Shown here: piece by piece, positions 1 through 64,000 of the stretch
Position numbering within the stretch: position 1 is the stretch's first letter
Layout of the letters: every line of letters begins with the position of its first letter
NCBI GenBank assembly: GCA_002878375.1
Contig: NIRF01000002.1
Coordinates: 132,626 to 196,625 of the forward strand
Origin: Dictyoglomus sp. NZ13-RE01
GTDB taxonomy: Bacteria > Dictyoglomota > Dictyoglomia > Dictyoglomales > Dictyoglomaceae
DNA length: 64,000 nucleotides
Reading direction: 5' to 3'
Made by a program: the position numbers and the translations under genes
The notes under the pieces: model-generated
Seen by the model: the letters and a program-made list of their open reading frames with translations, nothing else
What the model was told of the DNA's origin: nothing
Database searches by the model: none

Positions 1-2
1 TA

Positions 3-518
3 ATTTTAGGTTTAGTAAAAAACAAATACTTCTATTTAGCCTTAAGAAACATTATAGACATATTTCAAAGTAATCCTATAATAATTTGGATTAGTCTTGC
101 CCTTATTTGGTTTGGTTTTGGAACCAAAACAGTGATCTTTACGGTTATAATAATGTTATTTCCTAATTTTTATCTCTCCATATATCATGCCATCAACAAT
201 ATTCCTGAAGAATACAAAGATTTATTCAAAATATATCCTGTCTCCACAAAGGACTATTATACAAAATTTTTGTTTCCTTACTTAAAGCTTTATATACTTC
301 CAGTATTTATCAATTCATTAATATCCTCTTTTAAAATTGTTACCATGGCAGAATTCTTATCTGCAAATAATGGTATAGGTTATATGCTAAGCTACTCTAA
401 AACTTTTCTAAATACAAAAGAAATCTATGCTTATGCCTTATATCTTTTTATAATGAGTAAAACAGAGGAAAAAATATTGGGAAGATTTTATGTTAATAGT
501 AAAGGCTTGGAATATTGA
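3..518 (+). CDS. ABC transporter permease, NitT/TauT-like (5' end outside window)
   Basis: The reading frame is open from base 3, so the gene begins before the window; about 171 C-terminal residues are visible. They are hydrophobic with several membrane segments. The stretch beginning HAINNIPEEYKDLFKIYPVS looks like the cytoplasmic coupling (EAA-type) loop of binding-protein-dependent permeases, followed by a membrane segment containing FINSLISSFKIVTMAEF. The neighbouring ATPase starts 29 bases before this stop, so the two are translationally coupled and form one importer. The ATPase type suggests the nitrate/sulfonate/thiamine-precursor group. The substrate cannot be told from what is visible. 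Confidence 0.7.
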   Translation: MLGLVKNKYFYLALRNIIDIFQSNPIIIWISLALIWFGFGTKTVIFTVIIMLFPNFYLSIYHAINNIPEEYKDLFKIYPVSTKDYYTKFLFPYLKLYILPVFINSLISSFKIVTMAEFLSANNGIGYMLSYSKTFLNTKEIYAYALYLFIMSKTEEKILGRFYVNSKGLEY

Positions 519-1051
519 AAAAAGTTTTAATCAACAAAAGATATTAAATGGTCTATCTTTTGAGATAGAAAGAGGAGATAAAGTAATTATAAAAGGACCA
601 AATGGTTCAGGAAAGACCACTTTATTGAGAATCATTGCAGGTCTTGTCCCTCCCGATGCAGGAATAGTAGAAATTGCAAAAGGGACTAAAATCTCTTTTG
701 TTTTTCAAAAACCCATATTCCTGCCATGGCTAAGTATGAAGGACAATTTAAACATTGTTGTCCAAAATAAAGAACTAATGAATGAACTTATAGAATACTT
801 TGGGCTTACACAATTTTTAGATCTTTACCCAAAAGAGTTGAGTGGTGGATATCAACAAATATTCTCCCTTGTTAGAGGATTCATTATAGAGCATGATCTA
901 TTACTTTTAGATGAACCCTTCAAATCTTTGGATATTAACATGAAAGAAAAAGCTAAAGATTTCCTAAAATATTATATCGAAAAATATAGAAAAACCTTAA
1001 TTATGGTGAGTCACGAGAACGAGAGAGAAGATTTAAATATTGGAAACAGAT

Positions 1052-6057
<5,006 letters not shown>

Positions 6058-7197
6058 TTAAAAATATTCTATAGAGACCAATTTCCCTTTATTTCTTAAA
6101 ATCCTTGCAATATCCTCAACAATCCTAACCTTTATGGATATGTCATAACAAAAGAGAGGATTTTGATATACAGGATTAATGGCTTTTCCAACCATAAAGT
6201 TTATACAATCTGCATCCAACAGTAAGTCTAATAGGATCCGAGCCCCATAACCTAATACGCTATCCTGCCCATCCAAGAATCTAAAAACCTGGGTCAATGT
6301 GATAATTCCTTCTGTAATGAGATCTATGCCCTCCATAATACCAATTGGAGGAGAATCGTCCGATATTGTATGTAGATCAATTCTTATTTCTTTATTTAGA
6401 TATTTACTTACTATTTGAGCAGTTGTACCACCACATATTACTTTTGAACCTATTAAATTGATAAACTTGTTAACTACCATCTCATCGAGATCAGGACTTG
6501 ATGGGGGACCAACCAAAACATTAACCTGTTTATATGGTCTAAAATACAAAGAGCATACAAGAGCATCATCTCCCTTTAATCCAAAATCAAGTTTTTTAGT
6601 TTTATCTATCAAGTATTGAACAATCTCCTGAGGAGCTATCTTATGCAAAAGAAGATTTCTAATCTCCCTTTTTACATTATCTAAACCAAAACCTAAAGGA
6701 TAGTTCTTAGAACCTAATCCTGCTTGTATTACTCCATCCGTCATAACAAAAACTATATCTCCAGCCTCAACCTGTATGTTTGTATAAAAAATTTCTTTAT
6801 CTAATATATTCTGCTTATCCTTAGGAATTGGAATATATTGATTTCCCCTAAAAAATAAAACCGCAGGAAACTCGTATTCTACTATGTGTAAAGTATCTAT
6901 CTCTCTTTCAAAAAGAAGATTTACAAAGTTTGCATAACTTATCCCTCTTACTTTACAAACTGGGAGAGTAGCCAATATGCTTTTTAAAGTATCTTCAATA
7001 GGTATATTGTTAAAAAGCATTGTTGTTGCCATAGAAGCTGTTAAAGTTGATAATATACTTGCCTTTATACCACTTCCAAGCCCATCAGATACTGTGATAG
7101 CAACTTTCTTCTCATCCCTTTTTATCTTGATGGTATCTCCACAAACTTCTTCTCCCTCTTTGTTTTTGTAGGCATAATAAATTTTACAAGTCAACAT
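6058..7197 (-). CDS. SpoIIE/PP2C-type serine phosphatase in the hydrogenase operon
   Basis: The N-terminal ~220 residues resemble the SpoIIE/RsbU branch of PP2C phosphatases: the metal-site motif VSDGLGSG near residue 40, MTDGV, and the late acidic GDDALVCSLYF. The C-terminal ~160 residues (from VLVGPPSSPD on) are not recognised. The ATG at 7197 is taken as start; the alternative TTG at 7206 has no better ribosome site. It overlaps the sensory hydrogenase homologue by 14 bases and lies 18 bases before hydC. Genes of this type beside sensory [FeFe]-hydrogenases are proposed to relay a redox or H2 signal by dephosphorylating a protein partner. The substrate is unknown and no kinase gene is visible nearby. 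Confidence 0.8.
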   Translation of the reverse strand: MLTCKIYYAYKNKEGEEVCGDTIKIKRDEKKVAITVSDGLGSGIKASILSTLTASMATTMLFNNIPIEDTLKSILATLPVCKVRGISYANFVNLLFEREIDTLHIVEYEFPAVLFFRGNQYIPIPKDKQNILDKEIFYTNIQVEAGDIVFVMTDGVIQAGLGSKNYPLGFGLDNVKREIRNLLLHKIAPQEIVQYLIDKTKKLDFGLKGDDALVCSLYFRPYKQVNVLVGPPSSPDLDEMVVNKFINLIGSKVICGGTTAQIVSKYLNKEIRIDLHTISDDSPPIGIMEGIDLITEGIITLTQVFRFLDGQDSVLGYGARILLDLLLDADCINFMVGKAINPVYQNPLFCYDISIKVRIVEDIARILRNKGKLVSIEYF

Positions 7198-8818
7198 CTT
7201 CTTCAAGAAAATTTTTAAATTTTAGGAAATAACTTTTAGTTTCAGCTATAGACTCTCCAAGTATACTGGAAATCTCTTGGGCAAGATACATTTGTCTATT
7301 AATTACTTCTTCTATTTTTTCTAAGGCTTCTTTCTTTAAATTTTTCAGTCTCTCATCCTTTTGTTTCTCCGCAGTAACATCAATGAGAAGAGCCACTTTA
7401 CCATGACTTTGTGGCAAATTAAAAAATTTTACAAAAAATACATAATTCTCATTATCAATAGATAGCTCAATATAACTTTTCCCACTTTCAATTTCCTCTA
7501 AAACATAGTCAATTAGCTCCATTTTATCTTCAAAAAATTCTTCGCCTTTCGGATTCAAATAAAGAAGCTTATTATTCTGGTAAATAATCACTATGTTAGG
7601 AATTCTCTCAATAATTGTATTACTAATAGAAGAAACCTTATCTATTAGGTAGGTAATACACATCTCTTTTTCTGCATTTCCCAAAACAACAGCAATTGCC
7701 TTTTCTCTACAACTCGAATAGCCACAAGCCCCACAATTAAGATGTTTTTTAGGAGAAGTTTTCCCCATCTCTCTTAAAACTTCTTCAATCTTCTCTGGTG
7801 GAACATGAATCTCTTTACTTTTTGCAAAGAATTCCCTTTCTATTTGTAAATCAACTTCTTCTGGATTAACTATCTCTCCAGATAGTTGGGATAATCTTCT
7901 TTCAAATTCAAGGATTCGCTGTCTTTTTTCAAAAAGGCTGGTATCTTTTCTAATAGCAGGACCTCCAATACACCCTCCAAAACACGCAGAAGCTTCAATA
8001 AAAAACTGAGTTTTAAAATTTTCTATATTTTCAAATATCTTAACAATATTATCTATACCTTCCAACACTAAATAATTCTCCCAATTTCCTCCCACAGTAT
8101 TATTAATACCGCCACTAATTGGATAAAATCTTCCTCTGTTTGGATATGGTGGATCAGGATAGGTTTCAGGAAGTAAATTGATATTTACCTTTTCCATACT
8201 AATAAACTTATCCAGCTCTTCAAAAGTTAATACAACATCTACTTTTTCATCATCTAATTTTTTGGCTATGCATGGTCCAATAAAAACAATAGGATAATCT
8301 CCTACATATTGTTTCATAAAATTTGCATGTACATTCATTGGAGAAAGAAAAGGGGCAAGATAATTAATAACCTTTGGATAATACTTCTCAGCAAGATTAT
8401 AAACTACAGGGCATGAAGTGGTAATAATAGACTTATTCTTATTTTCATGAAAACTTTTTCTATAATAGAAAGATACTATGTCAGCACCAACAGCAGTCTC
8501 CTGAATAAAAGTAGCTCCAAGTTTTCTTAAAAAAGTAAGAACTTTCAAAGGCTCATCATAATGAGCAAAAAAGGAAGGAGCTATAGAGACTAAAAAAGGT
8601 TTCTGAATAATTTCGGAAAATCTTGGTAAATCTGAAATGTAAGTTCTTGCTTGTTGAGGACATACATCTATACACACACCACATAGTATGCAGTCATCAT
8701 TTAAAACATAAGACTTTCCCCTGCTAAACCTTATAGATTTAACTGGGCAATTTCTTAAGCATTTATAGCAATATTGGCAATCAATCTCCTTTGTAATAAT
8801 TATATTTTTGTTCCTCAT
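7184..8818 (-). CDS. hydS: Sensory-type [FeFe]-hydrogenase homologue with PAS domain (HydS/group C-like)
   Basis: The 544-residue protein has two N-terminal [4Fe-4S] motifs (C14-C24, C43-C53), an H-cluster-type domain, a further four-Cys Fe-S motif (C362, C365, C370, C387), a PAS-like domain (about 395-490) and a C-terminal coiled coil. H-cluster loops are TTSCP (133-137), GPC (181-183) and EASACFGGC (C279, C283). Aligned with TSCCP, the proton-relay cysteine is Ser135, and the L2 methionine is Gly181, so fast catalysis is unlikely while cluster ligands are kept. This matches regulatory group C enzymes. It is the first gene of the operon, 13 bases downstream of a Rex-like site. The symbol is by analogy. 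Confidence 0.85.
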   Translation of the reverse strand: MRNKNIIITKEIDCQYCYKCLRNCPVKSIRFSRGKSYVLNDDCILCGVCIDVCPQQARTYISDLPRFSEIIQKPFLVSIAPSFFAHYDEPLKVLTFLRKLGATFIQETAVGADIVSFYYRKSFHENKNKSIITTSCPVVYNLAEKYYPKVINYLAPFLSPMNVHANFMKQYVGDYPIVFIGPCIAKKLDDEKVDVVLTFEELDKFISMEKVNINLLPETYPDPPYPNRGRFYPISGGINNTVGGNWENYLVLEGIDNIVKIFENIENFKTQFFIEASACFGGCIGGPAIRKDTSLFEKRQRILEFERRLSQLSGEIVNPEEVDLQIEREFFAKSKEIHVPPEKIEEVLREMGKTSPKKHLNCGACGYSSCREKAIAVVLGNAEKEMCITYLIDKVSSISNTIIERIPNIVIIYQNNKLLYLNPKGEEFFEDKMELIDYVLEEIESGKSYIELSIDNENYVFFVKFFNLPQSHGKVALLIDVTAEKQKDERLKNLKKEALEKIEEVINRQMYLAQEISSILGESIAETKSYFLKFKNFLEEDVDL

Positions 8819-8831
8819 AATTTTTACCTAA

Positions 8832-8849
8832 TTGTTAATTTTTTAACGT
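8832..8849 (-). promoter_or_regulatory. Candidate Rex operator of the hydrogenase operon
   Basis: TTGTTAATTTTTTAACGT matches the common Rex consensus TTGTTAA-N4-TTAACAA: the left half-site is perfect and the right is 5 of 7. It lies 14 bases before the first codon of the operon that ends in rex itself. A second copy of TTAACGTTA follows within 25 bases. The match was judged by eye. Confidence 0.6.
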
Positions 8850-8996
8850 TATAAATTTAACGTTATTTTTTTCACGATTAATTTTAAAAAAAGAATAATA
8901 CCATGTCAAATTAAAATTCTTTAACATTTGACATAAACTCTCTTCTTAGGATATATTTAAAAAAAATATTTTAGGAGAGATTTAGAAATTTCCATT

Positions 8997-10043
8997 TTGA
9001 ATTTTTTTTATTATCTCACAGGTTGGATTATCTTCTTAAATCTCAGATTTATAAAAGAGGAAAAGCCCTCTAATCACCATACTATTTCCGTAATAATTCC
9101 TGCAAGAAACGAGGAGCACAACATCGGAAAATTGCTGAGGAGCCTAATGAGCCAATCATATCCAATCCATGAAATTATTGTAGTAGATGATAATAGTAGT
9201 GATAATACCTCTCAAGTTGTTAAGAGCTTTCAAAATGTAAAACTTATCTCTTTAAGAAAGGAACCTGATAATGGATGGCTTGGAAAACCATGGGCTTGTT
9301 GGAATGGATACTTACATTCAAAGAGTGAAATTTTAATTTTCATTGATGCAGACGTAGAATTAGATAGCAAAGCTATTGAAAGTATTGTAGGAACATTGGA
9401 AAAAAACGAAGGACTAATATCAATTTGGCCCTATCAAAGATTAGAGAAACCTTATGAACATTTAAATTTTGTCTTTAATATGGCTACAGTGGGGTCAATG
9501 GTTTTAATAAAGTTTCTTAAGAATAAACCAATAGGTGCTTATGGACCTTTAATAGCCACCTTTAGAAAAGATTATGAAAAAGTGGGTGGACACTTCTCCG
9601 TAAAAGATAAGGTTATTGAAGATGTAGAATTGGGAAAGCTCTACATGAAGCACAAATTGAAAGTTCATAATTATTTAGGAAATGGGATCGTCAAGTTTAG
9701 GATGTATCCAAAGGGATTAACCCAGCTATATGAAGGAATAACAAAAAATATAGGACGCGGAGTTATTTCTGCTGGTTTTATAAATTTTCTGGTTTTATTT
9801 CTATGGTTCACAGGAATATATTCCTCTATCTTCTCTTTAATTTTCGACAAACAGGTTTTTATGTATATTCTGTATATAATTCAACTTTCTATATTCAACA
9901 AAAAGTTAGGAGACTATAATATCTTAGATAATATTCTTTATCCTTTTCATTTTCTATTCTTCCTTTTTATTTTCTTTGTTTCATGTATAAAGACCTTTTT
10001 TCTTAGAAAGGTAAAATGGAAAGGAAGGGAGATAAAAGTATAA
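8997..10043 (+). CDS. Membrane-associated family 2 glycosyltransferase
   Basis: The GT2 catalytic domain is clear: ISVIIPARNEEHNIGKLLRSL near residues 31-51, the VVDDNSSDNT motif, the FIDADVEL DxD site, and EDVELG. The C-terminal ~90 residues hold two or three membrane segments, so it acts at the cytoplasmic membrane. The architecture recalls carotenoid/terpenoid or glycolipid glycosyltransferases (CrtQ-like), but the acceptor is unknown. The TTG start at 8997 lies about 18 bases from the nearest GGAGA, so the start is uncertain. It shares its stop with the start of a PlsY-like acyltransferase gene (TAATG), pointing to a joint role in lipid or glycolipid synthesis. Confidence 0.82.
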   Translation: MNFFYYLTGWIIFLNLRFIKEEKPSNHHTISVIIPARNEEHNIGKLLRSLMSQSYPIHEIIVVDDNSSDNTSQVVKSFQNVKLISLRKEPDNGWLGKPWACWNGYLHSKSEILIFIDADVELDSKAIESIVGTLEKNEGLISIWPYQRLEKPYEHLNFVFNMATVGSMVLIKFLKNKPIGAYGPLIATFRKDYEKVGGHFSVKDKVIEDVELGKLYMKHKLKVHNYLGNGIVKFRMYPKGLTQLYEGITKNIGRGVISAGFINFLVLFLWFTGIYSSIFSLIFDKQVFMYILYIIQLSIFNKKLGDYNILDNILYPFHFLFFLFIFFVSCIKTFFLRKVKWKGREIKV

Positions 10044-10636
10044 TGAGAAATCTATTAGTTATTATAATCCAGTTCATATCAGGCTCCATCATGTATTCTT
10101 ATTTAATTGCCAAAATGCTTCATATAGATTTAAGAAAGGTAAGAGATGGAAATCCTGGAGGCTACAACCTTTGGATTTCTGCAGGTTGGAAATTTGGTCT
10201 GTTAGGCATCTTTCTTGACTATTTTAAAGGCATGTTCCCACTAAACCTATTTATTCATTATGGCATTGTTACTGAGCCAAATATAATCTCATTAGCTGCC
10301 CTCGCAGGAATAGCAGGACATGCCTTTTCCCCCATGTTATATTTTAATGGCGGTAAAGCAATTGCTACAAGTTTTGGAGCCTGGACACTGCTTACTAATG
10401 GAGAGGCTGTCCTTTTTCTTGGCATTATTCTTCTAATATTAGTCTTAATATTCGGCACAACAACCCCTGAAGAAGATGCCAAAAAAGTAATAGTAGGATT
10501 CTCATCTCTTTCTATTTATGTAGCCTATAAAGTATTAACAGGGATGTCCCACTTACTTATCCTTTATATAGGTAATCTTTCTATAATATATTATAAACAT
10601 AGAAAAGAACTATTATATAAAAGGTCTAATAATTAG
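10043..10636 (+). CDS. PlsY-like glycerol-3-phosphate acyltransferase family protein
   Basis: This polytopic protein of 197 residues keeps the PlsY hallmarks: an arginine-glycine loop (RDGNPGGYNLW) and GHAFSPMLYFNGGKAIAT. PlsY transfers acyl from acyl-phosphate to glycerol-3-phosphate at the membrane. The first loop departs from the usual RxxGSGNxGATN form, so this may be a paralogue acting on another acceptor. The ATG at 10043 overlaps the glycosyltransferase stop by one base and has AAGGAAGGGAG 12 bases upstream; an in-frame ATG at 10016 is less likely. It converges with the ThiF gene, overlapping 11 bases. Confidence 0.78.
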   Translation: MRNLLVIIIQFISGSIMYSYLIAKMLHIDLRKVRDGNPGGYNLWISAGWKFGLLGIFLDYFKGMFPLNLFIHYGIVTEPNIISLAALAGIAGHAFSPMLYFNGGKAIATSFGAWTLLTNGEAVLFLGIILLILVLIFGTTTPEEDAKKVIVGFSSLSIYVAYKVLTGMSHLLILYIGNLSIIYYKHRKELLYKRSNN

Positions 10637-11234
10637 AATCTTTTAAAACAATTCTCAAAACCTCATCACACTGCATATTAGCCACAACTGAGACTTTTGG
10701 AGCATATGGAGGAATGGTAGAATTGTCACTTTCAAAATCCCCAATGATAGTAGTATTTTTAAATCTTTTTATAGATATCTTCTCTACATCCCCAAAACCA
10801 CAAACACCATTTGCCATTACAATTTTCTTGTTTAACATATGTGCCGTTTCTAAAAGTAGTAGCTTTGTCTCCTTATCATCTACAGCCTCCACAATTATGT
10901 CTCCATGAGATAGTAGCTTATAAACATTTTCCCTATTAATAAACTCCTGAAAGGTTAAAACATTTATATCTTTATTAATCCTTAAAAGGTTTTCTTTTAA
11001 GGCAATAACCTTGGGAAGCCCAATTTGATCATAAAAATAAGCTTGTCTATTTAGATTTGAAATCTCCACATAATCATGATCAATTAGATATAAATGGCAA
11101 AAACCAGATCTTACTAAAGATACAGCAACATTAGAACCAAGACCACCACAACCAGCAATAACAACCTTTGTATTTTTTATCTTATCTAATTGCTCTTTTT
11201 TAAAGTATTTAAATAACATTTCATCAAAATTCAT
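10626..11234 (-). CDS. thiF: ThiF-family adenylyltransferase (sulfur carrier activation)
   Basis: The ~200-residue E1-like protein has the nucleotide-binding loop VVIAGCGGLGSNVAVSL, the DHDYVEISNLNRQ motif and KVIALKENL, typical of the short ThiF proteins that adenylate ThiS-like carriers for thiamine thiazole synthesis. No CxxC zinc pairs are visible, and no thiS or thiG lies nearby, so another small carrier is possible. A GTG at 11249 lies inside the GGGAGGTG ribosome site itself. The ATG at 11234, 14 bases downstream of the site, is preferred. Confidence 0.75.
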   Translation of the reverse strand: MNFDEMLFKYFKKEQLDKIKNTKVVIAGCGGLGSNVAVSLVRSGFCHLYLIDHDYVEISNLNRQAYFYDQIGLPKVIALKENLLRINKDINVLTFQEFINRENVYKLLSHGDIIVEAVDDKETKLLLLETAHMLNKKIVMANGVCGFGDVEKISIKRFKNTTIIGDFESDNSTIPPYAPKVSVVANMQCDEVLRIVLKDSNY

Positions 11235-11291
11235 AAAGTTAATTTTCACCTCCCATTCTTGTGTCTATTTTTCTATCTTAGGTTATTATTA

Positions 11292-11297
11292 TATAAT
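11292..11297 (+). promoter_or_regulatory. -10 element for the WYL regulator gene
   Basis: A perfect TATAAT lies 31 bases before the ATG at 11329, in the short gap between divergent thiF and WYL genes. No clear -35 is seen. Confidence 0.4.
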
Positions 11298-11328
11298 AGC
11301 ATGTGAAGTTTAATAAAAGGGTGAGATT

Positions 11329-12312
11329 ATGTCAAAAAGACGACCTCTTATTATATTGTATAAGATTTTTGAAAAAATTAGGGATGAAAACTATCCAAGC
11401 TTAGATAGATTAACAAAAGAAATTAGCCACGAATATGGAGAAATTAGCAAAAGAACCATCAAGAGATACTTACAAACCCTAAGAGATGAGTTTAATCTTC
11501 CTTTAGAATACAGTAGAAAACACGGAGGCTACTTTTTCCGTGAAAAAAGTAACTTTCCCTTTCCACCTCTTACAGAAGGAGAAGTTCTTGCTTTAATACT
11601 TAGTGCCAATATGTTTCAACAATTTCAAAATACACCTTTAGAAGAAGACTTTAAAAATCTTCTAAATAAGATAGTATCTATTTTCCCAGATAATACTACT
11701 ATTGACTCAAAAAATTTAGAGATGGCTCTCTCTGTTTCTATACATCCTATTAAATTGAGAGTAGATATTAATGATGTCTTCAAAAAAGTATTTAAAGCAA
11801 TTATGGATAAAAAAAGAATAGCAATTAAATATCACTCTATATCTACAGGTGAAGAGAATTTGAGGAAGGTAGATCCATACCATATATATAATTATGAGGG
11901 AGTATGGTATTTCTGCGGTTATTGCCATCTAAGAAAGGAAATGAGAGACTTTGCTATGGATAGAGTAAAAGAGATAAAAATTTTAGATGAAAGATTTGAA
12001 ATACCCAAAGATTTCAACATTAAGGATTACTTCAAAAATGCCTTTAGAGTTTATAAAGGAGAAAGTGAAAGGATTAAAATTAAATTTGATGAATTTCAGG
12101 CAAAGTGGATTAAGGAAAGAATCTGGCATGAAACCCAAAAAATAGAAGATTTAGGAAATGGAGAGGTAATTTTGGAAATCACAGCAAATATCGATGAGGT
12201 AAAAAGGTGGGTATTAAGCTACGGATCTCATGCAGAAGTATTAGAACCAGCAAAATTAAGAGAAGAAATTAAGAAAGAAATTGAAAAAATGAATGAAAAT
12301 TATAAAAGCTAA
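11329..12312 (+). CDS. HTH-WYL transcriptional regulator
   Basis: The 327-residue protein has an N-terminal winged helix-turn-helix (about 1-60, with SKRTIKRYLQTLRDEFNLPL), a middle helical region, and a WYL domain around 150-225 (KVDPYHIYNYEGVWYFCGY and the following FAMDRVKEIKIL), then a WCX-like C-terminus. WYL proteins bind small ligands or nucleic acids, and several control CRISPR or DNA-damage genes. Here no target is evident, and the CRISPR locus is 20 kb away. It is divergent from thiF. Confidence 0.88.
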   Translation: MSKRRPLIILYKIFEKIRDENYPSLDRLTKEISHEYGEISKRTIKRYLQTLRDEFNLPLEYSRKHGGYFFREKSNFPFPPLTEGEVLALILSANMFQQFQNTPLEEDFKNLLNKIVSIFPDNTTIDSKNLEMALSVSIHPIKLRVDINDVFKKVFKAIMDKKRIAIKYHSISTGEENLRKVDPYHIYNYEGVWYFCGYCHLRKEMRDFAMDRVKEIKILDERFEIPKDFNIKDYFKNAFRVYKGESERIKIKFDEFQAKWIKERIWHETQKIEDLGNGEVILEITANIDEVKRWVLSYGSHAEVLEPAKLREEIKKEIEKMNENYKS

Positions 12313-12342
12313 AAGGGAAGGATTCCTCCTCCCCTTTTTATT
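12311..12342. terminator. Bidirectional terminator between WYL gene and nuoF-like gene
   Basis: AAAAGGGAAGGA is followed by TCCTCCTCCCCTTTTT, forming an imperfect hairpin with an A-run on one side and a T-run on the other, exactly between two convergent stops. Confidence 0.6.
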
Positions 12343-13972
12343 ATTCCTTCACCAAAACCTTCTTAGGTTTACACCTTAAAGCAGGGCAATACTTTTCTTT
12401 TGAATGATTTAAAATCTCATCTCTAAAATATTTCAGTGCTGAATTTACAGGAAGATGTACGGATTGTCCAAGAGGGCAGAAGGAAGTATCTTTCATTACC
12501 AAACTAATATTTCTCATCTCTTCTAAATCTTCCTCTGTTCCTTCAAGGGAAGCAAATTTCTCAATTATATCTACCAGTTTTTTAGTTCCTACTCTACAAG
12601 GGGTACATCTTCCACAAGATTCATGCTTGAAGAAGTGAAGTACGCTCTTCAACATATCTACAATACATGCATCCTCATTCATAACCAAAATAGCTCCAGA
12701 GCCAAGTACAGCAGAATACTCCTTTAAATTATCAAAATCCATTTTAACATCTAACATTTCTTCCCCTAAGAAGGCTCCTGCAGCTCCTCCTACTAAAGCA
12801 CATTTAAACTTCTTGCCATCCTGAATTCCACCACCATACTTATAGATAATATCTCTTAGAGTAGTTCCCATCTCCACTTCAATGAGACCTGCATTAACAA
12901 CATGTCCCAATATGGTATACACTTTTGTACCTGGACATTTTTCAGTACCAAACTTTCTAAACCAACTTGCACCATTCCTAATTATCTCTGGAATATTTGC
13001 TATAGTCTCCACATTGTTAACGGCGGTAGGCTTTTCCCAAAGTCCTCTTGCTACAGGATAAGGAGGTTTAATTCTTGGAATTCCCCTCTTCCCTTCTAAG
13101 GATTCTATCAAGGCTGTCTCTTCTCCACATATATATGCTCCAGCGCCCTTCTTTATATAAATATCAAAATTAAATCCTGTTCCTAAGATGTTTTCTCCAA
13201 GAAGACCGTATTCTCTGGCAGTATTTATTGCTTTTTGCATTCTTTCAATTGATAATTTATACTCTCCTCTAATATAGATATATCCAGCTTTAGCTCCTAT
13301 TGCATAACCTGCAATAATCATACCTTCAACTATTCTAAAAGGATCGCCCTCTAAAATTAATCTATCTTTAAAGGTTCCTGGCTCTCCTTCATCCGCATTG
13401 CATAGTATATACTTTTCATCACCAGGAGACTTTCTTGTAAACTCCCATTTTAAGCCTGTGGGGAATCCTGCACCACCTCTCCCTCTAAGACCTGAATCTT
13501 TCACCTCCTTTATTACATCTTCAGGAGACATTTCTGTTAGTGCCTTTGCTAACCCCTCAAAACCTCCCGTCGCAATATACTCCTCTATACTTTCAGGATT
13601 AATAACTCCAGAATTTTTTAATACTATTCTTTCCTGTTTCTTTGTTAGACCTACCTCCTCCTTAGGAATAAAAGTAGGAGGAGTGGCAGATATAATTAAT
13701 CTTTTTAATGGTCTTCCCTTTATAAAATGCTCTTCCACAAGCTCTGGAATATCTTCAACCTTTACATTCCCATAAAATACTCCCTCGGGATATACCACCA
13801 TTACTACACCTTTCCCAATAACCCCTAAAGGACCTGTCTCAATTACGCTCACTTCATCCGCCAATCCTCTTTTCCTTAGCTCTTCAAGAAGAGCGGTCTC
13901 TACAGCCTTTGCTCCTGCAAGAAGAGTATTAGCATCTATAGAAATAAGCACATGGCTTCTTGGTATAGTCAT
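12341..13972 (-). CDS. NuoF-like NADH-binding flavoprotein without partner dehydrogenase
   Basis: The 543-residue protein has the NuoF core (RGRGGAGFPTGLKW, the NADEGEPGTF motif, SLBB region) and the [4Fe-4S] motif ESCGRCTPC near residue 453. Unlike HydB it lacks the C-terminal ferredoxin domain. Its N-terminal ~90 residues align with the thioredoxin-like [2Fe-2S] domain but contain no cysteine at all; the first cysteine is near residue 190. The ATGA overlap with the NuoE-like gene shows the two are made together. No hydA- or nuoG-like gene is adjacent, so the electron partner is unknown. Confidence 0.88.
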   Translation of the reverse strand: MTIPRSHVLISIDANTLLAGAKAVETALLEELRKRGLADEVSVIETGPLGVIGKGVVMVVYPEGVFYGNVKVEDIPELVEEHFIKGRPLKRLIISATPPTFIPKEEVGLTKKQERIVLKNSGVINPESIEEYIATGGFEGLAKALTEMSPEDVIKEVKDSGLRGRGGAGFPTGLKWEFTRKSPGDEKYILCNADEGEPGTFKDRLILEGDPFRIVEGMIIAGYAIGAKAGYIYIRGEYKLSIERMQKAINTAREYGLLGENILGTGFNFDIYIKKGAGAYICGEETALIESLEGKRGIPRIKPPYPVARGLWEKPTAVNNVETIANIPEIIRNGASWFRKFGTEKCPGTKVYTILGHVVNAGLIEVEMGTTLRDIIYKYGGGIQDGKKFKCALVGGAAGAFLGEEMLDVKMDFDNLKEYSAVLGSGAILVMNEDACIVDMLKSVLHFFKHESCGRCTPCRVGTKKLVDIIEKFASLEGTEEDLEEMRNISLVMKDTSFCPLGQSVHLPVNSALKYFRDEILNHSKEKYCPALRCKPKKVLVKE

Positions 13973-14430
13973 AGTTCACCCCTCTTTTCCTCTAAAATTT
14001 TCTCCACCTTTTCAGGCGTTAGATTACCGTACACCTCATCATTAATCATCATTGCAGGAGCAACAGCACATACTCCTAAGCAACTGGTTAATTCCAAAGT
14101 GAATGCTCTATCCCTTGTAGTTTCTCCTACATCAATTCCCAGTTTTTCTCTAAGAAAATCCAATAAAGACTCAGAACCCATTAGGTGACAAGGAGGTGAA
14201 TCACAAAGTCTTATTACAAATCTGCCACGTGGCTTAAGGCTAAACATGGAATAAAAAGTAGCTATTCCTTCAACATAGCTATAAGGCAATTTGAGGTATT
14301 GGGAACAAAGTAAAATATCTTCTGGGGTCAAATAATTGTAAGGGTTACTATTTTGGAGAGCATGGAGAATATCTAAAATATTATCTTGGGTAGGAGGAAA
14401 ACTTTTTATAATTTCTTCTTTGGTAGGCAT
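13969..14430 (-). CDS. NuoE-like [2Fe-2S] subunit paired with the NuoF-like protein
   Basis: The 153-residue protein matches HydC/NuoE: a helical N-terminus and a [2Fe-2S] domain with CDSPPC and CLGVC, all four ligands present. The start is the ATG at 14430, 5 bases after AAGGAGG. The longer in-frame extension up to 14646 would run into the divergent phosphatase gene and has no ribosome site. It forms the NADH-oxidising module with the downstream NuoF-like protein. Confidence 0.9.
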   Translation of the reverse strand: MPTKEEIIKSFPPTQDNILDILHALQNSNPYNYLTPEDILLCSQYLKLPYSYVEGIATFYSMFSLKPRGRFVIRLCDSPPCHLMGSESLLDFLREKLGIDVGETTRDRAFTLELTSCLGVCAVAPAMMINDEVYGNLTPEKVEKILEEKRGEL

Positions 14431-14476
14431 AGTACCTCCTTCTCCATATAAAAGATTTATAATACACCTTGTAAAA

Positions 14477-14505
14477 AGAATATCAATTAAATTAAAGAGT
14501 GTCAA
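14477..14505 (-). promoter_or_regulatory. Promoter of the nuoE/nuoF pair
   Basis: On the minus strand TTGACA (14505-14500), a 17-base spacer and TATTCT (14482-14477) form a near-consensus vegetative promoter about 50 bases before the nuoE start. Confidence 0.6.
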
Positions 14506-14535
14506 GCTTTGTCTTGGTAATATATAATATTTAAA

Positions 14536-15168
14536 ATGATGGAAATATTTCTTATAAGGCATGGTGAGACTGATTGGAATAGAGAGGGAAGATACCAAGG
14601 CAGGACTGATGTCCCTCTCAATGAAAGGGGAAAAAGACAAGCCCAAGTACTGGCAGAATTCCTTTATCAGGAAGGTATTTCTTTGATTTTTAGTAGTTCC
14701 CTAAAGAGAGCCATAGAGACAGCCAAACCCTTAGCAGAAAAACTAAATCTGGATATAAAAATTAGAGATAACTGGATTGAGTATGACTTTGGTGAGTGGG
14801 AAGGTTTAACTATAGGTGAAGTAATCTCAAAATATCCTGAAATAAGTAAAACTTGGGTTTACAATACAGAGAAGGCGAAAATCCCAGGAGGAGAAGATTT
14901 CTTATCCGCTTATCAAAGAATTGAAAAAGAAAAAGAATTCCTATTATCCAATTTCAGTAACGAGAAAATAGCCATATTCACTCATGGTGCAATAATAAGA
15001 ATAGCTATCTCAGTATTTCTCGAGATAAAATCCCTTGGTGTAGGAAGGCTTACTATAAGTTCCTGCTCAGTAAATCATTTCAAGACAAATAGAGATAACC
15101 GTCTAACCTTGGTAAAATTAAATTACTTATACCCCCATGAAATATTTAGTGATAAAATAAATCCATGA
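14536..15168 (+). CDS. Histidine phosphatase family protein (phosphoglycerate-mutase-like)
   Basis: The N-terminal FLIRHGETDWNREGRYQGRTD is the RHG motif with the nucleophilic histidine. SSSLKRAIETA and THGAIIRIA supply the remaining catalytic arginine, glutamate and second histidine region. At 210 residues it fits the CobC/GpmB-type broad phosphatases; the exact substrate (alpha-ribazole phosphate, a sugar phosphate or other) cannot be assigned. A TATAAT at 14523-14528 lies only 7 bases before the ATG and no ribosome site is visible, so the mRNA may be leaderless. It overlaps the next gene by ATGA. Confidence 0.88.
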   Translation: MMEIFLIRHGETDWNREGRYQGRTDVPLNERGKRQAQVLAEFLYQEGISLIFSSSLKRAIETAKPLAEKLNLDIKIRDNWIEYDFGEWEGLTIGEVISKYPEISKTWVYNTEKAKIPGGEDFLSAYQRIEKEKEFLLSNFSNEKIAIFTHGAIIRIAISVFLEIKSLGVGRLTISSCSVNHFKTNRDNRLTLVKLNYLYPHEIFSDKINP

Positions 15169-15683
15169 AAATTTGCCCATGTTGTGGTAAGGAACTAATC
15201 CCTAAGAGGGTTCTCAACTTTTATGGGGGATACATAGAGATCGATTTATGTCCCAATTGCAGTGGTGTTTGGTTTGATAAGTGGGAATTAACATATTTAA
15301 ATCCCAAAAGTGTAGATCAGATAGTTATAAACCAAAGTAGCATAAAATGTAAACCAACAGCTTGCCCAGTAGATAACACTCCTCTTTCACTCCTCAAAGA
15401 TCTCCTTATCCCAAAAGAAATAGACATTTATTATTGCCCAACTTGTTTTGGCATGTGGGTATCAAGCTCTGCATTAACAACTTATGCTAATTACCGATTA
15501 GAAAAATTAGAAAAACAAGCAAGACAAACAAAAGAAATTCCTCAACTTGAGGAAAAAATAAATAAGCTTTTAGAATTAGAGAGATTAAAGGAGCCTACAT
15601 TAGAAGACTATGAGAATAAAATAGCAAATTTTGTATCCATAGTAATTACTATATTAAGAATTCTTTCCCACTTCATCAAATAA
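15165..15683 (+). CDS. Double zinc-ribbon (TFIIB-type) protein
   Basis: The 172-residue protein has two CxxC...CxxC ribbons. The first is CPCCGKEL with CPNCSGVWFD; the second is ACPVDNTPL with CPTCFGMWVS. The CPxCxGxWFD form is the zf-TFIIB family of small bacterial proteins of unknown role. After the ribbons come a charged coiled coil and a short hydrophobic C-terminus (IANFVSIVITILRILSHFI), possibly a membrane tail. It is coupled to the phosphatase gene (ATGA). Confidence 0.75.
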   Translation: MKICPCCGKELIPKRVLNFYGGYIEIDLCPNCSGVWFDKWELTYLNPKSVDQIVINQSSIKCKPTACPVDNTPLSLLKDLLIPKEIDIYYCPTCFGMWVSSSALTTYANYRLEKLEKQARQTKEIPQLEEKINKLLELERLKEPTLEDYENKIANFVSIVITILRILSHFIK

Positions 15684-15700
15684 GAAGGAGGGATAATAAA

Positions 15701-16084
15701 ATGGGTATGACTATAAAGGAAGTAAGCGAAAAGTATGGAATCTCACAAGATACATTAAGATATTATGAGAAGATTGGGTTAATTCCTAAGGTAAAGAGGA
15801 ATAAAAATGGCATAAGGGAATATTCCGAAGATGACTGCAGATGGATAGAATTTATAAAGTGTATGAGAAGCGCAGGAATTGAAATAGACGCTCTCCTAAA
15901 GTATGTGAAATTAATGCAAGAAGGAGAATCTACCTTAGAAGCAAGAAAGCAAATATTAATTGAGCAAAGAGATAAAATTATAGCCCAAATTGAGGTTATG
16001 CAAAGAGCCTTAGAAAAACTAAATAATAAAATAAAAAATTACGATATAATGTTATCAAAATTTGAAAAAACCCTAAGAAAATAG
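15701..16084 (+). CDS. MerR-family regulator (AdhR/NmlR-like)
   Basis: The 127-residue protein has the MerR winged helix (TIKEVSEKYGISQDTLRYYE, residues 4-23), the FIKCMRSAGI motif carrying the single conserved cysteine used by AdhR/NmlR-type aldehyde and thiol-stress sensors, and a C-terminal dimerisation helix. Metal-binding cysteines are absent. AAGGAGGG lies upstream of the ATG. It follows the zinc-ribbon gene by 17 bases and converges directly with the GH28 pseudogene. Confidence 0.85.
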   Translation: MGMTIKEVSEKYGISQDTLRYYEKIGLIPKVKRNKNGIREYSEDDCRWIEFIKCMRSAGIEIDALLKYVKLMQEGESTLEARKQILIEQRDKIIAQIEVMQRALEKLNNKIKNYDIMLSKFEKTLRK

Positions 16085-17361
16085 TTAAAGTTCTAATTTT
16101 TCTATACTATATACTTTGTCGCTACTTTCCTTATAATAAAGTACATCTGAATAATTAAAATTTTCTACTGACTTCAATATAACCCAAGGTATATAGCTTT
16201 TGTACTCTTTTAATTCCTGAAAACCAGATGGTTGCAGATCAATGTACCTTCCAAAAAGCTCTCTATTCTTTCCATAAGAGATACCAATTAGAACATTTCT
16301 CAATTCCACATTTCTTATATTCCTATCCTTCCCCCATATTACAATTCCATTCTCAGACCTTGCAATCAAATTCTCAATTTTTATATCTTCTATAAAGTTT
16401 CCAGATTCAGGGGCTTGAATAACTAAAGGTTCGCCTTTTCCCCACCATGTTCCTGCATATATGTGGGTATCCGCTATAACATTACTAATATAGATATTCT
16501 TCACATATCCTTTACTCCCATTGGCAAATATTCCTATCCCTCTATTGGAATTACTTATTATTAGGTTTTTTATCTTTACATCTTGAACCTTACTATCCAA
16601 ATGCCCTATTCTTACCCCTGCAGATCTTGTCTCCATGAAACAATCACTTATCATCACATTCTCACAAGGTTTATCCCAATTAGTTATTCCAGTTAGAGCT
16701 ATACAATCATCTCCACATACAAACTTGCATTCTGAAATAGATACATCCCTGCATGAGCATAGATGGACTCCATCACTATTTGGTATTCTAAGATTATTGA
16801 TAATTTTTATTCCCCTTATTCTAATTCCTTCTGAGGAGTTTATAGAAATAGTCCAACAAGGAGAATCTTTAAAGGTCACATTCTCAATAGTCAAGTTCTT
16901 GCAATTATAGAAAAATATAGGTTGATTAGGACGTTCCAATGGTTTTGCTTCTGTCTCCTCTATCTGTTCTGGAGTAAGAAGATCTATATTTTCAATAGGA
17001 TTTAAGGTCTTTGAAAAATCAAAAAAACTCTCCCCAGAAAGATCAATAACTCCCTCCCCTTTAATAGAAATATTATCCTCATTTAATGCATAGATGAAGA
17101 TTTTACATCTCCCCATTCATTATGCTTATAACCTATGGCAGAATAATCATTAAAATTATTTGTTGCTTTAATGGTAGCCCCATAAGATATAACTATTTCT
17201 ACATTAGACAAAAGTTTTATGGGCTTACACAAATAAATTCCAGGAGGGAAAATTACTCTACCCTTTATTTCACTACAATAATCTATGGCTTTTTGGATAG
17301 CTAATGTATCATCACAAATTCCATCCCCAATAGCCCCAAAATCCTTTACATTTACCTCCAT
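16085..17361 (-). pseudogene. Glycoside hydrolase family 28 (polygalacturonase-like), frameshifted
   Basis: Two minus-strand frames together give one GH28 protein. The N-terminal piece (17361 to about 17100) has VKDFGAIGDGICDDTLAIQKA, the classic GH28 start. The second frame (about 17100 to 16085) has the right-handed beta-helix with NSDGVHLCSC, CGDDCIALT and VRIGHLDS, which carry the catalytic aspartates and histidine region. Continuity (GDVKS to FIYALNEDN) is restored by adding one T near 17098-17101. The domain is otherwise intact, so the cause may be a recent mutation or a sequence error. It follows korB by 18 bases in the same direction. No signal peptide, so the enzyme would act inside the cell on oligogalacturonides. 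Confidence 0.82.
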
Positions 17362-17379
17362 AAAAAAACCTTCCCTACT

Positions 17380-18234
17380 CTACACAAAATCCTTTATAAT
17401 TTTCTCAAGCATCTCTTTTGGATCATTTATCTTTCTATACAATGGTTCTCCATCTAATTGGGGTAAAAGTTCTTCATAAGTTGGTCTATCATTTTTATAA
17501 ATTACACCAATTGGAATTCTATCCCCCCACTCTAATGCCTTTTCAAAGGCACTTTTAAAATCATAAGGATTGTAATCTTCTGGTAATTTGTAAACTCTCT
17601 CCATGTACCATCCAAAGGTATTCACTTTGTTAAAAGTTACACAAGGCTGAAGTATATCCAAAAGAGCAAAACCTTTATGGGTGATTGCAAGCTTCATCAT
17701 CTCTGTTAGATGATCCTCATCTCCTGAGAAGGACCTTGCTACAAAACTTGCTCCTAAAGTAATTGCCAATGCTATAGGATTCAGAGGTGGATAAAGTACA
17801 CCAAAGGGCTGTACCTTTGTTTTCATTCCCACATCACTTGTAGGGGATGCTTGTCCTTTTGTTAATCCATATATTTGATTATTATGCACAAAAACTTTTA
17901 TGTTAACATTTCTTCTAATATTATGGATTAAATGGTTTCCTCCCTCTCCATAGGTATTGCCATCTCCTGACTCGCATATTACTATTAAATCTTTATTAGC
18001 AATCTTAGCACCTACAGCATTAGGAATATCTCTTCCATGCAATCCATTAAAAAGATTACATTTAAAATAATGAGGAGCCTTTGCTGCTTGACCAATTCCA
18101 GAAACCATAAGTACCTTATAAGGAGGGATGTTAAGCTCTGATAAAGCTCTTTTGATACATTTTAAAATAGAAAAATTACCACATCCTGGACACCAAGCAG
18201 GAACCTGATTATTATCATACTCGTTTAAATTCAC
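17380..18234 (-). CDS. korB: 2-oxoacid:ferredoxin oxidoreductase, beta subunit
   Basis: The 284-residue TPP-binding subunit has WCPGCGNF (C15, C18 of a [4Fe-4S] cluster) and the thiamine diphosphate motif from GDGNTYGEGGNHLIHN to NNQIYGLTKGQ. The QASPTS stretch and its length are typical of KorB-like proteins acting on 2-oxoglutarate or branched 2-oxoacids with ferredoxin as acceptor. It overlaps korA by ATGA. Substrate choice between 2-oxoglutarate and other 2-oxoacids is not settled by sequence alone. Confidence 0.9.
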   Translation of the reverse strand: MNLNEYDNNQVPAWCPGCGNFSILKCIKRALSELNIPPYKVLMVSGIGQAAKAPHYFKCNLFNGLHGRDIPNAVGAKIANKDLIVICESGDGNTYGEGGNHLIHNIRRNVNIKVFVHNNQIYGLTKGQASPTSDVGMKTKVQPFGVLYPPLNPIALAITLGASFVARSFSGDEDHLTEMMKLAITHKGFALLDILQPCVTFNKVNTFGWYMERVYKLPEDYNPYDFKSAFEKALEWGDRIPIGVIYKNDRPTYEELLPQLDGEPLYRKINDPKEMLEKIIKDFV

Positions 18235-19904
18235 CCCATGATTTTTTTCACCCCTTCAATAATTTCATCTGAAAAATAGGGCATTCCATTATACTTTACT
18301 AATCCCTTTTCTACATTAATACAAAGCTCTTTTCTTAATAACCCTGCAAATTGCCCCTGATAGTTTCCTTCTATAGTAAAAAGCTTCTTATTTTTAAAAT
18401 TCATAATGGTTTTTTTAGGAACTGGATAAATGTCAGAAAAATGTAAATGTCCTATTTTATAGCCTTCTTTTATCAGTTTAGATATGGCTTCCTTAATTGC
18501 TCCATAGGTTGAACCCCATCCAATAAATACTACTTCAGGATCCTCAACTCCAAAGTATAAGGGTTCTTCTACTTCTTGGTATAAAAGTTCAAGTTTCTTC
18601 ATGCGTTTATTAACCATTTTCACTCTTATTTCTAAATCTTCAGTAATATGTCCCTCTTCATCATGCTCATCACTATCAGTAATCACAAGTCCCTCAAATT
18701 CTCCTGGAATTGCAAAGGGAGATATTCCATCTTCTGTAATCTTATGTCTCAAATAATCCTTACTTCCCTTAACTCTATAACTCTTATATTCTGGCGGATT
18801 TAACCCCTCTATCGTCTTAATAGAATCTATCAGATACTGATCCGTTAATATTATGGATGGAATTTGGTACTTTTCAGCTAAATCAAAGGCTTTTATAGTC
18901 TTATAATAGGCATCCTCTTGATCTCTTGGTGCACAAACATATCGTGGAAATTCTCCATGCCCCGCATGAATAACAAAATTCAAATCCGCCTGTTCGGTTC
19001 TTGTAGGAAGACCTGTAGCTGGTCCAGGTCTCTGGGCTATATGAATTACAACAGGTGTTTCAGTCATCCCTGAAAGACTTAGTCCCTCCACCATTAGAGC
19101 AAAACCTCCTCCTGATGTGGTCACCATTGATCTTGCTCCTGCAAAAAAGGCTCCAATTGCCATATTTATTGCAGAAATTTCATCCTCCGCTTGTTCTACT
19201 ACAATATTAAAATCCTTCTCATAAGTAGCTAAAAAGTTCATAACTGCTGTTCCAGGCGTCATTGGATAAGAGGATAAAAATTTACAATTTGATACGATAG
19301 CTCCAAGTCCAACCGCAGAACCACCATTCAATAATAACCTTTCCTTTAATGATATTTTAGGAAACTCTTTACATTTTGTGTTTAAAGATAGACCAAAATT
19401 ATATCCTTCCTCTATTGCAACAATATTTTTATTCAGATCTTCTCCTTTAAAATTTTCTGAAATTATCTTTTTCATAACCTCAATATCACCATTACTCATT
19501 GCTACAAGCGCCCCACAAACCACAGTATTTTCAACAATTCTTGTCTTTGTCTTCTCTACTGCGATCTTTCTCATAGGTATTCTTAGTATCTTTTTACTTT
19601 GGGAATCAATTTTCATCTCTGTATCACAGATAATATATCCTCCCTCTTTTACTTCATGCTCATGTAAATTAATAGTCTCATTATTTAAAGCTATCAATAT
19701 ATCTACATAATTATTATCAATGCTATAAACTTCACTATCAGATATCCTAATTAAGCTAAAGTTATGCCCACCTCTTATTCTTGACTGGTAACTTTCCATA
19801 GTTAGGATGTAATATCCCATTCTATGAAAATACTTAGACATTAGACTGGATATGGTGGCAATTCCCTGTCCAGCAGAACCACCTATTAAAAGTTTACATT
19901 CCAC
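18231..19904 (-). CDS. korA: 2-oxoacid:ferredoxin oxidoreductase, fused gamma-alpha subunit
   Basis: At 557 residues it carries the gamma domain first (residues 1-180, LLIGGSAGQGIATISSLMSK and SYQSRIRGGHN) and then the alpha pyrimidine-binding domain (about 190-557, with YPMTPGTAVMNFLA, VEQAEDEISAINMAIGA, TTSGGGFALM and RPGPATGLPTRTEQADL). This fusion is typical of the two-subunit KorAB enzymes. There is no ferredoxin-like delta gene, so free ferredoxin is the likely acceptor, linking it to the ferredoxin used by HydABC. It lies 9 bases after the purC-like gene. Confidence 0.92.
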   Translation of the reverse strand: MECKLLIGGSAGQGIATISSLMSKYFHRMGYYILTMESYQSRIRGGHNFSLIRISDSEVYSIDNNYVDILIALNNETINLHEHEVKEGGYIICDTEMKIDSQSKKILRIPMRKIAVEKTKTRIVENTVVCGALVAMSNGDIEVMKKIISENFKGEDLNKNIVAIEEGYNFGLSLNTKCKEFPKISLKERLLLNGGSAVGLGAIVSNCKFLSSYPMTPGTAVMNFLATYEKDFNIVVEQAEDEISAINMAIGAFFAGARSMVTTSGGGFALMVEGLSLSGMTETPVVIHIAQRPGPATGLPTRTEQADLNFVIHAGHGEFPRYVCAPRDQEDAYYKTIKAFDLAEKYQIPSIILTDQYLIDSIKTIEGLNPPEYKSYRVKGSKDYLRHKITEDGISPFAIPGEFEGLVITDSDEHDEEGHITEDLEIRVKMVNKRMKKLELLYQEVEEPLYFGVEDPEVVFIGWGSTYGAIKEAISKLIKEGYKIGHLHFSDIYPVPKKTIMNFKNKKLFTIEGNYQGQFAGLLRKELCINVEKGLVKYNGMPYFSDEIIEGVKKIMG

Positions 19905-19913
19905 AATATCACC

Positions 19914-20924
19914 TCACTCTTTTAACCTTTTAAGAAGATCTTTGAGGGGAGGAGTATCAAACCACTCTTTTTGGGTGATTTCGTTTGTATAAGCCTTATA
20001 TATCAAAGATATTAACTCCTTTAATTCCTTTGGTAAATGGGGAGGGGTTGAAACATAAGACTTCCAATTAAATCTATCCTTTTTCTTTGCAAGCTCTACT
20101 TCTTTATACCACTCAGTATCTCTATAGTATATTCTTGCAATCTCCTTACTAACAGGTATTCCATCATAGGTAAACCTGCACTCATCAAGAGTTCCCACAG
20201 CATCTACAAGCATAAGATCCCTTTCCAGCCCAAAAGCATATTCTACTTTTCCATCCTCATTTTTTAAGTTTATTCTTTCAACAGTTTTAGTAATCAAGTC
20301 ATCAATTAGTAATGTTGTCTCAATCAAGTTTCTAAACTCCTCATCAGATAGGTTACTTATTTCTTGTGCAGTTTTATAATTTAAATATCTATCATTAACC
20401 TCTAATTTAGTAGAGAAATCTACTATGGGTTTTTCTAATTTATCTCCAGGCTTTGGCATTTCCTTCAATCCTAAATCCTCAAGAGTAATGCTCCCTTCCT
20501 CTAATCTTTTAAAAACAGAGGAGCCTTGAGGTAGAGAATTTCTATAGATCACTTCTAAGGGAAGAAGAAAATTATAACGTTCTTTTTTGAATATGGAGTA
20601 ATCATAAATGTTATCTTTTAACTCTGGTTTTAAAACTCTTACCATCTTGAACTCTAAAACATTACTGGGATTCTTAAGTTCACTTAAGGATTTTGGAGTA
20701 TCATTCTCCACAATTCCTAAATAATGAGTTTTTATTCCTATATCCTCTAACTTTTCAAAAAAATAAGCGGTTGCAATACAAATAGCTTTTCCTTTATCAT
20801 CAATGTGATCTGGCATCTCTCCATAATCAAAAACAGAATATCTATCTGAAAAGATAAATCTGCCTCTTCCTAAACTGCGTTCCGTTGGGGGTTCTAAAAT
20901 TATTAAGTCCTTTACACTGCCCAT
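19914..20924 (-). CDS. purC: SAICAR synthase (PurC), long form
   Basis: The 336-residue protein has GRGRFIFSDRYSVFDYG (ATP-binding hairpin), LLPLEVIYRNSLPQGSSVFKR (the PLEVVVRN region), and LMLVDAVGTLDECRF plus DTEWY near the end, as in the longer archaeal-like PurC proteins. Reaction: CAIR + aspartate + ATP to SAICAR in purine synthesis. purE, the preceding step, lies 1 kb away on the other strand, which supports the call. It is transcribed ahead of korAB with a 9-base gap. Confidence 0.82.
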   Translation of the reverse strand: MGSVKDLIILEPPTERSLGRGRFIFSDRYSVFDYGEMPDHIDDKGKAICIATAYFFEKLEDIGIKTHYLGIVENDTPKSLSELKNPSNVLEFKMVRVLKPELKDNIYDYSIFKKERYNFLLPLEVIYRNSLPQGSSVFKRLEEGSITLEDLGLKEMPKPGDKLEKPIVDFSTKLEVNDRYLNYKTAQEISNLSDEEFRNLIETTLLIDDLITKTVERINLKNEDGKVEYAFGLERDLMLVDAVGTLDECRFTYDGIPVSKEIARIYYRDTEWYKEVELAKKKDRFNWKSYVSTPPHLPKELKELISLIYKAYTNEITQKEWFDTPPLKDLLKRLKE

Positions 20925-20955
20925 GTATAAAAATCACCTCCAAAAACTTTGTTAA

Positions 20956-20985
20956 AGTATAAGGGGAAAATATAATTATAGTCAA
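20956..20985 (-). promoter_or_regulatory. Promoter of the purC-korAB operon
   Basis: On the minus strand TTGACT (20985-20980), an 18-base spacer and TATACT (20961-20956) precede purC by about 30 bases. GGAGGTGA follows as ribosome site. Confidence 0.6.
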
Positions 20986-21052
20986 TATAAAAAAACAAAA
21001 TCCTTCACATAGAAAAAGTTGCCCTTCATACTGCTATTGAAATATATGTTTA

Positions 21053-21109
21053 ATGGTAATAACTATATCCATGTTAGTCCATCTTAAGTGTTACTTTCGT
21101 TATTACCAT
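21053..21109. repeat. 11-bp inverted repeat in the purC/glutaredoxin intergenic region
   Basis: ATGGTAATAAC (21053-21063) and GTTATTACCAT (21099-21109) are perfect inverse copies separated by 35 bases, upstream of both divergent promoters. This could be a two-site operator or cruciform. No regulator can be named. Confidence 0.5.
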
Positions 21110-21157
21110 ACATAATAGGGTATTAAAAAATTTAATATTAATTGTAGTCAAAATCTA

Positions 21158-21185
21158 TTGACAAATGTAACTTTATAAATATACT
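21158..21185 (+). promoter_or_regulatory. Promoter of glutaredoxin-groES
   Basis: TTGACA (21158-21163), a 16-base spacer and TATACT (21180-21185) form a strong promoter. Transcription would begin near 21192, which rules out the in-frame ATG at 21188 as the start. Confidence 0.7.
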
Positions 21186-21220
21186 ATATGGTGTATTATG
21201 ATAAAGGAGGTGTTATAGAA

Positions 21221-21469
21221 ATGACTAAGGCAAAAGTAGTAATATTCACTACAACTCATTGTCCTTGGTGTAGGGCTGCAAAAGAATACCTAAGACAAAA
21301 AGGTGTGAATTTTTATGAAATAAATGTAGAAAGAGATCCAAAGGCAGCTCAGGATCTTATTAGATTAACAGGACAAACAGGAGTCCCTGTTATTTTAATA
21401 AACAATAGACCAATTGTTGGTTTCAATAGACCATTAATTGATCAATTACTAAAACAATACGAGGCATAG
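21221..21469 (+). CDS. Glutaredoxin-family protein
   Basis: The 82-residue thioredoxin-fold protein has the CPWC active site in TTHCPWCRAAKEYL and the cis-proline segment TGVPVILINN, as in NrdH/YruB-type glutaredoxins. It reduces disulfides in the cytoplasm, probably using thioredoxin reductase rather than glutathione. The ATG at 21221 follows AAAGGAGGTG; an upstream ATG at 21188 lies before the predicted transcript start. GroES follows after 12 bases, suggesting a shared stress transcript. Confidence 0.88.
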   Translation: MTKAKVVIFTTTHCPWCRAAKEYLRQKGVNFYEINVERDPKAAQDLIRLTGQTGVPVILINNRPIVGFNRPLIDQLLKQYEA

Positions 21470-21481
21470 GAGGGATTTAAA

Positions 21482-21772
21482 ATGCCAAATTTAGCTGTAG
21501 ATAAAGTTCAGCCATTAGATGATAGAGTTCTTATAGAAAGGGCGGAAGGGGATGAAAAAACAAGCTCAGGTATATATATTCCTGAGACAGCAAGAGAAAC
21601 ACCAAGAATTGGAAAGGTTATTGCTGTAGGGACCGACGAAGATTTAAAAGAAAAAATAAAGGTAGGAGATTACGTAATATTTGGGAAATATAGTGGAGAC
21701 GAATTGGAGATCCAAGGTAAAAAGTATCTCCTCTTGCAAAGAAATGATATTTTAGCAATAATTAGAGAATAA
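21482..21772 (+). CDS. groES: Co-chaperonin GroES
   Basis: The 96-residue protein has the GroES pattern: VQPLDDRVLIERAEGDEKTS, then SGIYIPE (mobile loop), GKVIAVG and VGDYVIFGKYSGDELEIQG. GroES forms the heptameric lid of GroEL. No groEL follows: a terminator and then purE come next, so GroEL must be encoded elsewhere. An AGGAGGG site precedes the ATG. Confidence 0.93.
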   Translation: MPNLAVDKVQPLDDRVLIERAEGDEKTSSGIYIPETARETPRIGKVIAVGTDEDLKEKIKVGDYVIFGKYSGDELEIQGKKYLLLQRNDILAIIRE

Positions 21773-21811
21773 AAATTTTAATCACCATTCTCACCCTCCC
21801 TAATATTTTTG

Positions 21812-21838
21812 AAGGGCGGTCAAATATTGACCGCCCTT
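21812..21838 (+). terminator. Intrinsic terminator after groES
   Basis: AAGGGCGGTCAA and TTGACCGCCCTT form a perfect 12-bp stem with loop ATA. It is the most GC-rich structure in the area and lies 40 bases after the groES stop. Confidence 0.85.
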
Positions 21839-21884
21839 TAGCTTTTGTTATAATATGAAAAATTTACAAGGAGGAGTATCAAAC

Positions 21885-22409
21885 ATGTCAAAGCCATTAG
21901 TAATTATTGTTATGGGAAGTGACTCTGATCTTCCTATAATGAAAGAGGCAGGAGAAGTATTAAAATCTTTTGGAGTAGATTACGAGATTACCATAGCCTC
22001 CGCCCATCGTAGCTTAGAAAGAACTATTAATGTTATTAAAAATGCAGAAGAAAAAGGAGTAGAAGTCATAATTGCTGGTGCAGGGGGTGCTGCGCATCTT
22101 CCAGGAGTAATTTCAGGTATTACTACTTTACCTGTTATTGGTGTCCCCATAAAGACATCCTCCCTGAATGGCTTGGATTCCTTACTCTCAATTGTTCAAA
22201 TGCCATCTGGCGTTCCTGTAGCAACAGTTGCAATAAATGGAGCCAAAAATGCAGGTCTCTTAGCTATTCAAATTCTTTCTATTAAATATCCTGAGCTCAA
22301 AGAAAAACTTAAAGAGTATAAAGAAAAAATGAAAAAAGAAGTAGAAGAAAAAGCAAAATTACTCGATGAAGTTGGGGTAGAAGAATATCTAAAAACGAAG
22401 AAAATATAA
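21885..22409 (+). CDS. purE: N5-carboxyaminoimidazole ribonucleotide mutase
   Basis: The 174-residue protein has the PurE class I signature: [45 protein letters not shown] and [20 protein letters not shown]. It interconverts N5-CAIR and CAIR in purine synthesis, the step before PurC. The start is the ATG at 21885 behind AAGGAGG (21868 on). A TATAAT at 21849-21854 places the transcript start near 21861, which excludes an in-frame ATG at 21855. It overlaps the convergent chromate-type transporter by 21 bases. Confidence 0.93.
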
Positions 22410-22919
22410 TATTTCTCCTAAGATTGCCATCAATAGCAAGCGGAGAGGTATATTTCCAAAGTTTATATAGGATAAAAAGATTGAGATTAGAAATATTATA
22501 AAGCTTTTGAAATCCAATAGAGATGAAGAAACAATACTGTAGGTAGCAGATATAATTAAGGCAAAGGTCATAGGTCTCAAATTTTCTAATACCCTTTTAA
22601 ATTTATCACTATTTAATTTATGGAAAAAATAAGAAGAGGAAAAGACAAGGATAAAAGGAGCAAATACCGAAGCTAATGTGGCAATAGCAGAGCCTAAAAC
22701 ACCAGCCATTTTATATCCTATAAAGGTAGCAGAATTGATTGCAATAGGACCAGGAGTAATTTGTGATATAGCAAGTACGTCTATAAATTGGGTAGAAGTA
22801 AGCCATTTCTCTTGTATAGTAACAAAGTACCTTATAAGAGCAATAATTGCATATCCCCCACCAAAACCAAAAAGCCCAATTAAGAAGAATACTCTGATCA
22901 ATGCCCAGTATATACCCAT
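22389..22919 (-). CDS. Chromate transporter family half-protein (second CHR domain)
   Basis: This 176-residue membrane protein has a CHR domain: [15 protein letters not shown] near the start, then [23 protein letters not shown], and five or six hydrophobic segments. It is the partner of the following-listed gene; the two overlap by 22 bases. Short CHR proteins work as heteromeric pairs. The family includes chromate efflux proteins, but many members transport other or unknown anions. Confidence 0.85.
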
Positions 22920-23428
22920 AATATAGAACCAATTAAAGCTAAAATAATTATATAAACAGGATTTAGTTTAAACAAAATTAATACCAAAGTAAATAGTATG
23001 GCAATTATTATCTTTATATAAGTAAATTTGTATTTTGATAATATCTCGTATATGCTGAAAACCATAAGACCAGCTATTGCAGGGCGAAGCCCATAAAAGA
23101 GCCCCTGCACAAATTTATTTTCCTCAAATCTGAGAAAAAAAATAGCAATAACAAGTATAGAGACAAAAGAAGGAAGGATCACAGCAGTTGCACTAACTAA
23201 TGCCCCTTTTAACCTCTTCAATCTATAACCGATTGCCACTGCAAAATTTAATGCAATAGGACCTGGAAATAACTGAGCCAATGTCAATGTTTCTAAAAAT
23301 TCATCCTGAGTAACCCATTTCCTTTTTTTAACAAACTCCTCCATAAAGAGAGGAATCATCACATACCCACCACCAAGAGTTAGCCAACCAATTTTCAAAA
23401 ATACCCAAAAAAGATCAATATAGCTCAT
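22898..23428 (-). CDS. Chromate transporter family half-protein (first CHR domain)
   Basis: Counting from the ATG at 23428, this protein has 176 residues with the CHR motifs LTLGGGYVMIPLFMEEFV and LAQLFPGPIALNFAVAIGYR. The upstream in-frame start at 23476 would overlap the dehydrogenase gene; an AAGGA site about 10 bases before 23428 supports the shorter form. Together with the neighbour (22 bases overlap) it rebuilds a two-domain ChrA-like carrier. Substrate not certain. Confidence 0.85.
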   Translation of the reverse strand: MSYIDLFWVFLKIGWLTLGGGYVMIPLFMEEFVKKRKWVTQDEFLETLTLAQLFPGPIALNFAVAIGYRLKRLKGALVSATAVILPSFVSILVIAIFFLRFEENKFVQGLFYGLRPAIAGLMVFSIYEILSKYKFTYIKIIIAILFTLVLILFKLNPVYIIILALIGSILWVYTGH

Positions 23429-23433
23429 AAAAA

Positions 23434-24399
23434 CTATATCCTTACTAATCTTTTTTCTTTTGAGGACTGATACCATGCATCTATAACCGTCATATCTTTA
23501 AGAGCCTCATATCCATCGGTTCTTGGACTCCTTTTATTTCTTATTGCATCTTCCATATCCTTTATCTCTAAAACATACTGATTTTCTCCATAAAAATTAA
23601 ATAAAGTAAAGTTATTCTCTCTTTTTAATATCACCTTTCCATCATACTCCTGGTATAAAGTATCTAAAACGTATAAAATTCCTTTATCTCCTTTAATTTC
23701 AAAAGATACAGATAAAGATGTGTCATAACTTGCATCCATAAGAACTATAACACCATCATCAAACCTTGCCACAGCTCCTGCATTCTGTTCAACCTCATAG
23801 CCAAAGTATTCATTAATACCTGCTATCTCAACTATTTTATTATTTGGTCGCCAAAAATGTAGAGTATTGATCACATGAACTCCAATATCCATTATAGCTC
23901 CACCCCCTGAAAGACTTAGGTCATACCTCCACTTATCCCTTTCAACATTCACAAAAGAATAGCTTGCCTTTATAATCCCGATCCTTCCTACAATACCTTC
24001 CTCTAAAAGCCTTTTAGCTCCAACATTGTATGGGTTAAATCTTCCCATGTTTGCAACCCCTAAAACAACCCCATTTTCCTCACATGCTCTAATCATCTCC
24101 ATAGCTTCCTTTGAATTTAAAGCAATAGGTTTTTCACAAAGTATGTGAATCTTTTTCTTAGCACAGGAGATAACTTGATCTTTATGCATACTATTAGGAG
24201 TTGCTATGTAAACAACATCCACATTCTCTAAATCCTCCACTTTTTCATAGATCTTTGCATTATACTTTTCTGCAAGATCCTTCACGTTTTCTGGGTGGGT
24301 TGTAACTATTGCAGTTAAAATTGCACCCTCTACCTGCTCTAAAGCAGGCAAAAACCTGTTTCTCGTTATTTTTCCTACCCCAACTACTCCCCATCTCAT
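23434..24399 (-). CDS. Gfo/Idh/MocA family oxidoreductase
   Basis: The 321-residue NAD(P)-dependent dehydrogenase has the dinucleotide fold WGVVGVGKITRNRFLPAL, the EKPIAL motif containing the family's catalytic lysine, and GGGAIMDIGVHVINTLHFW with the active-site D and H. Such enzymes oxidise or reduce cyclic polyols and sugar derivatives. It lies 13 bases from the AEC transporter gene in the same direction. Substrate unknown. Confidence 0.88.
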   Translation of the reverse strand: MRWGVVGVGKITRNRFLPALEQVEGAILTAIVTTHPENVKDLAEKYNAKIYEKVEDLENVDVVYIATPNSMHKDQVISCAKKKIHILCEKPIALNSKEAMEMIRACEENGVVLGVANMGRFNPYNVGAKRLLEEGIVGRIGIIKASYSFVNVERDKWRYDLSLSGGGAIMDIGVHVINTLHFWRPNNKIVEIAGINEYFGYEVEQNAGAVARFDDGVIVLMDASYDTSLSVSFEIKGDKGILYVLDTLYQEYDGKVILKRENNFTLFNFYGENQYVLEIKDMEDAIRNKRSPRTDGYEALKDMTVIDAWYQSSKEKRLVRI

Positions 24400-24412
24400 A
24401 ACTTTCCCCTCC

Positions 24413-25342
24413 TTATATAAAAATCATCTGATAAATCAAAATCAGAACAATACTAATAACTGTTGAAAGCGATATATTATTAAAAAGAAATTTCTGCTCA
24501 TTCTCATCCTTGACATACAAAGGAACTACATAGGGAGGTGGCAAAAGAAACATGATGAATACTGCATGAGTAAAGAGTTTATCTAATCCTAATTTACTAA
24601 CAACTATGTATTTATTAAAAAGCATTGCAAAAATTACCATAAAAACATATCTTATAAAAACATATTTAGAGGAACTAAAATCAATATTTTTAAAATTCAG
24701 CTCATAGCCAATAATTATCCCAATCAAAGGAGCCGTTAATCCTCCAAGCATTTCCAAAACCTTAACAATAGATTCCCATAAAAAGTTTCCAGTAAAGACC
24801 TTTAAAAGACCCGTTTTATTAATAATAATGCCTAACAATATAGCCCAAATAACAGGAACTTTTAAAAAATAGTTAAAACTGTTTAATATGCTTGATTTCT
24901 TCTCCTCACTATACCTTAAAAGTAAAGTAACCATCACTAAAAAGACAAACATTACCTGTCCCAAATCTACAATAGCAAATTTTGCAATATTTTCCTTTCC
25001 AAAAAGGAAAGTGTATAAAGAATAACCCAACATTCCAGCCTCAAACCCACTCATAAGAAATGGAAAATAGAAGTATTTTATTTTAAAAAGCCCTCTTAAT
25101 AAAAAACCTAAAAGTAATGCCAATAAACAAACAAGAAACATTGCCAAAACAATTAACATATATCTTGTTTCAAAATTTGTCCTTAAAAAGGCTAAAAAGA
25201 GCAATGAGGGTAAGAACAGGTTAACAATTAAAGATTTTATATCCTTAATAGTATCTTCTTTAACAAACTTTCTAACCTTGAGGGTATAACCTACTATGAA
25301 AAGAATTAATATAGGCAAAAAATTAACCAACGAGACCAACAT
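24413..25342 (-). CDS. AEC-family transporter (auxin efflux carrier type)
   Basis: The 309-residue protein has about ten hydrophobic segments arranged as five plus five, with VNLFLPSLLFLAFLRT in the first half, GGLTAPLIGIIIGYEL in the second, and the polar break between the halves typical of AEC (MleP/YfdV-type) carriers. Family members move malate, malonate and other carboxylates across the cytoplasmic membrane. It is upstream of the Gfo/Idh/MocA gene in the same operon. Confidence 0.82.
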   Translation of the reverse strand: MLVSLVNFLPILILFIVGYTLKVRKFVKEDTIKDIKSLIVNLFLPSLLFLAFLRTNFETRYMLIVLAMFLVCLLALLLGFLLRGLFKIKYFYFPFLMSGFEAGMLGYSLYTFLFGKENIAKFAIVDLGQVMFVFLVMVTLLLRYSEEKKSSILNSFNYFLKVPVIWAILLGIIINKTGLLKVFTGNFLWESIVKVLEMLGGLTAPLIGIIIGYELNFKNIDFSSSKYVFIRYVFMVIFAMLFNKYIVVSKLGLDKLFTHAVFIMFLLPPPYVVPLYVKDENEQKFLFNNISLSTVISIVLILIYQMIFI

Positions 25343-25419
25343 ATTTTTTCTCCCCTTATTTTTTATAGATACTGAATTTTAACCCCATAATAAATCTTAT
25401 GTCAACATAAAGGAAAAAT

Positions 25420-25449
25420 TTGCAAAAAGGGTAAAAAATTTGGTATAAT
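25420..25449 (+). promoter_or_regulatory. Promoter of the TetR-SDR operon
   Basis: TTGCAA (25420-25425), an 18-base spacer and TATAAT (25444-25449) lie directly before the TetR-type palindrome. Confidence 0.6.
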
Positions 25450-25450
25450 T

Positions 25451-25468
25451 ATACCGACCAGTCGGTAT
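25451..25468. promoter_or_regulatory. TetR-type operator palindrome
   Basis: ATACCGACCAGTCGGTAT has perfect 8-bp arms around CA, extended by one matching T/A pair outside. It starts one base after the -10 box and ends 16 bases before the TetR start codon, so the repressor bound here would block its own promoter. The ACCGACCNGTCGGT form is typical of TetR/AcrR operators. Confidence 0.75.
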
Positions 25469-25484
25469 ATGAGGTGAAATAAAA

Positions 25485-26066
25485 ATGAGTAACACAAAAG
25501 AAAAAATTTTAAAATGTGCAGAAAGACTCTTTTCCTTAAACGGTTATGATGCAACAAGTGTGCAAGATATTTGCAAGGAAGTAGGTATAAGTAAAGGAGC
25601 CTTTTTTCATTATTTCCCCACTAAAGAATCCCTTTTTTTAGAAGTTCTTGATTTTTGGTTATCAGAACTTTATGAGAAACTTGAGGAAAAAAGAAAAGAA
25701 GAAAAAGAAGTTTTTCAAAGCATAATAAAGATGGGAGAAATTTTCAAGGATATATTTTCACAATCAGAGCAGAAGCTATTTTTATTTTTGGAATTTCTAA
25801 GAAGAAGCACAAAGGATGAAAGAATAATTAATGGTTTAAGAAACTACTATAGAAGGTATAAAGAATACTTTTCAAGCTTAATTGAGGAAGGAATTAATGA
25901 AGGAAGTATAAAAAAAATAGATCCAGATCTTCTCTCAAGAACCTTAATTTCCTTTGCTATTGGAACAATATTACAAGAGATCTTCTCCCCTGATGAGGAC
26001 TGGGAAAAATTAAGCTTGGAGGGAATGAAATTGATTCTTTCAAGTATAAAAAAGGAGGTTGATTAG
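25485..26066 (+). CDS. TetR/AcrR-family repressor
   Basis: The 193-residue protein has the TetR helix-turn-helix at the N-terminus (KEKILKCAERLFSLNGYDAT, then VQDICKEVGISKGAFFHYF) and an all-helical ligand domain. It is followed after 2 bases by an SDR-type gene, and its promoter holds a palindromic operator, so it most likely represses itself and the dehydrogenase gene. The inducer is not known. Confidence 0.9.
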   Translation: MSNTKEKILKCAERLFSLNGYDATSVQDICKEVGISKGAFFHYFPTKESLFLEVLDFWLSELYEKLEEKRKEEKEVFQSIIKMGEIFKDIFSQSEQKLFLFLEFLRRSTKDERIINGLRNYYRRYKEYFSSLIEEGINEGSIKKIDPDLLSRTLISFAIGTILQEIFSPDEDWEKLSLEGMKLILSSIKKEVD

Positions 26067-26068
26067 TT

Positions 26069-27097
26069 ATGAAGGTTCTGATAACAGGAGCCTTTGGAAA
26101 CATTGGAAGAAGTGCCATTGAAGAGATAATAAATCAGGGAGATGAGGTAAGATGCTTTGATATTAAAAATAAAAAGAATGAGAAAATATATAAAAGCTTA
26201 AAAAGGCTATATGATGGGAAAATAGAAGTCTATTGGGGAGATATAACAGATAAAGATAAGATAAAAGAAGCATTAAAAGGTATTGATGTTGTTGTACATC
26301 TTGCCTTCATCATTCCAAAACTTTCATCTACAGGAATAGAGTCTGAAAAGGCACCAGATATATCTTATAAAATAAATGTGGAAGGAACAAAAAATCTTGT
26401 TTCTGCAATGCAAGAACTTTCATCACCAAAGAAAATTATATTTACTTCTTCTGTTCACATTTATGGTTTAACACAACACTTAGAACCCCCTCTTACTGTA
26501 GAGACTCCCCCATCTCCCATAGAGCATTACTCACAGCATAAAATAAAATGTGAGGAAATAATTAAAAATTCTGGTTTGGATTATTGTATATACAGATTGT
26601 CAGCCTCTTTTCCAATAAATTTAAAGCTTGACATGGAAATGTTTGAAATATCTTTAAAAAACAGAATGGAATATGTACACACAAGAGATGTAGGACTTGC
26701 TATTGCAAAAGGAGTAAGAAGTGACAAAATTTGGGGGAAGATACTGCTAATTGGTGGCGGTCCAAGATGCCACTATTACTATGGCGAAATGGTCGAGAAA
26801 ATTCTTGAAGGAATGGGGATTGGTATGCTTCCTGAAGAGGCTTTTTCTAATAAGCCATTCCCTACAGATTGGATGGATACAAGAGAAAGTCAAGAATTAT
26901 TAGATTATCAAAGAAGAACTATAGAAGATTATGTAGAAGATCTTAAAAAAGCCTTAGGTTATAAAATATTCTTTATTAAGCTATTCAGTCCTGTTATCAG
27001 GTATGTACTCCTTAGAAAATCTCCATATTATAAAAGAAGATACATACCTATAAAAGAACTATTTAAAGTTTATAGAAAAGGGCTAAAACTAAATTAA
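26069..27097 (+). CDS. NAD-dependent epimerase/dehydratase (extended SDR)
   Basis: The 342-residue protein has the nucleotide-binding TGAFGNIGRSA, an acidic residue at FDIKN for NAD, the catalytic serine region TSSVHIYG and the YxxxK motif in HYSQHKIKCEEI. The last ~60 residues, basic and partly hydrophobic, are unusual for a plain epimerase and may contact the membrane. It is co-transcribed with the TetR gene. Substrate unknown: nucleotide sugar, sterol-like or quinone-type substrates are all possible. Confidence 0.83.
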   Translation: MKVLITGAFGNIGRSAIEEIINQGDEVRCFDIKNKKNEKIYKSLKRLYDGKIEVYWGDITDKDKIKEALKGIDVVVHLAFIIPKLSSTGIESEKAPDISYKINVEGTKNLVSAMQELSSPKKIIFTSSVHIYGLTQHLEPPLTVETPPSPIEHYSQHKIKCEEIIKNSGLDYCIYRLSASFPINLKLDMEMFEISLKNRMEYVHTRDVGLAIAKGVRSDKIWGKILLIGGGPRCHYYYGEMVEKILEGMGIGMLPEEAFSNKPFPTDWMDTRESQELLDYQRRTIEDYVEDLKKALGYKIFFIKLFSPVIRYVLLRKSPYYKRRYIPIKELFKVYRKGLKLN

Positions 27098-27142
27098 TCT
27101 ATATGTTATAATAATAAAAAATAGTCTGATTAAGGTAACAAA

Positions 27143-27871
27143 ATGCCATTAAAATACATATTTCTTGATGCGGGAGGAACAATAATATATCCCAATGTAG
27201 ATCTTATTTGTGAATTTGCCAACAAATATGGGTATAACCTATCCCCTCAAGATATCTTAAAATCCTTCTATGAAACTATTTTTTACTATGATAATCTCTT
27301 TAGAAAAGATGGGGTAAAAGATAGCTCTGTATTTATTCATCTAATTCCCCTATTACTAAATAGGCTTGGAATAGATATAGAATTAGGCGTAAATATTCGA
27401 AAAAAGATGAGGGAAAAAGAAAATAATTTAATTTGGACTTATACTACATCAGAGGTCATCGAAGGGCTAAAACTATTAAAAGAAAATGGATTTAAACTTT
27501 CTGTTATTTCCAACTCCGATGGAACAGTAGAAGAACAAATTAAAAAGGCTGGATTAAGAAAATACTTTGAAAAAGTATATGACTCTGGAATAATTGGAAT
27601 TGAGAAGCCAGATCCAAGAATATTTATATACGCTCTCAACGACCTAAACCTTAAACCTTCAGAAGTCATCTATGTAGGGGACATTATGATGATTGACGTT
27701 TTAGGAGCCAACAGAGCAAAGATTGGAGCTATTCATTTGGATCCTCTTAATTTATATCAATCCTTCCCAGGAATGCACCTAAAAAGCATTTATGAATTTT
27801 CACAAACAATATTGAATGATAAAATCTTAGAAGAAAATAAACTTTATCCTTATATGGAAAGGGAGGGGTAA
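27143..27871 (+). CDS. HAD-superfamily hydrolase (subfamily IA)
   Basis: The 242-residue protein has motif I as FLDAGGTII (nucleophile D9; the usual second Asp is Gly, as in the DAGGT subgroup), motif II SNSDGT, motif III lysine in EKPDPRIF and motif IV VGDIMMIDVLGA. A helical cap lies between motifs I and II. It probably dephosphorylates a small metabolite or nucleotide. The next gene begins 3 bases downstream. Confidence 0.85.
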   Translation: MPLKYIFLDAGGTIIYPNVDLICEFANKYGYNLSPQDILKSFYETIFYYDNLFRKDGVKDSSVFIHLIPLLLNRLGIDIELGVNIRKKMREKENNLIWTYTTSEVIEGLKLLKENGFKLSVISNSDGTVEEQIKKAGLRKYFEKVYDSGIIGIEKPDPRIFIYALNDLNLKPSEVIYVGDIMMIDVLGANRAKIGAIHLDPLNLYQSFPGMHLKSIYEFSQTILNDKILEENKLYPYMEREG

Positions 27872-27873
27872 AT

Positions 27874-28536
27874 TTGGAATCAAAGGGATGGAATTGGGAA
27901 AAAATAAAAGATGAAAGATGGGACATACCATCAGAGGATGTTTACTATTTGGCTCATAGATGGAAAGAACAAGGCAAATTAAAATTTTTGGACTTAGGAT
28001 GTGGAGTAGGAAGACATGCTCTATTCTTTCTAAAACAAGGATTTAAGGTGTATGCTTTTGATATTTCTGAGAGTGGTTTAAACATATTAAGAGAAAAAGC
28101 TGAGAGAGAAAATTTAGATATGAACATTGATCTGGGAGATATGCTCTTTCTTCCATATCCTTCTGACTTTTTTGATTCCATACTTGCCTATCATGTAATT
28201 TATCATACAAACAAAAAAGGAATCAAAAAAGTTATATCAGAGATATGGAGAGTACTAGGAGAAAACAGTGAAGTTTATTTAACCTTTAATTCAAAAGAAA
28301 GTCCCAGTTTTAAAAATCCAAAACATAAAAGAATAGATGAAAACACTTTAATAAAGATGAATGATGAAGAAGAAGGGATTCTCCACTACTATGTGGACGA
28401 GAACGAAGTGTTTGACCTTCTTAGAAAATTCAAAATTATAAAAATGAGATACATTAAGGAGATAATCCCTTCTTCCGGCTTTAAATACCACGTCTTAGCT
28501 CAAAAAGTACAGACGAGATTCATAGAGGAAGATTGA
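27874..28536 (+). CDS. Class I SAM-dependent methyltransferase
   Basis: The 220-residue protein has the SAM-binding motif FLDLGCGVGRHALFFLKQG, an acidic residue at AFDIS for ribose binding, and LPYPSDFFDSILAYHVIYH. Translation begins at TTG (27874) behind GGGAGGGG, 3 bases after the HAD stop, so the two genes are coupled. The acceptor is unknown. It converges with a Gfo/Idh/MocA gene, overlapping 17 bases. Confidence 0.85.
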   Translation: MESKGWNWEKIKDERWDIPSEDVYYLAHRWKEQGKLKFLDLGCGVGRHALFFLKQGFKVYAFDISESGLNILREKAERENLDMNIDLGDMLFLPYPSDFFDSILAYHVIYHTNKKGIKKVISEIWRVLGENSEVYLTFNSKESPSFKNPKHKRIDENTLIKMNDEEEGILHYYVDENEVFDLLRKFKIIKMRYIKEIIPSSGFKYHVLAQKVQTRFIEED

Positions 28537-29503
28537 CTACCTTTTTTCTTTCATAGGAAAGATAGGCCCCAATAGCAACTTCCATAGCTTTATAACCATC
28601 ATATCCTGTTACCATAGGGTACTTCTTTTCTTTTATGCTATTTATGAAATGTTCTATTAAACCATAATCCATATTACTTCCCCAATTTTCATAGGTTATT
28701 CTGTTTCCAACATCGTTATAAAAAACAATATTTTGTGAAAAAACATCTAATGAAATAACTCCTTTGGTTCCAACTATTTCCATTATTACATCTCCCCATG
28801 TGGGAAAAACCTTTGGTCTTGACCAAGATGGATCTAAAGACACAAAACTCCCATTCTCCAATGTTAAAAGAAGTATACCACAATCATCAATTCCAAGTCC
28901 TGGATAAATTCTGGTATCTATTTCTGCATAAACACTTTGAAATTCTTTCCCTGTATACCATCTAATAAGATCAACTACATGAACTGTATGATCCATTATT
29001 GCCCCGCCACCTGCCTCATCTTTATTTATGAACCATCCACCAGGCATTTTACCATGATTACTTGCCCTAATTCCTATAATTTCCCCTATTGTGCCATTAT
29101 CAATTATTTCCTTTACTCTTGAAGCAGGAGGAGCAAATCTAACAGGAAAGGCTGTCATTAAAAAAATATTATTCTTTTCAGCACTTTGAAGCATTTTCTT
29201 TCCATCCTCAATTGAGATGGAAAGCGGCTTTTCACAAAGAACATGCACGCCATTTTCACTTGCCTTTATTGTTAGAGGAGCATGGTTTTTATTTGAGGAG
29301 CAAATTATAACTCCATCAATATTCTTCAATAGATCTTCATAATTTTCATAAAAAGTTGTACCATAATTCTTTGCAATATTAAAACCTCTTTCTTTATCTT
29401 CGTCATAAATACCAACTAATTTGGCATCCGGATTCTTTAACACACAATTTATATAACTATAAGCATGCATATGGGCAGAACTTGCCATTCCTATCCTAAC
29501 CAT
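28520..29503 (-). CDS. Gfo/Idh/MocA family oxidoreductase
   Basis: The 327-residue protein has a Rossmann start (VRIGMASSAHMHAYSY), the EKPLSI motif with the conserved lysine and GGGAIMDHTVHVVDLIRWYTG with the active-site D and H. The glycine-poor dinucleotide loop (GMASSAHMH) differs from the classical GxGxxG of its neighbour. It overlaps the next dehydrogenase gene by 8 bases, so the two act in one pathway, probably of an inositol- or sugar-type compound. Confidence 0.87.
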   Translation of the reverse strand: MVRIGMASSAHMHAYSYINCVLKNPDAKLVGIYDEDKERGFNIAKNYGTTFYENYEDLLKNIDGVIICSSNKNHAPLTIKASENGVHVLCEKPLSISIEDGKKMLQSAEKNNIFLMTAFPVRFAPPASRVKEIIDNGTIGEIIGIRASNHGKMPGGWFINKDEAGGGAIMDHTVHVVDLIRWYTGKEFQSVYAEIDTRIYPGLGIDDCGILLLTLENGSFVSLDPSWSRPKVFPTWGDVIMEIVGTKGVISLDVFSQNIVFYNDVGNRITYENWGSNMDYGLIEHFINSIKEKKYPMVTGYDGYKAMEVAIGAYLSYERKKVVNLPL

Positions 29504-30488
29504 ATTTTTTACCCCCTTTCAAGGAAATAACTTTTTCTTTCTCTATGGACTCAATAGCTTTTATGGATATCTCCATTGCTTTATACGCATCAAAAACATT
29601 AACGATAGGTTCTCTATTATTAACAATGCAGTCAACAAAATGAGCAATCTCTTTTGTATATGGATCTTCACGTAATGGACTCTCTGGATAGGCTACCTTA
29701 CCTTCCTTTTCCTCAAGAAACTTTAAGCTTAGCTGAATAGGATTACTCTTTCTACTATCAAATTCCAACATACCCTTTTCCCCTGTAATTTCATATCCCA
29801 TAAAAAATCCGGTAGGGTGAGACCAACTACCCTCAACATGAGTAATCACTCCTGATTCATGTCTTAAAACACATAAAAAATAATCTATATTTTTCTGTCC
29901 TCTTGGTGATGAACCTTTTGCATAAATTCTTTCAACATCTCCAAAAGTCCATCTTGCAAAATCAAAATCATGAATAACTAAATCTAAAGGAACTCCTCCG
30001 CTCATTTCAAAATTAGCATACCAATTTCTTCTACCTATTGGGAAAGGGCCACATCTTCTTAAGTTTGCCACTCCTACCTTACCTAAAGTCCCATTCATAA
30101 TTAAAGAGTTTGCCATCTCATATTGTGGGAAAAATCTTAAAACATGTCCAACAAAAAATTTTCTATCTGTTTTTTCCAAAGCATTTAAGATCTCTTCACC
30201 TTCTCTAAGAGTTCTTGCCAACGGTTTTTCACATATTACATGTTTTCCTTCTCTTAAAGAAAAAATACTTAAATCTTTGTGATAAGGAGTAGGATAACAT
30301 ATATCAACCAAATCCACATTTTTATCTCTAATGAGTTCTAAAGGGTCTCTATATATTTTTATATCGGGGAAATTCAAGGATTCTGTTTCTTCACATATCG
30401 CAACCACTTGGGTTTCTGGAATACTTTTATAAGCATTGAAATGGACTCTCCCCATGGTTCCAAACCCTATAATGCCAACTCTAAGCAT
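29496..30488 (-). CDS. Gfo/Idh/MocA family oxidoreductase
   Basis: The 330-residue protein has GIIGFGTMGRVHFNAY (NAD-binding), EKPLARTL (catalytic lysine) and GGVPLDLVIHDFDFARWTFG (active-site D and H). First gene of a two-dehydrogenase operon, behind its own promoter. Such pairs often carry out oxidation and re-reduction of a polyol or keto-sugar. Substrate not determined. Confidence 0.88.
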   Translation of the reverse strand: MLRVGIIGFGTMGRVHFNAYKSIPETQVVAICEETESLNFPDIKIYRDPLELIRDKNVDLVDICYPTPYHKDLSIFSLREGKHVICEKPLARTLREGEEILNALEKTDRKFFVGHVLRFFPQYEMANSLIMNGTLGKVGVANLRRCGPFPIGRRNWYANFEMSGGVPLDLVIHDFDFARWTFGDVERIYAKGSSPRGQKNIDYFLCVLRHESGVITHVEGSWSHPTGFFMGYEITGEKGMLEFDSRKSNPIQLSLKFLEEKEGKVAYPESPLREDPYTKEIAHFVDCIVNNREPIVNVFDAYKAMEISIKAIESIEKEKVISLKGGKKYG

Positions 30489-30523
30489 TATGTCACCTCC
30501 GGGTTAGTTAACTATCTTGACTA

Positions 30524-30553
30524 ATTATACAACATTACTTCCTATTATGCCAA
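30524..30553 (-). promoter_or_regulatory. Promoter of the paired dehydrogenase operon
   Basis: Minus strand TTGGCA (30553-30548), an 18-base spacer and TATAAT (30529-30524). A 10-bp palindrome TAGTTAACTA (30505-30514) lies between it and the ribosome site and is a candidate operator. Confidence 0.6.
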
Positions 30554-30611
30554 TAAAAACAAATCTAATATGGGATAAAAAGGATTATAACTGAGTGCAT
30601 AAAAAGTATCA

Positions 30612-30624
30612 CCCCCCTCCCCCC
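30612..30624 (-). other. G6-A-G6 tract after the DOMON gene
   Basis: On the minus (mRNA) strand GGGGGGAGGGGGG begins 3 bases after the stop of the DOMON gene. It stands out in an AT-rich background and is not a normal hairpin terminator. It may form a G-rich structure or pair with pyrimidine tracts. Confidence 0.4.
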
Positions 30625-30627
30625 TTC

Positions 30628-31176
30628 TTAGTACTTAAGTTCTCCATAACCAGCCTTAAAATGTTTGGTAGATAAATCATCAGATGGTCCAAGAGCCCAT
30701 ACAATCTTTAAAGTACCAGTCTTTGGGAACTCTTTATCATACTTATCTCCAGTTACTAACTTTCTTCTAAACTCTATTGTAGTGTAATTTCCGGACTCAA
30801 CTCCTGCATACTCTAAAATGTCATCTTTTCCACCTAACTTCACATCTGGAACATGATCTACATGTTTTGCAGGTGCCCAATAATCTACTACCTTTACTTC
30901 TTTATCCTTAACATAACCTAAAATATAATCTGCCTCTCCTGCCTTAACACCAGGATTTATTCCAAGAGCTATCCAACCTTTTGTCAAAGCAGTAATGAGA
31001 ATGTAAACCCCATCATCAATAATGCTCCAAAATATTTTATACTCTCCATTTGAAAATGAAGCATAATTTTTGTACTCATTAGGAGAAAGTATGCCATCAA
31101 TCTTAGGTTTTGACTGTCCAAAAGAAAATCCAATTAGAGATATCCCTACTAATAAGAGAATTAATAGTTTTTTCAT
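30628..31176 (-). CDS. Secreted DOMON-domain protein
   Basis: The 182-residue protein begins with a clear signal peptide (KKLLILLLVGISLIGFSFG) and then a DOMON-type beta-sandwich: a DGILSPNEY start, WIALGINPGVKAGEADYILGYV (the heme/sugar-binding DOMON core) and WALGPSDDLSTKHF near the end. DOMON domains bind heme or carbohydrate outside the cell. Methionine and histidine heme ligands are not evident, so a sugar or other ligand is possible. The ATG at 31176 sits 8 bases after AAGGAGGT; the upstream in-frame start at 31209 precedes the ribosome site. Confidence 0.72.
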   Translation of the reverse strand: MKKLLILLLVGISLIGFSFGQSKPKIDGILSPNEYKNYASFSNGEYKIFWSIIDDGVYILITALTKGWIALGINPGVKAGEADYILGYVKDKEVKVVDYWAPAKHVDHVPDVKLGGKDDILEYAGVESGNYTTIEFRRKLVTGDKYDKEFPKTGTLKIVWALGPSDDLSTKHFKAGYGELKY

Positions 31177-31328
31177 CTTTTCAAACCTCCTTTTTAAAAT
31201 TATTTTCAATTCAAATTATACCAAAAAGGTATAAATTTTGTATTAAATTTTTTTAAAAGTAGAGGGACAGAATTTGACACCCTCAAAGGTTACAATAATC
31301 TTAGAAAGAAAAAGAAAGGAGTGATTAC

Positions 31329-31868
31329 ATGAAAAAATTTTTACATTTAACAATTTTCATACTTTCAATTTTAAGTTTAACCTTTGCACAGGAGACTTAT
31401 GATTTCAGAAAAGTAACCTGGGGAATGACAAAAGCAGATGTTTTAAAAGCAGAAAAGAAAACTCCAATTTTTGAAGACGAAAATGATTTAATCTTTGAAG
31501 AAACACTGTTAAACAGGAATTTCTCATGTCTCTACGTATTCCAAGAAGATAAGCTCTACAGTGCAGGATATATATTAACAGATAAGTATGAAGATTATTC
31601 TGATTATGTTGATCTTTATATTGAATTAAAAGACTTATTAAGTGAAAAATATGGAAAACCAATTATAAGCAAAGATCCTGAAATCTTCCCCATAGGAAAT
31701 TTCAACTATTCTACATCATGGTTCACTCCAAGAAGTGTCATAATGCTTTCTCTAAGTAGAAAATCTGGAGAATATACTCTTATGATTGCCTATATAGATG
31801 TAAACTTTGTCAAAAAAGAAATAGATAAATCCTCAGAGGAGAAAAACAAAGATAAAACAAAATTATAA
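31329..31868 (+). CDS. Small secreted protein of unknown function
   Basis: The 179-residue protein has a signal peptide (KKFLHLTIFILSILSLTFA) and a mature domain starting ETYDFRKVTWGMTKADVLKA. That opening (FRxxxWGMTKxxVxxxE) is shared by small periplasmic or lipoprotein-like families without assigned role. The tail is highly charged (KSSEEKNKDKTK). No lipobox cysteine is visible. A ribosome site AGGAG precedes the start. It stands just before the cas operon in the same direction, but nothing links it to CRISPR function. Confidence 0.7.
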   Translation: MKKFLHLTIFILSILSLTFAQETYDFRKVTWGMTKADVLKAEKKTPIFEDENDLIFEETLLNRNFSCLYVFQEDKLYSAGYILTDKYEDYSDYVDLYIELKDLLSEKYGKPIISKDPEIFPIGNFNYSTSWFTPRSVIMLSLSRKSGEYTLMIAYIDVNFVKKEIDKSSEEKNKDKTKL

Positions 31869-31947
31869 TGATATTCGTCATTGTTTATAGCAAAAAAATT
31901 TGATAAACTCTTGTTTAGAAAAATACTTGATTAAGATGGGGGAGAAA

Positions 31948-32733
31948 ATGAGAATAAAACTAACTTATGAATCTTTAAATGGAAAGATTATTCTTCCCAA
32001 CCACTATAATTATTATCTTCAAAGCTTAATATACCAAACGTTCTCACCTGACCTTGCTGGAAAACTCCACGAAGAAGGTTTCCTATTAGGGAAAAGACCT
32101 TTCAAGCTTTTTACCTTCTCAAGAATATTAGAAAAGGGAAAGCCATCAAAAGATAAGAAATTCTTAATTTTCGATAGTAGAATAACCTTTTATTTTTCTT
32201 CTCCAAAGGAAGAAATTGTTGAAAATCTTGCAGAAAGATCCATAAGAGAAAGAGAATTTCATTTACTAAACAACAAGATATACTTAGCTCAAATAGAGAT
32301 AGTAACCTTGCCAAGAATCGAAGAAAAGATTGTTATAAAAGCTCTCTCCCCCATCACAGTTTATAGCACCATAAAGAAAGAGAACAATGAAACCCTCATT
32401 CACTACTATAAACCAATAGAAGAAGACTTTTCCAAGCTCATTGAGAAAAATGCCAAGAAAAAATACAAGCTAATATACCAAAAGGAACCTCCAGAAGATT
32501 CCTATCTACATATTAAGCCATTAAAGTTTTCTGTGAGCGAAAATCTTAAAATAATCCTATTTAAAAATACTCCCATTGAGGGTTATACAGGAATATATGA
32601 GATTTCAGGAACTCGCGAATTAATCCTATCTACCTATGAGGCAGGACTTGGCAACAAAAATTCTGAGGGCTTTGGTATGTGGGAAATTTGGAAAAAGAAA
32701 GAAAAGGAGGTGAGAGAATGCTTAAGGAAATAA
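31948..32733 (+). CDS. cas6: CRISPR endoribonuclease Cas6
   Basis: The 261-residue RAMP protein starts at the ATG at 31948 behind GGGGGAG. It has two ferredoxin-like halves (PNHYNYYLQSLIYQTF with a histidine near the N-terminus, and the C-terminal glycine-rich loop AGLGNKNSEGFGMWEIW). Cas6 cuts pre-crRNA inside each repeat, leaving the 8-nt ATTGAAAC handle in type I-B. First gene of the cas operon; it overlaps cas8b by 16 bases. Confidence 0.92.
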   Translation: MRIKLTYESLNGKIILPNHYNYYLQSLIYQTFSPDLAGKLHEEGFLLGKRPFKLFTFSRILEKGKPSKDKKFLIFDSRITFYFSSPKEEIVENLAERSIREREFHLLNNKIYLAQIEIVTLPRIEEKIVIKALSPITVYSTIKKENNETLIHYYKPIEEDFSKLIEKNAKKKYKLIYQKEPPEDSYLHIKPLKFSVSENLKIILFKNTPIEGYTGIYEISGTRELILSTYEAGLGNKNSEGFGMWEIWKKKEKEVRECLRK

Positions 32734-34694
32734 AGGAGATTGGCGAAACCTACAGAAAAAGCATAGGAGAAAATTTTGTGCAAACCTTAGTTAAAAAGGA
32801 TAAGCTAAAGAAAAATAAAATGATTATTGTAGTCGATTTTAATCTTGAGGACAAAATTGCTAATATTGATTTCGTAGAATTAAATGAAGAAAGATTTGAA
32901 AAATATTTGTGGGTGGGTAATCGTGGGGGGAATAATCCTCAAGACAGGCTTACTTCTGACTCTGTAAGCTACCTATTCTTTGAGTCTCCAAAGAATCTCT
33001 ATAAAGGTTTAAAAGAAGGAGACCTTAAAAACAAACTTAAGGCTATTCTTGATGAGTTTTTTGTAACAGATAAATTAGGAGACGAAGAAATAACATATTT
33101 AGACCTTAGCAAGCTAAATCCTTTCAAGAAATGGAAAGAAGAAATAGATAATGAAATAGCAAAGATAAGGGAAACTGCTTCTAAAGAAACAGATAAAAAG
33201 AAAAAGATAAAAAAGTTTAAAAATAGTTATGAAAAACTACTTCTAAACTTCATAGAAAAGGCAAATGTAATTAAAGGAGAGGATATATCCCTTTATAGTT
33301 TTACTATAGATGGGAAAAAACCTTCTGAAATAAAAGAATATATAGAGTATTTGGAACAAAAAATCATTGAGGAAAGATTTGAAAATAGTATAGAAGGCGA
33401 ATGTTTTGTATGTGGAAAAAGAGATGAATTAACTTCTGATACAGCAGAGATTCCTGCAAAGTTTTATATAACTAACTTAGTAACATTTTCTTCAGGACTT
33501 GAAGGAGAACCAACCAAAAAAGTAAAAATAAAAGGATTTACTAAAAATTTCTCTATTTGTAGAGATTGTTACAAAGATATCATCTCAGGAATAAGTTATA
33601 TGAACAACTACCTCAATGTTTACCTGGCAGATAACACTGCTTGGATAATACCTGGACTATTCTTTAATCCAATAAGTGAAAGGTTAACCTTAAATTGGAT
33701 AAAATTTTCCAAAAACTTTACAAAGTCTATTTTTACTTTGGATGACTTTATAGAATACAAAGAGAAAATTGAAAAGGAAATGGAGGACTATATAAAAAAC
33801 GAAAATATTACTGATTATTCTTATGTTGATATACTCTTTTACGATGAACCACCTGGAAGGAATGAATTTAAAATTAGAAAGTATATCAGAGAAATCCCGC
33901 TTCCAAGAGTTAAACATCTAACAAAAATAATGTCTGAAGTACAAGAAATAGGAAATGAACTCCTTGGAGAAGATAAAAATTGGTTCATTTCTTTAGACAA
34001 GATATATAGATTAGTTCCTGTTAGAAAAGGAGAATCCCAAGAATATAAAAAGATATTGGATCTATATGAGGATATTTTATTAGGATATAAATTGGACAAA
34101 GAATTTCTTATTAATTCCTTCATGACCTTAGCCAAAATATATATCTATGAACGTACTGATTACAATGTTAAACCCAGAAACAACAATGATTTTAATCTCA
34201 CAAGAGATATCCTCGCTACAAATCTACTTATAAAACTTCTTGAGAAACTAAACCTTATAGAAGGAGGTGAATTTATGAATTCTCTTCATGAAGTTTTGGA
34301 CAAGGACATGGCAAACTACATAGAAAAGATGGGATTTACCAATGAAGAAACCGCCCTATTCTTACTCGGATACCTTATAGGGGAAATTGGAGCAGAACAA
34401 ATAAAAGGAGCAGAAGATTACAATGCTAAAAAGCCAATACTAAACAAAATCAACTTCAACGGAATGTCTCCAAAAAATCTTTTAAACCTTGCTAACGATG
34501 TATTCGATAAATTGGACCAATACAGGATAAGAGGGTACAATGAGAAAATATATGCAGTAATGAAAAGCCTTCTTGATGCCCATATAAAGAATTGGAGTCT
34601 CTCAGATACTGAAAATGTTTACTATATTCTTTCTGGTTACTCTTATTCAACCTATAAAAGAATAACTTCAGTAAGAGGAAAGGAGGAGAATTAA
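32718..34694 (+). CDS. cas8b: Type I-B Cascade large subunit Cas8b (Csh1/TM1802 family)
   Basis: The 658-residue protein matches the Csh1/TM1802 layout: a zinc-finger-like pair C229/C232 (CFVCGK) and C281/C284 (CRDC), long helical regions and a C-terminal helical bundle. Cas8b recognises the PAM and stabilises the Cascade R-loop. The ATG at 32718 follows AAGGAGGTG, inside the end of cas6. The cas7 ATG comes immediately after the stop. Confidence 0.88.
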   Translation: MLKEIKEIGETYRKSIGENFVQTLVKKDKLKKNKMIIVVDFNLEDKIANIDFVELNEERFEKYLWVGNRGGNNPQDRLTSDSVSYLFFESPKNLYKGLKEGDLKNKLKAILDEFFVTDKLGDEEITYLDLSKLNPFKKWKEEIDNEIAKIRETASKETDKKKKIKKFKNSYEKLLLNFIEKANVIKGEDISLYSFTIDGKKPSEIKEYIEYLEQKIIEERFENSIEGECFVCGKRDELTSDTAEIPAKFYITNLVTFSSGLEGEPTKKVKIKGFTKNFSICRDCYKDIISGISYMNNYLNVYLADNTAWIIPGLFFNPISERLTLNWIKFSKNFTKSIFTLDDFIEYKEKIEKEMEDYIKNENITDYSYVDILFYDEPPGRNEFKIRKYIREIPLPRVKHLTKIMSEVQEIGNELLGEDKNWFISLDKIYRLVPVRKGESQEYKKILDLYEDILLGYKLDKEFLINSFMTLAKIYIYERTDYNVKPRNNNDFNLTRDILATNLLIKLLEKLNLIEGGEFMNSLHEVLDKDMANYIEKMGFTNEETALFLLGYLIGEIGAEQIKGAEDYNAKKPILNKINFNGMSPKNLLNLANDVFDKLDQYRIRGYNEKIYAVMKSLLDAHIKNWSLSDTENVYYILSGYSYSTYKRITSVRGKEEN

Positions 34695-35636
34695 ATGAGC
34701 ATATATTCCAAAAATTCTGAGATTTTATTCCTTTATGATGCCAAAATGACAAATCCTAATGGTGATCCAGATGATGAGAACAAACCAAGAATGGATTATG
34801 AAAAAGAAGTAAATCTTGTTAGTGATGTAAGATTAAAAAGATATGTTAGGGACTATTTAGAAAGTATAGGATATGAAATATTTGTGGCAAAGGTAGATGG
34901 TGAAATTGTCAAAGCCACAGAAAGACTGAAAAGATTTTTTGAAAAAGAAAACAAAAAGGTTGATCTGAATAAGCTAACAAAGGAAGACATAAACTTTTTA
35001 CTTTCAAAATTAATAGATGTTAGACTTTTTGGGGCAACAATGCCAATCGAAGGAGAAAAAAAGGAACGAGGAGCAAGCTATAATCTTACAGGACCTGTAC
35101 AGTTTACATGGGGATATTCTTTAAATAAGGTAGAACTTGTCAGATCAAGCTCCATTACTTCTACATTTGCTGGAAAAAAAGAAGAATTTGGTACCTTTGG
35201 GAAGGATTGGCGACTATACTACTCACTAATTGCTTTTTATGGGATAGTAAGTGGATACAGAGCCCAATACACAAATCTTTCTGAAGATGACGTAAAGCTT
35301 TTGGATAAGGCAATGATTGAAGGAATAAACCTAATGGCATCCACAAGAAGTAAAGTAGGACAAAAACCAAGATTTTTATTAAGGGTGGAGTATAAAGACA
35401 AGAATACGTTCTTAGGGGACATGAGAGGGAAAATTATATTGGATAAAGTAGATGGCTTAAGAGATATATCGGATTACGAGGTTGATATGAATAAATTAAA
35501 AGCATTTTTGGAGTCCAACAAAGAAAAAATTGAAAAAATCTATATTTTTGAAGACGATGAACTAAAAGTAAAAGGTGGTCCATTTAAAGAACAGTTAAAG
35601 GCTACTTTCTCTGATAAAGTAGTGAGCATTCAATAA
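34695..35636 (+). CDS. cas7: Cascade backbone subunit Cas7 (Csh2)
   Basis: The 313-residue protein begins with the Csh2 signature EILFLYDAKMTNPNGDPD and continues with DVRLKRYVRDYL, RLFGATMPIEG and GASYNLTGPVQFTWGYSLN. Several Cas7 copies coat the crRNA spacer in Cascade. It starts directly after the cas8b stop, behind AAAGGAGGAG. Confidence 0.94.
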   Translation: MSIYSKNSEILFLYDAKMTNPNGDPDDENKPRMDYEKEVNLVSDVRLKRYVRDYLESIGYEIFVAKVDGEIVKATERLKRFFEKENKKVDLNKLTKEDINFLLSKLIDVRLFGATMPIEGEKKERGASYNLTGPVQFTWGYSLNKVELVRSSSITSTFAGKKEEFGTFGKDWRLYYSLIAFYGIVSGYRAQYTNLSEDDVKLLDKAMIEGINLMASTRSKVGQKPRFLLRVEYKDKNTFLGDMRGKIILDKVDGLRDISDYEVDMNKLKAFLESNKEKIEKIYIFEDDELKVKGGPFKEQLKATFSDKVVSIQ

Positions 35637-35650
35637 AGCTGGTGATCTTT

Positions 35651-36397
35651 ATGAAGGTCTTAGTATTTGATCTTATTGGCAAAATGGCGCACTTTAGGAA
35701 GTACTATACAAACTCTTCTTCCCTCTCCTACTATTTTCCTCCAAGAACAACTACCATAGGGCTTATTGCAGGGATAATAGGAAGAGAAAGGGATCAATAC
35801 TATGAGGACTTCTCCGAAGACAAAACAGGAATTGCCATTTCCATAAAAACAAATCTAAGAAAAAAGATAAACACTGTAAACTATATAAAAGCAGAAAATA
35901 AGAATGAATTGAACTTAAGTAGGAAAGAACACACCCAAGTACCATTAGAATTAATCTTGCCAGACGAATACGATAAAGAATTAATCTACAGAATATTCTT
36001 CTACCACAGAGATCAAAACGTATTTGATGAGGTAGTAGAGAATGTTAAAAATGAAAAGGTAAAATTTCCTCCATACTTAGGAATAAGTGAATGCATAGGC
36101 AACATAAAATTTATATATTATGGAGATGTAAAAGAAGAAGAGAAAGAAAATCCAGAAATAAACTCCATAGTAAGTGTAGATTTTATAAGTAGGAATAATT
36201 GCACTATAGAGCCTTATGAAGGTGCATTATATGTGAAGGAATTAATGCCTTTCTCCTTTGACTCCAACAGAATGCCTAAAAACTCACCAAGAGAGTACAT
36301 AGCAGAAATAAAGAAGGGAAAGATAAAAATCAGGGGAAAAATAAAAGTTAAGGTTATTGAAGAGCTAAACGAAAATTTTCTATTCATGGAGGAATAA
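35651..36397 (+). CDS. cas5: Cascade subunit Cas5 (type I-B)
   Basis: The 248-residue RAMP protein begins KVLVFDLIGKMAHFRKYYTN and has SLSYYFPPRTTTIGLIAGIIG, the standard Cas5 N-terminal fold that caps the crRNA 5' handle. The ATG at 35651 has GGTGAT 5 bases upstream; an in-frame GTG at 35642 is part of that site. It is 14 bases after cas7 and followed at once by cas3. Confidence 0.92.
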   Translation: MKVLVFDLIGKMAHFRKYYTNSSSLSYYFPPRTTTIGLIAGIIGRERDQYYEDFSEDKTGIAISIKTNLRKKINTVNYIKAENKNELNLSRKEHTQVPLELILPDEYDKELIYRIFFYHRDQNVFDEVVENVKNEKVKFPPYLGISECIGNIKFIYYGDVKEEEKENPEINSIVSVDFISRNNCTIEPYEGALYVKELMPFSFDSNRMPKNSPREYIAEIKKGKIKIRGKIKVKVIEELNENFLFMEE

Positions 36398-36398
36398 G

Positions 36399-38765
36399 AT
36401 GGAATTTTATTCCCATTTAGATCCTAAGACCTTACTTATAGATCATCTAAGAGAGGTGGCAGAAAGAGCCCAAAATTATTTCTATTTCAATAGCAAAGAA
36501 GATCTTAATAAAATCGCATATCTGTTGGGACTAACTCATGACTTTGGGAAATATACAACATATTTTCAGGACAGACTACATGGAAGGAAGGATCCTGGGA
36601 AATTGGCTGACCATGGGTTTATCTCCTCTCTCTATACAGCATACACATTATCAAAGGCAAAAGAAAAATTAAATATTGGGGAGGAATTAAAAGAATTCCT
36701 CCCCCTTATTTCCTCCTTTGTTGTATATCATCACCACTTAGATCTAACAGACCTTGATAATTTTGATGCTCACTTAGAAGAGGATTACTTGGAAAAAGTT
36801 AAAGCGCAAATTGAAAATATGAAGGAAAACCGTCAAGATATAGAAAAAGATTTGGTAGAACTTGGATTACCAACTATTGAAGAATTTGAGCAAAACCTAA
36901 ACAAAATAGTTGATGAAATTAAACGTCTACTTTATAAATACAAAAACCCCTTGCTCGAGAAGGAAAAAGAAAAAATATCTATCCTAACCCTGGCTCTTTT
37001 TTCCGCCCTTATTGATGCTGATAAAAAGTCTGCTGGAAAAGTAAAAGAAATAGATAGAAAGTCAATTCCTGAAAATATAGTAGAAATCCATAAAAGCAGG
37101 AAATTTAAAAATAGTAATGATGAGATAAACAAATTAAGGGAAGAAATCTTTGAAAACATAACTAAAAAAGTAGAAAGCTTAGATATAGAAAATAAAAAAA
37201 TATTTAGTCTTACTGCCCCAACAGGCTCTGGAAAAACCCTTACCGGTTTTGCCTTCGCAGTAAAACTAAGAAAGAAAATAGAAGAAAAGTATAACTATAC
37301 ACCAAGAATTATATACTCCCTACCATTTATATCTATAATAGATCAGAATTACAAGATACTCTACGAAGTACTATCTAACATAGAAAACTTTGAAGGAAAT
37401 AGTTCCACATATATAATAGGGCATCATCACTTATCAAACATAGAATATGAAGAAGGCAATGAATTTGAAGAAGTAGAAAAAGCACTTTCTCTCATAGAAT
37501 CATGGGAATCGGAGGTAATAGTTACCACTTTTGTACAACTCCTTCATTCAGTTATCGGATTTAAAAATAAATTTCTAAAAAAGTACCATAACATTGCAAG
37601 AAGTATTATCATCCTTGATGAGGCACAAAATGTACCTGCAGAATATTGGGAACTTATAAGAAGAGTATTTAAGTTAATGACACAATATCTGAATTGCTAC
37701 ATAATACTTATGACTGCAACAAGACCACTAATCTTCCATGAAAATGAAATAGAAGAAATATTAGATCAAAAGGAAAAATATTTTAGAAGTCTAAGCAGAG
37801 TAATATTAAAACCAAGGTTAGAAGAAAGAAAAATACCAGATTTCCTAACCCTCTTTGAAGAAATCTATAAACCAGGCAAATCCTACCTAATAGTAACGAA
37901 CACTATCAACTCCTCTATTGATATATACAAACTTTTAAAAGAGAAATTTAAAAACCTTTATTATTTATCTGCAAACCTAATCTCAAAACACAAATTAGAA
38001 AGGATAAATGATATCAAGAGTAAATTGGAAAATGGTGAAAAAGTTATACTTGTTTCAACTCAGGTAGTTGAGGCAGGAGTTGACCTGGACTTTGATATAA
38101 CCATTAGAGATCTTGGACCTTTAGATTCCATTGTTCAAGTGGCAGGAAGATGCAATAGAAATCTTAAGAAGGGGAAAAACTCTGGAGAAGTTTATGTTCT
38201 GAATCTAAAGGACGAGAAAAATAGAAGCTTATCTACCTATGTTTATTCCCAAATTTTACCAAGTATATCCAAAACAATACTTGAAGAGATAAACGAAATT
38301 GAAGAAGCAAAATTTTTGGAACTTGTAGATCAATATTTTAAAAGAATAAGAGAAATAAAGTCCTTTGAAGATTCAGAAAAAATATTTCAGGCTTTGCTTG
38401 ATTTGAGATTCTTCTCAAAAAATGAGTCTTCTGTAAGCTCCTTTAACGTTATACAGGAAAAAGGAACTATTTATCCTGTATTTATAGAATGGGATGAAGA
38501 TGCAAAAAACACATGGAAAAAGTATAAAGAAATAATAGAGATGGAAGGAGAAATCTGGGAGAAGAAAAAACGCTTATTAGAAATTAAAAGGCAGTTTGAG
38601 GATTACATAGTAAATGTAAGAGTACAAGGAAGTATTAATGAAATATTCGGTATGATTTTTGAAAAAGGTTTAGGATATGTACCCCATGAAAAAGTACAAG
38701 ACTTTTATGATGAAGAAACAGGATTTAAAAAAGATCTTAAAAATGTTTCCGCATTAATACTATGA
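36399..38765 (+). CDS. cas3: CRISPR helicase-nuclease Cas3
   Basis: The 788-residue protein joins an N-terminal HD nuclease (THDFGK near residue 46, VVYHHHLDL further on) to a superfamily 2 helicase: motif I TAPTGSGKT near 271, motif II DEAQ near 407, motif III TATRP, and VEAGVDLDFD with QVAGRCNR as motifs V and VI. Cas3 is recruited to the Cascade R-loop and degrades target DNA. All catalytic motifs appear intact. It overlaps cas4 by ATGA. Confidence 0.95.
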   Translation: MEFYSHLDPKTLLIDHLREVAERAQNYFYFNSKEDLNKIAYLLGLTHDFGKYTTYFQDRLHGRKDPGKLADHGFISSLYTAYTLSKAKEKLNIGEELKEFLPLISSFVVYHHHLDLTDLDNFDAHLEEDYLEKVKAQIENMKENRQDIEKDLVELGLPTIEEFEQNLNKIVDEIKRLLYKYKNPLLEKEKEKISILTLALFSALIDADKKSAGKVKEIDRKSIPENIVEIHKSRKFKNSNDEINKLREEIFENITKKVESLDIENKKIFSLTAPTGSGKTLTGFAFAVKLRKKIEEKYNYTPRIIYSLPFISIIDQNYKILYEVLSNIENFEGNSSTYIIGHHHLSNIEYEEGNEFEEVEKALSLIESWESEVIVTTFVQLLHSVIGFKNKFLKKYHNIARSIIILDEAQNVPAEYWELIRRVFKLMTQYLNCYIILMTATRPLIFHENEIEEILDQKEKYFRSLSRVILKPRLEERKIPDFLTLFEEIYKPGKSYLIVTNTINSSIDIYKLLKEKFKNLYYLSANLISKHKLERINDIKSKLENGEKVILVSTQVVEAGVDLDFDITIRDLGPLDSIVQVAGRCNRNLKKGKNSGEVYVLNLKDEKNRSLSTYVYSQILPSISKTILEEINEIEEAKFLELVDQYFKRIREIKSFEDSEKIFQALLDLRFFSKNESSVSSFNVIQEKGTIYPVFIEWDEDAKNTWKKYKEIIEMEGEIWEKKKRLLEIKRQFEDYIVNVRVQGSINEIFGMIFEKGLGYVPHEKVQDFYDEETGFKKDLKNVSALIL

Positions 38766-39256
38766 GAAGTATTAATGGAACACTTATTGCAAGTTACTAT
38801 GCCTGTAAAAGAGAGCTCTGGTTTATGGCCCATGAAATCATACCAGATCAAGACAACTCATTTTTAGAATTAGGTAGATTCAATGAGGAAACCTTTTATG
38901 AAAGAGAAGAAAAAGGGCTTATTGTTGGAGACCTGAAGATTGACCTAATTAAAAAAGGAAGAGATACATTGGTTGTAGGAGAAATAAAGAAGTCATCAAG
39001 GTCTGAAAAAACTGGGATTATGCAACTTTACTATTATCTACTTTATTTAAAAGAAAGAGGTGTTGAGGCAAAAGGGGAAGTACTAATTCCAAAGGAAAAG
39101 AAAAAGATAGCTATTGAGCTTACTCCAGAAATAGAGGAAGAATTAAAAGAAGCTATAAAAGAAATAGAAAAAATAATCGATATGGAAACACCTCCTCCTA
39201 AGGAAAAAATAAAATATTGTATACCTTGTGCGTATAGGGAGTTTTGTTGGGCATGA
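38762..39256 (+). CDS. cas4: CRISPR adaptation exonuclease Cas4
   Basis: The 164-residue protein has the RecB-like nuclease core (GRFNEETFYERE, the VVGEIKKSS motif with the catalytic E and K) and the iron-sulfur cysteines: one in YYACKREL and three in CIPCAYREFC. Cas4 trims prespacers and sets their PAM-side orientation with Cas1-Cas2. It overlaps cas3 and cas1 by four bases each. Confidence 0.93.
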   Translation: MRSINGTLIASYYACKRELWFMAHEIIPDQDNSFLELGRFNEETFYEREEKGLIVGDLKIDLIKKGRDTLVVGEIKKSSRSEKTGIMQLYYYLLYLKERGVEAKGEVLIPKEKKKIAIELTPEIEEELKEAIKEIEKIIDMETPPPKEKIKYCIPCAYREFCWA

Positions 39257-40248
39257 GCGAAAGTATATATGTGTTTTCAAGCGGTGAGATAAAACGAAAA
39301 CAAAATACCATTTACTTTGAGGACAAAGATGGAAATAAAAAATATTTGCCTATAGAAAATATAAGGGAGATACATTTTTTAGGAGAAATCACATTAAATA
39401 AAGATTTTTTAGAATACATTACTCAAAAGGAAATAATACTCCATTTTTACAATTACTATGGATATTATGTTGGCAGTTACTATCCCAGAGAACATTACAA
39501 CAGTGGATACATGATATTAAAGCAAGCAGAACATTATTTAGACAATAGTAAAAGATTGGCTTTAGCTAAAAAATTTGTCGAAGGTGCTTACAAGAACATA
39601 CTAAAAGTCCTCAACTATTACCATAAGAGGGAAACAAATCTTGAGACACACATCAAAAAAATTATGAGTTTATCTGAAAAAATAAATATGTGCGAGAGAA
39701 TTGATGAGCTAATGGCTATTGAAGGGAATATAAGGGAAACTTATTATGATGCCTTTAACGAAATAATAGAAAATGAGGACTTCAAATTTGATACAAGAAC
39801 AAAAAGACCTCCAGAAAATATGATAAATACTTTGATTAGCTTTGGAAATTCTCTTATCTATACCTATATACTCTCAGAAATTTACAAAACTCATCTTGAT
39901 CCAAGAATTGGCTTTCTTCATACTACAAACTTTAGAAGATTCTCTTTGAATTTAGATATAGCAGAAATATTCAAACCCATAATTGTAGATAGAGTAATCT
40001 TTAATATTGTAAATAAAAACATGATATCAAAAAAGGATTTTGAAGAAAAATTAGGAGGATTATATTTAAAAGATTCTGGAAGAAAAATATTTATAGATAA
40101 AATAGAGGAAAAACTAAAAACCACAGTAGAGTATAAAAAAATAGGAAAAAGTATATCCTATAGAAGGCTTATAAGACTTGAGCTGTATAAACTTGAGAAA
40201 CACTTGATAGGAGAAGAGGAATATGAACCTTTGGTAGCAGAATGGTAG
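39253..40248 (+). CDS. cas1: CRISPR integrase Cas1
   Basis: The 331-residue protein has the Cas1 core: an N-terminal beta domain (SIYVFSSGEIKRK), then IEGNIRETYYDAF with the metal-binding glutamate, and a histidine and aspartate in RIGFLHTTNFRRFSLNLDIA. It catalyses spacer integration at the leader-repeat junction. The ATG at 39253 overlaps the cas4 stop (ATGA); an upstream TTG is not needed. Confidence 0.95.
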   Translation: MSESIYVFSSGEIKRKQNTIYFEDKDGNKKYLPIENIREIHFLGEITLNKDFLEYITQKEIILHFYNYYGYYVGSYYPREHYNSGYMILKQAEHYLDNSKRLALAKKFVEGAYKNILKVLNYYHKRETNLETHIKKIMSLSEKINMCERIDELMAIEGNIRETYYDAFNEIIENEDFKFDTRTKRPPENMINTLISFGNSLIYTYILSEIYKTHLDPRIGFLHTTNFRRFSLNLDIAEIFKPIIVDRVIFNIVNKNMISKKDFEEKLGGLYLKDSGRKIFIDKIEEKLKTTVEYKKIGKSISYRRLIRLELYKLEKHLIGEEEYEPLVAEW

Positions 40249-40251
40249 ATC

Positions 40252-40518
40252 ATGTATGTGATCATGGTCTATGATATAAATGAAGAAAGGGTCTCTAAGG
40301 TGTTGAAAATTGCAAGAAAGTATCTCACTTGGGTCCAAAATTCTGTGCTTGAAGGGGAAATAACAGAAGCAAAATTTGAAAGACTTAATTACGAACTAAT
40401 GAATATTATTAATACAGAAGAAGACTCCATTATCTTTTACATTATGCGCACTACAAAGTACACTGAGCGAAAAATAATAGGATTAGAAAAAGGAAAGATA
40501 AACAATAATTTTTTATAA
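40252..40518 (+). CDS. cas2: CRISPR adaptation protein Cas2
   Basis: The 88-residue ferredoxin-fold protein starts YVIMVYDINEERVSKVLKIA, with the conserved aspartate of Cas2, and has YLTWVQNSVLEGEIT. It forms the structural core of the Cas1-Cas2 integrase. It lies 3 bases after cas1 and is the last cas gene; the CRISPR leader begins just downstream. Confidence 0.95.
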   Translation: MYVIMVYDINEERVSKVLKIARKYLTWVQNSVLEGEITEAKFERLNYELMNIINTEEDSIIFYIMRTTKYTERKIIGLEKGKINNNFL

Positions 40519-40529
40519 AATACATAAAA

Positions 40530-40668
40530 TTTCTGTCGACCTCCAATCCTGCAAAAAACCCCGGGGTACGACAGAAAATTAAAATCTCTAAATTTCCCTC
40601 TTTAAATCTAACAAATCTTGATGTATAATATAATCAAAATTGTAGATCTCCTATAAGGGTATTAATTT
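40530..40668 (+). promoter_or_regulatory. CRISPR leader (copy A) with promoter and degenerate first repeat
   Basis: The AT-rich stretch after cas2 holds a TATAAT at 40624-40629, so transcription should begin near 40636, almost at a degenerate repeat (40638-40668). That repeat matches the array consensus in its middle but has four substitutions in the first 12 bases and a disrupted 3' end (GGGTATTAAT instead of GGGATTGAAAC). A further partial copy, AAATTGTAGAT, occurs at 40670-40680. The leader is present a second time at 55924-56061. Confidence 0.8.
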
Positions 40669-40698
40669 TAAATTGTAGATTTTTTGCTATATTAACGG

Positions 40699-42462
40699 GT
40701 TTGTAGCTCGCCTATAAGGGATTGAAACACAATCACAGCAGATAGTGTGAACTACAGAAATAAGTTTGTAGCTCGCCTATAAGGGATTGAAACCTTATAT
40801 GAGTGCGGTTATTTAGTCTTTGAGGACGAGGTTTGTAGCTCGCCTATAAGGGATTGAAACTTTGTAAGGGGAGCAAATAGCTCCCCTTCTCTTTTAGGTT
40901 TGTAGCTCGCCTATAAGGGATTGAAACTACATATAAACCGAGCATAAAAACAAAAGTATTGAAGGTTTGTAGCTCGCCTATAAGGGATTGAAACAACTCT
41001 TCTCTTAACTTTTGAATTTCGTTAACCATACGTTTGTAGCTCGCCTATAAGGGATTGAAACGCTCTTCAATACTTTTCTCTAATTGGTAAGTTAGGAGTT
41101 TGTAGCTCGCCTATAAGGGATTGAAACAGGTAAGGCGTTTATTCTCGGCGATGGCGTAAAGAAGTTTGTAGCTCGCCTATAAGGGATTGAAACTATTTTT
41201 GGAAAATCTCAATCAGGGTCATACCAGCACGTTTGTAGCTCGCCTATAAGGGATTGAAACAAACAAAACGCCCCTGGAATGTATTTCGGAAAGCCCCAGT
41301 TTGTAGCTCGCCTATAAGGGATTGAAACAAAACTATGCTATCATAAAATTGAAAATAAAAATTGGTTTGTAGCTCGCCTATAAGGGATTGAAACAAATTT
41401 TAGAGGATGTAAGCCAAAAAGCACAAAATGTGTTTGTAGCTCGCCTATAAGGGATTGAAACTGTTGTTGGGGGGATTGGATTTTTCTTTGGGATTTTTGT
41501 TTGTAGCTCGCCTATAAGGGATTGAAACAATAAGCCCAATTGTCATACACAACCATTACAGGTTCGGTTTGTAGCTCGCCTATAAGGGATTGAAACTTCA
41601 CTTCTCTTCACCTCCTTTCTCCTCAGTCCTTTCGTTTGTAGCTCGCCTATAAGGGATTGAAACAATACTTCTCTTTTCTCTCGTAATATATGTAGAAGAG
41701 TTTGTAGCTCGCCTATAAGGGATTGAAACTATTCATTATATCAGACATAACATCAAAAGCAAACCCGTTTGTAGCTCGCCTATAAGGGATTGAAACGGAG
41801 AATCTTCCCTGTGTATGCAGAAGAAAATTCAGCGTTTGTAGCTCGCCTATAAGGGATTGAAACTCGAATACGAAGGAAGACGTTTCGGACGCTTGATAAT
41901 GTTTGTAGCTCGCCTATAAGGGATTGAAACTATTTTGGTCTTCTATACAGCATTCACTTATAAAGTCGTTTGTAGCTCGCCTATAAGGGATTGAAACGTA
42001 GAGAGAGAGATATGGGACAGGTGGTATCAGAAGGTTTGTAGCTCGCCTATAAGGGATTGAAACCTTCATATATTCCCCTCACTAACTCCTGAGTGTTTAG
42101 GTTTGTAGCTCGCCTATAAGGGATTGAAACTAAGAAGGTCGGGGCCTCTTGCGTGTTCAGTAGAGCGTTTGTAGCTCGCCTATAAGGGATTGAAACTAAG
42201 AGTGGTGAAGAAACTTCCTACAATTCCTGTGTGGTTTGTAGCTCGCCTATAAGGGATTGAAACTAAAATTGTAGACTAAAATTTGTTTAGGAGGTGTCAG
42301 TTTGTAGCTCGCCTATAAGGGATTGAAACTATTTCTGGAAAATATCTACTAACTTCATTTTTCCAAGTTTGTAGATCGCCTATAAGGGATTGAAACCAAA
42401 TAAATTGAATCTCAAAAAGTTTGAAGGTAATGGTTTGTAGCTCGCCTATAAGGGATTGAAAT
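40699..42462 (+). CRISPR. Type I-B CRISPR array, 27 repeats and 26 spacers
   Basis: The 30-base repeat reads GTTTGTAGCTCGCC then TATAAGGGATTGAAAC. First repeat 40699-40728, last 42433-42462; spacers are 35-38 bases, mostly 36-37. All repeats are identical except the last two: 42367-42396 has A for C at position 9, and 42433-42462 ends in T. The decayed distal end and the leader on the left show that transcription and acquisition run left to right. The ATTGAAAC end fits the Cas6 handle of type I-B. Spacer 3 contains a 9-bp hairpin; spacers 4 and 6 share 13 bases in opposite orientation. Confidence 0.98.
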
Positions 42463-42470
42463 GATGCCAA

Positions 42471-42509
42471 AAATAGGAAGAAGGGAGGGAGAATGTCTCC
42501 CCCCTATTT
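42471..42509 (-). terminator. Terminator of the lipoamide dehydrogenase gene, at the array end
   Basis: AAATAGG and CCTATTT enclose GGGAG and CTCCC, giving a stepped hairpin with a T-run (TATTTTTGG) on the minus strand. It overlaps the stop of the dehydrogenase gene and separates it from the convergent array transcript. Confidence 0.7.
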
Positions 42510-43895
42510 CTTATTTACAATATGAATAGCTTCGCCCAAAGCAGATTTGGCAGATTCAAGAATTGCCTCTGGCAATGTAGGATGAGTGTGTATTGTATTT
42601 GCTATATCATTTAAGGTTAGTTTTGCTTTCATAGCAAGAGCAAGCTCGCTTATTAAAACTGATGCCTCTGGTCCTACTATTTGAGCTCCAATAATTTCCT
42701 TAGTATCCTTCTTAGCAACAATCTTAACAAAACCATCGGTAGAATTCATAGTTAGAGCCTTTCCATTTGCTGTAAAAGGAAATTCCCCTGTTATTACTTC
42801 TATACCTTTTTCCACTGCCTCTTCCTCAGTTAGTCCAACTGCTGAGATTTCTGGCTTGGAGAATATTGCCCATGGAACAACCTCATAAGAAACAGGTTTG
42901 TCCTTTCCTGCAATAATTTCTGCTACTGTCTCTCCATCATACATTGCCTTGTGTGCAAGAAGTAGTCCACCTATTACATCTCCAACAGCATAAAAACCTT
43001 CCACATTTGTTCTTAAATAATTATCTACTATTATTCTTCCTCTATCTGTCTTAATCCCTACACTTTCTAATCCAATGCCTTCAGAATTAAGCTTTCTTCC
43101 AATGGATACAAGTACCTTACTTGAAGTAAGAACTTCTCCTGTAGAAAGAGTAGAATAAACTTTTCCATCCTTTACTTCAATATTTTCTATTTTCGTTCCT
43201 GTAATGACTTTTACTCCTTTTTTACTTAGTATTCTCTGAATTACCTGAGCAGTTTTTCTATCTCTGAGAGTGGGTACCACTTGAGGCATCATCTCAACAA
43301 TTGTTACTTTTGCACCAAAGGATGACCAAAAAGTTGCAAACTCTATTCCAATAGCACCTGCTCCTACTATAACCACATCATCAGGAATTTCTCTTAAATT
43401 CAATGCATCGTCGGAATTCAATATATTTACATGATCGATTTTTAAGGCTGGAATCTCTGCTGGCTCTGATCCTGTGGCTATAACAATATTTTTACCTTGC
43501 ACTAATTCCTTACCATTTTGAGTTTCTATCTCTATAGTTCCACCATCTACAATTTTGCCAAAACCTCTCTTTATAACTACTTTCCTTGATTTTAAAAGAA
43601 ACTCAACTCCAGAAACTAATTTTTTCACTACATTTTCTTTCCATTTTAATATTCCATCAATATCATAGGAAATATTAGGAATGTCTATCCCAAAAACTTT
43701 AGATTCTTTGGCTTCTGTATACAAATCTGCAGATTTTAATAAAGCTTTTGTTGGAATACATCCCCTATTTAAACATGTTCCTCCAAGCTCTCTATTTTCA
43801 ATAATACATACAGACATACCTAAGTCTGCGGACCTTATAGCTCCTACATAACCAGCACTTCCAGCTCCTAAGAAGATTACATCAAACTTCTCCAT
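42504..43895 (-). CDS. lpdA: Dihydrolipoamide dehydrogenase family flavoprotein
   Basis: The 463-residue protein has the FAD motif VIFLGAGSAGYVGAIRSADLG, the redox-active GGTCLNRGCIPTKALL, the NAD motif VVIVGAGAIGIEFATFW and the C-terminal HTHPTLPEAI active-site histidine-glutamate. It oxidises protein-bound dihydrolipoamide with NAD in 2-oxoacid dehydrogenase or glycine cleavage complexes. No E2, lipoyl or gcv gene is adjacent, so the partner is unknown. Ribosome site AAGGAGG is 8 bases before the ATG. Confidence 0.92.
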   Translation of the reverse strand: MEKFDVIFLGAGSAGYVGAIRSADLGMSVCIIENRELGGTCLNRGCIPTKALLKSADLYTEAKESKVFGIDIPNISYDIDGILKWKENVVKKLVSGVEFLLKSRKVVIKRGFGKIVDGGTIEIETQNGKELVQGKNIVIATGSEPAEIPALKIDHVNILNSDDALNLREIPDDVVIVGAGAIGIEFATFWSSFGAKVTIVEMMPQVVPTLRDRKTAQVIQRILSKKGVKVITGTKIENIEVKDGKVYSTLSTGEVLTSSKVLVSIGRKLNSEGIGLESVGIKTDRGRIIVDNYLRTNVEGFYAVGDVIGGLLLAHKAMYDGETVAEIIAGKDKPVSYEVVPWAIFSKPEISAVGLTEEEAVEKGIEVITGEFPFTANGKALTMNSTDGFVKIVAKKDTKEIIGAQIVGPEASVLISELALAMKAKLTLNDIANTIHTHPTLPEAILESAKSALGEAIHIVNKK

Positions 43896-43970
43896 ATCAA
43901 ACCTCCTTCTTAAAAATTTTTTATTTTTTTATATCATATATATAGAGAATTAAAAAGTAAATTTTCCTAC

Positions 43971-43998
43971 TTGCAAAAATTTTTCAGTTTGATATAAT
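43971..43998 (+). promoter_or_regulatory. Promoter of the peroxiredoxin gene
   Basis: TTGCAA (43971-43976), a 16-base spacer and TATAAT (43993-43998). Confidence 0.6.
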
Positions 43999-44000
43999 AA

Positions 44001-44027
44001 AATTGAAAATGAGAATAATTTTAAATT
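44001..44027. promoter_or_regulatory. Imperfect palindrome at the peroxiredoxin transcript start
   Basis: AATTGAAAAT and ATTTTAAATT are inverse copies (9 of 10) around GAGAATA, placed directly after the -10 box. Position and AT-rich form are those of a Fur/PerR-type operator, but no regulator gene is nearby. Confidence 0.35.
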
Positions 44028-44049
44028 AAAAAATTAGGAGGTGTTGAAA

Positions 44050-44703
44050 ATGGAAACCAGATTACCCTTGTTAGGAGAAAAATTTCCAGAGGTAAAAGTG
44101 CAAACTACTCATGGAGAGTTAGAACTTCCTAAAGCTTTTGCTGGAAAATGGTTTGTACTATTTAGCCATCCTGCAGATTTTACTCCTGTATGTACAACAG
44201 AATTTTATGCATTCCAAAAGAGGTACAACAAATTTAGAGAACTTAATGCAGAATTAATTGGACTTAGCGTAGACCAAGTATTTTCTCATATCAAATGGGT
44301 AGAATGGATTAAAGAAAAACTTGGGGTAGACATTGAATTTCCAATCATAGCAGATACTGGGGAAGTTGCAGAAAAACTTGGCTTAATCCATCCAGGAAAA
44401 GGTACAAATACTGTAAGAGCAGTATTCATAGTAGACCCTCAAGGAGTAATAAGGTTAATAATATACTATCCACAGGAGATAGGTAGAAATGTAGATGAAA
44501 TTATTAGAGCACTAAAAGCCCTTCAAGTTTCCGATGAAAAAGGAGTTGCATTACCAGAAAATTGGCCAAACAATGAGCTTATTGGTGATAAGGCAATAAT
44601 TTCACCTGCCAAAGATATTAAGACTGCAAAAGAAATATTAGAAAAAGCCAAAAAAGGAGAAATAGAAGCCTACGATTGGTGGTTTGCATACAAGAAAATT
44701 TAG
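44050..44703 (+). CDS. Peroxiredoxin, Prx6-like 1-Cys form
   Basis: The 217-residue thioredoxin-fold peroxidase has the peroxidatic site [12 protein letters not shown] (C48) and the long C-terminal arm of the Prx6/archaeal group. In many relatives the arm carries cysteines around a DWWF motif; here it reads [12 protein letters not shown] with alanine at both places, so C48 is the only cysteine and reduction must use an external thiol. The ATG at 44050 is 9 bases after AGGAG; the GTG at 44041 touches the ribosome site. It sits behind a good promoter with a palindrome. Confidence 0.93.
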
Positions 44704-44718
44704 TTAACATCTAAAACA

Positions 44719-44767
44719 AACACCTCCTTCTGGGAATATGATATAATTATTCTCAGAAGGAGGTGTT
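44719..44767. repeat. 20-bp-stem hairpin carrying SD and anti-SD sequences
   Basis: Left arm 44719-44738 (AACACCTCCTTCTGGGAATA) and right arm 44748-44767 (TATTCTCAGAAGGAGGTGTT) pair completely apart from one G-T, around a 9-base loop. It begins 15 bases after the peroxiredoxin stop. The T-run after it is weak, so it may be a terminator, an RNA-stabilising end or part of a mobile repeat. Confidence 0.75.
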
Positions 44768-44845
44768 CTAAAATTCTCCTCTTTTAAACCAAAGCATCCT
44801 CTATCTTCGACTTGGGCTTGAATTCTAATGAATTTTAGGAGGGAT

Positions 44846-45172
44846 CTATTGTTTAACTTTTTCAAAACTTTCAATAGGTCCCTCCAAAACGTAAAAAATA
44901 GGATTGCATTCTATATTCTTCATAATCTTTAAATCCTCATATAATTCTGGCGCTCTAATACTGAGTTTTTTAATTAATAAACGAAATTCATACTCAACTT
45001 GTCCAGTAGTAGTAGGTATAAGTCTTTCTAATGGTAAAAATTCTATTTTGCTAATATCAAAATGATAACCCCTTCTTTCTGCCTCAATAAATACGTAGGA
45101 AAGAAAAGAATTTATTGCTTTTAAAGGATCTCCATATACTATCCAAATATTTAGGATGTATGGTCCAAAGCC
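44846..45172 (-). pseudogene. Remnant of a pyrimidine-dimer DNA glycosylase-like protein (Pyr_excise type)
   Basis: A 108-codon open frame on the minus strand lacks any ATG start near its 5' end and begins right after a TGA. It reads GFGPYILN, DPLKAINSFLSYVFIEAERR, GYHFDISKIEF, IPTTTGQVEYEFRLLIKKL, and ends NPIFYVLEGPIESFEKVK. This corresponds, from memory of the family, to the C-terminal two thirds of the short bacterial/archaeal proteins annotated as pyrimidine dimer DNA glycosylase. The N-terminal part with the catalytic end is missing, so it is read as a truncated gene. The bases between it and the hairpin (44768-44845) show nothing recognisable. Confidence 0.55.
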
Positions 45173-45223
45173 TCATGATGTTATTGTATAATTAGTTAAC
45201 AATATTTTAAAGGGGTGAGATAA

Positions 45224-47089
45224 TTGGAAAATTTTAACGTGAAGTTAATAACTAAGGTTGAACCGTTAGGGCAAGTGGTTGAAGCTATAGTTATAAAGTT
45301 TCCAGAGCCTATTGATAGTATCAATTTATCTCCTAATGCTTTTGAAGTAATTGCTAATAGGATAAATGATTCAGGCAGTGATTTAGGGAATAGAACTATT
45401 ACTAAGATTTATACAAACAACTCACCTCGCATGACAAATAATCCGGTAGCTGGAGAGTATTTAGTAATTGAATTATACCCCAACGATATTAATGCCAATA
45501 CTTTTTATTACAAGAGTGATGGAAGAATAGGATTTAATTACGATTATGATTTAGAATATATCATTATTCAAAAAGAAAATTTGAAATCAATTAATGGGAA
45601 TATTTATCCTGCAAGAATTTATATAGGTAAAGATAGAGAAAATCTTTTAGTTGATAAATTTAAAAACTTTATTTATAAAAAAGATTCTGAAGAACTTTAC
45701 TATAGTTTATATGTTCCTGAAAATTATAATCCTAAATTAATATATCCTCTTGTAGTCTTTTTACATGGAGCAGGAGAAAGAGGTTATGGGAACCAAGCAC
45801 CTTTAAAAGCAAATAAGGGTGGAGTGGTTTGGGCAGAAGACGATATACAATCTAAGTTTCCCTGTTTTATATTAGCTCCCCAATGTCCTCAGCATAGCAG
45901 TTGGACAACCCTTTTCAATCCAGAAGATTCCTTTTCTCCATCCATATATCTTGAAATGGTCTATGAATTAATACAAAAAATCTCTGAAGAATACAATATT
46001 GATCAGAATAGAATTTATTTAACTGGGCTATCAATGGGAGGTTTTGGGACTTGGGCTTTAGCTATGGCACATCCTGACACTTTCTCTGCTTTGGTCCCAA
46101 TATGTGGAGGAGGAAATCCAAACAAAGTAAGCTTAATAAAAGATATTCCTGTGTGGGCTTTTCATGCAGAAGATGATCCCATCGTTGATAAAGAGATCGT
46201 AAGGAAGACTATTAATGCCCTTAAACAAGTAAGCGAAAAGGTGATATACACTGAGTTTGATAGTGGGCTACTTACCCCACCATTAGTACCAAATCCTCAT
46301 TTTTCCTGGGTCTTTGCCTACAACGATAAAAATATGATCAACTGGCTTTTCTCCCAATCAAGAAGAGATAAATACAATGCTATATTAGTAGAACCTAATA
46401 TCTATGTTATAAATGATTATAGGTTTGATAGCATGTATTTAATAATTGGCAGTGAAAAAGCCCTTTTAATAGATACAGGTATAGGGGAAGGAAATCTCAA
46501 AGAGTTCATAAATAAGCTTACCGATAAACCCTTAGAAGTAGTTGTTCTTCACGGTCACCATGACCATATTCTTCAGGCAGATCAATTTGAAAAAGTATAT
46601 ATGTCAGAAAAGGAAAAGGAGATTTTACCTCTCTTCGGAATTAAAAAAGATATAAAATTTTTACCTGTAAAAGAGGGAGATAAATTTGATTTGGGAGATA
46701 GAGTGCTTGAAGTAATAGAACTTCCTGGACATACGCCAGGCTCTATTGCTCTATTGGATAGGAAAAACAGAATTATATTTACAAGTGATGCCATTGGAGC
46801 AGGACATTTATGGTTACAGGTTCCTGGTGCTTCTCCTTTGAAAAAATACTTAGAAACTATTAAAAAGTTAGAAGGCTATAAAAAAGATTTTGATAAGATT
46901 TATACAGGGCATCTCTACCACTCAGGAAATAATCCCTTGCCTCCTGATTATATAGACGATGTTAGAATAGCAGTTGAGAAGGTAATAAAAGGAGAATTAA
47001 AAGGGAAACCTTATCCGATTGGAATTTTTGGGGGACTCTTTGTAGAATATGGTAAAGTTACCTTAGTATATAATCCAGATTTATTGTAA
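45224..47089 (+). CDS. Fusion of alpha/beta-hydrolase esterase and metallo-beta-lactamase-fold hydrolase
   Basis: The 621-residue protein combines three parts. Residues 1-150 form a beta-rich Ig-like segment as in thermophilic EstA-type esterases. About 155-380 is an alpha/beta hydrolase (FLHGAGERG oxyanion region, GLSMGG with nucleophile S270, DDPIVD aspartate, PHFSW histidine). About 385-621 is a metallo-beta-lactamase domain (HGHHDH at 443-448, LPGHTPGS, SDAIGA, TGHLYHSG). All catalytic motifs look intact. No signal peptide. Start TTG (45224) behind AAGGGGTGAG. The two hydrolases probably act in sequence on one ester/lactone or polyester-like substrate, which is inference. Confidence 0.85.
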   Translation: MENFNVKLITKVEPLGQVVEAIVIKFPEPIDSINLSPNAFEVIANRINDSGSDLGNRTITKIYTNNSPRMTNNPVAGEYLVIELYPNDINANTFYYKSDGRIGFNYDYDLEYIIIQKENLKSINGNIYPARIYIGKDRENLLVDKFKNFIYKKDSEELYYSLYVPENYNPKLIYPLVVFLHGAGERGYGNQAPLKANKGGVVWAEDDIQSKFPCFILAPQCPQHSSWTTLFNPEDSFSPSIYLEMVYELIQKISEEYNIDQNRIYLTGLSMGGFGTWALAMAHPDTFSALVPICGGGNPNKVSLIKDIPVWAFHAEDDPIVDKEIVRKTINALKQVSEKVIYTEFDSGLLTPPLVPNPHFSWVFAYNDKNMINWLFSQSRRDKYNAILVEPNIYVINDYRFDSMYLIIGSEKALLIDTGIGEGNLKEFINKLTDKPLEVVVLHGHHDHILQADQFEKVYMSEKEKEILPLFGIKKDIKFLPVKEGDKFDLGDRVLEVIELPGHTPGSIALLDRKNRIIFTSDAIGAGHLWLQVPGASPLKKYLETIKKLEGYKKDFDKIYTGHLYHSGNNPLPPDYIDDVRIAVEKVIKGELKGKPYPIGIFGGLFVEYGKVTLVYNPDLL

Positions 47090-47121
47090 ATTACTGGCAG
47101 AAAGAGGAAATATTAACAAAG

Positions 47122-47163
47122 AATTTCTCCCAAAAGAGGACTATTTCTCTCTTGGGAGAAATT
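47122..47163 (+). terminator. Terminator after the esterase/MBL fusion gene
   Basis: AATTTCTCCCAA (47122-47133) and TTGGGAGAAATT (47152-47163) form a perfect 12-bp stem, extended inside by AGAG/CTCT, followed by a T-rich tail. Confidence 0.8.
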
Positions 47164-47208
47164 TTCTATTGAGATACCTCAAATAAGAAATCTTGTATAA
47201 AATATATT

Positions 47209-48027
47209 CTATTGCTTTACAGCACCAAGAATACCTTGCACAAAATACTTTTGTAATCCAAAAAATATAACTATCATAGGCAACGTTGTAATTACAATTA
47301 GAGCCATAATGACTCCAAAATCTGGGTTATATCCAGAAGCAAGAGTAGATAAGAGCAAAATTAAGGTCTTCTTATCACTGCTCTGCAAAACAACCAATGG
47401 CCAAAGATAGGAATTCCAACTTGTCATAAATGCCCATATAGCTGCAGCTGCGTAAGTAGATTTCATAGAAGGAAAAACAATTGATGTTAAGATTCTAAGC
47501 TCGTTTGCCCCATCTACTTTTGCAGCCATTATAATTTCCTTAGGATATAATTTGAAATTCTGACGGAAGAAAAAGAGTAAAAATACAGAAGGTATCATGG
47601 GCAGAATAACTCCCCAATGATTGTCGAGCAGATTTAAATTAGACATCATCCTAAATAAAGGCACCATTAAGGCTGCAAAAGGAATCATCATAGTTAGGAG
47701 TAAAATTGCATAAAATCTTTCTCTTGATTTAGATGGACAGAATTCAAACCCGTAAGCAGCTAAAGAGGAAACAATCAAAGCACCTAAAACCACAAAAAAA
47801 GATATTTTAAAGGAATTTAGTATTATTTGCCACATGTTATAATTTTGAAATAGGTTTCTGAAGTTTTCTAATAATGCATTTCCAAAGGTCAATTTTCCCC
47901 TATTTATATCAACAGATGTATTGGTCATTCCCACAATCATCCAAAAGAATGGAAAAACAGAAATTATTGATACTATGATTAGAAACAAATAAATAAAGAA
48001 ATATCTAATTGCCAATCTTTTTTTCAT
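47209..48027 (-). CDS. CUT1 sugar ABC transporter permease (MalG-like)
   Basis: The 272-residue permease has six hydrophobic segments and the EAA loop AAKVDGANELRILTSIVFPSMKS that docks with the ATPase. Its start shares one base with the end of the MalF-like gene. Last gene of the LacI-linked sugar operon. No ATPase gene is present, so a shared MsmX-type ATPase is expected. Confidence 0.9.
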   Translation of the reverse strand: MKKRLAIRYFFIYLFLIIVSIISVFPFFWMIVGMTNTSVDINRGKLTFGNALLENFRNLFQNYNMWQIILNSFKISFFVVLGALIVSSLAAYGFEFCPSKSRERFYAILLLTMMIPFAALMVPLFRMMSNLNLLDNHWGVILPMIPSVFLLFFFRQNFKLYPKEIIMAAKVDGANELRILTSIVFPSMKSTYAAAAIWAFMTSWNSYLWPLVVLQSSDKKTLILLLSTLASGYNPDFGVIMALIVITTLPMIVIFFGLQKYFVQGILGAVKQ

Positions 48028-48926
48028 TATCTTTCACCTGCCCATCTCAATTGAATAAAGGATAGAATAGCAACTATAAGTACAATAATATAGGATATTG
48101 CAGAAGCATAGCCAAAATTAGGCATATATTTAAAGCAGATATTATAGATATAAACGGATGGCGTCAAAAGAGAATTTGCAGGACCAACGCTTGATCCTGT
48201 CACAACACCACTTGCTAAATTCATAGGCTCATCAAACAATTGTAAGGTTCCTATTGTAGACATGATTGATGTAAAAACTATAATGGGCTTAAGCATAGGT
48301 ATAGTTAACTTGAAAAACTTAGTAATCTCTCCAGCCCCATCAATATCTGCTGCCTCATAAATCTCAGTAGGTATATTTTGCAGTCCAGCTAAATAAAATA
48401 CCATGTTATACCCTGTCCATCTCCATGTAAGAGCCAAAATAAGAGTAACCTTTGCCCAAAAAGGATCCAAAAGCCAAGGGATAGGCTTATTTATCAAGTG
48501 TATAGACAATAAGATTTTATTAATTAATCCATCAACACTAAACATCATCTTAAATAAAACAGTGTAGGCAACAAGAGAAGTTACACATGGAAGAAAAATA
48601 GCAGTTCTAAAAACCCCTCCAAACTTTAACCGTTGATCATTTAAAAGCACTGCAAGAATCAATGCCAAAATAAGCATAATAGGTACTTGAACAACCAAAA
48701 TAATTAAAGTATTTTTCAGGGCAGTCAAAAAGGTTTCATCTTTAAACAGTCGTAAATAATTTCCAAAACCTACAAATTCTTGAATAACTCCTCTTGATGT
48801 GAATGTTGAAAGATACAAAGAATAAATAATAGGATAAAGCAAGAATAAACCTACACCTACAATTGCAAAAGAAACAAAAAACCAACCCCACAGATTCAAA
48901 TATCTCTTTCTTAAAAATGCTGTCAT
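48027..48926 (-). CDS. CUT1 sugar ABC transporter permease (MalF-like)
   Basis: The 299-residue permease has a membrane start (WGWFFVSFAIVGVGLFLLYP), six segments and the EAA loop YEAADIDGAGEITKFFKLTIP. It is the second gene after the binding protein, separated from it by a 9-bp GC-rich hairpin. It pairs with the MalG-like permease that overlaps its stop. Confidence 0.9.
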   Translation of the reverse strand: MTAFLRKRYLNLWGWFFVSFAIVGVGLFLLYPIIYSLYLSTFTSRGVIQEFVGFGNYLRLFKDETFLTALKNTLIILVVQVPIMLILALILAVLLNDQRLKFGGVFRTAIFLPCVTSLVAYTVLFKMMFSVDGLINKILLSIHLINKPIPWLLDPFWAKVTLILALTWRWTGYNMVFYLAGLQNIPTEIYEAADIDGAGEITKFFKLTIPMLKPIIVFTSIMSTIGTLQLFDEPMNLASGVVTGSSVGPANSLLTPSVYIYNICFKYMPNFGYASAISYIIVLIVAILSFIQLRWAGER

Positions 48927-48953
48927 ACTTCTTCTACCCCTTCATAATAAATT

Positions 48954-48977
48954 GGGAGAGGGAAAAACCCCTCTCCC
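48954..48977 (-). terminator. Hairpin between binding-protein and permease genes (LacI operon)
   Basis: GGGAGAGGG (48954-48962) and CCCTCTCCC (48969-48977) form a perfect 9-bp stem with loop AAAAAC, 7 bases after the binding-protein stop. Without a T-run in gene direction, it is better seen as a partial terminator or 3' stabiliser that raises binding-protein output over permeases. Confidence 0.7.
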
Positions 48978-48984
48978 TGATTCA

Positions 48985-50259
48985 TTATTTACCAAGCATA
49001 TTGAGAAGTTGCTCTTCTGCCTTCTTTAAGCCTTCATCTACAGAAAGTTTTCCAGATAGTATGTCTGGCATTACAGACATTATTGCACTGTCTGCCTCAT
49101 AGGTGTATATTCCATAGTCTACAGGTGGAATTTGCTTCATCCATTTTGAAAATTCTGCATAAACTTTTTGACCACCAAAGAATGGATCTGGCTCTTGATA
49201 TGCTTTTCCAGATTGGGCTGGTAAGAAGGTACCTACCGCTCCCCTTTCAACTAATATCTTCTGATAGAAATCTAAGTCTTTTGCATATATCTGTTTTAAG
49301 AAGTCTATAGCTATATCTCTATTTTGGGAGTTCTGTAATACATACCAGCTTGAGCCACCAAGGTTAGAAGCATTAACTGCTCCTGGAAGATTTAATCTTG
49401 GGATAGGAGCAACACCCCATTTTCCACTTTGATCTTTTGCTGCCTTTATAGAACCAATAATCCAAACACCAGTAATTACAGAAGCAACTTCCCCACTATT
49501 GAAGGAGGCTACCCATTGGTTCCATCCACTTATCTCTTTTGATATACCAGATTCTCTTAACTTCTTGTAAAGAATTACAGCTTCTTTAATAGCAGGATTG
49601 TTTGCAATATTAACTTTTCCACTCTTATCAAAATACCATTGACCTGCAGATTGCATTACTATTCTCATTAACCCACCATCATATGGGTCTCCACTTATCA
49701 TATATTTACCAGTTTTTGCCTTAACTACTTTACCAATTTCAATAAACCTATCCCATGTAATATTTTCTAAATCTTTGGGTTTAAATCCTGCTTGCTCTAA
49801 ATAATCTCTTCTATAGAAAAATCCAGCAACTCCTGAATCAAAAGGAACTCCATAAACTTTTCCATCAAGAGTCATGAGTTGAACTTTATAAGGAGCAAAT
49901 AACTTGTAGTTGAAATGTTTTGTTAAATCAGCAAAAGCACCTGGATATGCCCTTAAATACTTTTGGGCATTGTAATCTTCAATTAAAACTATCTCAGGGA
50001 GTCCTGTTTTAACACCAGATGCAAGCACAGTATTCAACTTTTGCTCTACATCTGCCTTTGCCATATCAGCGATTTCAAATTGTACTTTTGGATTTATCTT
50101 TTGATATCTTGCAGCAGCCTCTTTCATTATGGGTATATTAAAATTGGGGTCCCAGCACCAGATTGTTATCTTACCAACCTTCTCAGCAGCATTTAAAACA
50201 CCTAAAGCAAATGCTATTAATATTAATGATATAATGCTTAATTTAACAAGTCTCTTCAT
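48985..50259 (-). CDS. Sugar ABC transporter substrate-binding protein (family 1)
   Basis: The 424-residue protein begins with a signal peptide (LSIISLILIAFALGVLNAA) and then KITIWCWDPNFNIPIMKEAA, the family 1 opening. DLTKHFN, YGVPFDSGVAGFFYRRDYLEQAG and WNQWVASFNSGEVASVITGVW follow. No lipobox cysteine at the cleavage site. The upstream LacI gene suggests sugar induction. An extra Shine-Dalgarno sequence (50341-50351) lies in its leader, besides its own GGGGG site. Confidence 0.9.
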   Translation of the reverse strand: MKRLVKLSIISLILIAFALGVLNAAEKVGKITIWCWDPNFNIPIMKEAAARYQKINPKVQFEIADMAKADVEQKLNTVLASGVKTGLPEIVLIEDYNAQKYLRAYPGAFADLTKHFNYKLFAPYKVQLMTLDGKVYGVPFDSGVAGFFYRRDYLEQAGFKPKDLENITWDRFIEIGKVVKAKTGKYMISGDPYDGGLMRIVMQSAGQWYFDKSGKVNIANNPAIKEAVILYKKLRESGISKEISGWNQWVASFNSGEVASVITGVWIIGSIKAAKDQSGKWGVAPIPRLNLPGAVNASNLGGSSWYVLQNSQNRDIAIDFLKQIYAKDLDFYQKILVERGAVGTFLPAQSGKAYQEPDPFFGGQKVYAEFSKWMKQIPPVDYGIYTYEADSAIMSVMPDILSGKLSVDEGLKKAEEQLLNMLGK

Positions 50260-50340
50260 AATACAACCCCCTTACAAAAAATTTTTAGAGAAGGAAACAT
50301 TGAGAATTATTAAAATTCTTTCTAAAAATTCCTCTAAATT

Positions 50341-50351
50341 ATCACCTCCTT
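50341..50351 (-). promoter_or_regulatory. Orphan Shine-Dalgarno sequence in the leader of the binding-protein gene
   Basis: AAGGAGGTGAT is an 11-base complement of the expected 16S rRNA 3' end, but lies 82-92 bases before the real start with no reading frame of note behind it. See the matching sites at 56123-56148 and 63397-63406. Confidence 0.6.
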
Positions 50352-50362
50352 AAAGATTCAAA

Positions 50363-51370
50363 TTAAATAGTACTCTTACGGATTACAAGCTCCTCAGGAA
50401 TTACAATTTTTAAAACTGGTCCGTAAGGCTCATAAATTTTCTTATGGAGATGATCAACAGCTACTCTTCCCAAAGATTCTCTAAATACCCTCACTGTGGT
50501 CAAAGGTGGATCAATCAGTGATGCCATATCTATGTCATCATTTCCAACAACAGAAACATCTTCTGGCACTTTTAACCCTCTTTCCTTTAAAGCCCTTATA
50601 GCACCTATGGCAGAATTATCATTTGTACAATAAACGGCGGTAAACTCTTTACCTTTATCTAAGAGCTCCATCATAGCTCTATATCCGCCTTCTGGAAGAA
50701 GATCGCTATATGCAATTAGATCAGGATCAATAGGATTTCCTAATTTTTCTAAGGTAAAACAGAAACCTGCGGATCTTTGGACTACATCATACTGATCTTG
50801 TGGTCCATCAATAAATGCAATCTTTTTATGTTTTTGGAGTAGAAATTTGGCTACTTTAACTGCCCCATCAAACGCATCAGTAGTTACACTATCCACCTCT
50901 AAGTCGGGAAAGTAATCCTCCATTACTACTGAAGGGATAGAAAGCTTTAATATTTCCTCAACGAGCTTAGAATTGCTTAGATTAACTAAGAGAAGAGCAT
51001 CAACTTGTAAATTCTTTATCTTGGCGACTACCTCTTTTATTTTGTCATCAGTATTTGGTACTACACTATAGACCAGTCTTCCTCCCAATTCTTCTGCCCT
51101 TTTTTGAGCCCCTCTCAAAATAGCTGAAAAATATACATTCTGTGTAGGATCATTCTCTAATTCTCTTATTACAAAACCAACAGTACCGATTTTCCCCTTT
51201 TTCTTTAACTCCAATTCATATCCTAAATTAATAGCTGTTTTTAGAACTTTTTCCTCTATGTCCTTTTGGACATTTCCTGCTTTATTGAGTACACGGGAAA
51301 CAGTTCCCAGGGAAACCCCCGCTTTTTTAGCGATGTCCAACATAGTAACTTTTTTCTTACTTCTTGGCAT
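50363..51370 (-). CDS. LacI-family transcriptional regulator
   Basis: The 335-residue protein has the LacI helix-turn-helix (VTMLDIAKKAGVSLGTVSRVLNKAGNV, residues about 8-33) with the hinge helix, and a periplasmic-binding-like effector domain ending with SVVGNDDIDMASLIDPPLTTVRV. It lies 103 bases upstream of the binding-protein gene in the same direction and probably controls this sugar operon. No operator with the typical central CG was found in the gap. Confidence 0.92.
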   Translation of the reverse strand: MPRSKKKVTMLDIAKKAGVSLGTVSRVLNKAGNVQKDIEEKVLKTAINLGYELELKKKGKIGTVGFVIRELENDPTQNVYFSAILRGAQKRAEELGGRLVYSVVPNTDDKIKEVVAKIKNLQVDALLLVNLSNSKLVEEILKLSIPSVVMEDYFPDLEVDSVTTDAFDGAVKVAKFLLQKHKKIAFIDGPQDQYDVVQRSAGFCFTLEKLGNPIDPDLIAYSDLLPEGGYRAMMELLDKGKEFTAVYCTNDNSAIGAIRALKERGLKVPEDVSVVGNDDIDMASLIDPPLTTVRVFRESLGRVAVDHLHKKIYEPYGPVLKIVIPEELVIRKSTI

Positions 51371-51506
51371 TTTTAAAATTCCATCAATAAAATTTTAGTA
51401 TTCTTACCCTAAATTATAATGAATAAAATAAAAATTTTCAAGTAAATTTTCATGAAAAAAACATGAAATAAAAAACAAAGAATTATAGAAGAAAATAAGA
51501 AAAACT

Positions 51507-52604
51507 TTAGAGGTTTATAATCTCTTTCAAAAAATCTAATATTTCTTTTTTAAATCTTTCTTTTGAGAATCTTTGGGCATTCTTAATAAGATCTTCTTTT
51601 TTGAAATTATCTTTTTCCTTCAAAAACCTATAAACAGCCTCTTTAAGACTTTTAACATTTTGCTCATAAAAAAATATGCCCGTTTTTCCATCAATGACTG
51701 TTTCTAAGGCTCCTCCCCTTCCATAAGCAATAACAGGAGTCCCACTTGCCTGAGCCTCAATAGGGACAATTCCAAAATCTTCCTCTACAGGGAAAATAAG
51801 AGCCTGTGCCCTCGCTAAATATTTTCTTACCTCACTTTCCTCCTGCCAACCTAAGATCTTAACATTATCTTTGGCTAATTTCTTTATCTTATCCATATCT
51901 TCTCCTTCACCTATTACTATAAGAGGAATCTTAAGCTCATTAAAGGTTTCAACAACAAGATCTACTTTTTTATAGGGGACAAGCCTGGAAAGTACTATAA
52001 AATACTCGTCTTTTTCCTCTGATGGTTCAAATTTTTCTATATCCACAGGAGGATATATAACCCTTGCCTCCCTTCTATAGGTTTTCCATATCCTTTTTGC
52101 CACATTTTGGGAGTTTGATATAAAGTAATCCACCCTATTTGCACTAACCACATCCCACATCCTTAAATAATGAAAAATCCCCCTAACTAATAGGCTTTTT
52201 AATCCTCTATATACCTTCTTATCCTTTAAATAAGGAAAGTAAAGGTCCCATATATATCTCATAGGAGTATGGCAATAGCAAACATGTATCTGATAGGATT
52301 TTGTCAAGATTCCTTTAGCTACGCAGTGGCTACTTGAAATAATTAAATCATATTTTGAAAGGTCAAATTGCTCAATAGCAACAGGCATAAGAGGAAGATA
52401 GAAGGAATAATTTCTTCTTCCGAAAGGAAGATTAGAGATAAAAGACTCATAAACTTTTTGAGAGATGCGGAGTTTCTTTAAAGTTTCTTTATCAGCAACC
52501 AATGTGAAAAGATCTGCAGAGGGAAATAACTCAAGGAAAGTGGTTAAAACTTTTTCTGCACCCCCAATATTTACAATCCAATCATGAACGATTGCTACCT
52601 TCAT
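51507..52604 (-). CDS. Family 4 glycosyltransferase
   Basis: The 365-residue GT-B enzyme has an N-terminal acceptor domain (KVAIVHDWIVNIGGAEKVL) and a C-terminal donor domain with LSRLVPYKKVDLVVETF, ILGWQEE, and the nucleotide-sugar motif EEDFGIVPIEAQASGTPVIAYG (E-x7-E). It resembles mannosyl- or galactosyl-transferases of polysaccharide clusters, though no cluster is present. The ATG at 52604 follows GAGGA; an in-frame TTG at 52616 is upstream of it. It follows the cyclase-family gene directly. Confidence 0.88.
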   Translation of the reverse strand: MKVAIVHDWIVNIGGAEKVLTTFLELFPSADLFTLVADKETLKKLRISQKVYESFISNLPFGRRNYSFYLPLMPVAIEQFDLSKYDLIISSSHCVAKGILTKSYQIHVCYCHTPMRYIWDLYFPYLKDKKVYRGLKSLLVRGIFHYLRMWDVVSANRVDYFISNSQNVAKRIWKTYRREARVIYPPVDIEKFEPSEEKDEYFIVLSRLVPYKKVDLVVETFNELKIPLIVIGEGEDMDKIKKLAKDNVKILGWQEESEVRKYLARAQALIFPVEEDFGIVPIEAQASGTPVIAYGRGGALETVIDGKTGIFFYEQNVKSLKEAVYRFLKEKDNFKKEDLIKNAQRFSKERFKKEILDFLKEIINL

Positions 52605-52605
52605 T

Positions 52606-53253
52606 TTATTCCTCAATAGGGAAAAGGATAGCCCTTACTAATGAACCTTCTCCTCCCTTTATATTCAATGGCAAAGCAACAATAAAATATTTTCCTTCCT
52701 TCACATTCAATAGGTTCAGTCCCTCAATTATGCCTATCTCATTCCCAAGAAGAACCTTATGGACCGCTCTTCCCTCATCACCTCTTGGTCCTATAGATAG
52801 ATAGTCAATGCCTACAGTTTTGATTTTCTTTTCTGCTAAATAAATAGCGGATTCCAACGATAATCCCACATAATCATCATGGAATCTATTTTCCAGTAGC
52901 AATTTTGAATTCTTAGTTTTAAAGAGAACTATATCATTCTCCTCAATGTCAAAATCCTTTATTTCAGAAAGAAGTATTTTTTTATCATTTTTAACCTCAA
53001 AAACCTTGGCAACTCCATAAAATTTTCTAATGTCCAAAAGCTCTACAGTTTTTCCATCTGCTATAAAATGAAAGGGAGCATCCACATGGGTTCCAGTATG
53101 AGAGCCAAGTGTTAATTTAGAAAGATTTACATGTCTTCCTTTAGAAATTTCAGAGACCCATTCCCTTTCAAACTTGGGATCACTTGGCCAGAAAAGCATA
53201 TCTTCATGAATTAACAAACTCACATCTATAGGATTTTCCCAAAGAATTCTCAT
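52606..53253 (-). CDS. Cyclase-family / kynurenine formamidase-like hydrolase
   Basis: The 215-residue protein has the family metal motif HTGTHVDAPFHF near residue 53 and a later GIDYLSIGPRG, plus a DVSLLIHEDMLFWPSD start, as in metal-dependent amide hydrolases of the cyclase family (PF04199 type). The first G of its downstream neighbour's coding region begins 2 bases after its stop, so the genes are coupled. Substrate unknown; no tryptophan catabolic genes are near, so kynurenine formamidase activity is not claimed. Confidence 0.85.
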   Translation of the reverse strand: MRILWENPIDVSLLIHEDMLFWPSDPKFEREWVSEISKGRHVNLSKLTLGSHTGTHVDAPFHFIADGKTVELLDIRKFYGVAKVFEVKNDKKILLSEIKDFDIEENDIVLFKTKNSKLLLENRFHDDYVGLSLESAIYLAEKKIKTVGIDYLSIGPRGDEGRAVHKVLLGNEIGIIEGLNLLNVKEGKYFIVALPLNIKGGEGSLVRAILFPIEE

Positions 53254-53360
53254 CTCAAAAATTCCTCCTCATTTTTTTCTCATTATATCACATGTTATAT
53301 TTTTAAAGATGAAGAGGGAACTTTAAGAGAATTATAGGACTCAAATGATGTTGCCAATTG

Positions 53361-53456
53361 AAAAAACCAATAATTATAGATGGAGTGAACATATTAGATC
53401 CTCAAGAAGTTAAAAAACATGGATTTAAGTATAAAGGAGTGGGAAGACAAACTTAG
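53361..53456 (+). pseudogene. 3' remnant of a UDP-glucose/GDP-mannose dehydrogenase gene
   Basis: The frame reads KKPIIIDGVNILDPQEVKKH then GFKYKGVGRQT and stop. This is the conserved C-terminal end of UDP-sugar dehydrogenases (PxxxDGRNxxDPxxxKxxGFxYxGxGR). Upstream bases (about 53300-53360) keep weak similarity broken by stops (TAG, TGA). The rest of the gene is gone. A terminator-like hairpin follows at once, as expected for the original gene end. Confidence 0.6.
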
Positions 53457-53457
53457 T

Positions 53458-53498
53458 CAGGGAGTGCCCTTTCAAAATTATAAATTAGGCACTCCCTG
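53458..53498. terminator. Hairpin between the dehydrogenase remnant and phosphoketolase
   Basis: CAGGGAGTGCC (53458-53468) and GGCACTCCCTG (53488-53498) form a perfect 11-bp stem with a 19-base loop, and can serve both the remnant (plus) and xfp (minus). Confidence 0.75.
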
Positions 53499-53508
53499 TA
53501 AATTTTAT

Positions 53509-55884
53509 CTATATTTCAAGCTCCAAATCTACACCATGATTATATGCATACTCTAATGCTTCAATCTGTTTATTCTTTAACATATCTTTGAAATATCCAC
53601 CTTTTTCCTGAAGACTTTCTACTCTCTCAATTACATCCATTGCTATACTAAATCGATCTATCTGATTTAGAATGGCAAGTTGAAGAGGAGTAGTTATTCC
53701 TCCTCTTCCTTTTAGGAAAGGTGCAAGATATCCTGCTTCAATTCCAATTTTTCTATTTTCTCTGTATCCCCTTACATGTAGATTTTTATGATTATTTCTC
53801 CTATAAGTTAATCTATGTATTAGCCATGGATATCCATGGAAGTTAAATATTATAGGCTTATCTTTAGTAAAATACGAGTCAAATTCTTTATCAGAAAGAC
53901 CATCAGGATGCTCTGTATTAGGTGTTAAAGTAAATAGATTTAATACATTTACAAACCTAATTCTAAGCTCAGGGAATAATTTCTTTAAAATTTTAACAGC
54001 ATAGATAGCCTCTTTAGTAGGAATATCACCACAACTTGCTATTACTACATCTGGATCCTTATCAGGATGGTTACTTGCAAAGTCCCATATTCCTATTCCT
54101 TTCATGGCATGCTTAAATGCCTCGTCAATACTCAAGTACTGAGGATGTTTTTGTTTATCCGCTACAATAATATTTATTCTATTTGTGGTTTGCAGTGAGT
54201 ACCATACAGTACAAAGTAAAGTATTTGCATCTGGTGGGAAATAAACTCTTACCACATTTGGCCACTTATCAACGATTGACGTAACAAAACCAGGGTCTTG
54301 ATGCGTAAAACCATTATGGTCTTGTCTCCAAACAACTGATGTAAGAAGGAGGTTAAGCGAAGATATGGGGGCTCTCCAGGGCACATCAGTAGATATATCT
54401 ATCCACTTTCCAAACTGATTTACCATTGATGATATTATAGGAGCAAAACCCTCATAAGTGTTTAGAAAACCATGCCTACCCGTAAGAATATAACCTTCTA
54501 ACCATCCCTCAAGTGTATGCTCCGAGAGCATCTCCATAGTTCTTCCAAAGGGACTAAGAAAACCTTCATCCTCATCTTCTGGTAGTATCTTTCCCATCCA
54601 TGCCTTTCCATGCTCAAAAACTGCATCAAGTCTATTCGATTTTGTTTCATCTGGTCCAAAAACTCTAAAATTCTCAGGATTTAAACTTATAGTTTCCTTC
54701 AAAAACACTCCTAAGGGACGCGTATTCTCCGCCATATCTTCTGTAGGATTGTTCACAACCACTGCAAAATTTTTAAGGTTTGGTAATTTTAGCTCTTTCC
54801 TCAATAAACCACCATTTGCATGCGGATTTGCACTCATTCTTTTTTCACCTTTTGGAGTTAGCTCTCTCAAATCTTCTCTTAATTTGCCATTCTTATCAAA
54901 AAGTTTTTCTGGCTCGTAACTTCTAAGCCAACTTTCAAGAATCTCGAGAGTTTTAGGATTTTCTTTTGCATCAGCAAAAGGTACCTGGTGGGCTCTCCAA
55001 TAACCTTCTATATAATGACCTCCAACTTTTCTGGGAGCAGTCCAACCCTTAGGAGTTCTAAGTATTATCATGGGATAGGAGGGTCTAAAAGGTTTATTAT
55101 TAGATCTTGCCTCATCCCAAATACTGAGAATCTTCTCAATACAATAATCCATAACCTCAGCCATCTTTTCATGTACTTCTAAAGGATCTTCTCCCTCTAC
55201 TATCTTAGGATCATAACCATACCCCTTAAATAAAGATATTAACTCTTCATTTTCAATCCTTGATAGAATTGTAGGGTTATTAATTTTGTAGCCATTGAGA
55301 AGTAGTACTGGAAGAACAGCTCCATCTCTTACAGGGTTCAAAAATTTGTTTGAGTGCCAAGCAGTAGCAAGTGGTCCAGTTTCCGCCTCGCCATCTCCTA
55401 CAACAGTAATGGCTATTAAATCTTTGTTGTCAAAAACTGCTCCATAGGCATGAGAGAAACTATACCCTAACTCTCCGCCCTCCTGAATTGAACCTGGAAG
55501 TTCAGGGGTACAATGGCTTCCAAGCCCTCCAGGGAAAGAAAAGGCTTTAAACAAATTTTTGAGCCCTTCCTCATCTTGACTAAATTGAGAATAAAGCTCG
55601 CTTATGGTACCCTCTAAGTAGGCAGGAGCTATAACTCCTGGAGCTCCATGTCCAGGTCCTGCAATGAATATACAATTCAAATCATATTTATTAATTACTC
55701 TATTCCCATGAGTATAGACAAACGAAAGCCCAGGACTTGCTCCCCAATGACCAAGAAGTCTTTCCTTAATATGCTCTGGTTTAAGAGGATTTTTTAAAAG
55801 AGGATTGTCCCTAAGATAAATCATACCTGCTGAAATATAACAACATGCTCTCCAAAACTCATTTAACTTTTCAATCATACCCAT
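53509..55884 (-). CDS. xfp: Xylulose-5-phosphate/fructose-6-phosphate phosphoketolase
   Basis: The 791-residue TPP enzyme has the phosphoketolase pattern: GHWGASPGLSFVYTHGNR near residue 46, GPGHGAPGVIAPAYLEGT, SFPGGLGSHCTPELPGSIQE, VGDGEAETGPLATAWHSNKF (TPP site), VWRQDHNGFTHQDPGF and YPWLIHRLTYRR. It splits xylulose-5-P or fructose-6-P with phosphate into acetyl-phosphate and an aldose phosphate. Length is the family's usual ~790. Its likely promoter (TTGGAG 55940-55935, 17 bases, TATTAT 55917-55912 on the minus strand) has its -35 inside a duplicated CRISPR leader. Confidence 0.95.
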   Translation of the reverse strand: MGMIEKLNEFWRACCYISAGMIYLRDNPLLKNPLKPEHIKERLLGHWGASPGLSFVYTHGNRVINKYDLNCIFIAGPGHGAPGVIAPAYLEGTISELYSQFSQDEEGLKNLFKAFSFPGGLGSHCTPELPGSIQEGGELGYSFSHAYGAVFDNKDLIAITVVGDGEAETGPLATAWHSNKFLNPVRDGAVLPVLLLNGYKINNPTILSRIENEELISLFKGYGYDPKIVEGEDPLEVHEKMAEVMDYCIEKILSIWDEARSNNKPFRPSYPMIILRTPKGWTAPRKVGGHYIEGYWRAHQVPFADAKENPKTLEILESWLRSYEPEKLFDKNGKLREDLRELTPKGEKRMSANPHANGGLLRKELKLPNLKNFAVVVNNPTEDMAENTRPLGVFLKETISLNPENFRVFGPDETKSNRLDAVFEHGKAWMGKILPEDEDEGFLSPFGRTMEMLSEHTLEGWLEGYILTGRHGFLNTYEGFAPIISSMVNQFGKWIDISTDVPWRAPISSLNLLLTSVVWRQDHNGFTHQDPGFVTSIVDKWPNVVRVYFPPDANTLLCTVWYSLQTTNRINIIVADKQKHPQYLSIDEAFKHAMKGIGIWDFASNHPDKDPDVVIASCGDIPTKEAIYAVKILKKLFPELRIRFVNVLNLFTLTPNTEHPDGLSDKEFDSYFTKDKPIIFNFHGYPWLIHRLTYRRNNHKNLHVRGYRENRKIGIEAGYLAPFLKGRGGITTPLQLAILNQIDRFSIAMDVIERVESLQEKGGYFKDMLKNKQIEALEYAYNHGVDLELEI

Positions 55885-55923
55885 CCCTACCTTTTCAAGT
55901 TTTTTAATATGATAATAACATTT

Positions 55924-56061
55924 TTTCTGTCGACCTCCAATCCTGCAAAAAACCCAGGGTACAATAAAAAATTAAAAATCTCTAAATTTACCTTTTTAAA
56001 TCTAACAAACCTTGATGTATAATATAATTAAAATTGTAGATCTCCTATAAGGGATTGAAAC
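55924..56061 (+). CRISPR. Duplicated CRISPR leader with a single solo repeat
   Basis: This stretch repeats the leader at 40530-40659 with about ten differences in ~130 positions by my reading, including the TATAAT (56018-56023), and ends in one 30-base repeat (56032-56061). The repeat differs from the array consensus at positions 1, 2, 9 and 12; the same four changes occur in the degenerate first repeat of the main locus. Its 3' part TATAAGGGATTGAAAC is intact. No second repeat follows. The promoter points to the sugar ABC operon at 56196. Confidence 0.85.
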
Positions 56062-56122
56062 AAACTTGAACTTTTAAAAATATTTATGTAGAGTTTTAAT
56101 TGCTAATATCATTTCACATCAT

Positions 56123-56148
56123 AAGGAGGTGATTAAAGGAGGTGATTA
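56123..56148 (+). repeat. Tandem 13-bp duplication with two orphan Shine-Dalgarno sites
   Basis: AAGGAGGTGATTA occurs twice head to tail (56123-56135, 56136-56148). Each copy is an extended complement of the 16S rRNA tail, 48-73 bases before the real start of the binding-protein gene, which has its own GAGGAGGTG site at 56180-56188. Confidence 0.75.
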
Positions 56149-56195
56149 AATAATATCCCCACAATATCACACAATTAATGAGGAGGTGAAGTATT

Positions 56196-57455
56196 GTGAA
56201 AAAATTTATTAGTACCCTACTTTTTATACTTTTTTCATTCTTGTTTTTAACCATTTCCTCTGGAGTAGAAAATAAAGTTGAAATATGGAGTTGGAGATCC
56301 CAAGATGCAGAAGTATGGGCAAGAGTAGAGAAAGAGTTAAATAAGAAGGGAATTCCTGTAAAAATAGATTTTAGACCTTTTGTCCCTACAGAATATGATG
56401 CAAAGGTAATGCTTGCACTACAAGGAGGTACGGGTCCTGATATTTTCTACTCAAGAAGACTCCCAGGTGGAAGAACCCAAGCACTTATTGATGCAGGTTT
56501 TATAGAACCACTGGATGGAAAAATTAAGTTTACATACTTTACTAGTAATACTTTAAAATATATAAGAAGTGGTGGGAAAACTTATGGAGTTCCGTTTGCA
56601 TTACAAGTTGTAGGAATCTTTTACAACAAAGATATATATGACAAATTTGGGCTTAAAGAACCCGAAACCTGGGATGAGCTCATTAATAATTGTGAAATTT
56701 TAAAGAAGAATGGAGTAACACCTTTCTTTATACCTGGAAAAGAAGCATGGACTTTAGCTATGCAGCATGCTATGTGCGGAGTAAGCGTACTTGGTCCAGA
56801 ATGGATCAGAGATCTAACTAATGGTAAAACCAATTTCTTAGATCCTAAATTTATCGATCTAAACAAGAGATTAAATGATTTAAAGAAATATTATCAAGAT
56901 GGATTCTTAGCAAATTCTACTACTGATCAAGATTCTGCTTTTGCTTTTGGGCAAGCAGCTATGGTATTCTATGGTATATGGGGACTTCAAACTTGGAGGC
57001 AATTAAACCCCAAGATCAATGTAGGATACTTTATGGTTCCACCTCTTACAAAAGATAGAAAACCATATGCATATGTGTATATGGATGGTGCCTTTTCTTT
57101 AGTAAAGGGAGCTAAAAATAGAGATATGGCTTTAAAGGTTTTAGAATTTACAGCAACCCCAGATTTTGGAACTATTTTTTCTAACATCACATATAACATT
57201 CCAGCAGTTCTTGGAGCTAAAATACCTCAAGATCCTTTATTATTAGAGGTATTAGAAGTATCTAAGAAGCATGCTTCTCCATATGTATACTGGGTTGGAT
57301 CTGTATTTGTAACTCAGAAGCCATCTCTATATGATGATATTTTAGCCCCAGGAATGCAAGCAATGTATGCGGGGAAAATAACTCCCGAAGAATTAGCCCA
57401 AAATGCTCAAAATGGTATTTCTCAATGGTATAAACCTTTAATGAAGAAAAGATAA
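56196..57455 (+). CDS. Sugar ABC transporter substrate-binding protein (family 1)
   Basis: The 419-residue protein has a signal peptide (ISTLLFILFSFLFLTISSG), then VEIWSWRSQDAEVWARVEKE, ALQGGTGPDIFYSRR, TYGVPFALQVVGIFYNKDIYD and AMVFYGIWG, the usual family 1 pattern. Translation starts at GTG (56196) behind GAGGAGGTG. First gene of an operon with two permeases and a ribokinase-type enzyme, so a pentose or related sugar is plausible. Its upstream region is the duplicated CRISPR leader with a solo repeat. Confidence 0.9.
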   Translation: MKKFISTLLFILFSFLFLTISSGVENKVEIWSWRSQDAEVWARVEKELNKKGIPVKIDFRPFVPTEYDAKVMLALQGGTGPDIFYSRRLPGGRTQALIDAGFIEPLDGKIKFTYFTSNTLKYIRSGGKTYGVPFALQVVGIFYNKDIYDKFGLKEPETWDELINNCEILKKNGVTPFFIPGKEAWTLAMQHAMCGVSVLGPEWIRDLTNGKTNFLDPKFIDLNKRLNDLKKYYQDGFLANSTTDQDSAFAFGQAAMVFYGIWGLQTWRQLNPKINVGYFMVPPLTKDRKPYAYVYMDGAFSLVKGAKNRDMALKVLEFTATPDFGTIFSNITYNIPAVLGAKIPQDPLLLEVLEVSKKHASPYVYWVGSVFVTQKPSLYDDILAPGMQAMYAGKITPEELAQNAQNGISQWYKPLMKKR

Positions 57456-57457
57456 CA

Positions 57458-57488
57458 AAAAGCCCCCTCCTTTTGTGAGGGGGCTTTT
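57458..57488 (+). terminator. Strong hairpin between binding-protein and permease genes
   Basis: AAAAGCCCCCTC (57458-57469) and GAGGGGGCTTTT (57477-57488) form a perfect 12-bp stem with loop CTTTTGT and a TTTTATT tail. It looks like a true intrinsic terminator, 2 bases after the binding-protein stop, allowing only partial readthrough into the permeases. Confidence 0.85.
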
Positions 57489-57507
57489 ATTAGGGGGATA
57501 TAAAAAT

Positions 57508-58401
57508 ATGAAAATCAAATGGTATAACCTTTTATTATTTATTTCACCAGCCTTCATTCTTTATACTATTTTCGTAATTTATCCATTTATTTCAAGTATT
57601 TACCTAAGCTTTTTTAGTTGGGTTGGTGTTGGGGCAAAAAAATATGTAGGGCTTAAAAATTTTTATGATACGCTTTTTGGATCTTTTAAAGAGGAGTTTT
57701 TCAATGCTTTATGGCATAATATCTACTTTTTTATTGTAGTTTCTATTGTTGAGGTTTCTCTTGGTTTCATTGTTGCATTAGGTTTAGCAACTCAAATAAA
57801 GGGATATCATATATTTAGAAGTATTATATATATTCCTAATGTAATTTCTATGGTTCTTGTAGGATTTATATGGGGATTAATACTTAATCCTCAAATTGGA
57901 TTAATCAATCAAATCTTGAAAGCAATTGGATTAGGACATTTTGCAAAAGCATGGCTTGGCGATCCAAATTTTGCTTTTAATACTATTATTGCAGTCAATA
58001 TATGGAGACATTTAGGTTTCTACGTTTTAGTTATGTTAGCTGCTATAATAAATATTCAACCTGATTTTATTGAAGCAGCATATATTGATGGAGCAAATAA
58101 CTGGAATGTAATTAAAAACATTATTATCCCACTAACTATACCTACAGCACAAACTTTAATACTCTTATTATTCATATGGTCCTTTAGTGTTTTTGAACTT
58201 ATATATGCTTTGGAAGGAGTACAAGCAGGACCATTTAGAAGTACAGATGTTTTGGGAACTCTTTTTTATAGGACAGCTTTTGGAGGATTAGGAAGTGCAA
58301 GAATGGATTTAGGCTTAGGTGCAGCAATTGTAACACTAATGTTCTTAATAATTCTTCCTGTTTCCTTTTTATATATTCGTTTAGTAGAAAGGAGAAGGTA
58401 A
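57508..58401 (+). CDS. CUT1 sugar ABC transporter permease (MalF-like)
   Basis: Counting from the ATG at 57508, the protein has 297 residues, six membrane segments and the EAA loop EAAYIDGANNWNVIKNIIIP. AGGGGG lies 10 bases upstream; an in-frame start at 57475 would lie inside the terminator hairpin and is rejected. Coupled with the MalG-like gene 3 bases downstream. Confidence 0.9.
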   Translation: MKIKWYNLLLFISPAFILYTIFVIYPFISSIYLSFFSWVGVGAKKYVGLKNFYDTLFGSFKEEFFNALWHNIYFFIVVSIVEVSLGFIVALGLATQIKGYHIFRSIIYIPNVISMVLVGFIWGLILNPQIGLINQILKAIGLGHFAKAWLGDPNFAFNTIIAVNIWRHLGFYVLVMLAAIINIQPDFIEAAYIDGANNWNVIKNIIIPLTIPTAQTLILLLFIWSFSVFELIYALEGVQAGPFRSTDVLGTLFYRTAFGGLGSARMDLGLGAAIVTLMFLIILPVSFLYIRLVERRR

Positions 58402-58404
58402 AAG

Positions 58405-59232
58405 ATGCTAAAATTAGGTACTAAATCCAAAGTAATTGTATTTTCTCTTTTTACAATTTATTCTATTATAATTATTGTTCCTTTTTTAAATATTGTTATG
58501 AATTCTTTCAAGAGTCTTTCAGAGATATTTTTGACTCCATTTTCTCTCCCAAAACAACTAAGATGGGAAAATTATGTAGAAGCGTGGACTAAGGCAAACT
58601 TAGGAGTAGGCTATCTCAATAGTTTTTTCATTTCAGTTTTTTCTGTAATTGGTATTTTAATTATTTCTTCTATGATGGCTTATATTCTTTCTCGTTATAG
58701 ATTTCCATTTAGGAAAATTTTATATTTATATGTAATAGCAGGACTTGCTTTTCCAGCTCGTTTAGCTATTATACCAATATTCATTATGCTTAGAGATGTA
58801 GGGCTTTTGAATTCTCGCCTTGGTTTAATACTTCTATATATGGGAACAGGAGTGCCTTTTTCTGTATTTCTTCTTAAGAACTTCTTAGATGATGTACCTA
58901 TAGAATTGGAAGAGTCTGCACAAATTGATGGAGCTTCGCCTTGGACAATTTTTAGGAAAATTGATCTACCCCTCATAAAGCCTGCTCTTGTTGTAGTCGC
59001 TATTGTAAATTTTGTATCTGTATGGAATGACTTCTTCTTCCCTCTTATTCTGATAAGCGATCGTTCTAAAGAAACTATCCCCTTAGCAGTATCTGTTTTC
59101 TACGGTGAATATGCCCATCAATGGCATTTATTATCAACTGCATTATGGCTTGCTGTTGTTCCTGTTATGATTATTTATTCTATAATGTCAAGAGAGTTTA
59201 TTTCTGGAATGACCCAAGGAGCAATAAAATAA
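58405..59232 (+). CDS. CUT1 sugar ABC transporter permease (MalG-like)
   Basis: The 275-residue permease has six hydrophobic segments and the EAA loop EESAQIDGASPWTIFRKIDLP. It lies between the MalF-like gene and the ribokinase-type gene. No ATPase gene belongs to the operon. Confidence 0.9.
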   Translation: MLKLGTKSKVIVFSLFTIYSIIIIVPFLNIVMNSFKSLSEIFLTPFSLPKQLRWENYVEAWTKANLGVGYLNSFFISVFSVIGILIISSMMAYILSRYRFPFRKILYLYVIAGLAFPARLAIIPIFIMLRDVGLLNSRLGLILLYMGTGVPFSVFLLKNFLDDVPIELEESAQIDGASPWTIFRKIDLPLIKPALVVVAIVNFVSVWNDFFFPLILISDRSKETIPLAVSVFYGEYAHQWHLLSTALWLAVVPVMIIYSIMSREFISGMTQGAIK

Positions 59233-59246
59233 AGAGAGGTGACAAA

Positions 59247-60185
59247 ATGCGTACTAAGGTTGTAATTATAGGGAGCTTCAATATTGATATGGTTTCAAAA
59301 GCCCCTCATTTACCAAGACCGGGAGAAACTGTTTTAGGTGGTCCTTTCGTTATGGTCCCAGGAGGAAAGGGATCAAATCAAGCAATATGTGCCTCAAGAT
59401 TAGGAGCAGAAGTTTATTTTGTGGGATGTGTAGGAAATGATACTTTTGGAGAAATAGCAAAGAATAATTTTAAAAGAGAAAGAATCAATGTAGATTATTT
59501 AGAGGTTTCTTCAGAGACACATACAGGTGTTGCTCTTATAGTTGTTGATGAAAAGAGTGGAGAAAACATGATTGTAGTTGCCCCTGGAGCAAATATGAAA
59601 GTTACGAAAAAAACTATAGATAATGCAATAGAAATTATTAAAGATGCAGATGTTATCCTAACTCAATTCGAAATACCAATCGAAACTGTGGAATATGTTG
59701 TTAAAGTTGTAAAAAACATAAAAAAACCAAAGTTAATTTTAAATCCTGCCCCAGCAAGAGAAGTAAACCCACATATATGGGAAGATATAGATTTAATAAC
59801 TCCAAATAGAAGTGAATTAGAAGCAATTAGCGGGATAACGATAGAATCAAGAGACGATATTGAAAGAGCAGTAGAAAAAGTGATATCTCTTGGAGTAAAG
59901 AATGTAGTAGTAACTCTTGGAAAAGAGGGAGCGCTCGTTGTTAACAAAGAAAAATCTATATATGTTCCGTCCTTTAAAGTAGATGCAGTAGATACTACAG
60001 GAGCAGGAGATGCTTTTAATGGGGGATTAGCTGTAGCTCTTGCAGAAGGAAAAGACTTAGAGGAGGCAGTATATTTTGCCAATGCAGTAGCTGGCTTAAA
60101 AGTGAAAAGACTTGGGGCCTCCTCTATGCCATATAGAGAAGAAGTAGAAAATTTCTTAAAGGAAACTGGTGAGGCTCTTTTTTAA
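59247..60185 (+). CDS. rbsK: Ribokinase-family (PfkB) sugar kinase
   Basis: The 312-residue kinase begins VVIIGSFNIDMVSKAPHLPR and has PGGKGSNQAICASRLG (substrate lid), NPAPAREVNPHIWEDIDLIT and the anion-hole motif DTTGAGDAFNGGLAVAL with the catalytic aspartate, all typical of RbsK. It would phosphorylate ribose or a related sugar brought in by the adjacent transporter. The ATG at 59247 follows GAGAGGTGAC; an earlier in-frame ATG at 59121 lies inside the permease gene. It converges with the next operon, one base apart. Confidence 0.88.
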   Translation: MRTKVVIIGSFNIDMVSKAPHLPRPGETVLGGPFVMVPGGKGSNQAICASRLGAEVYFVGCVGNDTFGEIAKNNFKRERINVDYLEVSSETHTGVALIVVDEKSGENMIVVAPGANMKVTKKTIDNAIEIIKDADVILTQFEIPIETVEYVVKVVKNIKKPKLILNPAPAREVNPHIWEDIDLITPNRSELEAISGITIESRDDIERAVEKVISLGVKNVVVTLGKEGALVVNKEKSIYVPSFKVDAVDTTGAGDAFNGGLAVALAEGKDLEEAVYFANAVAGLKVKRLGASSMPYREEVENFLKETGEALF

Positions 60186-60186
60186 T

Positions 60187-61041
60187 TTATTTTTCAACCT
60201 CCGTTAAACCTTTAATTAGCCATCTCTGCATTAGAATTACTATTCCTACAGGAATAATCATTGAAATAATGGCACTTGCCATAACAATATTCCAATCCAC
60301 CAAAGCTTCAGGTCCTCCCAACATTTTAACAATTCCCATCACCAAAGTTTGCATTTTTACATCTGTAGTTATTAGAATAGGCCATAAATATTGATTCCAT
60401 CCATAAATAAATAATATTACAAATAAAGCAGACAAATTTGGTCTTATTAAAGGAAATACTATATGGGTCAAACATCTTACAGGTCCAGCGCCATCAATCC
60501 TTGCAGCATCCAAAAACTCCCTTGGTATACTAAGAAAGGTTTGACGGAAAAGAAGAGTACCTGTAGCAGATACCATTAGTGGGAGAGTTAAACCGGCAAA
60601 AGAATTTAAAAGTTTAAGATCAGAAGCAACCTTATAAGTTGGAATAATACGTACTTCTAATGGTAGCATAATTGTAATGAAGGTTAACCAAAAGAAAAAT
60701 TTTCGTAAAGGAAAGTCAAAATATACAAAAGCATAGCCAGATAATAGCGAGACCAAAATTTTCCCTATAGCAATAATTAAAGCCATTATTAAAGAATTAA
60801 TAAGCATAATACGTACAGGTACACCAATGATATTTGCTCCACTACCTACCCTCCAAGCTCTAATATAATTTTCAACGGTATACTTTCCAGGGGTAAGAGG
60901 CATAATCCCCCTACCAATAGTAGCAGCATCATGAGTAGAGGCAATAAAGGCCATATATAAAGGAAAAACCATAATAACTACTCCTATAATAAGAATTAAA
61001 TAGGCAAACCAGTTATTTTTTAATGATTCCAAGACTCTCAT
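60187..61041 (-). CDS. CUT1 sugar ABC transporter permease (MalG/UgpE-like)
   Basis: The 284-residue permease has six membrane segments and the EAA loop LDAARIDGAGPVRCLTHIVFP. Last gene of the operon starting at 63330; it follows the MalF-like gene by 2 bases and ends one base from the ribokinase stop, leaving no terminator between the convergent operons. Confidence 0.9.
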   Translation of the reverse strand: MRVLESLKNNWFAYLILIIGVVIMVFPLYMAFIASTHDAATIGRGIMPLTPGKYTVENYIRAWRVGSGANIIGVPVRIMLINSLIMALIIAIGKILVSLLSGYAFVYFDFPLRKFFFWLTFITIMLPLEVRIIPTYKVASDLKLLNSFAGLTLPLMVSATGTLLFRQTFLSIPREFLDAARIDGAGPVRCLTHIVFPLIRPNLSALFVILFIYGWNQYLWPILITTDVKMQTLVMGIVKMLGGPEALVDWNIVMASAIISMIIPVGIVILMQRWLIKGLTEVEK

Positions 61042-61043
61042 AA

Positions 61044-61931
61044 TTAACCTCCATAATAAACTCTTTTTTCTATGAAACGAAATTGTAAAGCAGTAAGAAT
61101 ACTTACTATAATGAGAAGAATAACTGATTGGGCGGAAGAACTGCTTATATTAAAATTAATCGTACCATCTACATAAACTTTATATACTAAAATTTCTGTA
61201 GCTTTTCCTGGTCCTCCTTTAGTTAATGCATCAATCACCCCAAAAGTATCAAAAAAGGCATAAACAAGATCCATAACTATTAAAAAGAAGGTTGTAGGAG
61301 ATAAAAGAGGAAAAACTATAGACCAGAATATCTTTCGAGAATTTGCCCCATCCATCTGAGCTGCCTCAATCAAGGATTGAGGAATAGATTGGAGTCCAGC
61401 CAAAAAGAAGATAAAATTATAACTAACTTGTTTCCAAGATGATACTAAAATAACCATTAATAAAGCTTGCATTCCATTTAAGTGGTAATTCCAGTTAATT
61501 CCTATTTTATTAAGAAACCTTGCTAATATTCCTATGGATGGTTGAAAAAGAAATAACCAAAGCACACCAGCTACAGCAGGTGCTAAAGCATAAGGCCATA
61601 TTAATAGTGTTCTAAATATTTTTGATCCATAAATAGGCTTATTGGCAGAAACAGCAAGAATTAAGGCTACTGACAAAGTAATTAAAGTTACAGTTAAAGA
61701 GAAAACAATAGAAGTCCAAATGGATTGTAAATAGTATTTATCTGTAAGAAGAGAAATAAAATTTGCTAAACCAACAAATTGTGAACGAAGTCCAAAAGGA
61801 TCAGTTCTTTGTAAAGATAAGTATACTGATTGGATAGCAGGCCATATAAAAAAAACAATAGTAAATATTAATTGGGGAAGAATGAGTAAATATGGCAAAA
61901 TCTTATTAGGAAAAACTGGGCGCTCTTCCAT
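61044..61931 (-). CDS. CUT1 sugar ABC transporter permease (MalF/UgpA-like)
   Basis: The 295-residue permease has six membrane segments (ILPYLLILPQLIFTIVFFIW first) and the EAA loop EAAQMDGANSRKIFWSIVFP. It is preceded by a 10-bp hairpin after the binding-protein gene and has an AGGAGG ribosome site. Confidence 0.9.
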   Translation of the reverse strand: MEERPVFPNKILPYLLILPQLIFTIVFFIWPAIQSVYLSLQRTDPFGLRSQFVGLANFISLLTDKYYLQSIWTSIVFSLTVTLITLSVALILAVSANKPIYGSKIFRTLLIWPYALAPAVAGVLWLFLFQPSIGILARFLNKIGINWNYHLNGMQALLMVILVSSWKQVSYNFIFFLAGLQSIPQSLIEAAQMDGANSRKIFWSIVFPLLSPTTFFLIVMDLVYAFFDTFGVIDALTKGGPGKATEILVYKVYVDGTINFNISSSSAQSVILLIIVSILTALQFRFIEKRVYYGG

Positions 61932-61961
61932 TTATATCCTCCTTATTTAAATATTTACTGA

Positions 61962-61995
61962 AAGGGGGCTTAAGAAGCACCTCCCAAGCCCCCTT
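61962..61995 (-). terminator. Hairpin between binding-protein and permease genes
   Basis: AAGGGGGCTT (61962-61971) and AAGCCCCCTT (61986-61995) form a perfect 10-bp stem with a 14-base loop, 9 bases after the binding-protein stop. The T-run in gene direction is short (TTTC), so partial termination or 3'-end protection is likely. Confidence 0.75.
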
Positions 61996-62004
61996 ATGTT
62001 TTTA

Positions 62005-63330
62005 TTACTTATAAATAGCCTCAAAATCTCTTAATATGCTATTACCACGGTTAACAATGTTGTTTATAGTATCTTTAGCAGATTGCTGACCTTGTAAAGC
62101 TTTTTCCATTTCCTCATATATTACTATACGAATAGAAGGTAAATTTCCAAGTCTTAAACCCTTAGTATTAGGAGTGGGGTTAGTTCGAGTCAATTGTAAA
62201 ATTGGTATTTCAGCAAATGGATTCTTTTTATAAAATCCTTGTTCTTTCGCATGTTTGTAACCATCTAATGTTACAGGAAGATATCCTGTATTCATATGCC
62301 ACCATGCATCATTTTCGGGTAAACCAAGGAATTTGAAGAATTCAGCCACTGCCTTATAATGCTCAATTGTTGCATCAGGTCTACGCATTACCCAAAGAGC
62401 TGCTCCACCGATAATAGAGTTATATGGAGCTTTAGGAACATCATCATAATAAGGGAGATAAGTTATACCCCAATCAAACTTCGCTTCCCTTGAAACACGA
62501 CCATACAATGCGGAAGAAGCAATAAGCATTGCAGCCTCCCCAGATGGGAAAAGTCCATCAGGTTGAGCATCTCTTCCTCCATAGGTGAAGGAACCTTCTT
62601 TTTGCATATCAATTAAATTTTGTACATGACGGATATAAAGAGGATGGTTTAAAGCTAATCTTGCATCTAAACCAAGGAATCCATTCCAACGAGTTGCATA
62701 TGGTACATTATGAATAGCACCAAATTGCTCAAATTGTGTCCATGGAAGCCAAGAAGCTGATAGACCAATCTTTGCTGCTCCCTTTTTAACAATCTCTAAG
62801 GATGCCTTTCTCACCTCAGCCCAAGTCTTTGGAGGATTATTAGGGTCAAGTCCTGCTTTACGGAAAGCATCCTTGTTATACCAAAGAACAGCAGTAGAAC
62901 TATTAAAAGGCATGGCTGCCATTCTTCCATCAGGATAACTATAATAGTCTTTTACTGCAGGAATATATTTTTTAGGATCAAAAGGAACTCCTATATCTTT
63001 AAATAATTGATATACAGGATAAATAGCCTTTGAATACATCATTGTTGCAGTACCCACTTCGAAAATCTGTACAATATGGGGTGCTTTTCCAGCTCTATAA
63101 GCAGCAATTGCAGCAGACATAACTTCCGCATACGAACCTTTGTAGACTGCATTTACCCAATATTTGTTCTGAGATGAATTAAAATCGTTAACTAATTTCA
63201 TTGTTGCGTCGCCTAATGGACCGGTTAGAGCAAACCAGAATTCTATTTCAACTCTACCTTGAGGAACTTGCGCATTCACTAATACAAAAGTAAACAAGAT
63301 TAAGAATAAAATAGGAATTAACTTTTTCAT
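62005..63330 (-). CDS. Sugar ABC transporter substrate-binding protein (family 1, UgpB-like)
   Basis: The 441-residue protein has a signal peptide (KKLIPILFLILFTFVLVNA), then VEIEFWFALTGPLGDATMKL and VNDFNSSQNKYWVNAVYKGSYAE-type family features, AMPFNSSTAVLWYNKDAFRKAG and GEAAMLIASSALYG. Its start EIEFWFALTG resembles glycerol-3-phosphate-binding UgpB proteins, so a polyol phosphate or oligosaccharide is possible. Its long leader contains a terminator-like hairpin, an orphan Shine-Dalgarno and a start-stop codon pair. Confidence 0.88.
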   Translation of the reverse strand: MKKLIPILFLILFTFVLVNAQVPQGRVEIEFWFALTGPLGDATMKLVNDFNSSQNKYWVNAVYKGSYAEVMSAAIAAYRAGKAPHIVQIFEVGTATMMYSKAIYPVYQLFKDIGVPFDPKKYIPAVKDYYSYPDGRMAAMPFNSSTAVLWYNKDAFRKAGLDPNNPPKTWAEVRKASLEIVKKGAAKIGLSASWLPWTQFEQFGAIHNVPYATRWNGFLGLDARLALNHPLYIRHVQNLIDMQKEGSFTYGGRDAQPDGLFPSGEAAMLIASSALYGRVSREAKFDWGITYLPYYDDVPKAPYNSIIGGAALWVMRRPDATIEHYKAVAEFFKFLGLPENDAWWHMNTGYLPVTLDGYKHAKEQGFYKKNPFAEIPILQLTRTNPTPNTKGLRLGNLPSIRIVIYEEMEKALQGQQSAKDTINNIVNRGNSILRDFEAIYK

Positions 63331-63388
63331 ACTAAAACCTCCCGTTTATTAATTTATTAAAGATGAAAACGGATTAAATTAATAACTT

Positions 63389-63406
63389 TTACATACCACC
63401 TCCTTA
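63389..63406 (-). promoter_or_regulatory. Orphan Shine-Dalgarno with start-stop codon pair in the leader
   Basis: On the minus strand AAGGAGGTGG (63406-63397) is followed by ATGTAA (63394-63389), a minimal start-stop frame with ideal ribosome binding, 59 bases before the true start at 63330. The gene itself has GGGAGG closer in. Confidence 0.55.
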
Positions 63407-63410
63407 CTAA

Positions 63411-63450
63411 AAAAGGCTCTGAGGATAATATTCAATCCCCAAAGCCTTTT
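63411..63450 (-). terminator. Terminator-like hairpin in the 5' leader (possible attenuator)
   Basis: Read on the minus strand, 63450-63435 pairs with 63426-63411 over 16 positions (two G-T pairs), with an 8-base loop and a run of six T. It begins about 20 bases after the predicted transcript start and precedes the binding-protein gene. Confidence 0.7.
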
Positions 63451-63477
63451 CTCTCATCTTCTCCTAGGCTTGTAGTT

Positions 63478-63507
63478 ATTATAAATTAAATCAAAAAAGA
63501 TTGTCAA
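63478..63507 (-). promoter_or_regulatory. Promoter of the 63.3-60.2 kb sugar operon
   Basis: Minus strand TTGACA (63507-63502), an 18-base spacer and TATAAT (63483-63478): both hexamers are perfect. The transcript would start near 63471, giving a leader of about 140 bases. Confidence 0.75.
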
Positions 63508-63589
63508 CAATAATTGGAAAACGGATGAGAGATGGTATCCCCCTAATGGATATCAAAGTTATTAGAGTAGGAGTGAAAAAAGAATATAG

Positions 63590-63775
63590 CACCTTTCATT
63601 TTTATGGCATTCTTATTCAAAATACCATAAAGATAGAGGTGTCCAGGTGCCATTTGGAATTATTATTAAACCTGCTGCTAAGGCTTTTAATACTATCCCT
63701 AAAACAGTTAGAAAATGGTTGAATAAATGGAAAGAAGGGTATATCACTCAAGAACAAAAGGATTTAGCTATTAAA
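63590..63775 (+). pseudogene. Transposase N-terminal (helix-turn-helix) remnant
   Basis: An open frame without proper start reads YHKDRGVQVPFGIIIKPAAK then AFNTIPKTVRKWLNKWKEG, the look of a transposase or integrase N-terminal helix-turn-helix (AAxxFNTSPKTVRKWLxxYxEEG). It stops being recognisable after KEG and meets an oppositely oriented transposase piece near 63776. No terminal inverted repeats were seen. Confidence 0.5.
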
Positions 63776-64000
63776 CTTAAGAAAGATAGCAGAAAGAATT
63801 TCTCCTGTTGCATCATCAACTGCGGTAAGAAGAGTAATCCTCTTGAAGATTTTCTTTCTCTAAGCTTTCTAATCTTAGGTCTTCTTTTCTTGATAGGAGA
63901 AGAGAATCCATTTTCGATTAATATTTTTCTTACAGAAGAGACGGATATTTTAATATTCTCTCTTTCATCAAGAAGGTCCTTAATATGATGGAAATTACAA
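63776..64000 (-). pseudogene. Internally deleted ISNCY/integrase-type transposase remnant
   Basis: Reading the minus strand from the window edge gives CNFHHIKDLLDERENIKISV, SSVRKILIENGFSSPIKKRR, PKIRKLRERK, and after a frame change ITLLTAVDDATGEILSAIFL and a stop. These are the DDE-transposase features of the HTH-plus-integrase ISNCY-like group, but the segment that normally lies between RERK and TLLTAVDDATG, with the first catalytic Asp, is deleted. The 5' part lies beyond the window. Confidence 0.6.

Follow-up and report, generated by a model that had tools for sequence, protein, structure and literature searches.

A solitary CRISPR leader with a chimeric repeat, probably left by a collapsed array, upstream of a sugar-transport operon in Dictyoglomus sp. 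NZ13-RE01

Between the divergent xfp gene and an ABC sugar operon of Dictyoglomus sp. NZ13-RE01 lies a CRISPR leader that ends in one repeat and heads no array (positions 55924–56061, plus strand, of the 64 000-nucleotide stretch analysed here, hereafter the window). Sequence comparison suggests that this element is likely to be what remains of a fourth, collapsed CRISPR locus of type I-B, and that its surviving promoter probably starts the operon transcript.

Results

A whole-genome search returned four copies of the leader. Three head CRISPR arrays, for which core matching counts 27, 10 and 32 repeats, and the copy at 55924–56061 is the fourth. It is 88–91% identical to the three array leaders, with E values down to 3e-48, the best being obtained with the leader of the main array (40530–40698, plus strand), which is intact and is followed by the first true repeat at 40699. 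The other two array-heading copies are at G000:C5:92043 and G000:C2:80464(-). In a pairwise alignment, 55924–56053 pairs with 40530–40659 (offset 15394), and about nine change events separate the two when gaps are allowed, which bears out the proposal of the first-pass annotation that a CRISPR leader had been copied 15.4 kb away. The cas operon adjoining the main array is of type I-B (cas6, cas8b, cas7, cas5, cas3, cas4, cas1 and cas2); its Cas6 (31900–32733, plus strand; PADLOC Cas6b, E = 6.7e-72) is the candidate cutter of the solo repeat. We also found, as had been claimed, that a single repeat with an intact 3′ half closes the second leader: its last 18 bases are those of the array repeat and no array stands behind it. 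The best candidate for a further repeat downstream matches at only 15 of 30 positions. No spacer or trailer remnant was detected above chance behind the solo repeat, either with the three array ends of the genome, in the downstream repeat scan or in the family search. The non-CRISPR stretch from the repeat to the operon (56062–56195, plus strand), the putative 5′ UTR, has no good match elsewhere in the family.

The solo repeat had been said to share four variant positions with a ‘degenerate first repeat’ of the main locus. The sharing holds, at positions 1, 2, 9 and 12, and the label of a decayed repeat does not. A repeat-like box, AAAATTGTAGNNNNCCTATNAGGG, has an exact match in each of the ten array leaders that were found, in five genomes of the family (three leaders in this genome, one in G001 and two each in G002, G003 and G004), and a reversed control of the pattern gave no matches. 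From the start of the box to that of the first true repeat the distance is 61 or 62 nt in each of the ten. Its 3′ end has decayed everywhere, to TATTAATT, AATTAATT, AGTAAATT, TATATTTT, TAGTTAAT or TATTAAAA, and ATTGAAAC follows it in none of the ten. Because it recurs in array leaders across the family, the supposed first repeat is, judging from these sequences, a conserved repeat-like leader element rather than an array repeat decayed at a single locus; it is possibly an element for spacer uptake. In array leaders the box was recorded at 40636–40659 in the window and at loci L017, L077, L080, L098, L101, L104 and L106. A further candidate in G003, at 755281, lies inside an open reading frame and was taken as chance.

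In the solo leader the box reads AAAATTGTAGATCTCCTATAAGGG (56030–56053, plus strand), an exact fit to AAAATTGTAGNNNNCCTATNAGGG, and runs into the solo repeat, AATTGTAGATCTCCTATAAGGGATTGAAAC (56032–56061, plus strand, 30 nt). All four bases at which this repeat differs from the array repeat agree with the main-leader box (from 40638 on), and the predicted fold of the solo repeat differs from that of the array repeat. A box joined to an intact ATTGAAAC handle is found at the solo copy only, and this copy alone, compared with the ten array leaders, lacks both repeat 1 and the remainder of the leader end. The solo repeat is thus best read, from its sequence, as a chimera in which the leader box has recombined with the ATTGAAAC end of a true repeat inside the stretch common to both, CCTATAAGGG. 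A crossover in CCTATAAGGG is the simplest route; by point mutation, the exact handle could have been regained only through several coincidental changes. One crossover accounts for all of the differences at the end of the solo leader; against a collapse counts the shortness of the homology used, 10 bp.

Beyond its junction, the solo leader carries nine private change events in 130 bases relative to the three array leaders of the genome (counted by eye on the gapped alignment; a column-wise count of 14 is inflated by ungapped columns). These changes are unevenly spread. The leader contains a dyad, TTTCTGTCG...CGACAGAAA, with 12-nt arms that are 92% complementary in the main leader. In the solo copy the left part of this region, TTTCTGTCGACCTCCAATCCTGCAAAAAACCC (55924–55955, plus strand), is unchanged from the main leader and its left arm is intact, whereas six of the nine private changes fall within 18 bases of the right part (55956–55974, plus strand; CGACAG to CAATAA) and destroy the right arm (p of about 0.012 under random placement). 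The GACAG core, found in all ten array leaders, is absent from the solo copy. Another change, at 56010, sits between the two promoter-like hexamers (55995–56000 and 56018–56023). The decay pattern fits, as far as the sequences allow, a dyad released from constraint and a promoter segment that was retained; the solo copy is young enough for its promoter to need no selection.

Several observations on the dyad were made in passing. The conserved form at 40530–40577 in the window reads TTTCTGTCGACC...GGGGTACGACAGAAA. In G019, which belongs to another family, a sequence similar to the dyad lies beside a GTTTCAATTCC repeat (L014). An isolated and slightly changed dyad in G004 (L082, G004:C1:194306), with a repeat-like GTTTGTATCATACTTATGAGGATTTGAAGAT shortly before it and no array, is probably another CRISPR relic.

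The leader also retains a promoter-like site, TTTAAA-17-TATAAT (55995–56023, plus strand). The TATAAT at 56018–56023 pointed out in the first pass was found, with TTTAAA 17 bases upstream and a 10/12 match; the same site stands at 40601–40629 in the main leader, and TATAATATAAT is identical in all four leaders of the genome. It is the best plus-strand promoter-like site between xfp and the operon, and the segment that holds it is intact and points at the ABC operon, as had been proposed, with no predicted terminator between the solo repeat and the operon. The leader promoter is perhaps not needed by the operon, since a second, weaker site (9/12) lies between the repeat and the operon, after the start of the repeat handle. 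The region holds three promoter-like sites where shuffles give 2.3, no denser than shuffled sequence, and the motif alone therefore proves nothing. It is plausible from this arrangement that the ABC operon captured the putative promoter of the leader. On the other strand, the suggestion that the xfp promoter takes its −35 from the leader found no support: the site TCGACA-16-CATATT scores only 9/12, within chance. The motif matches that would mark a bidirectional metabolic promoter occur at chance density. The xfp promoter must nevertheless lie in or near the leader, because only 39 bases separate the xfp start from it. We also observed AGGAGGTGATTAAA in tandem at 56122–56151, before the solute-binding protein gene, which gives duplicate ribosome-binding-like sites.

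On the plus strand, the operon begins with a solute-binding protein (56196–57455; SBP_bac_1, E = 3.4e-33; 87% identical in G001), followed by two ABC permeases and a PfkB-family sugar kinase (57475–60185; BPD_transp_1 twice, PfkB with E = 7.8e-80). The kinase gene (59121–60185) adjoins the permeases here, and the transporter genes of G001 have no kinase beside them. On the minus strand, xfp encodes a phosphoketolase (53509–55884; XFP_N, XFP and XFP_C; 86–92% identical in relatives). In the selected stretches of relatives’ genomes used to compare gene order, neither a leader nor a full array was found between xfp and the operon. In G001 to G005, xfp lies directly behind a gene of about 600 amino acids, a relative of which is on another contig of the present genome, without xfp, and homology with relatives upstream of xfp ends near the xfp start. 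The transporter genes of G001 share 78% DNA identity with ours, with similarity from 56177 on only. When this gap was compared in relatives, as the first-pass annotation had advised, the leader proved to be absent upstream of the G001 operon, where an unrelated region carries its own promoter-like sites; the leader therefore appears to be peculiar to the present lineage. Transporter genes in another setting without the leader were seen in one species among the relatives compared. Since relatives carry xfp and the transporter genes in other settings, the leader site is a synteny break on both sides, and it is possible that recombination between CRISPR loci brought the leader to this break in gene order.

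Discussion

Spacer deletion through recombination between repeats, and the full collapse of an array to one repeat, have been described (PMC8047081), as have leaders that outlast degraded CRISPR systems (PMC2886076). The marks of such a collapse were found here: a leader homologous to those of intact arrays, a lone repeat and a trace of recombination at the junction. We propose that the repeat-like box of the leader recombined with a true array repeat within the common CCTATAAGGG. This crossover would have deleted the array, the last ~40 leader bases and repeat 1, and left the leader with a chimeric repeat. The usual leader–repeat integration site would have been lost in the same event, which fits the failure of the locus to regrow. 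The promoter-like segment would have survived about 165 bases upstream of the ABC sugar operon and facing it; the operon transcript would probably begin near 56030 and carry the repeat at its 5′ end. This RNA may or may not be a Cas6 substrate; if it is, cleavage is likely to do no more than shorten the 5′ UTR.

Could the locus instead be newborn, a leader copied here with a single repeat waiting for its first spacer? A leader with one repeat suffices for uptake in some systems (PMC8047081), but the solo copy lacks the leader end that all ten array leaders conserve, has a broken dyad arm and carries a chimeric repeat. An active integration site would have a true repeat preceded by an intact dyad and a complete leader end; the solo copy shows no such arrangement, and we consider a newborn locus very improbable. 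An assembly error that joined a leader to unrelated sequence might be feared in a draft assembly split into 34 contigs in which leaders recur, and seems extremely improbable: the solo leader is inside a 196-kb contig and has private changes of its own, the last of which, at 56029, lies so near the inferred crossover stretch (about 20 bases before it) that one read would span the junction. A phage origin of the solo element was dropped, as no phage record matched it.

Other readings give the element a present function. Selection might keep the leader as the operon promoter, with cleavage by Cas6 tying the 5′ end and stability of the mRNA to CRISPR activity. The promoter-like segment is indeed nearly unchanged while a dyad arm decays, cas6 is present in the genome and, with its last 18 nt those of the array repeat, the solo repeat could be cleaved by Cas6. 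The low divergence may, however, just mean that the copy is recent; the repeat departs from the array repeat at positions 1, 2, 9 and 12 and in its predicted fold, and the arrangement occurs in no other genome compared. Such a captured regulatory element is in our view unlikely, and the specific form in which the leader promoter runs the sugar-transport operon and Cas6 cuts the chimeric repeat at the mRNA 5′ end, coupling operon expression to CRISPR activity, is distinctly unlikely. For the proposed crRNA-like RNA no positive evidence was obtained: a second repeat is lacking, and no other place in the genome matches the 32 bases after the handle at up to three mismatches. The Cas6-controlled or crRNA-like switch suggested for the leader is thus possible but unsupported. 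The same observations bear on a CreA-like guide, an RNA with the ATTGAAAC handle and a guide that would send Cascade to a chromosomal promoter. Type I-B systems do include creA genes with a single repeat (PMC8501985). Here, though, neither a second repeat or pseudo-repeat nor a terminator was found behind the putative guide. Its 32 nt have no target genome-wide with up to three mismatches, and 12-nt seed-like matches within the window are fewer than chance, on a search that weaker matches of the kind known for creA could escape. No small toxin RNA was recognised in a look that was not systematic. Two-repeat creA genes, moreover, come without a leader (PMC8501985), and one is present here. We regard a CreA-like guide as highly improbable, and retain the collapse of an array as the likely origin of the element.

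Compared with known systems, the remnant resembles collapsed CRISPR arrays (PMC8047081) in that the leader is kept, the spacers are gone, one repeat remains and short repeat homology is the likely crossover. It differs from them in that the crossover would have used the repeat-like box of the leader, yielding a chimeric repeat and removing the integration site, and in that a promoter-like segment faces an operon. In the degraded loci of Escherichia and Salmonella (PMC2886076), leaders likewise persist and single-repeat loci have been counted; the present genome differs in that its cas genes and remaining arrays are intact and in that gene order breaks at the remnant. The creA genes of CreTA modules (PMC8501985, PMC9458426) are also ectopic repeat-derived sequences outside arrays with the handle part conserved; the solo element, by contrast, has a leader and has no guide match, second repeat or recognised toxin. 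Viral solitary repeat units and RNA anti-CRISPRs (PMC8616872; PMC10651486) share with it a single CRISPR repeat outside an array, whereas the present one is chromosomal, has a leader and lies beside metabolic genes.

The element is real, and is likely to be the remnant of a collapsed array with a chimeric repeat, the promoter of which probably reads into the sugar operon. As a natural case, it would show that an array can collapse by way of a repeat-like box in its own leader, losing at once its spacers and the usual site of regrowth and freeing a promoter for capture by neighbouring genes. The fixed distance of the box from repeat 1 in ten array leaders of five genomes makes it a testable leader element. 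If it is true that the operon runs from the leader promoter, this would clearly exemplify the reuse of CRISPR DNA in metabolic gene expression.
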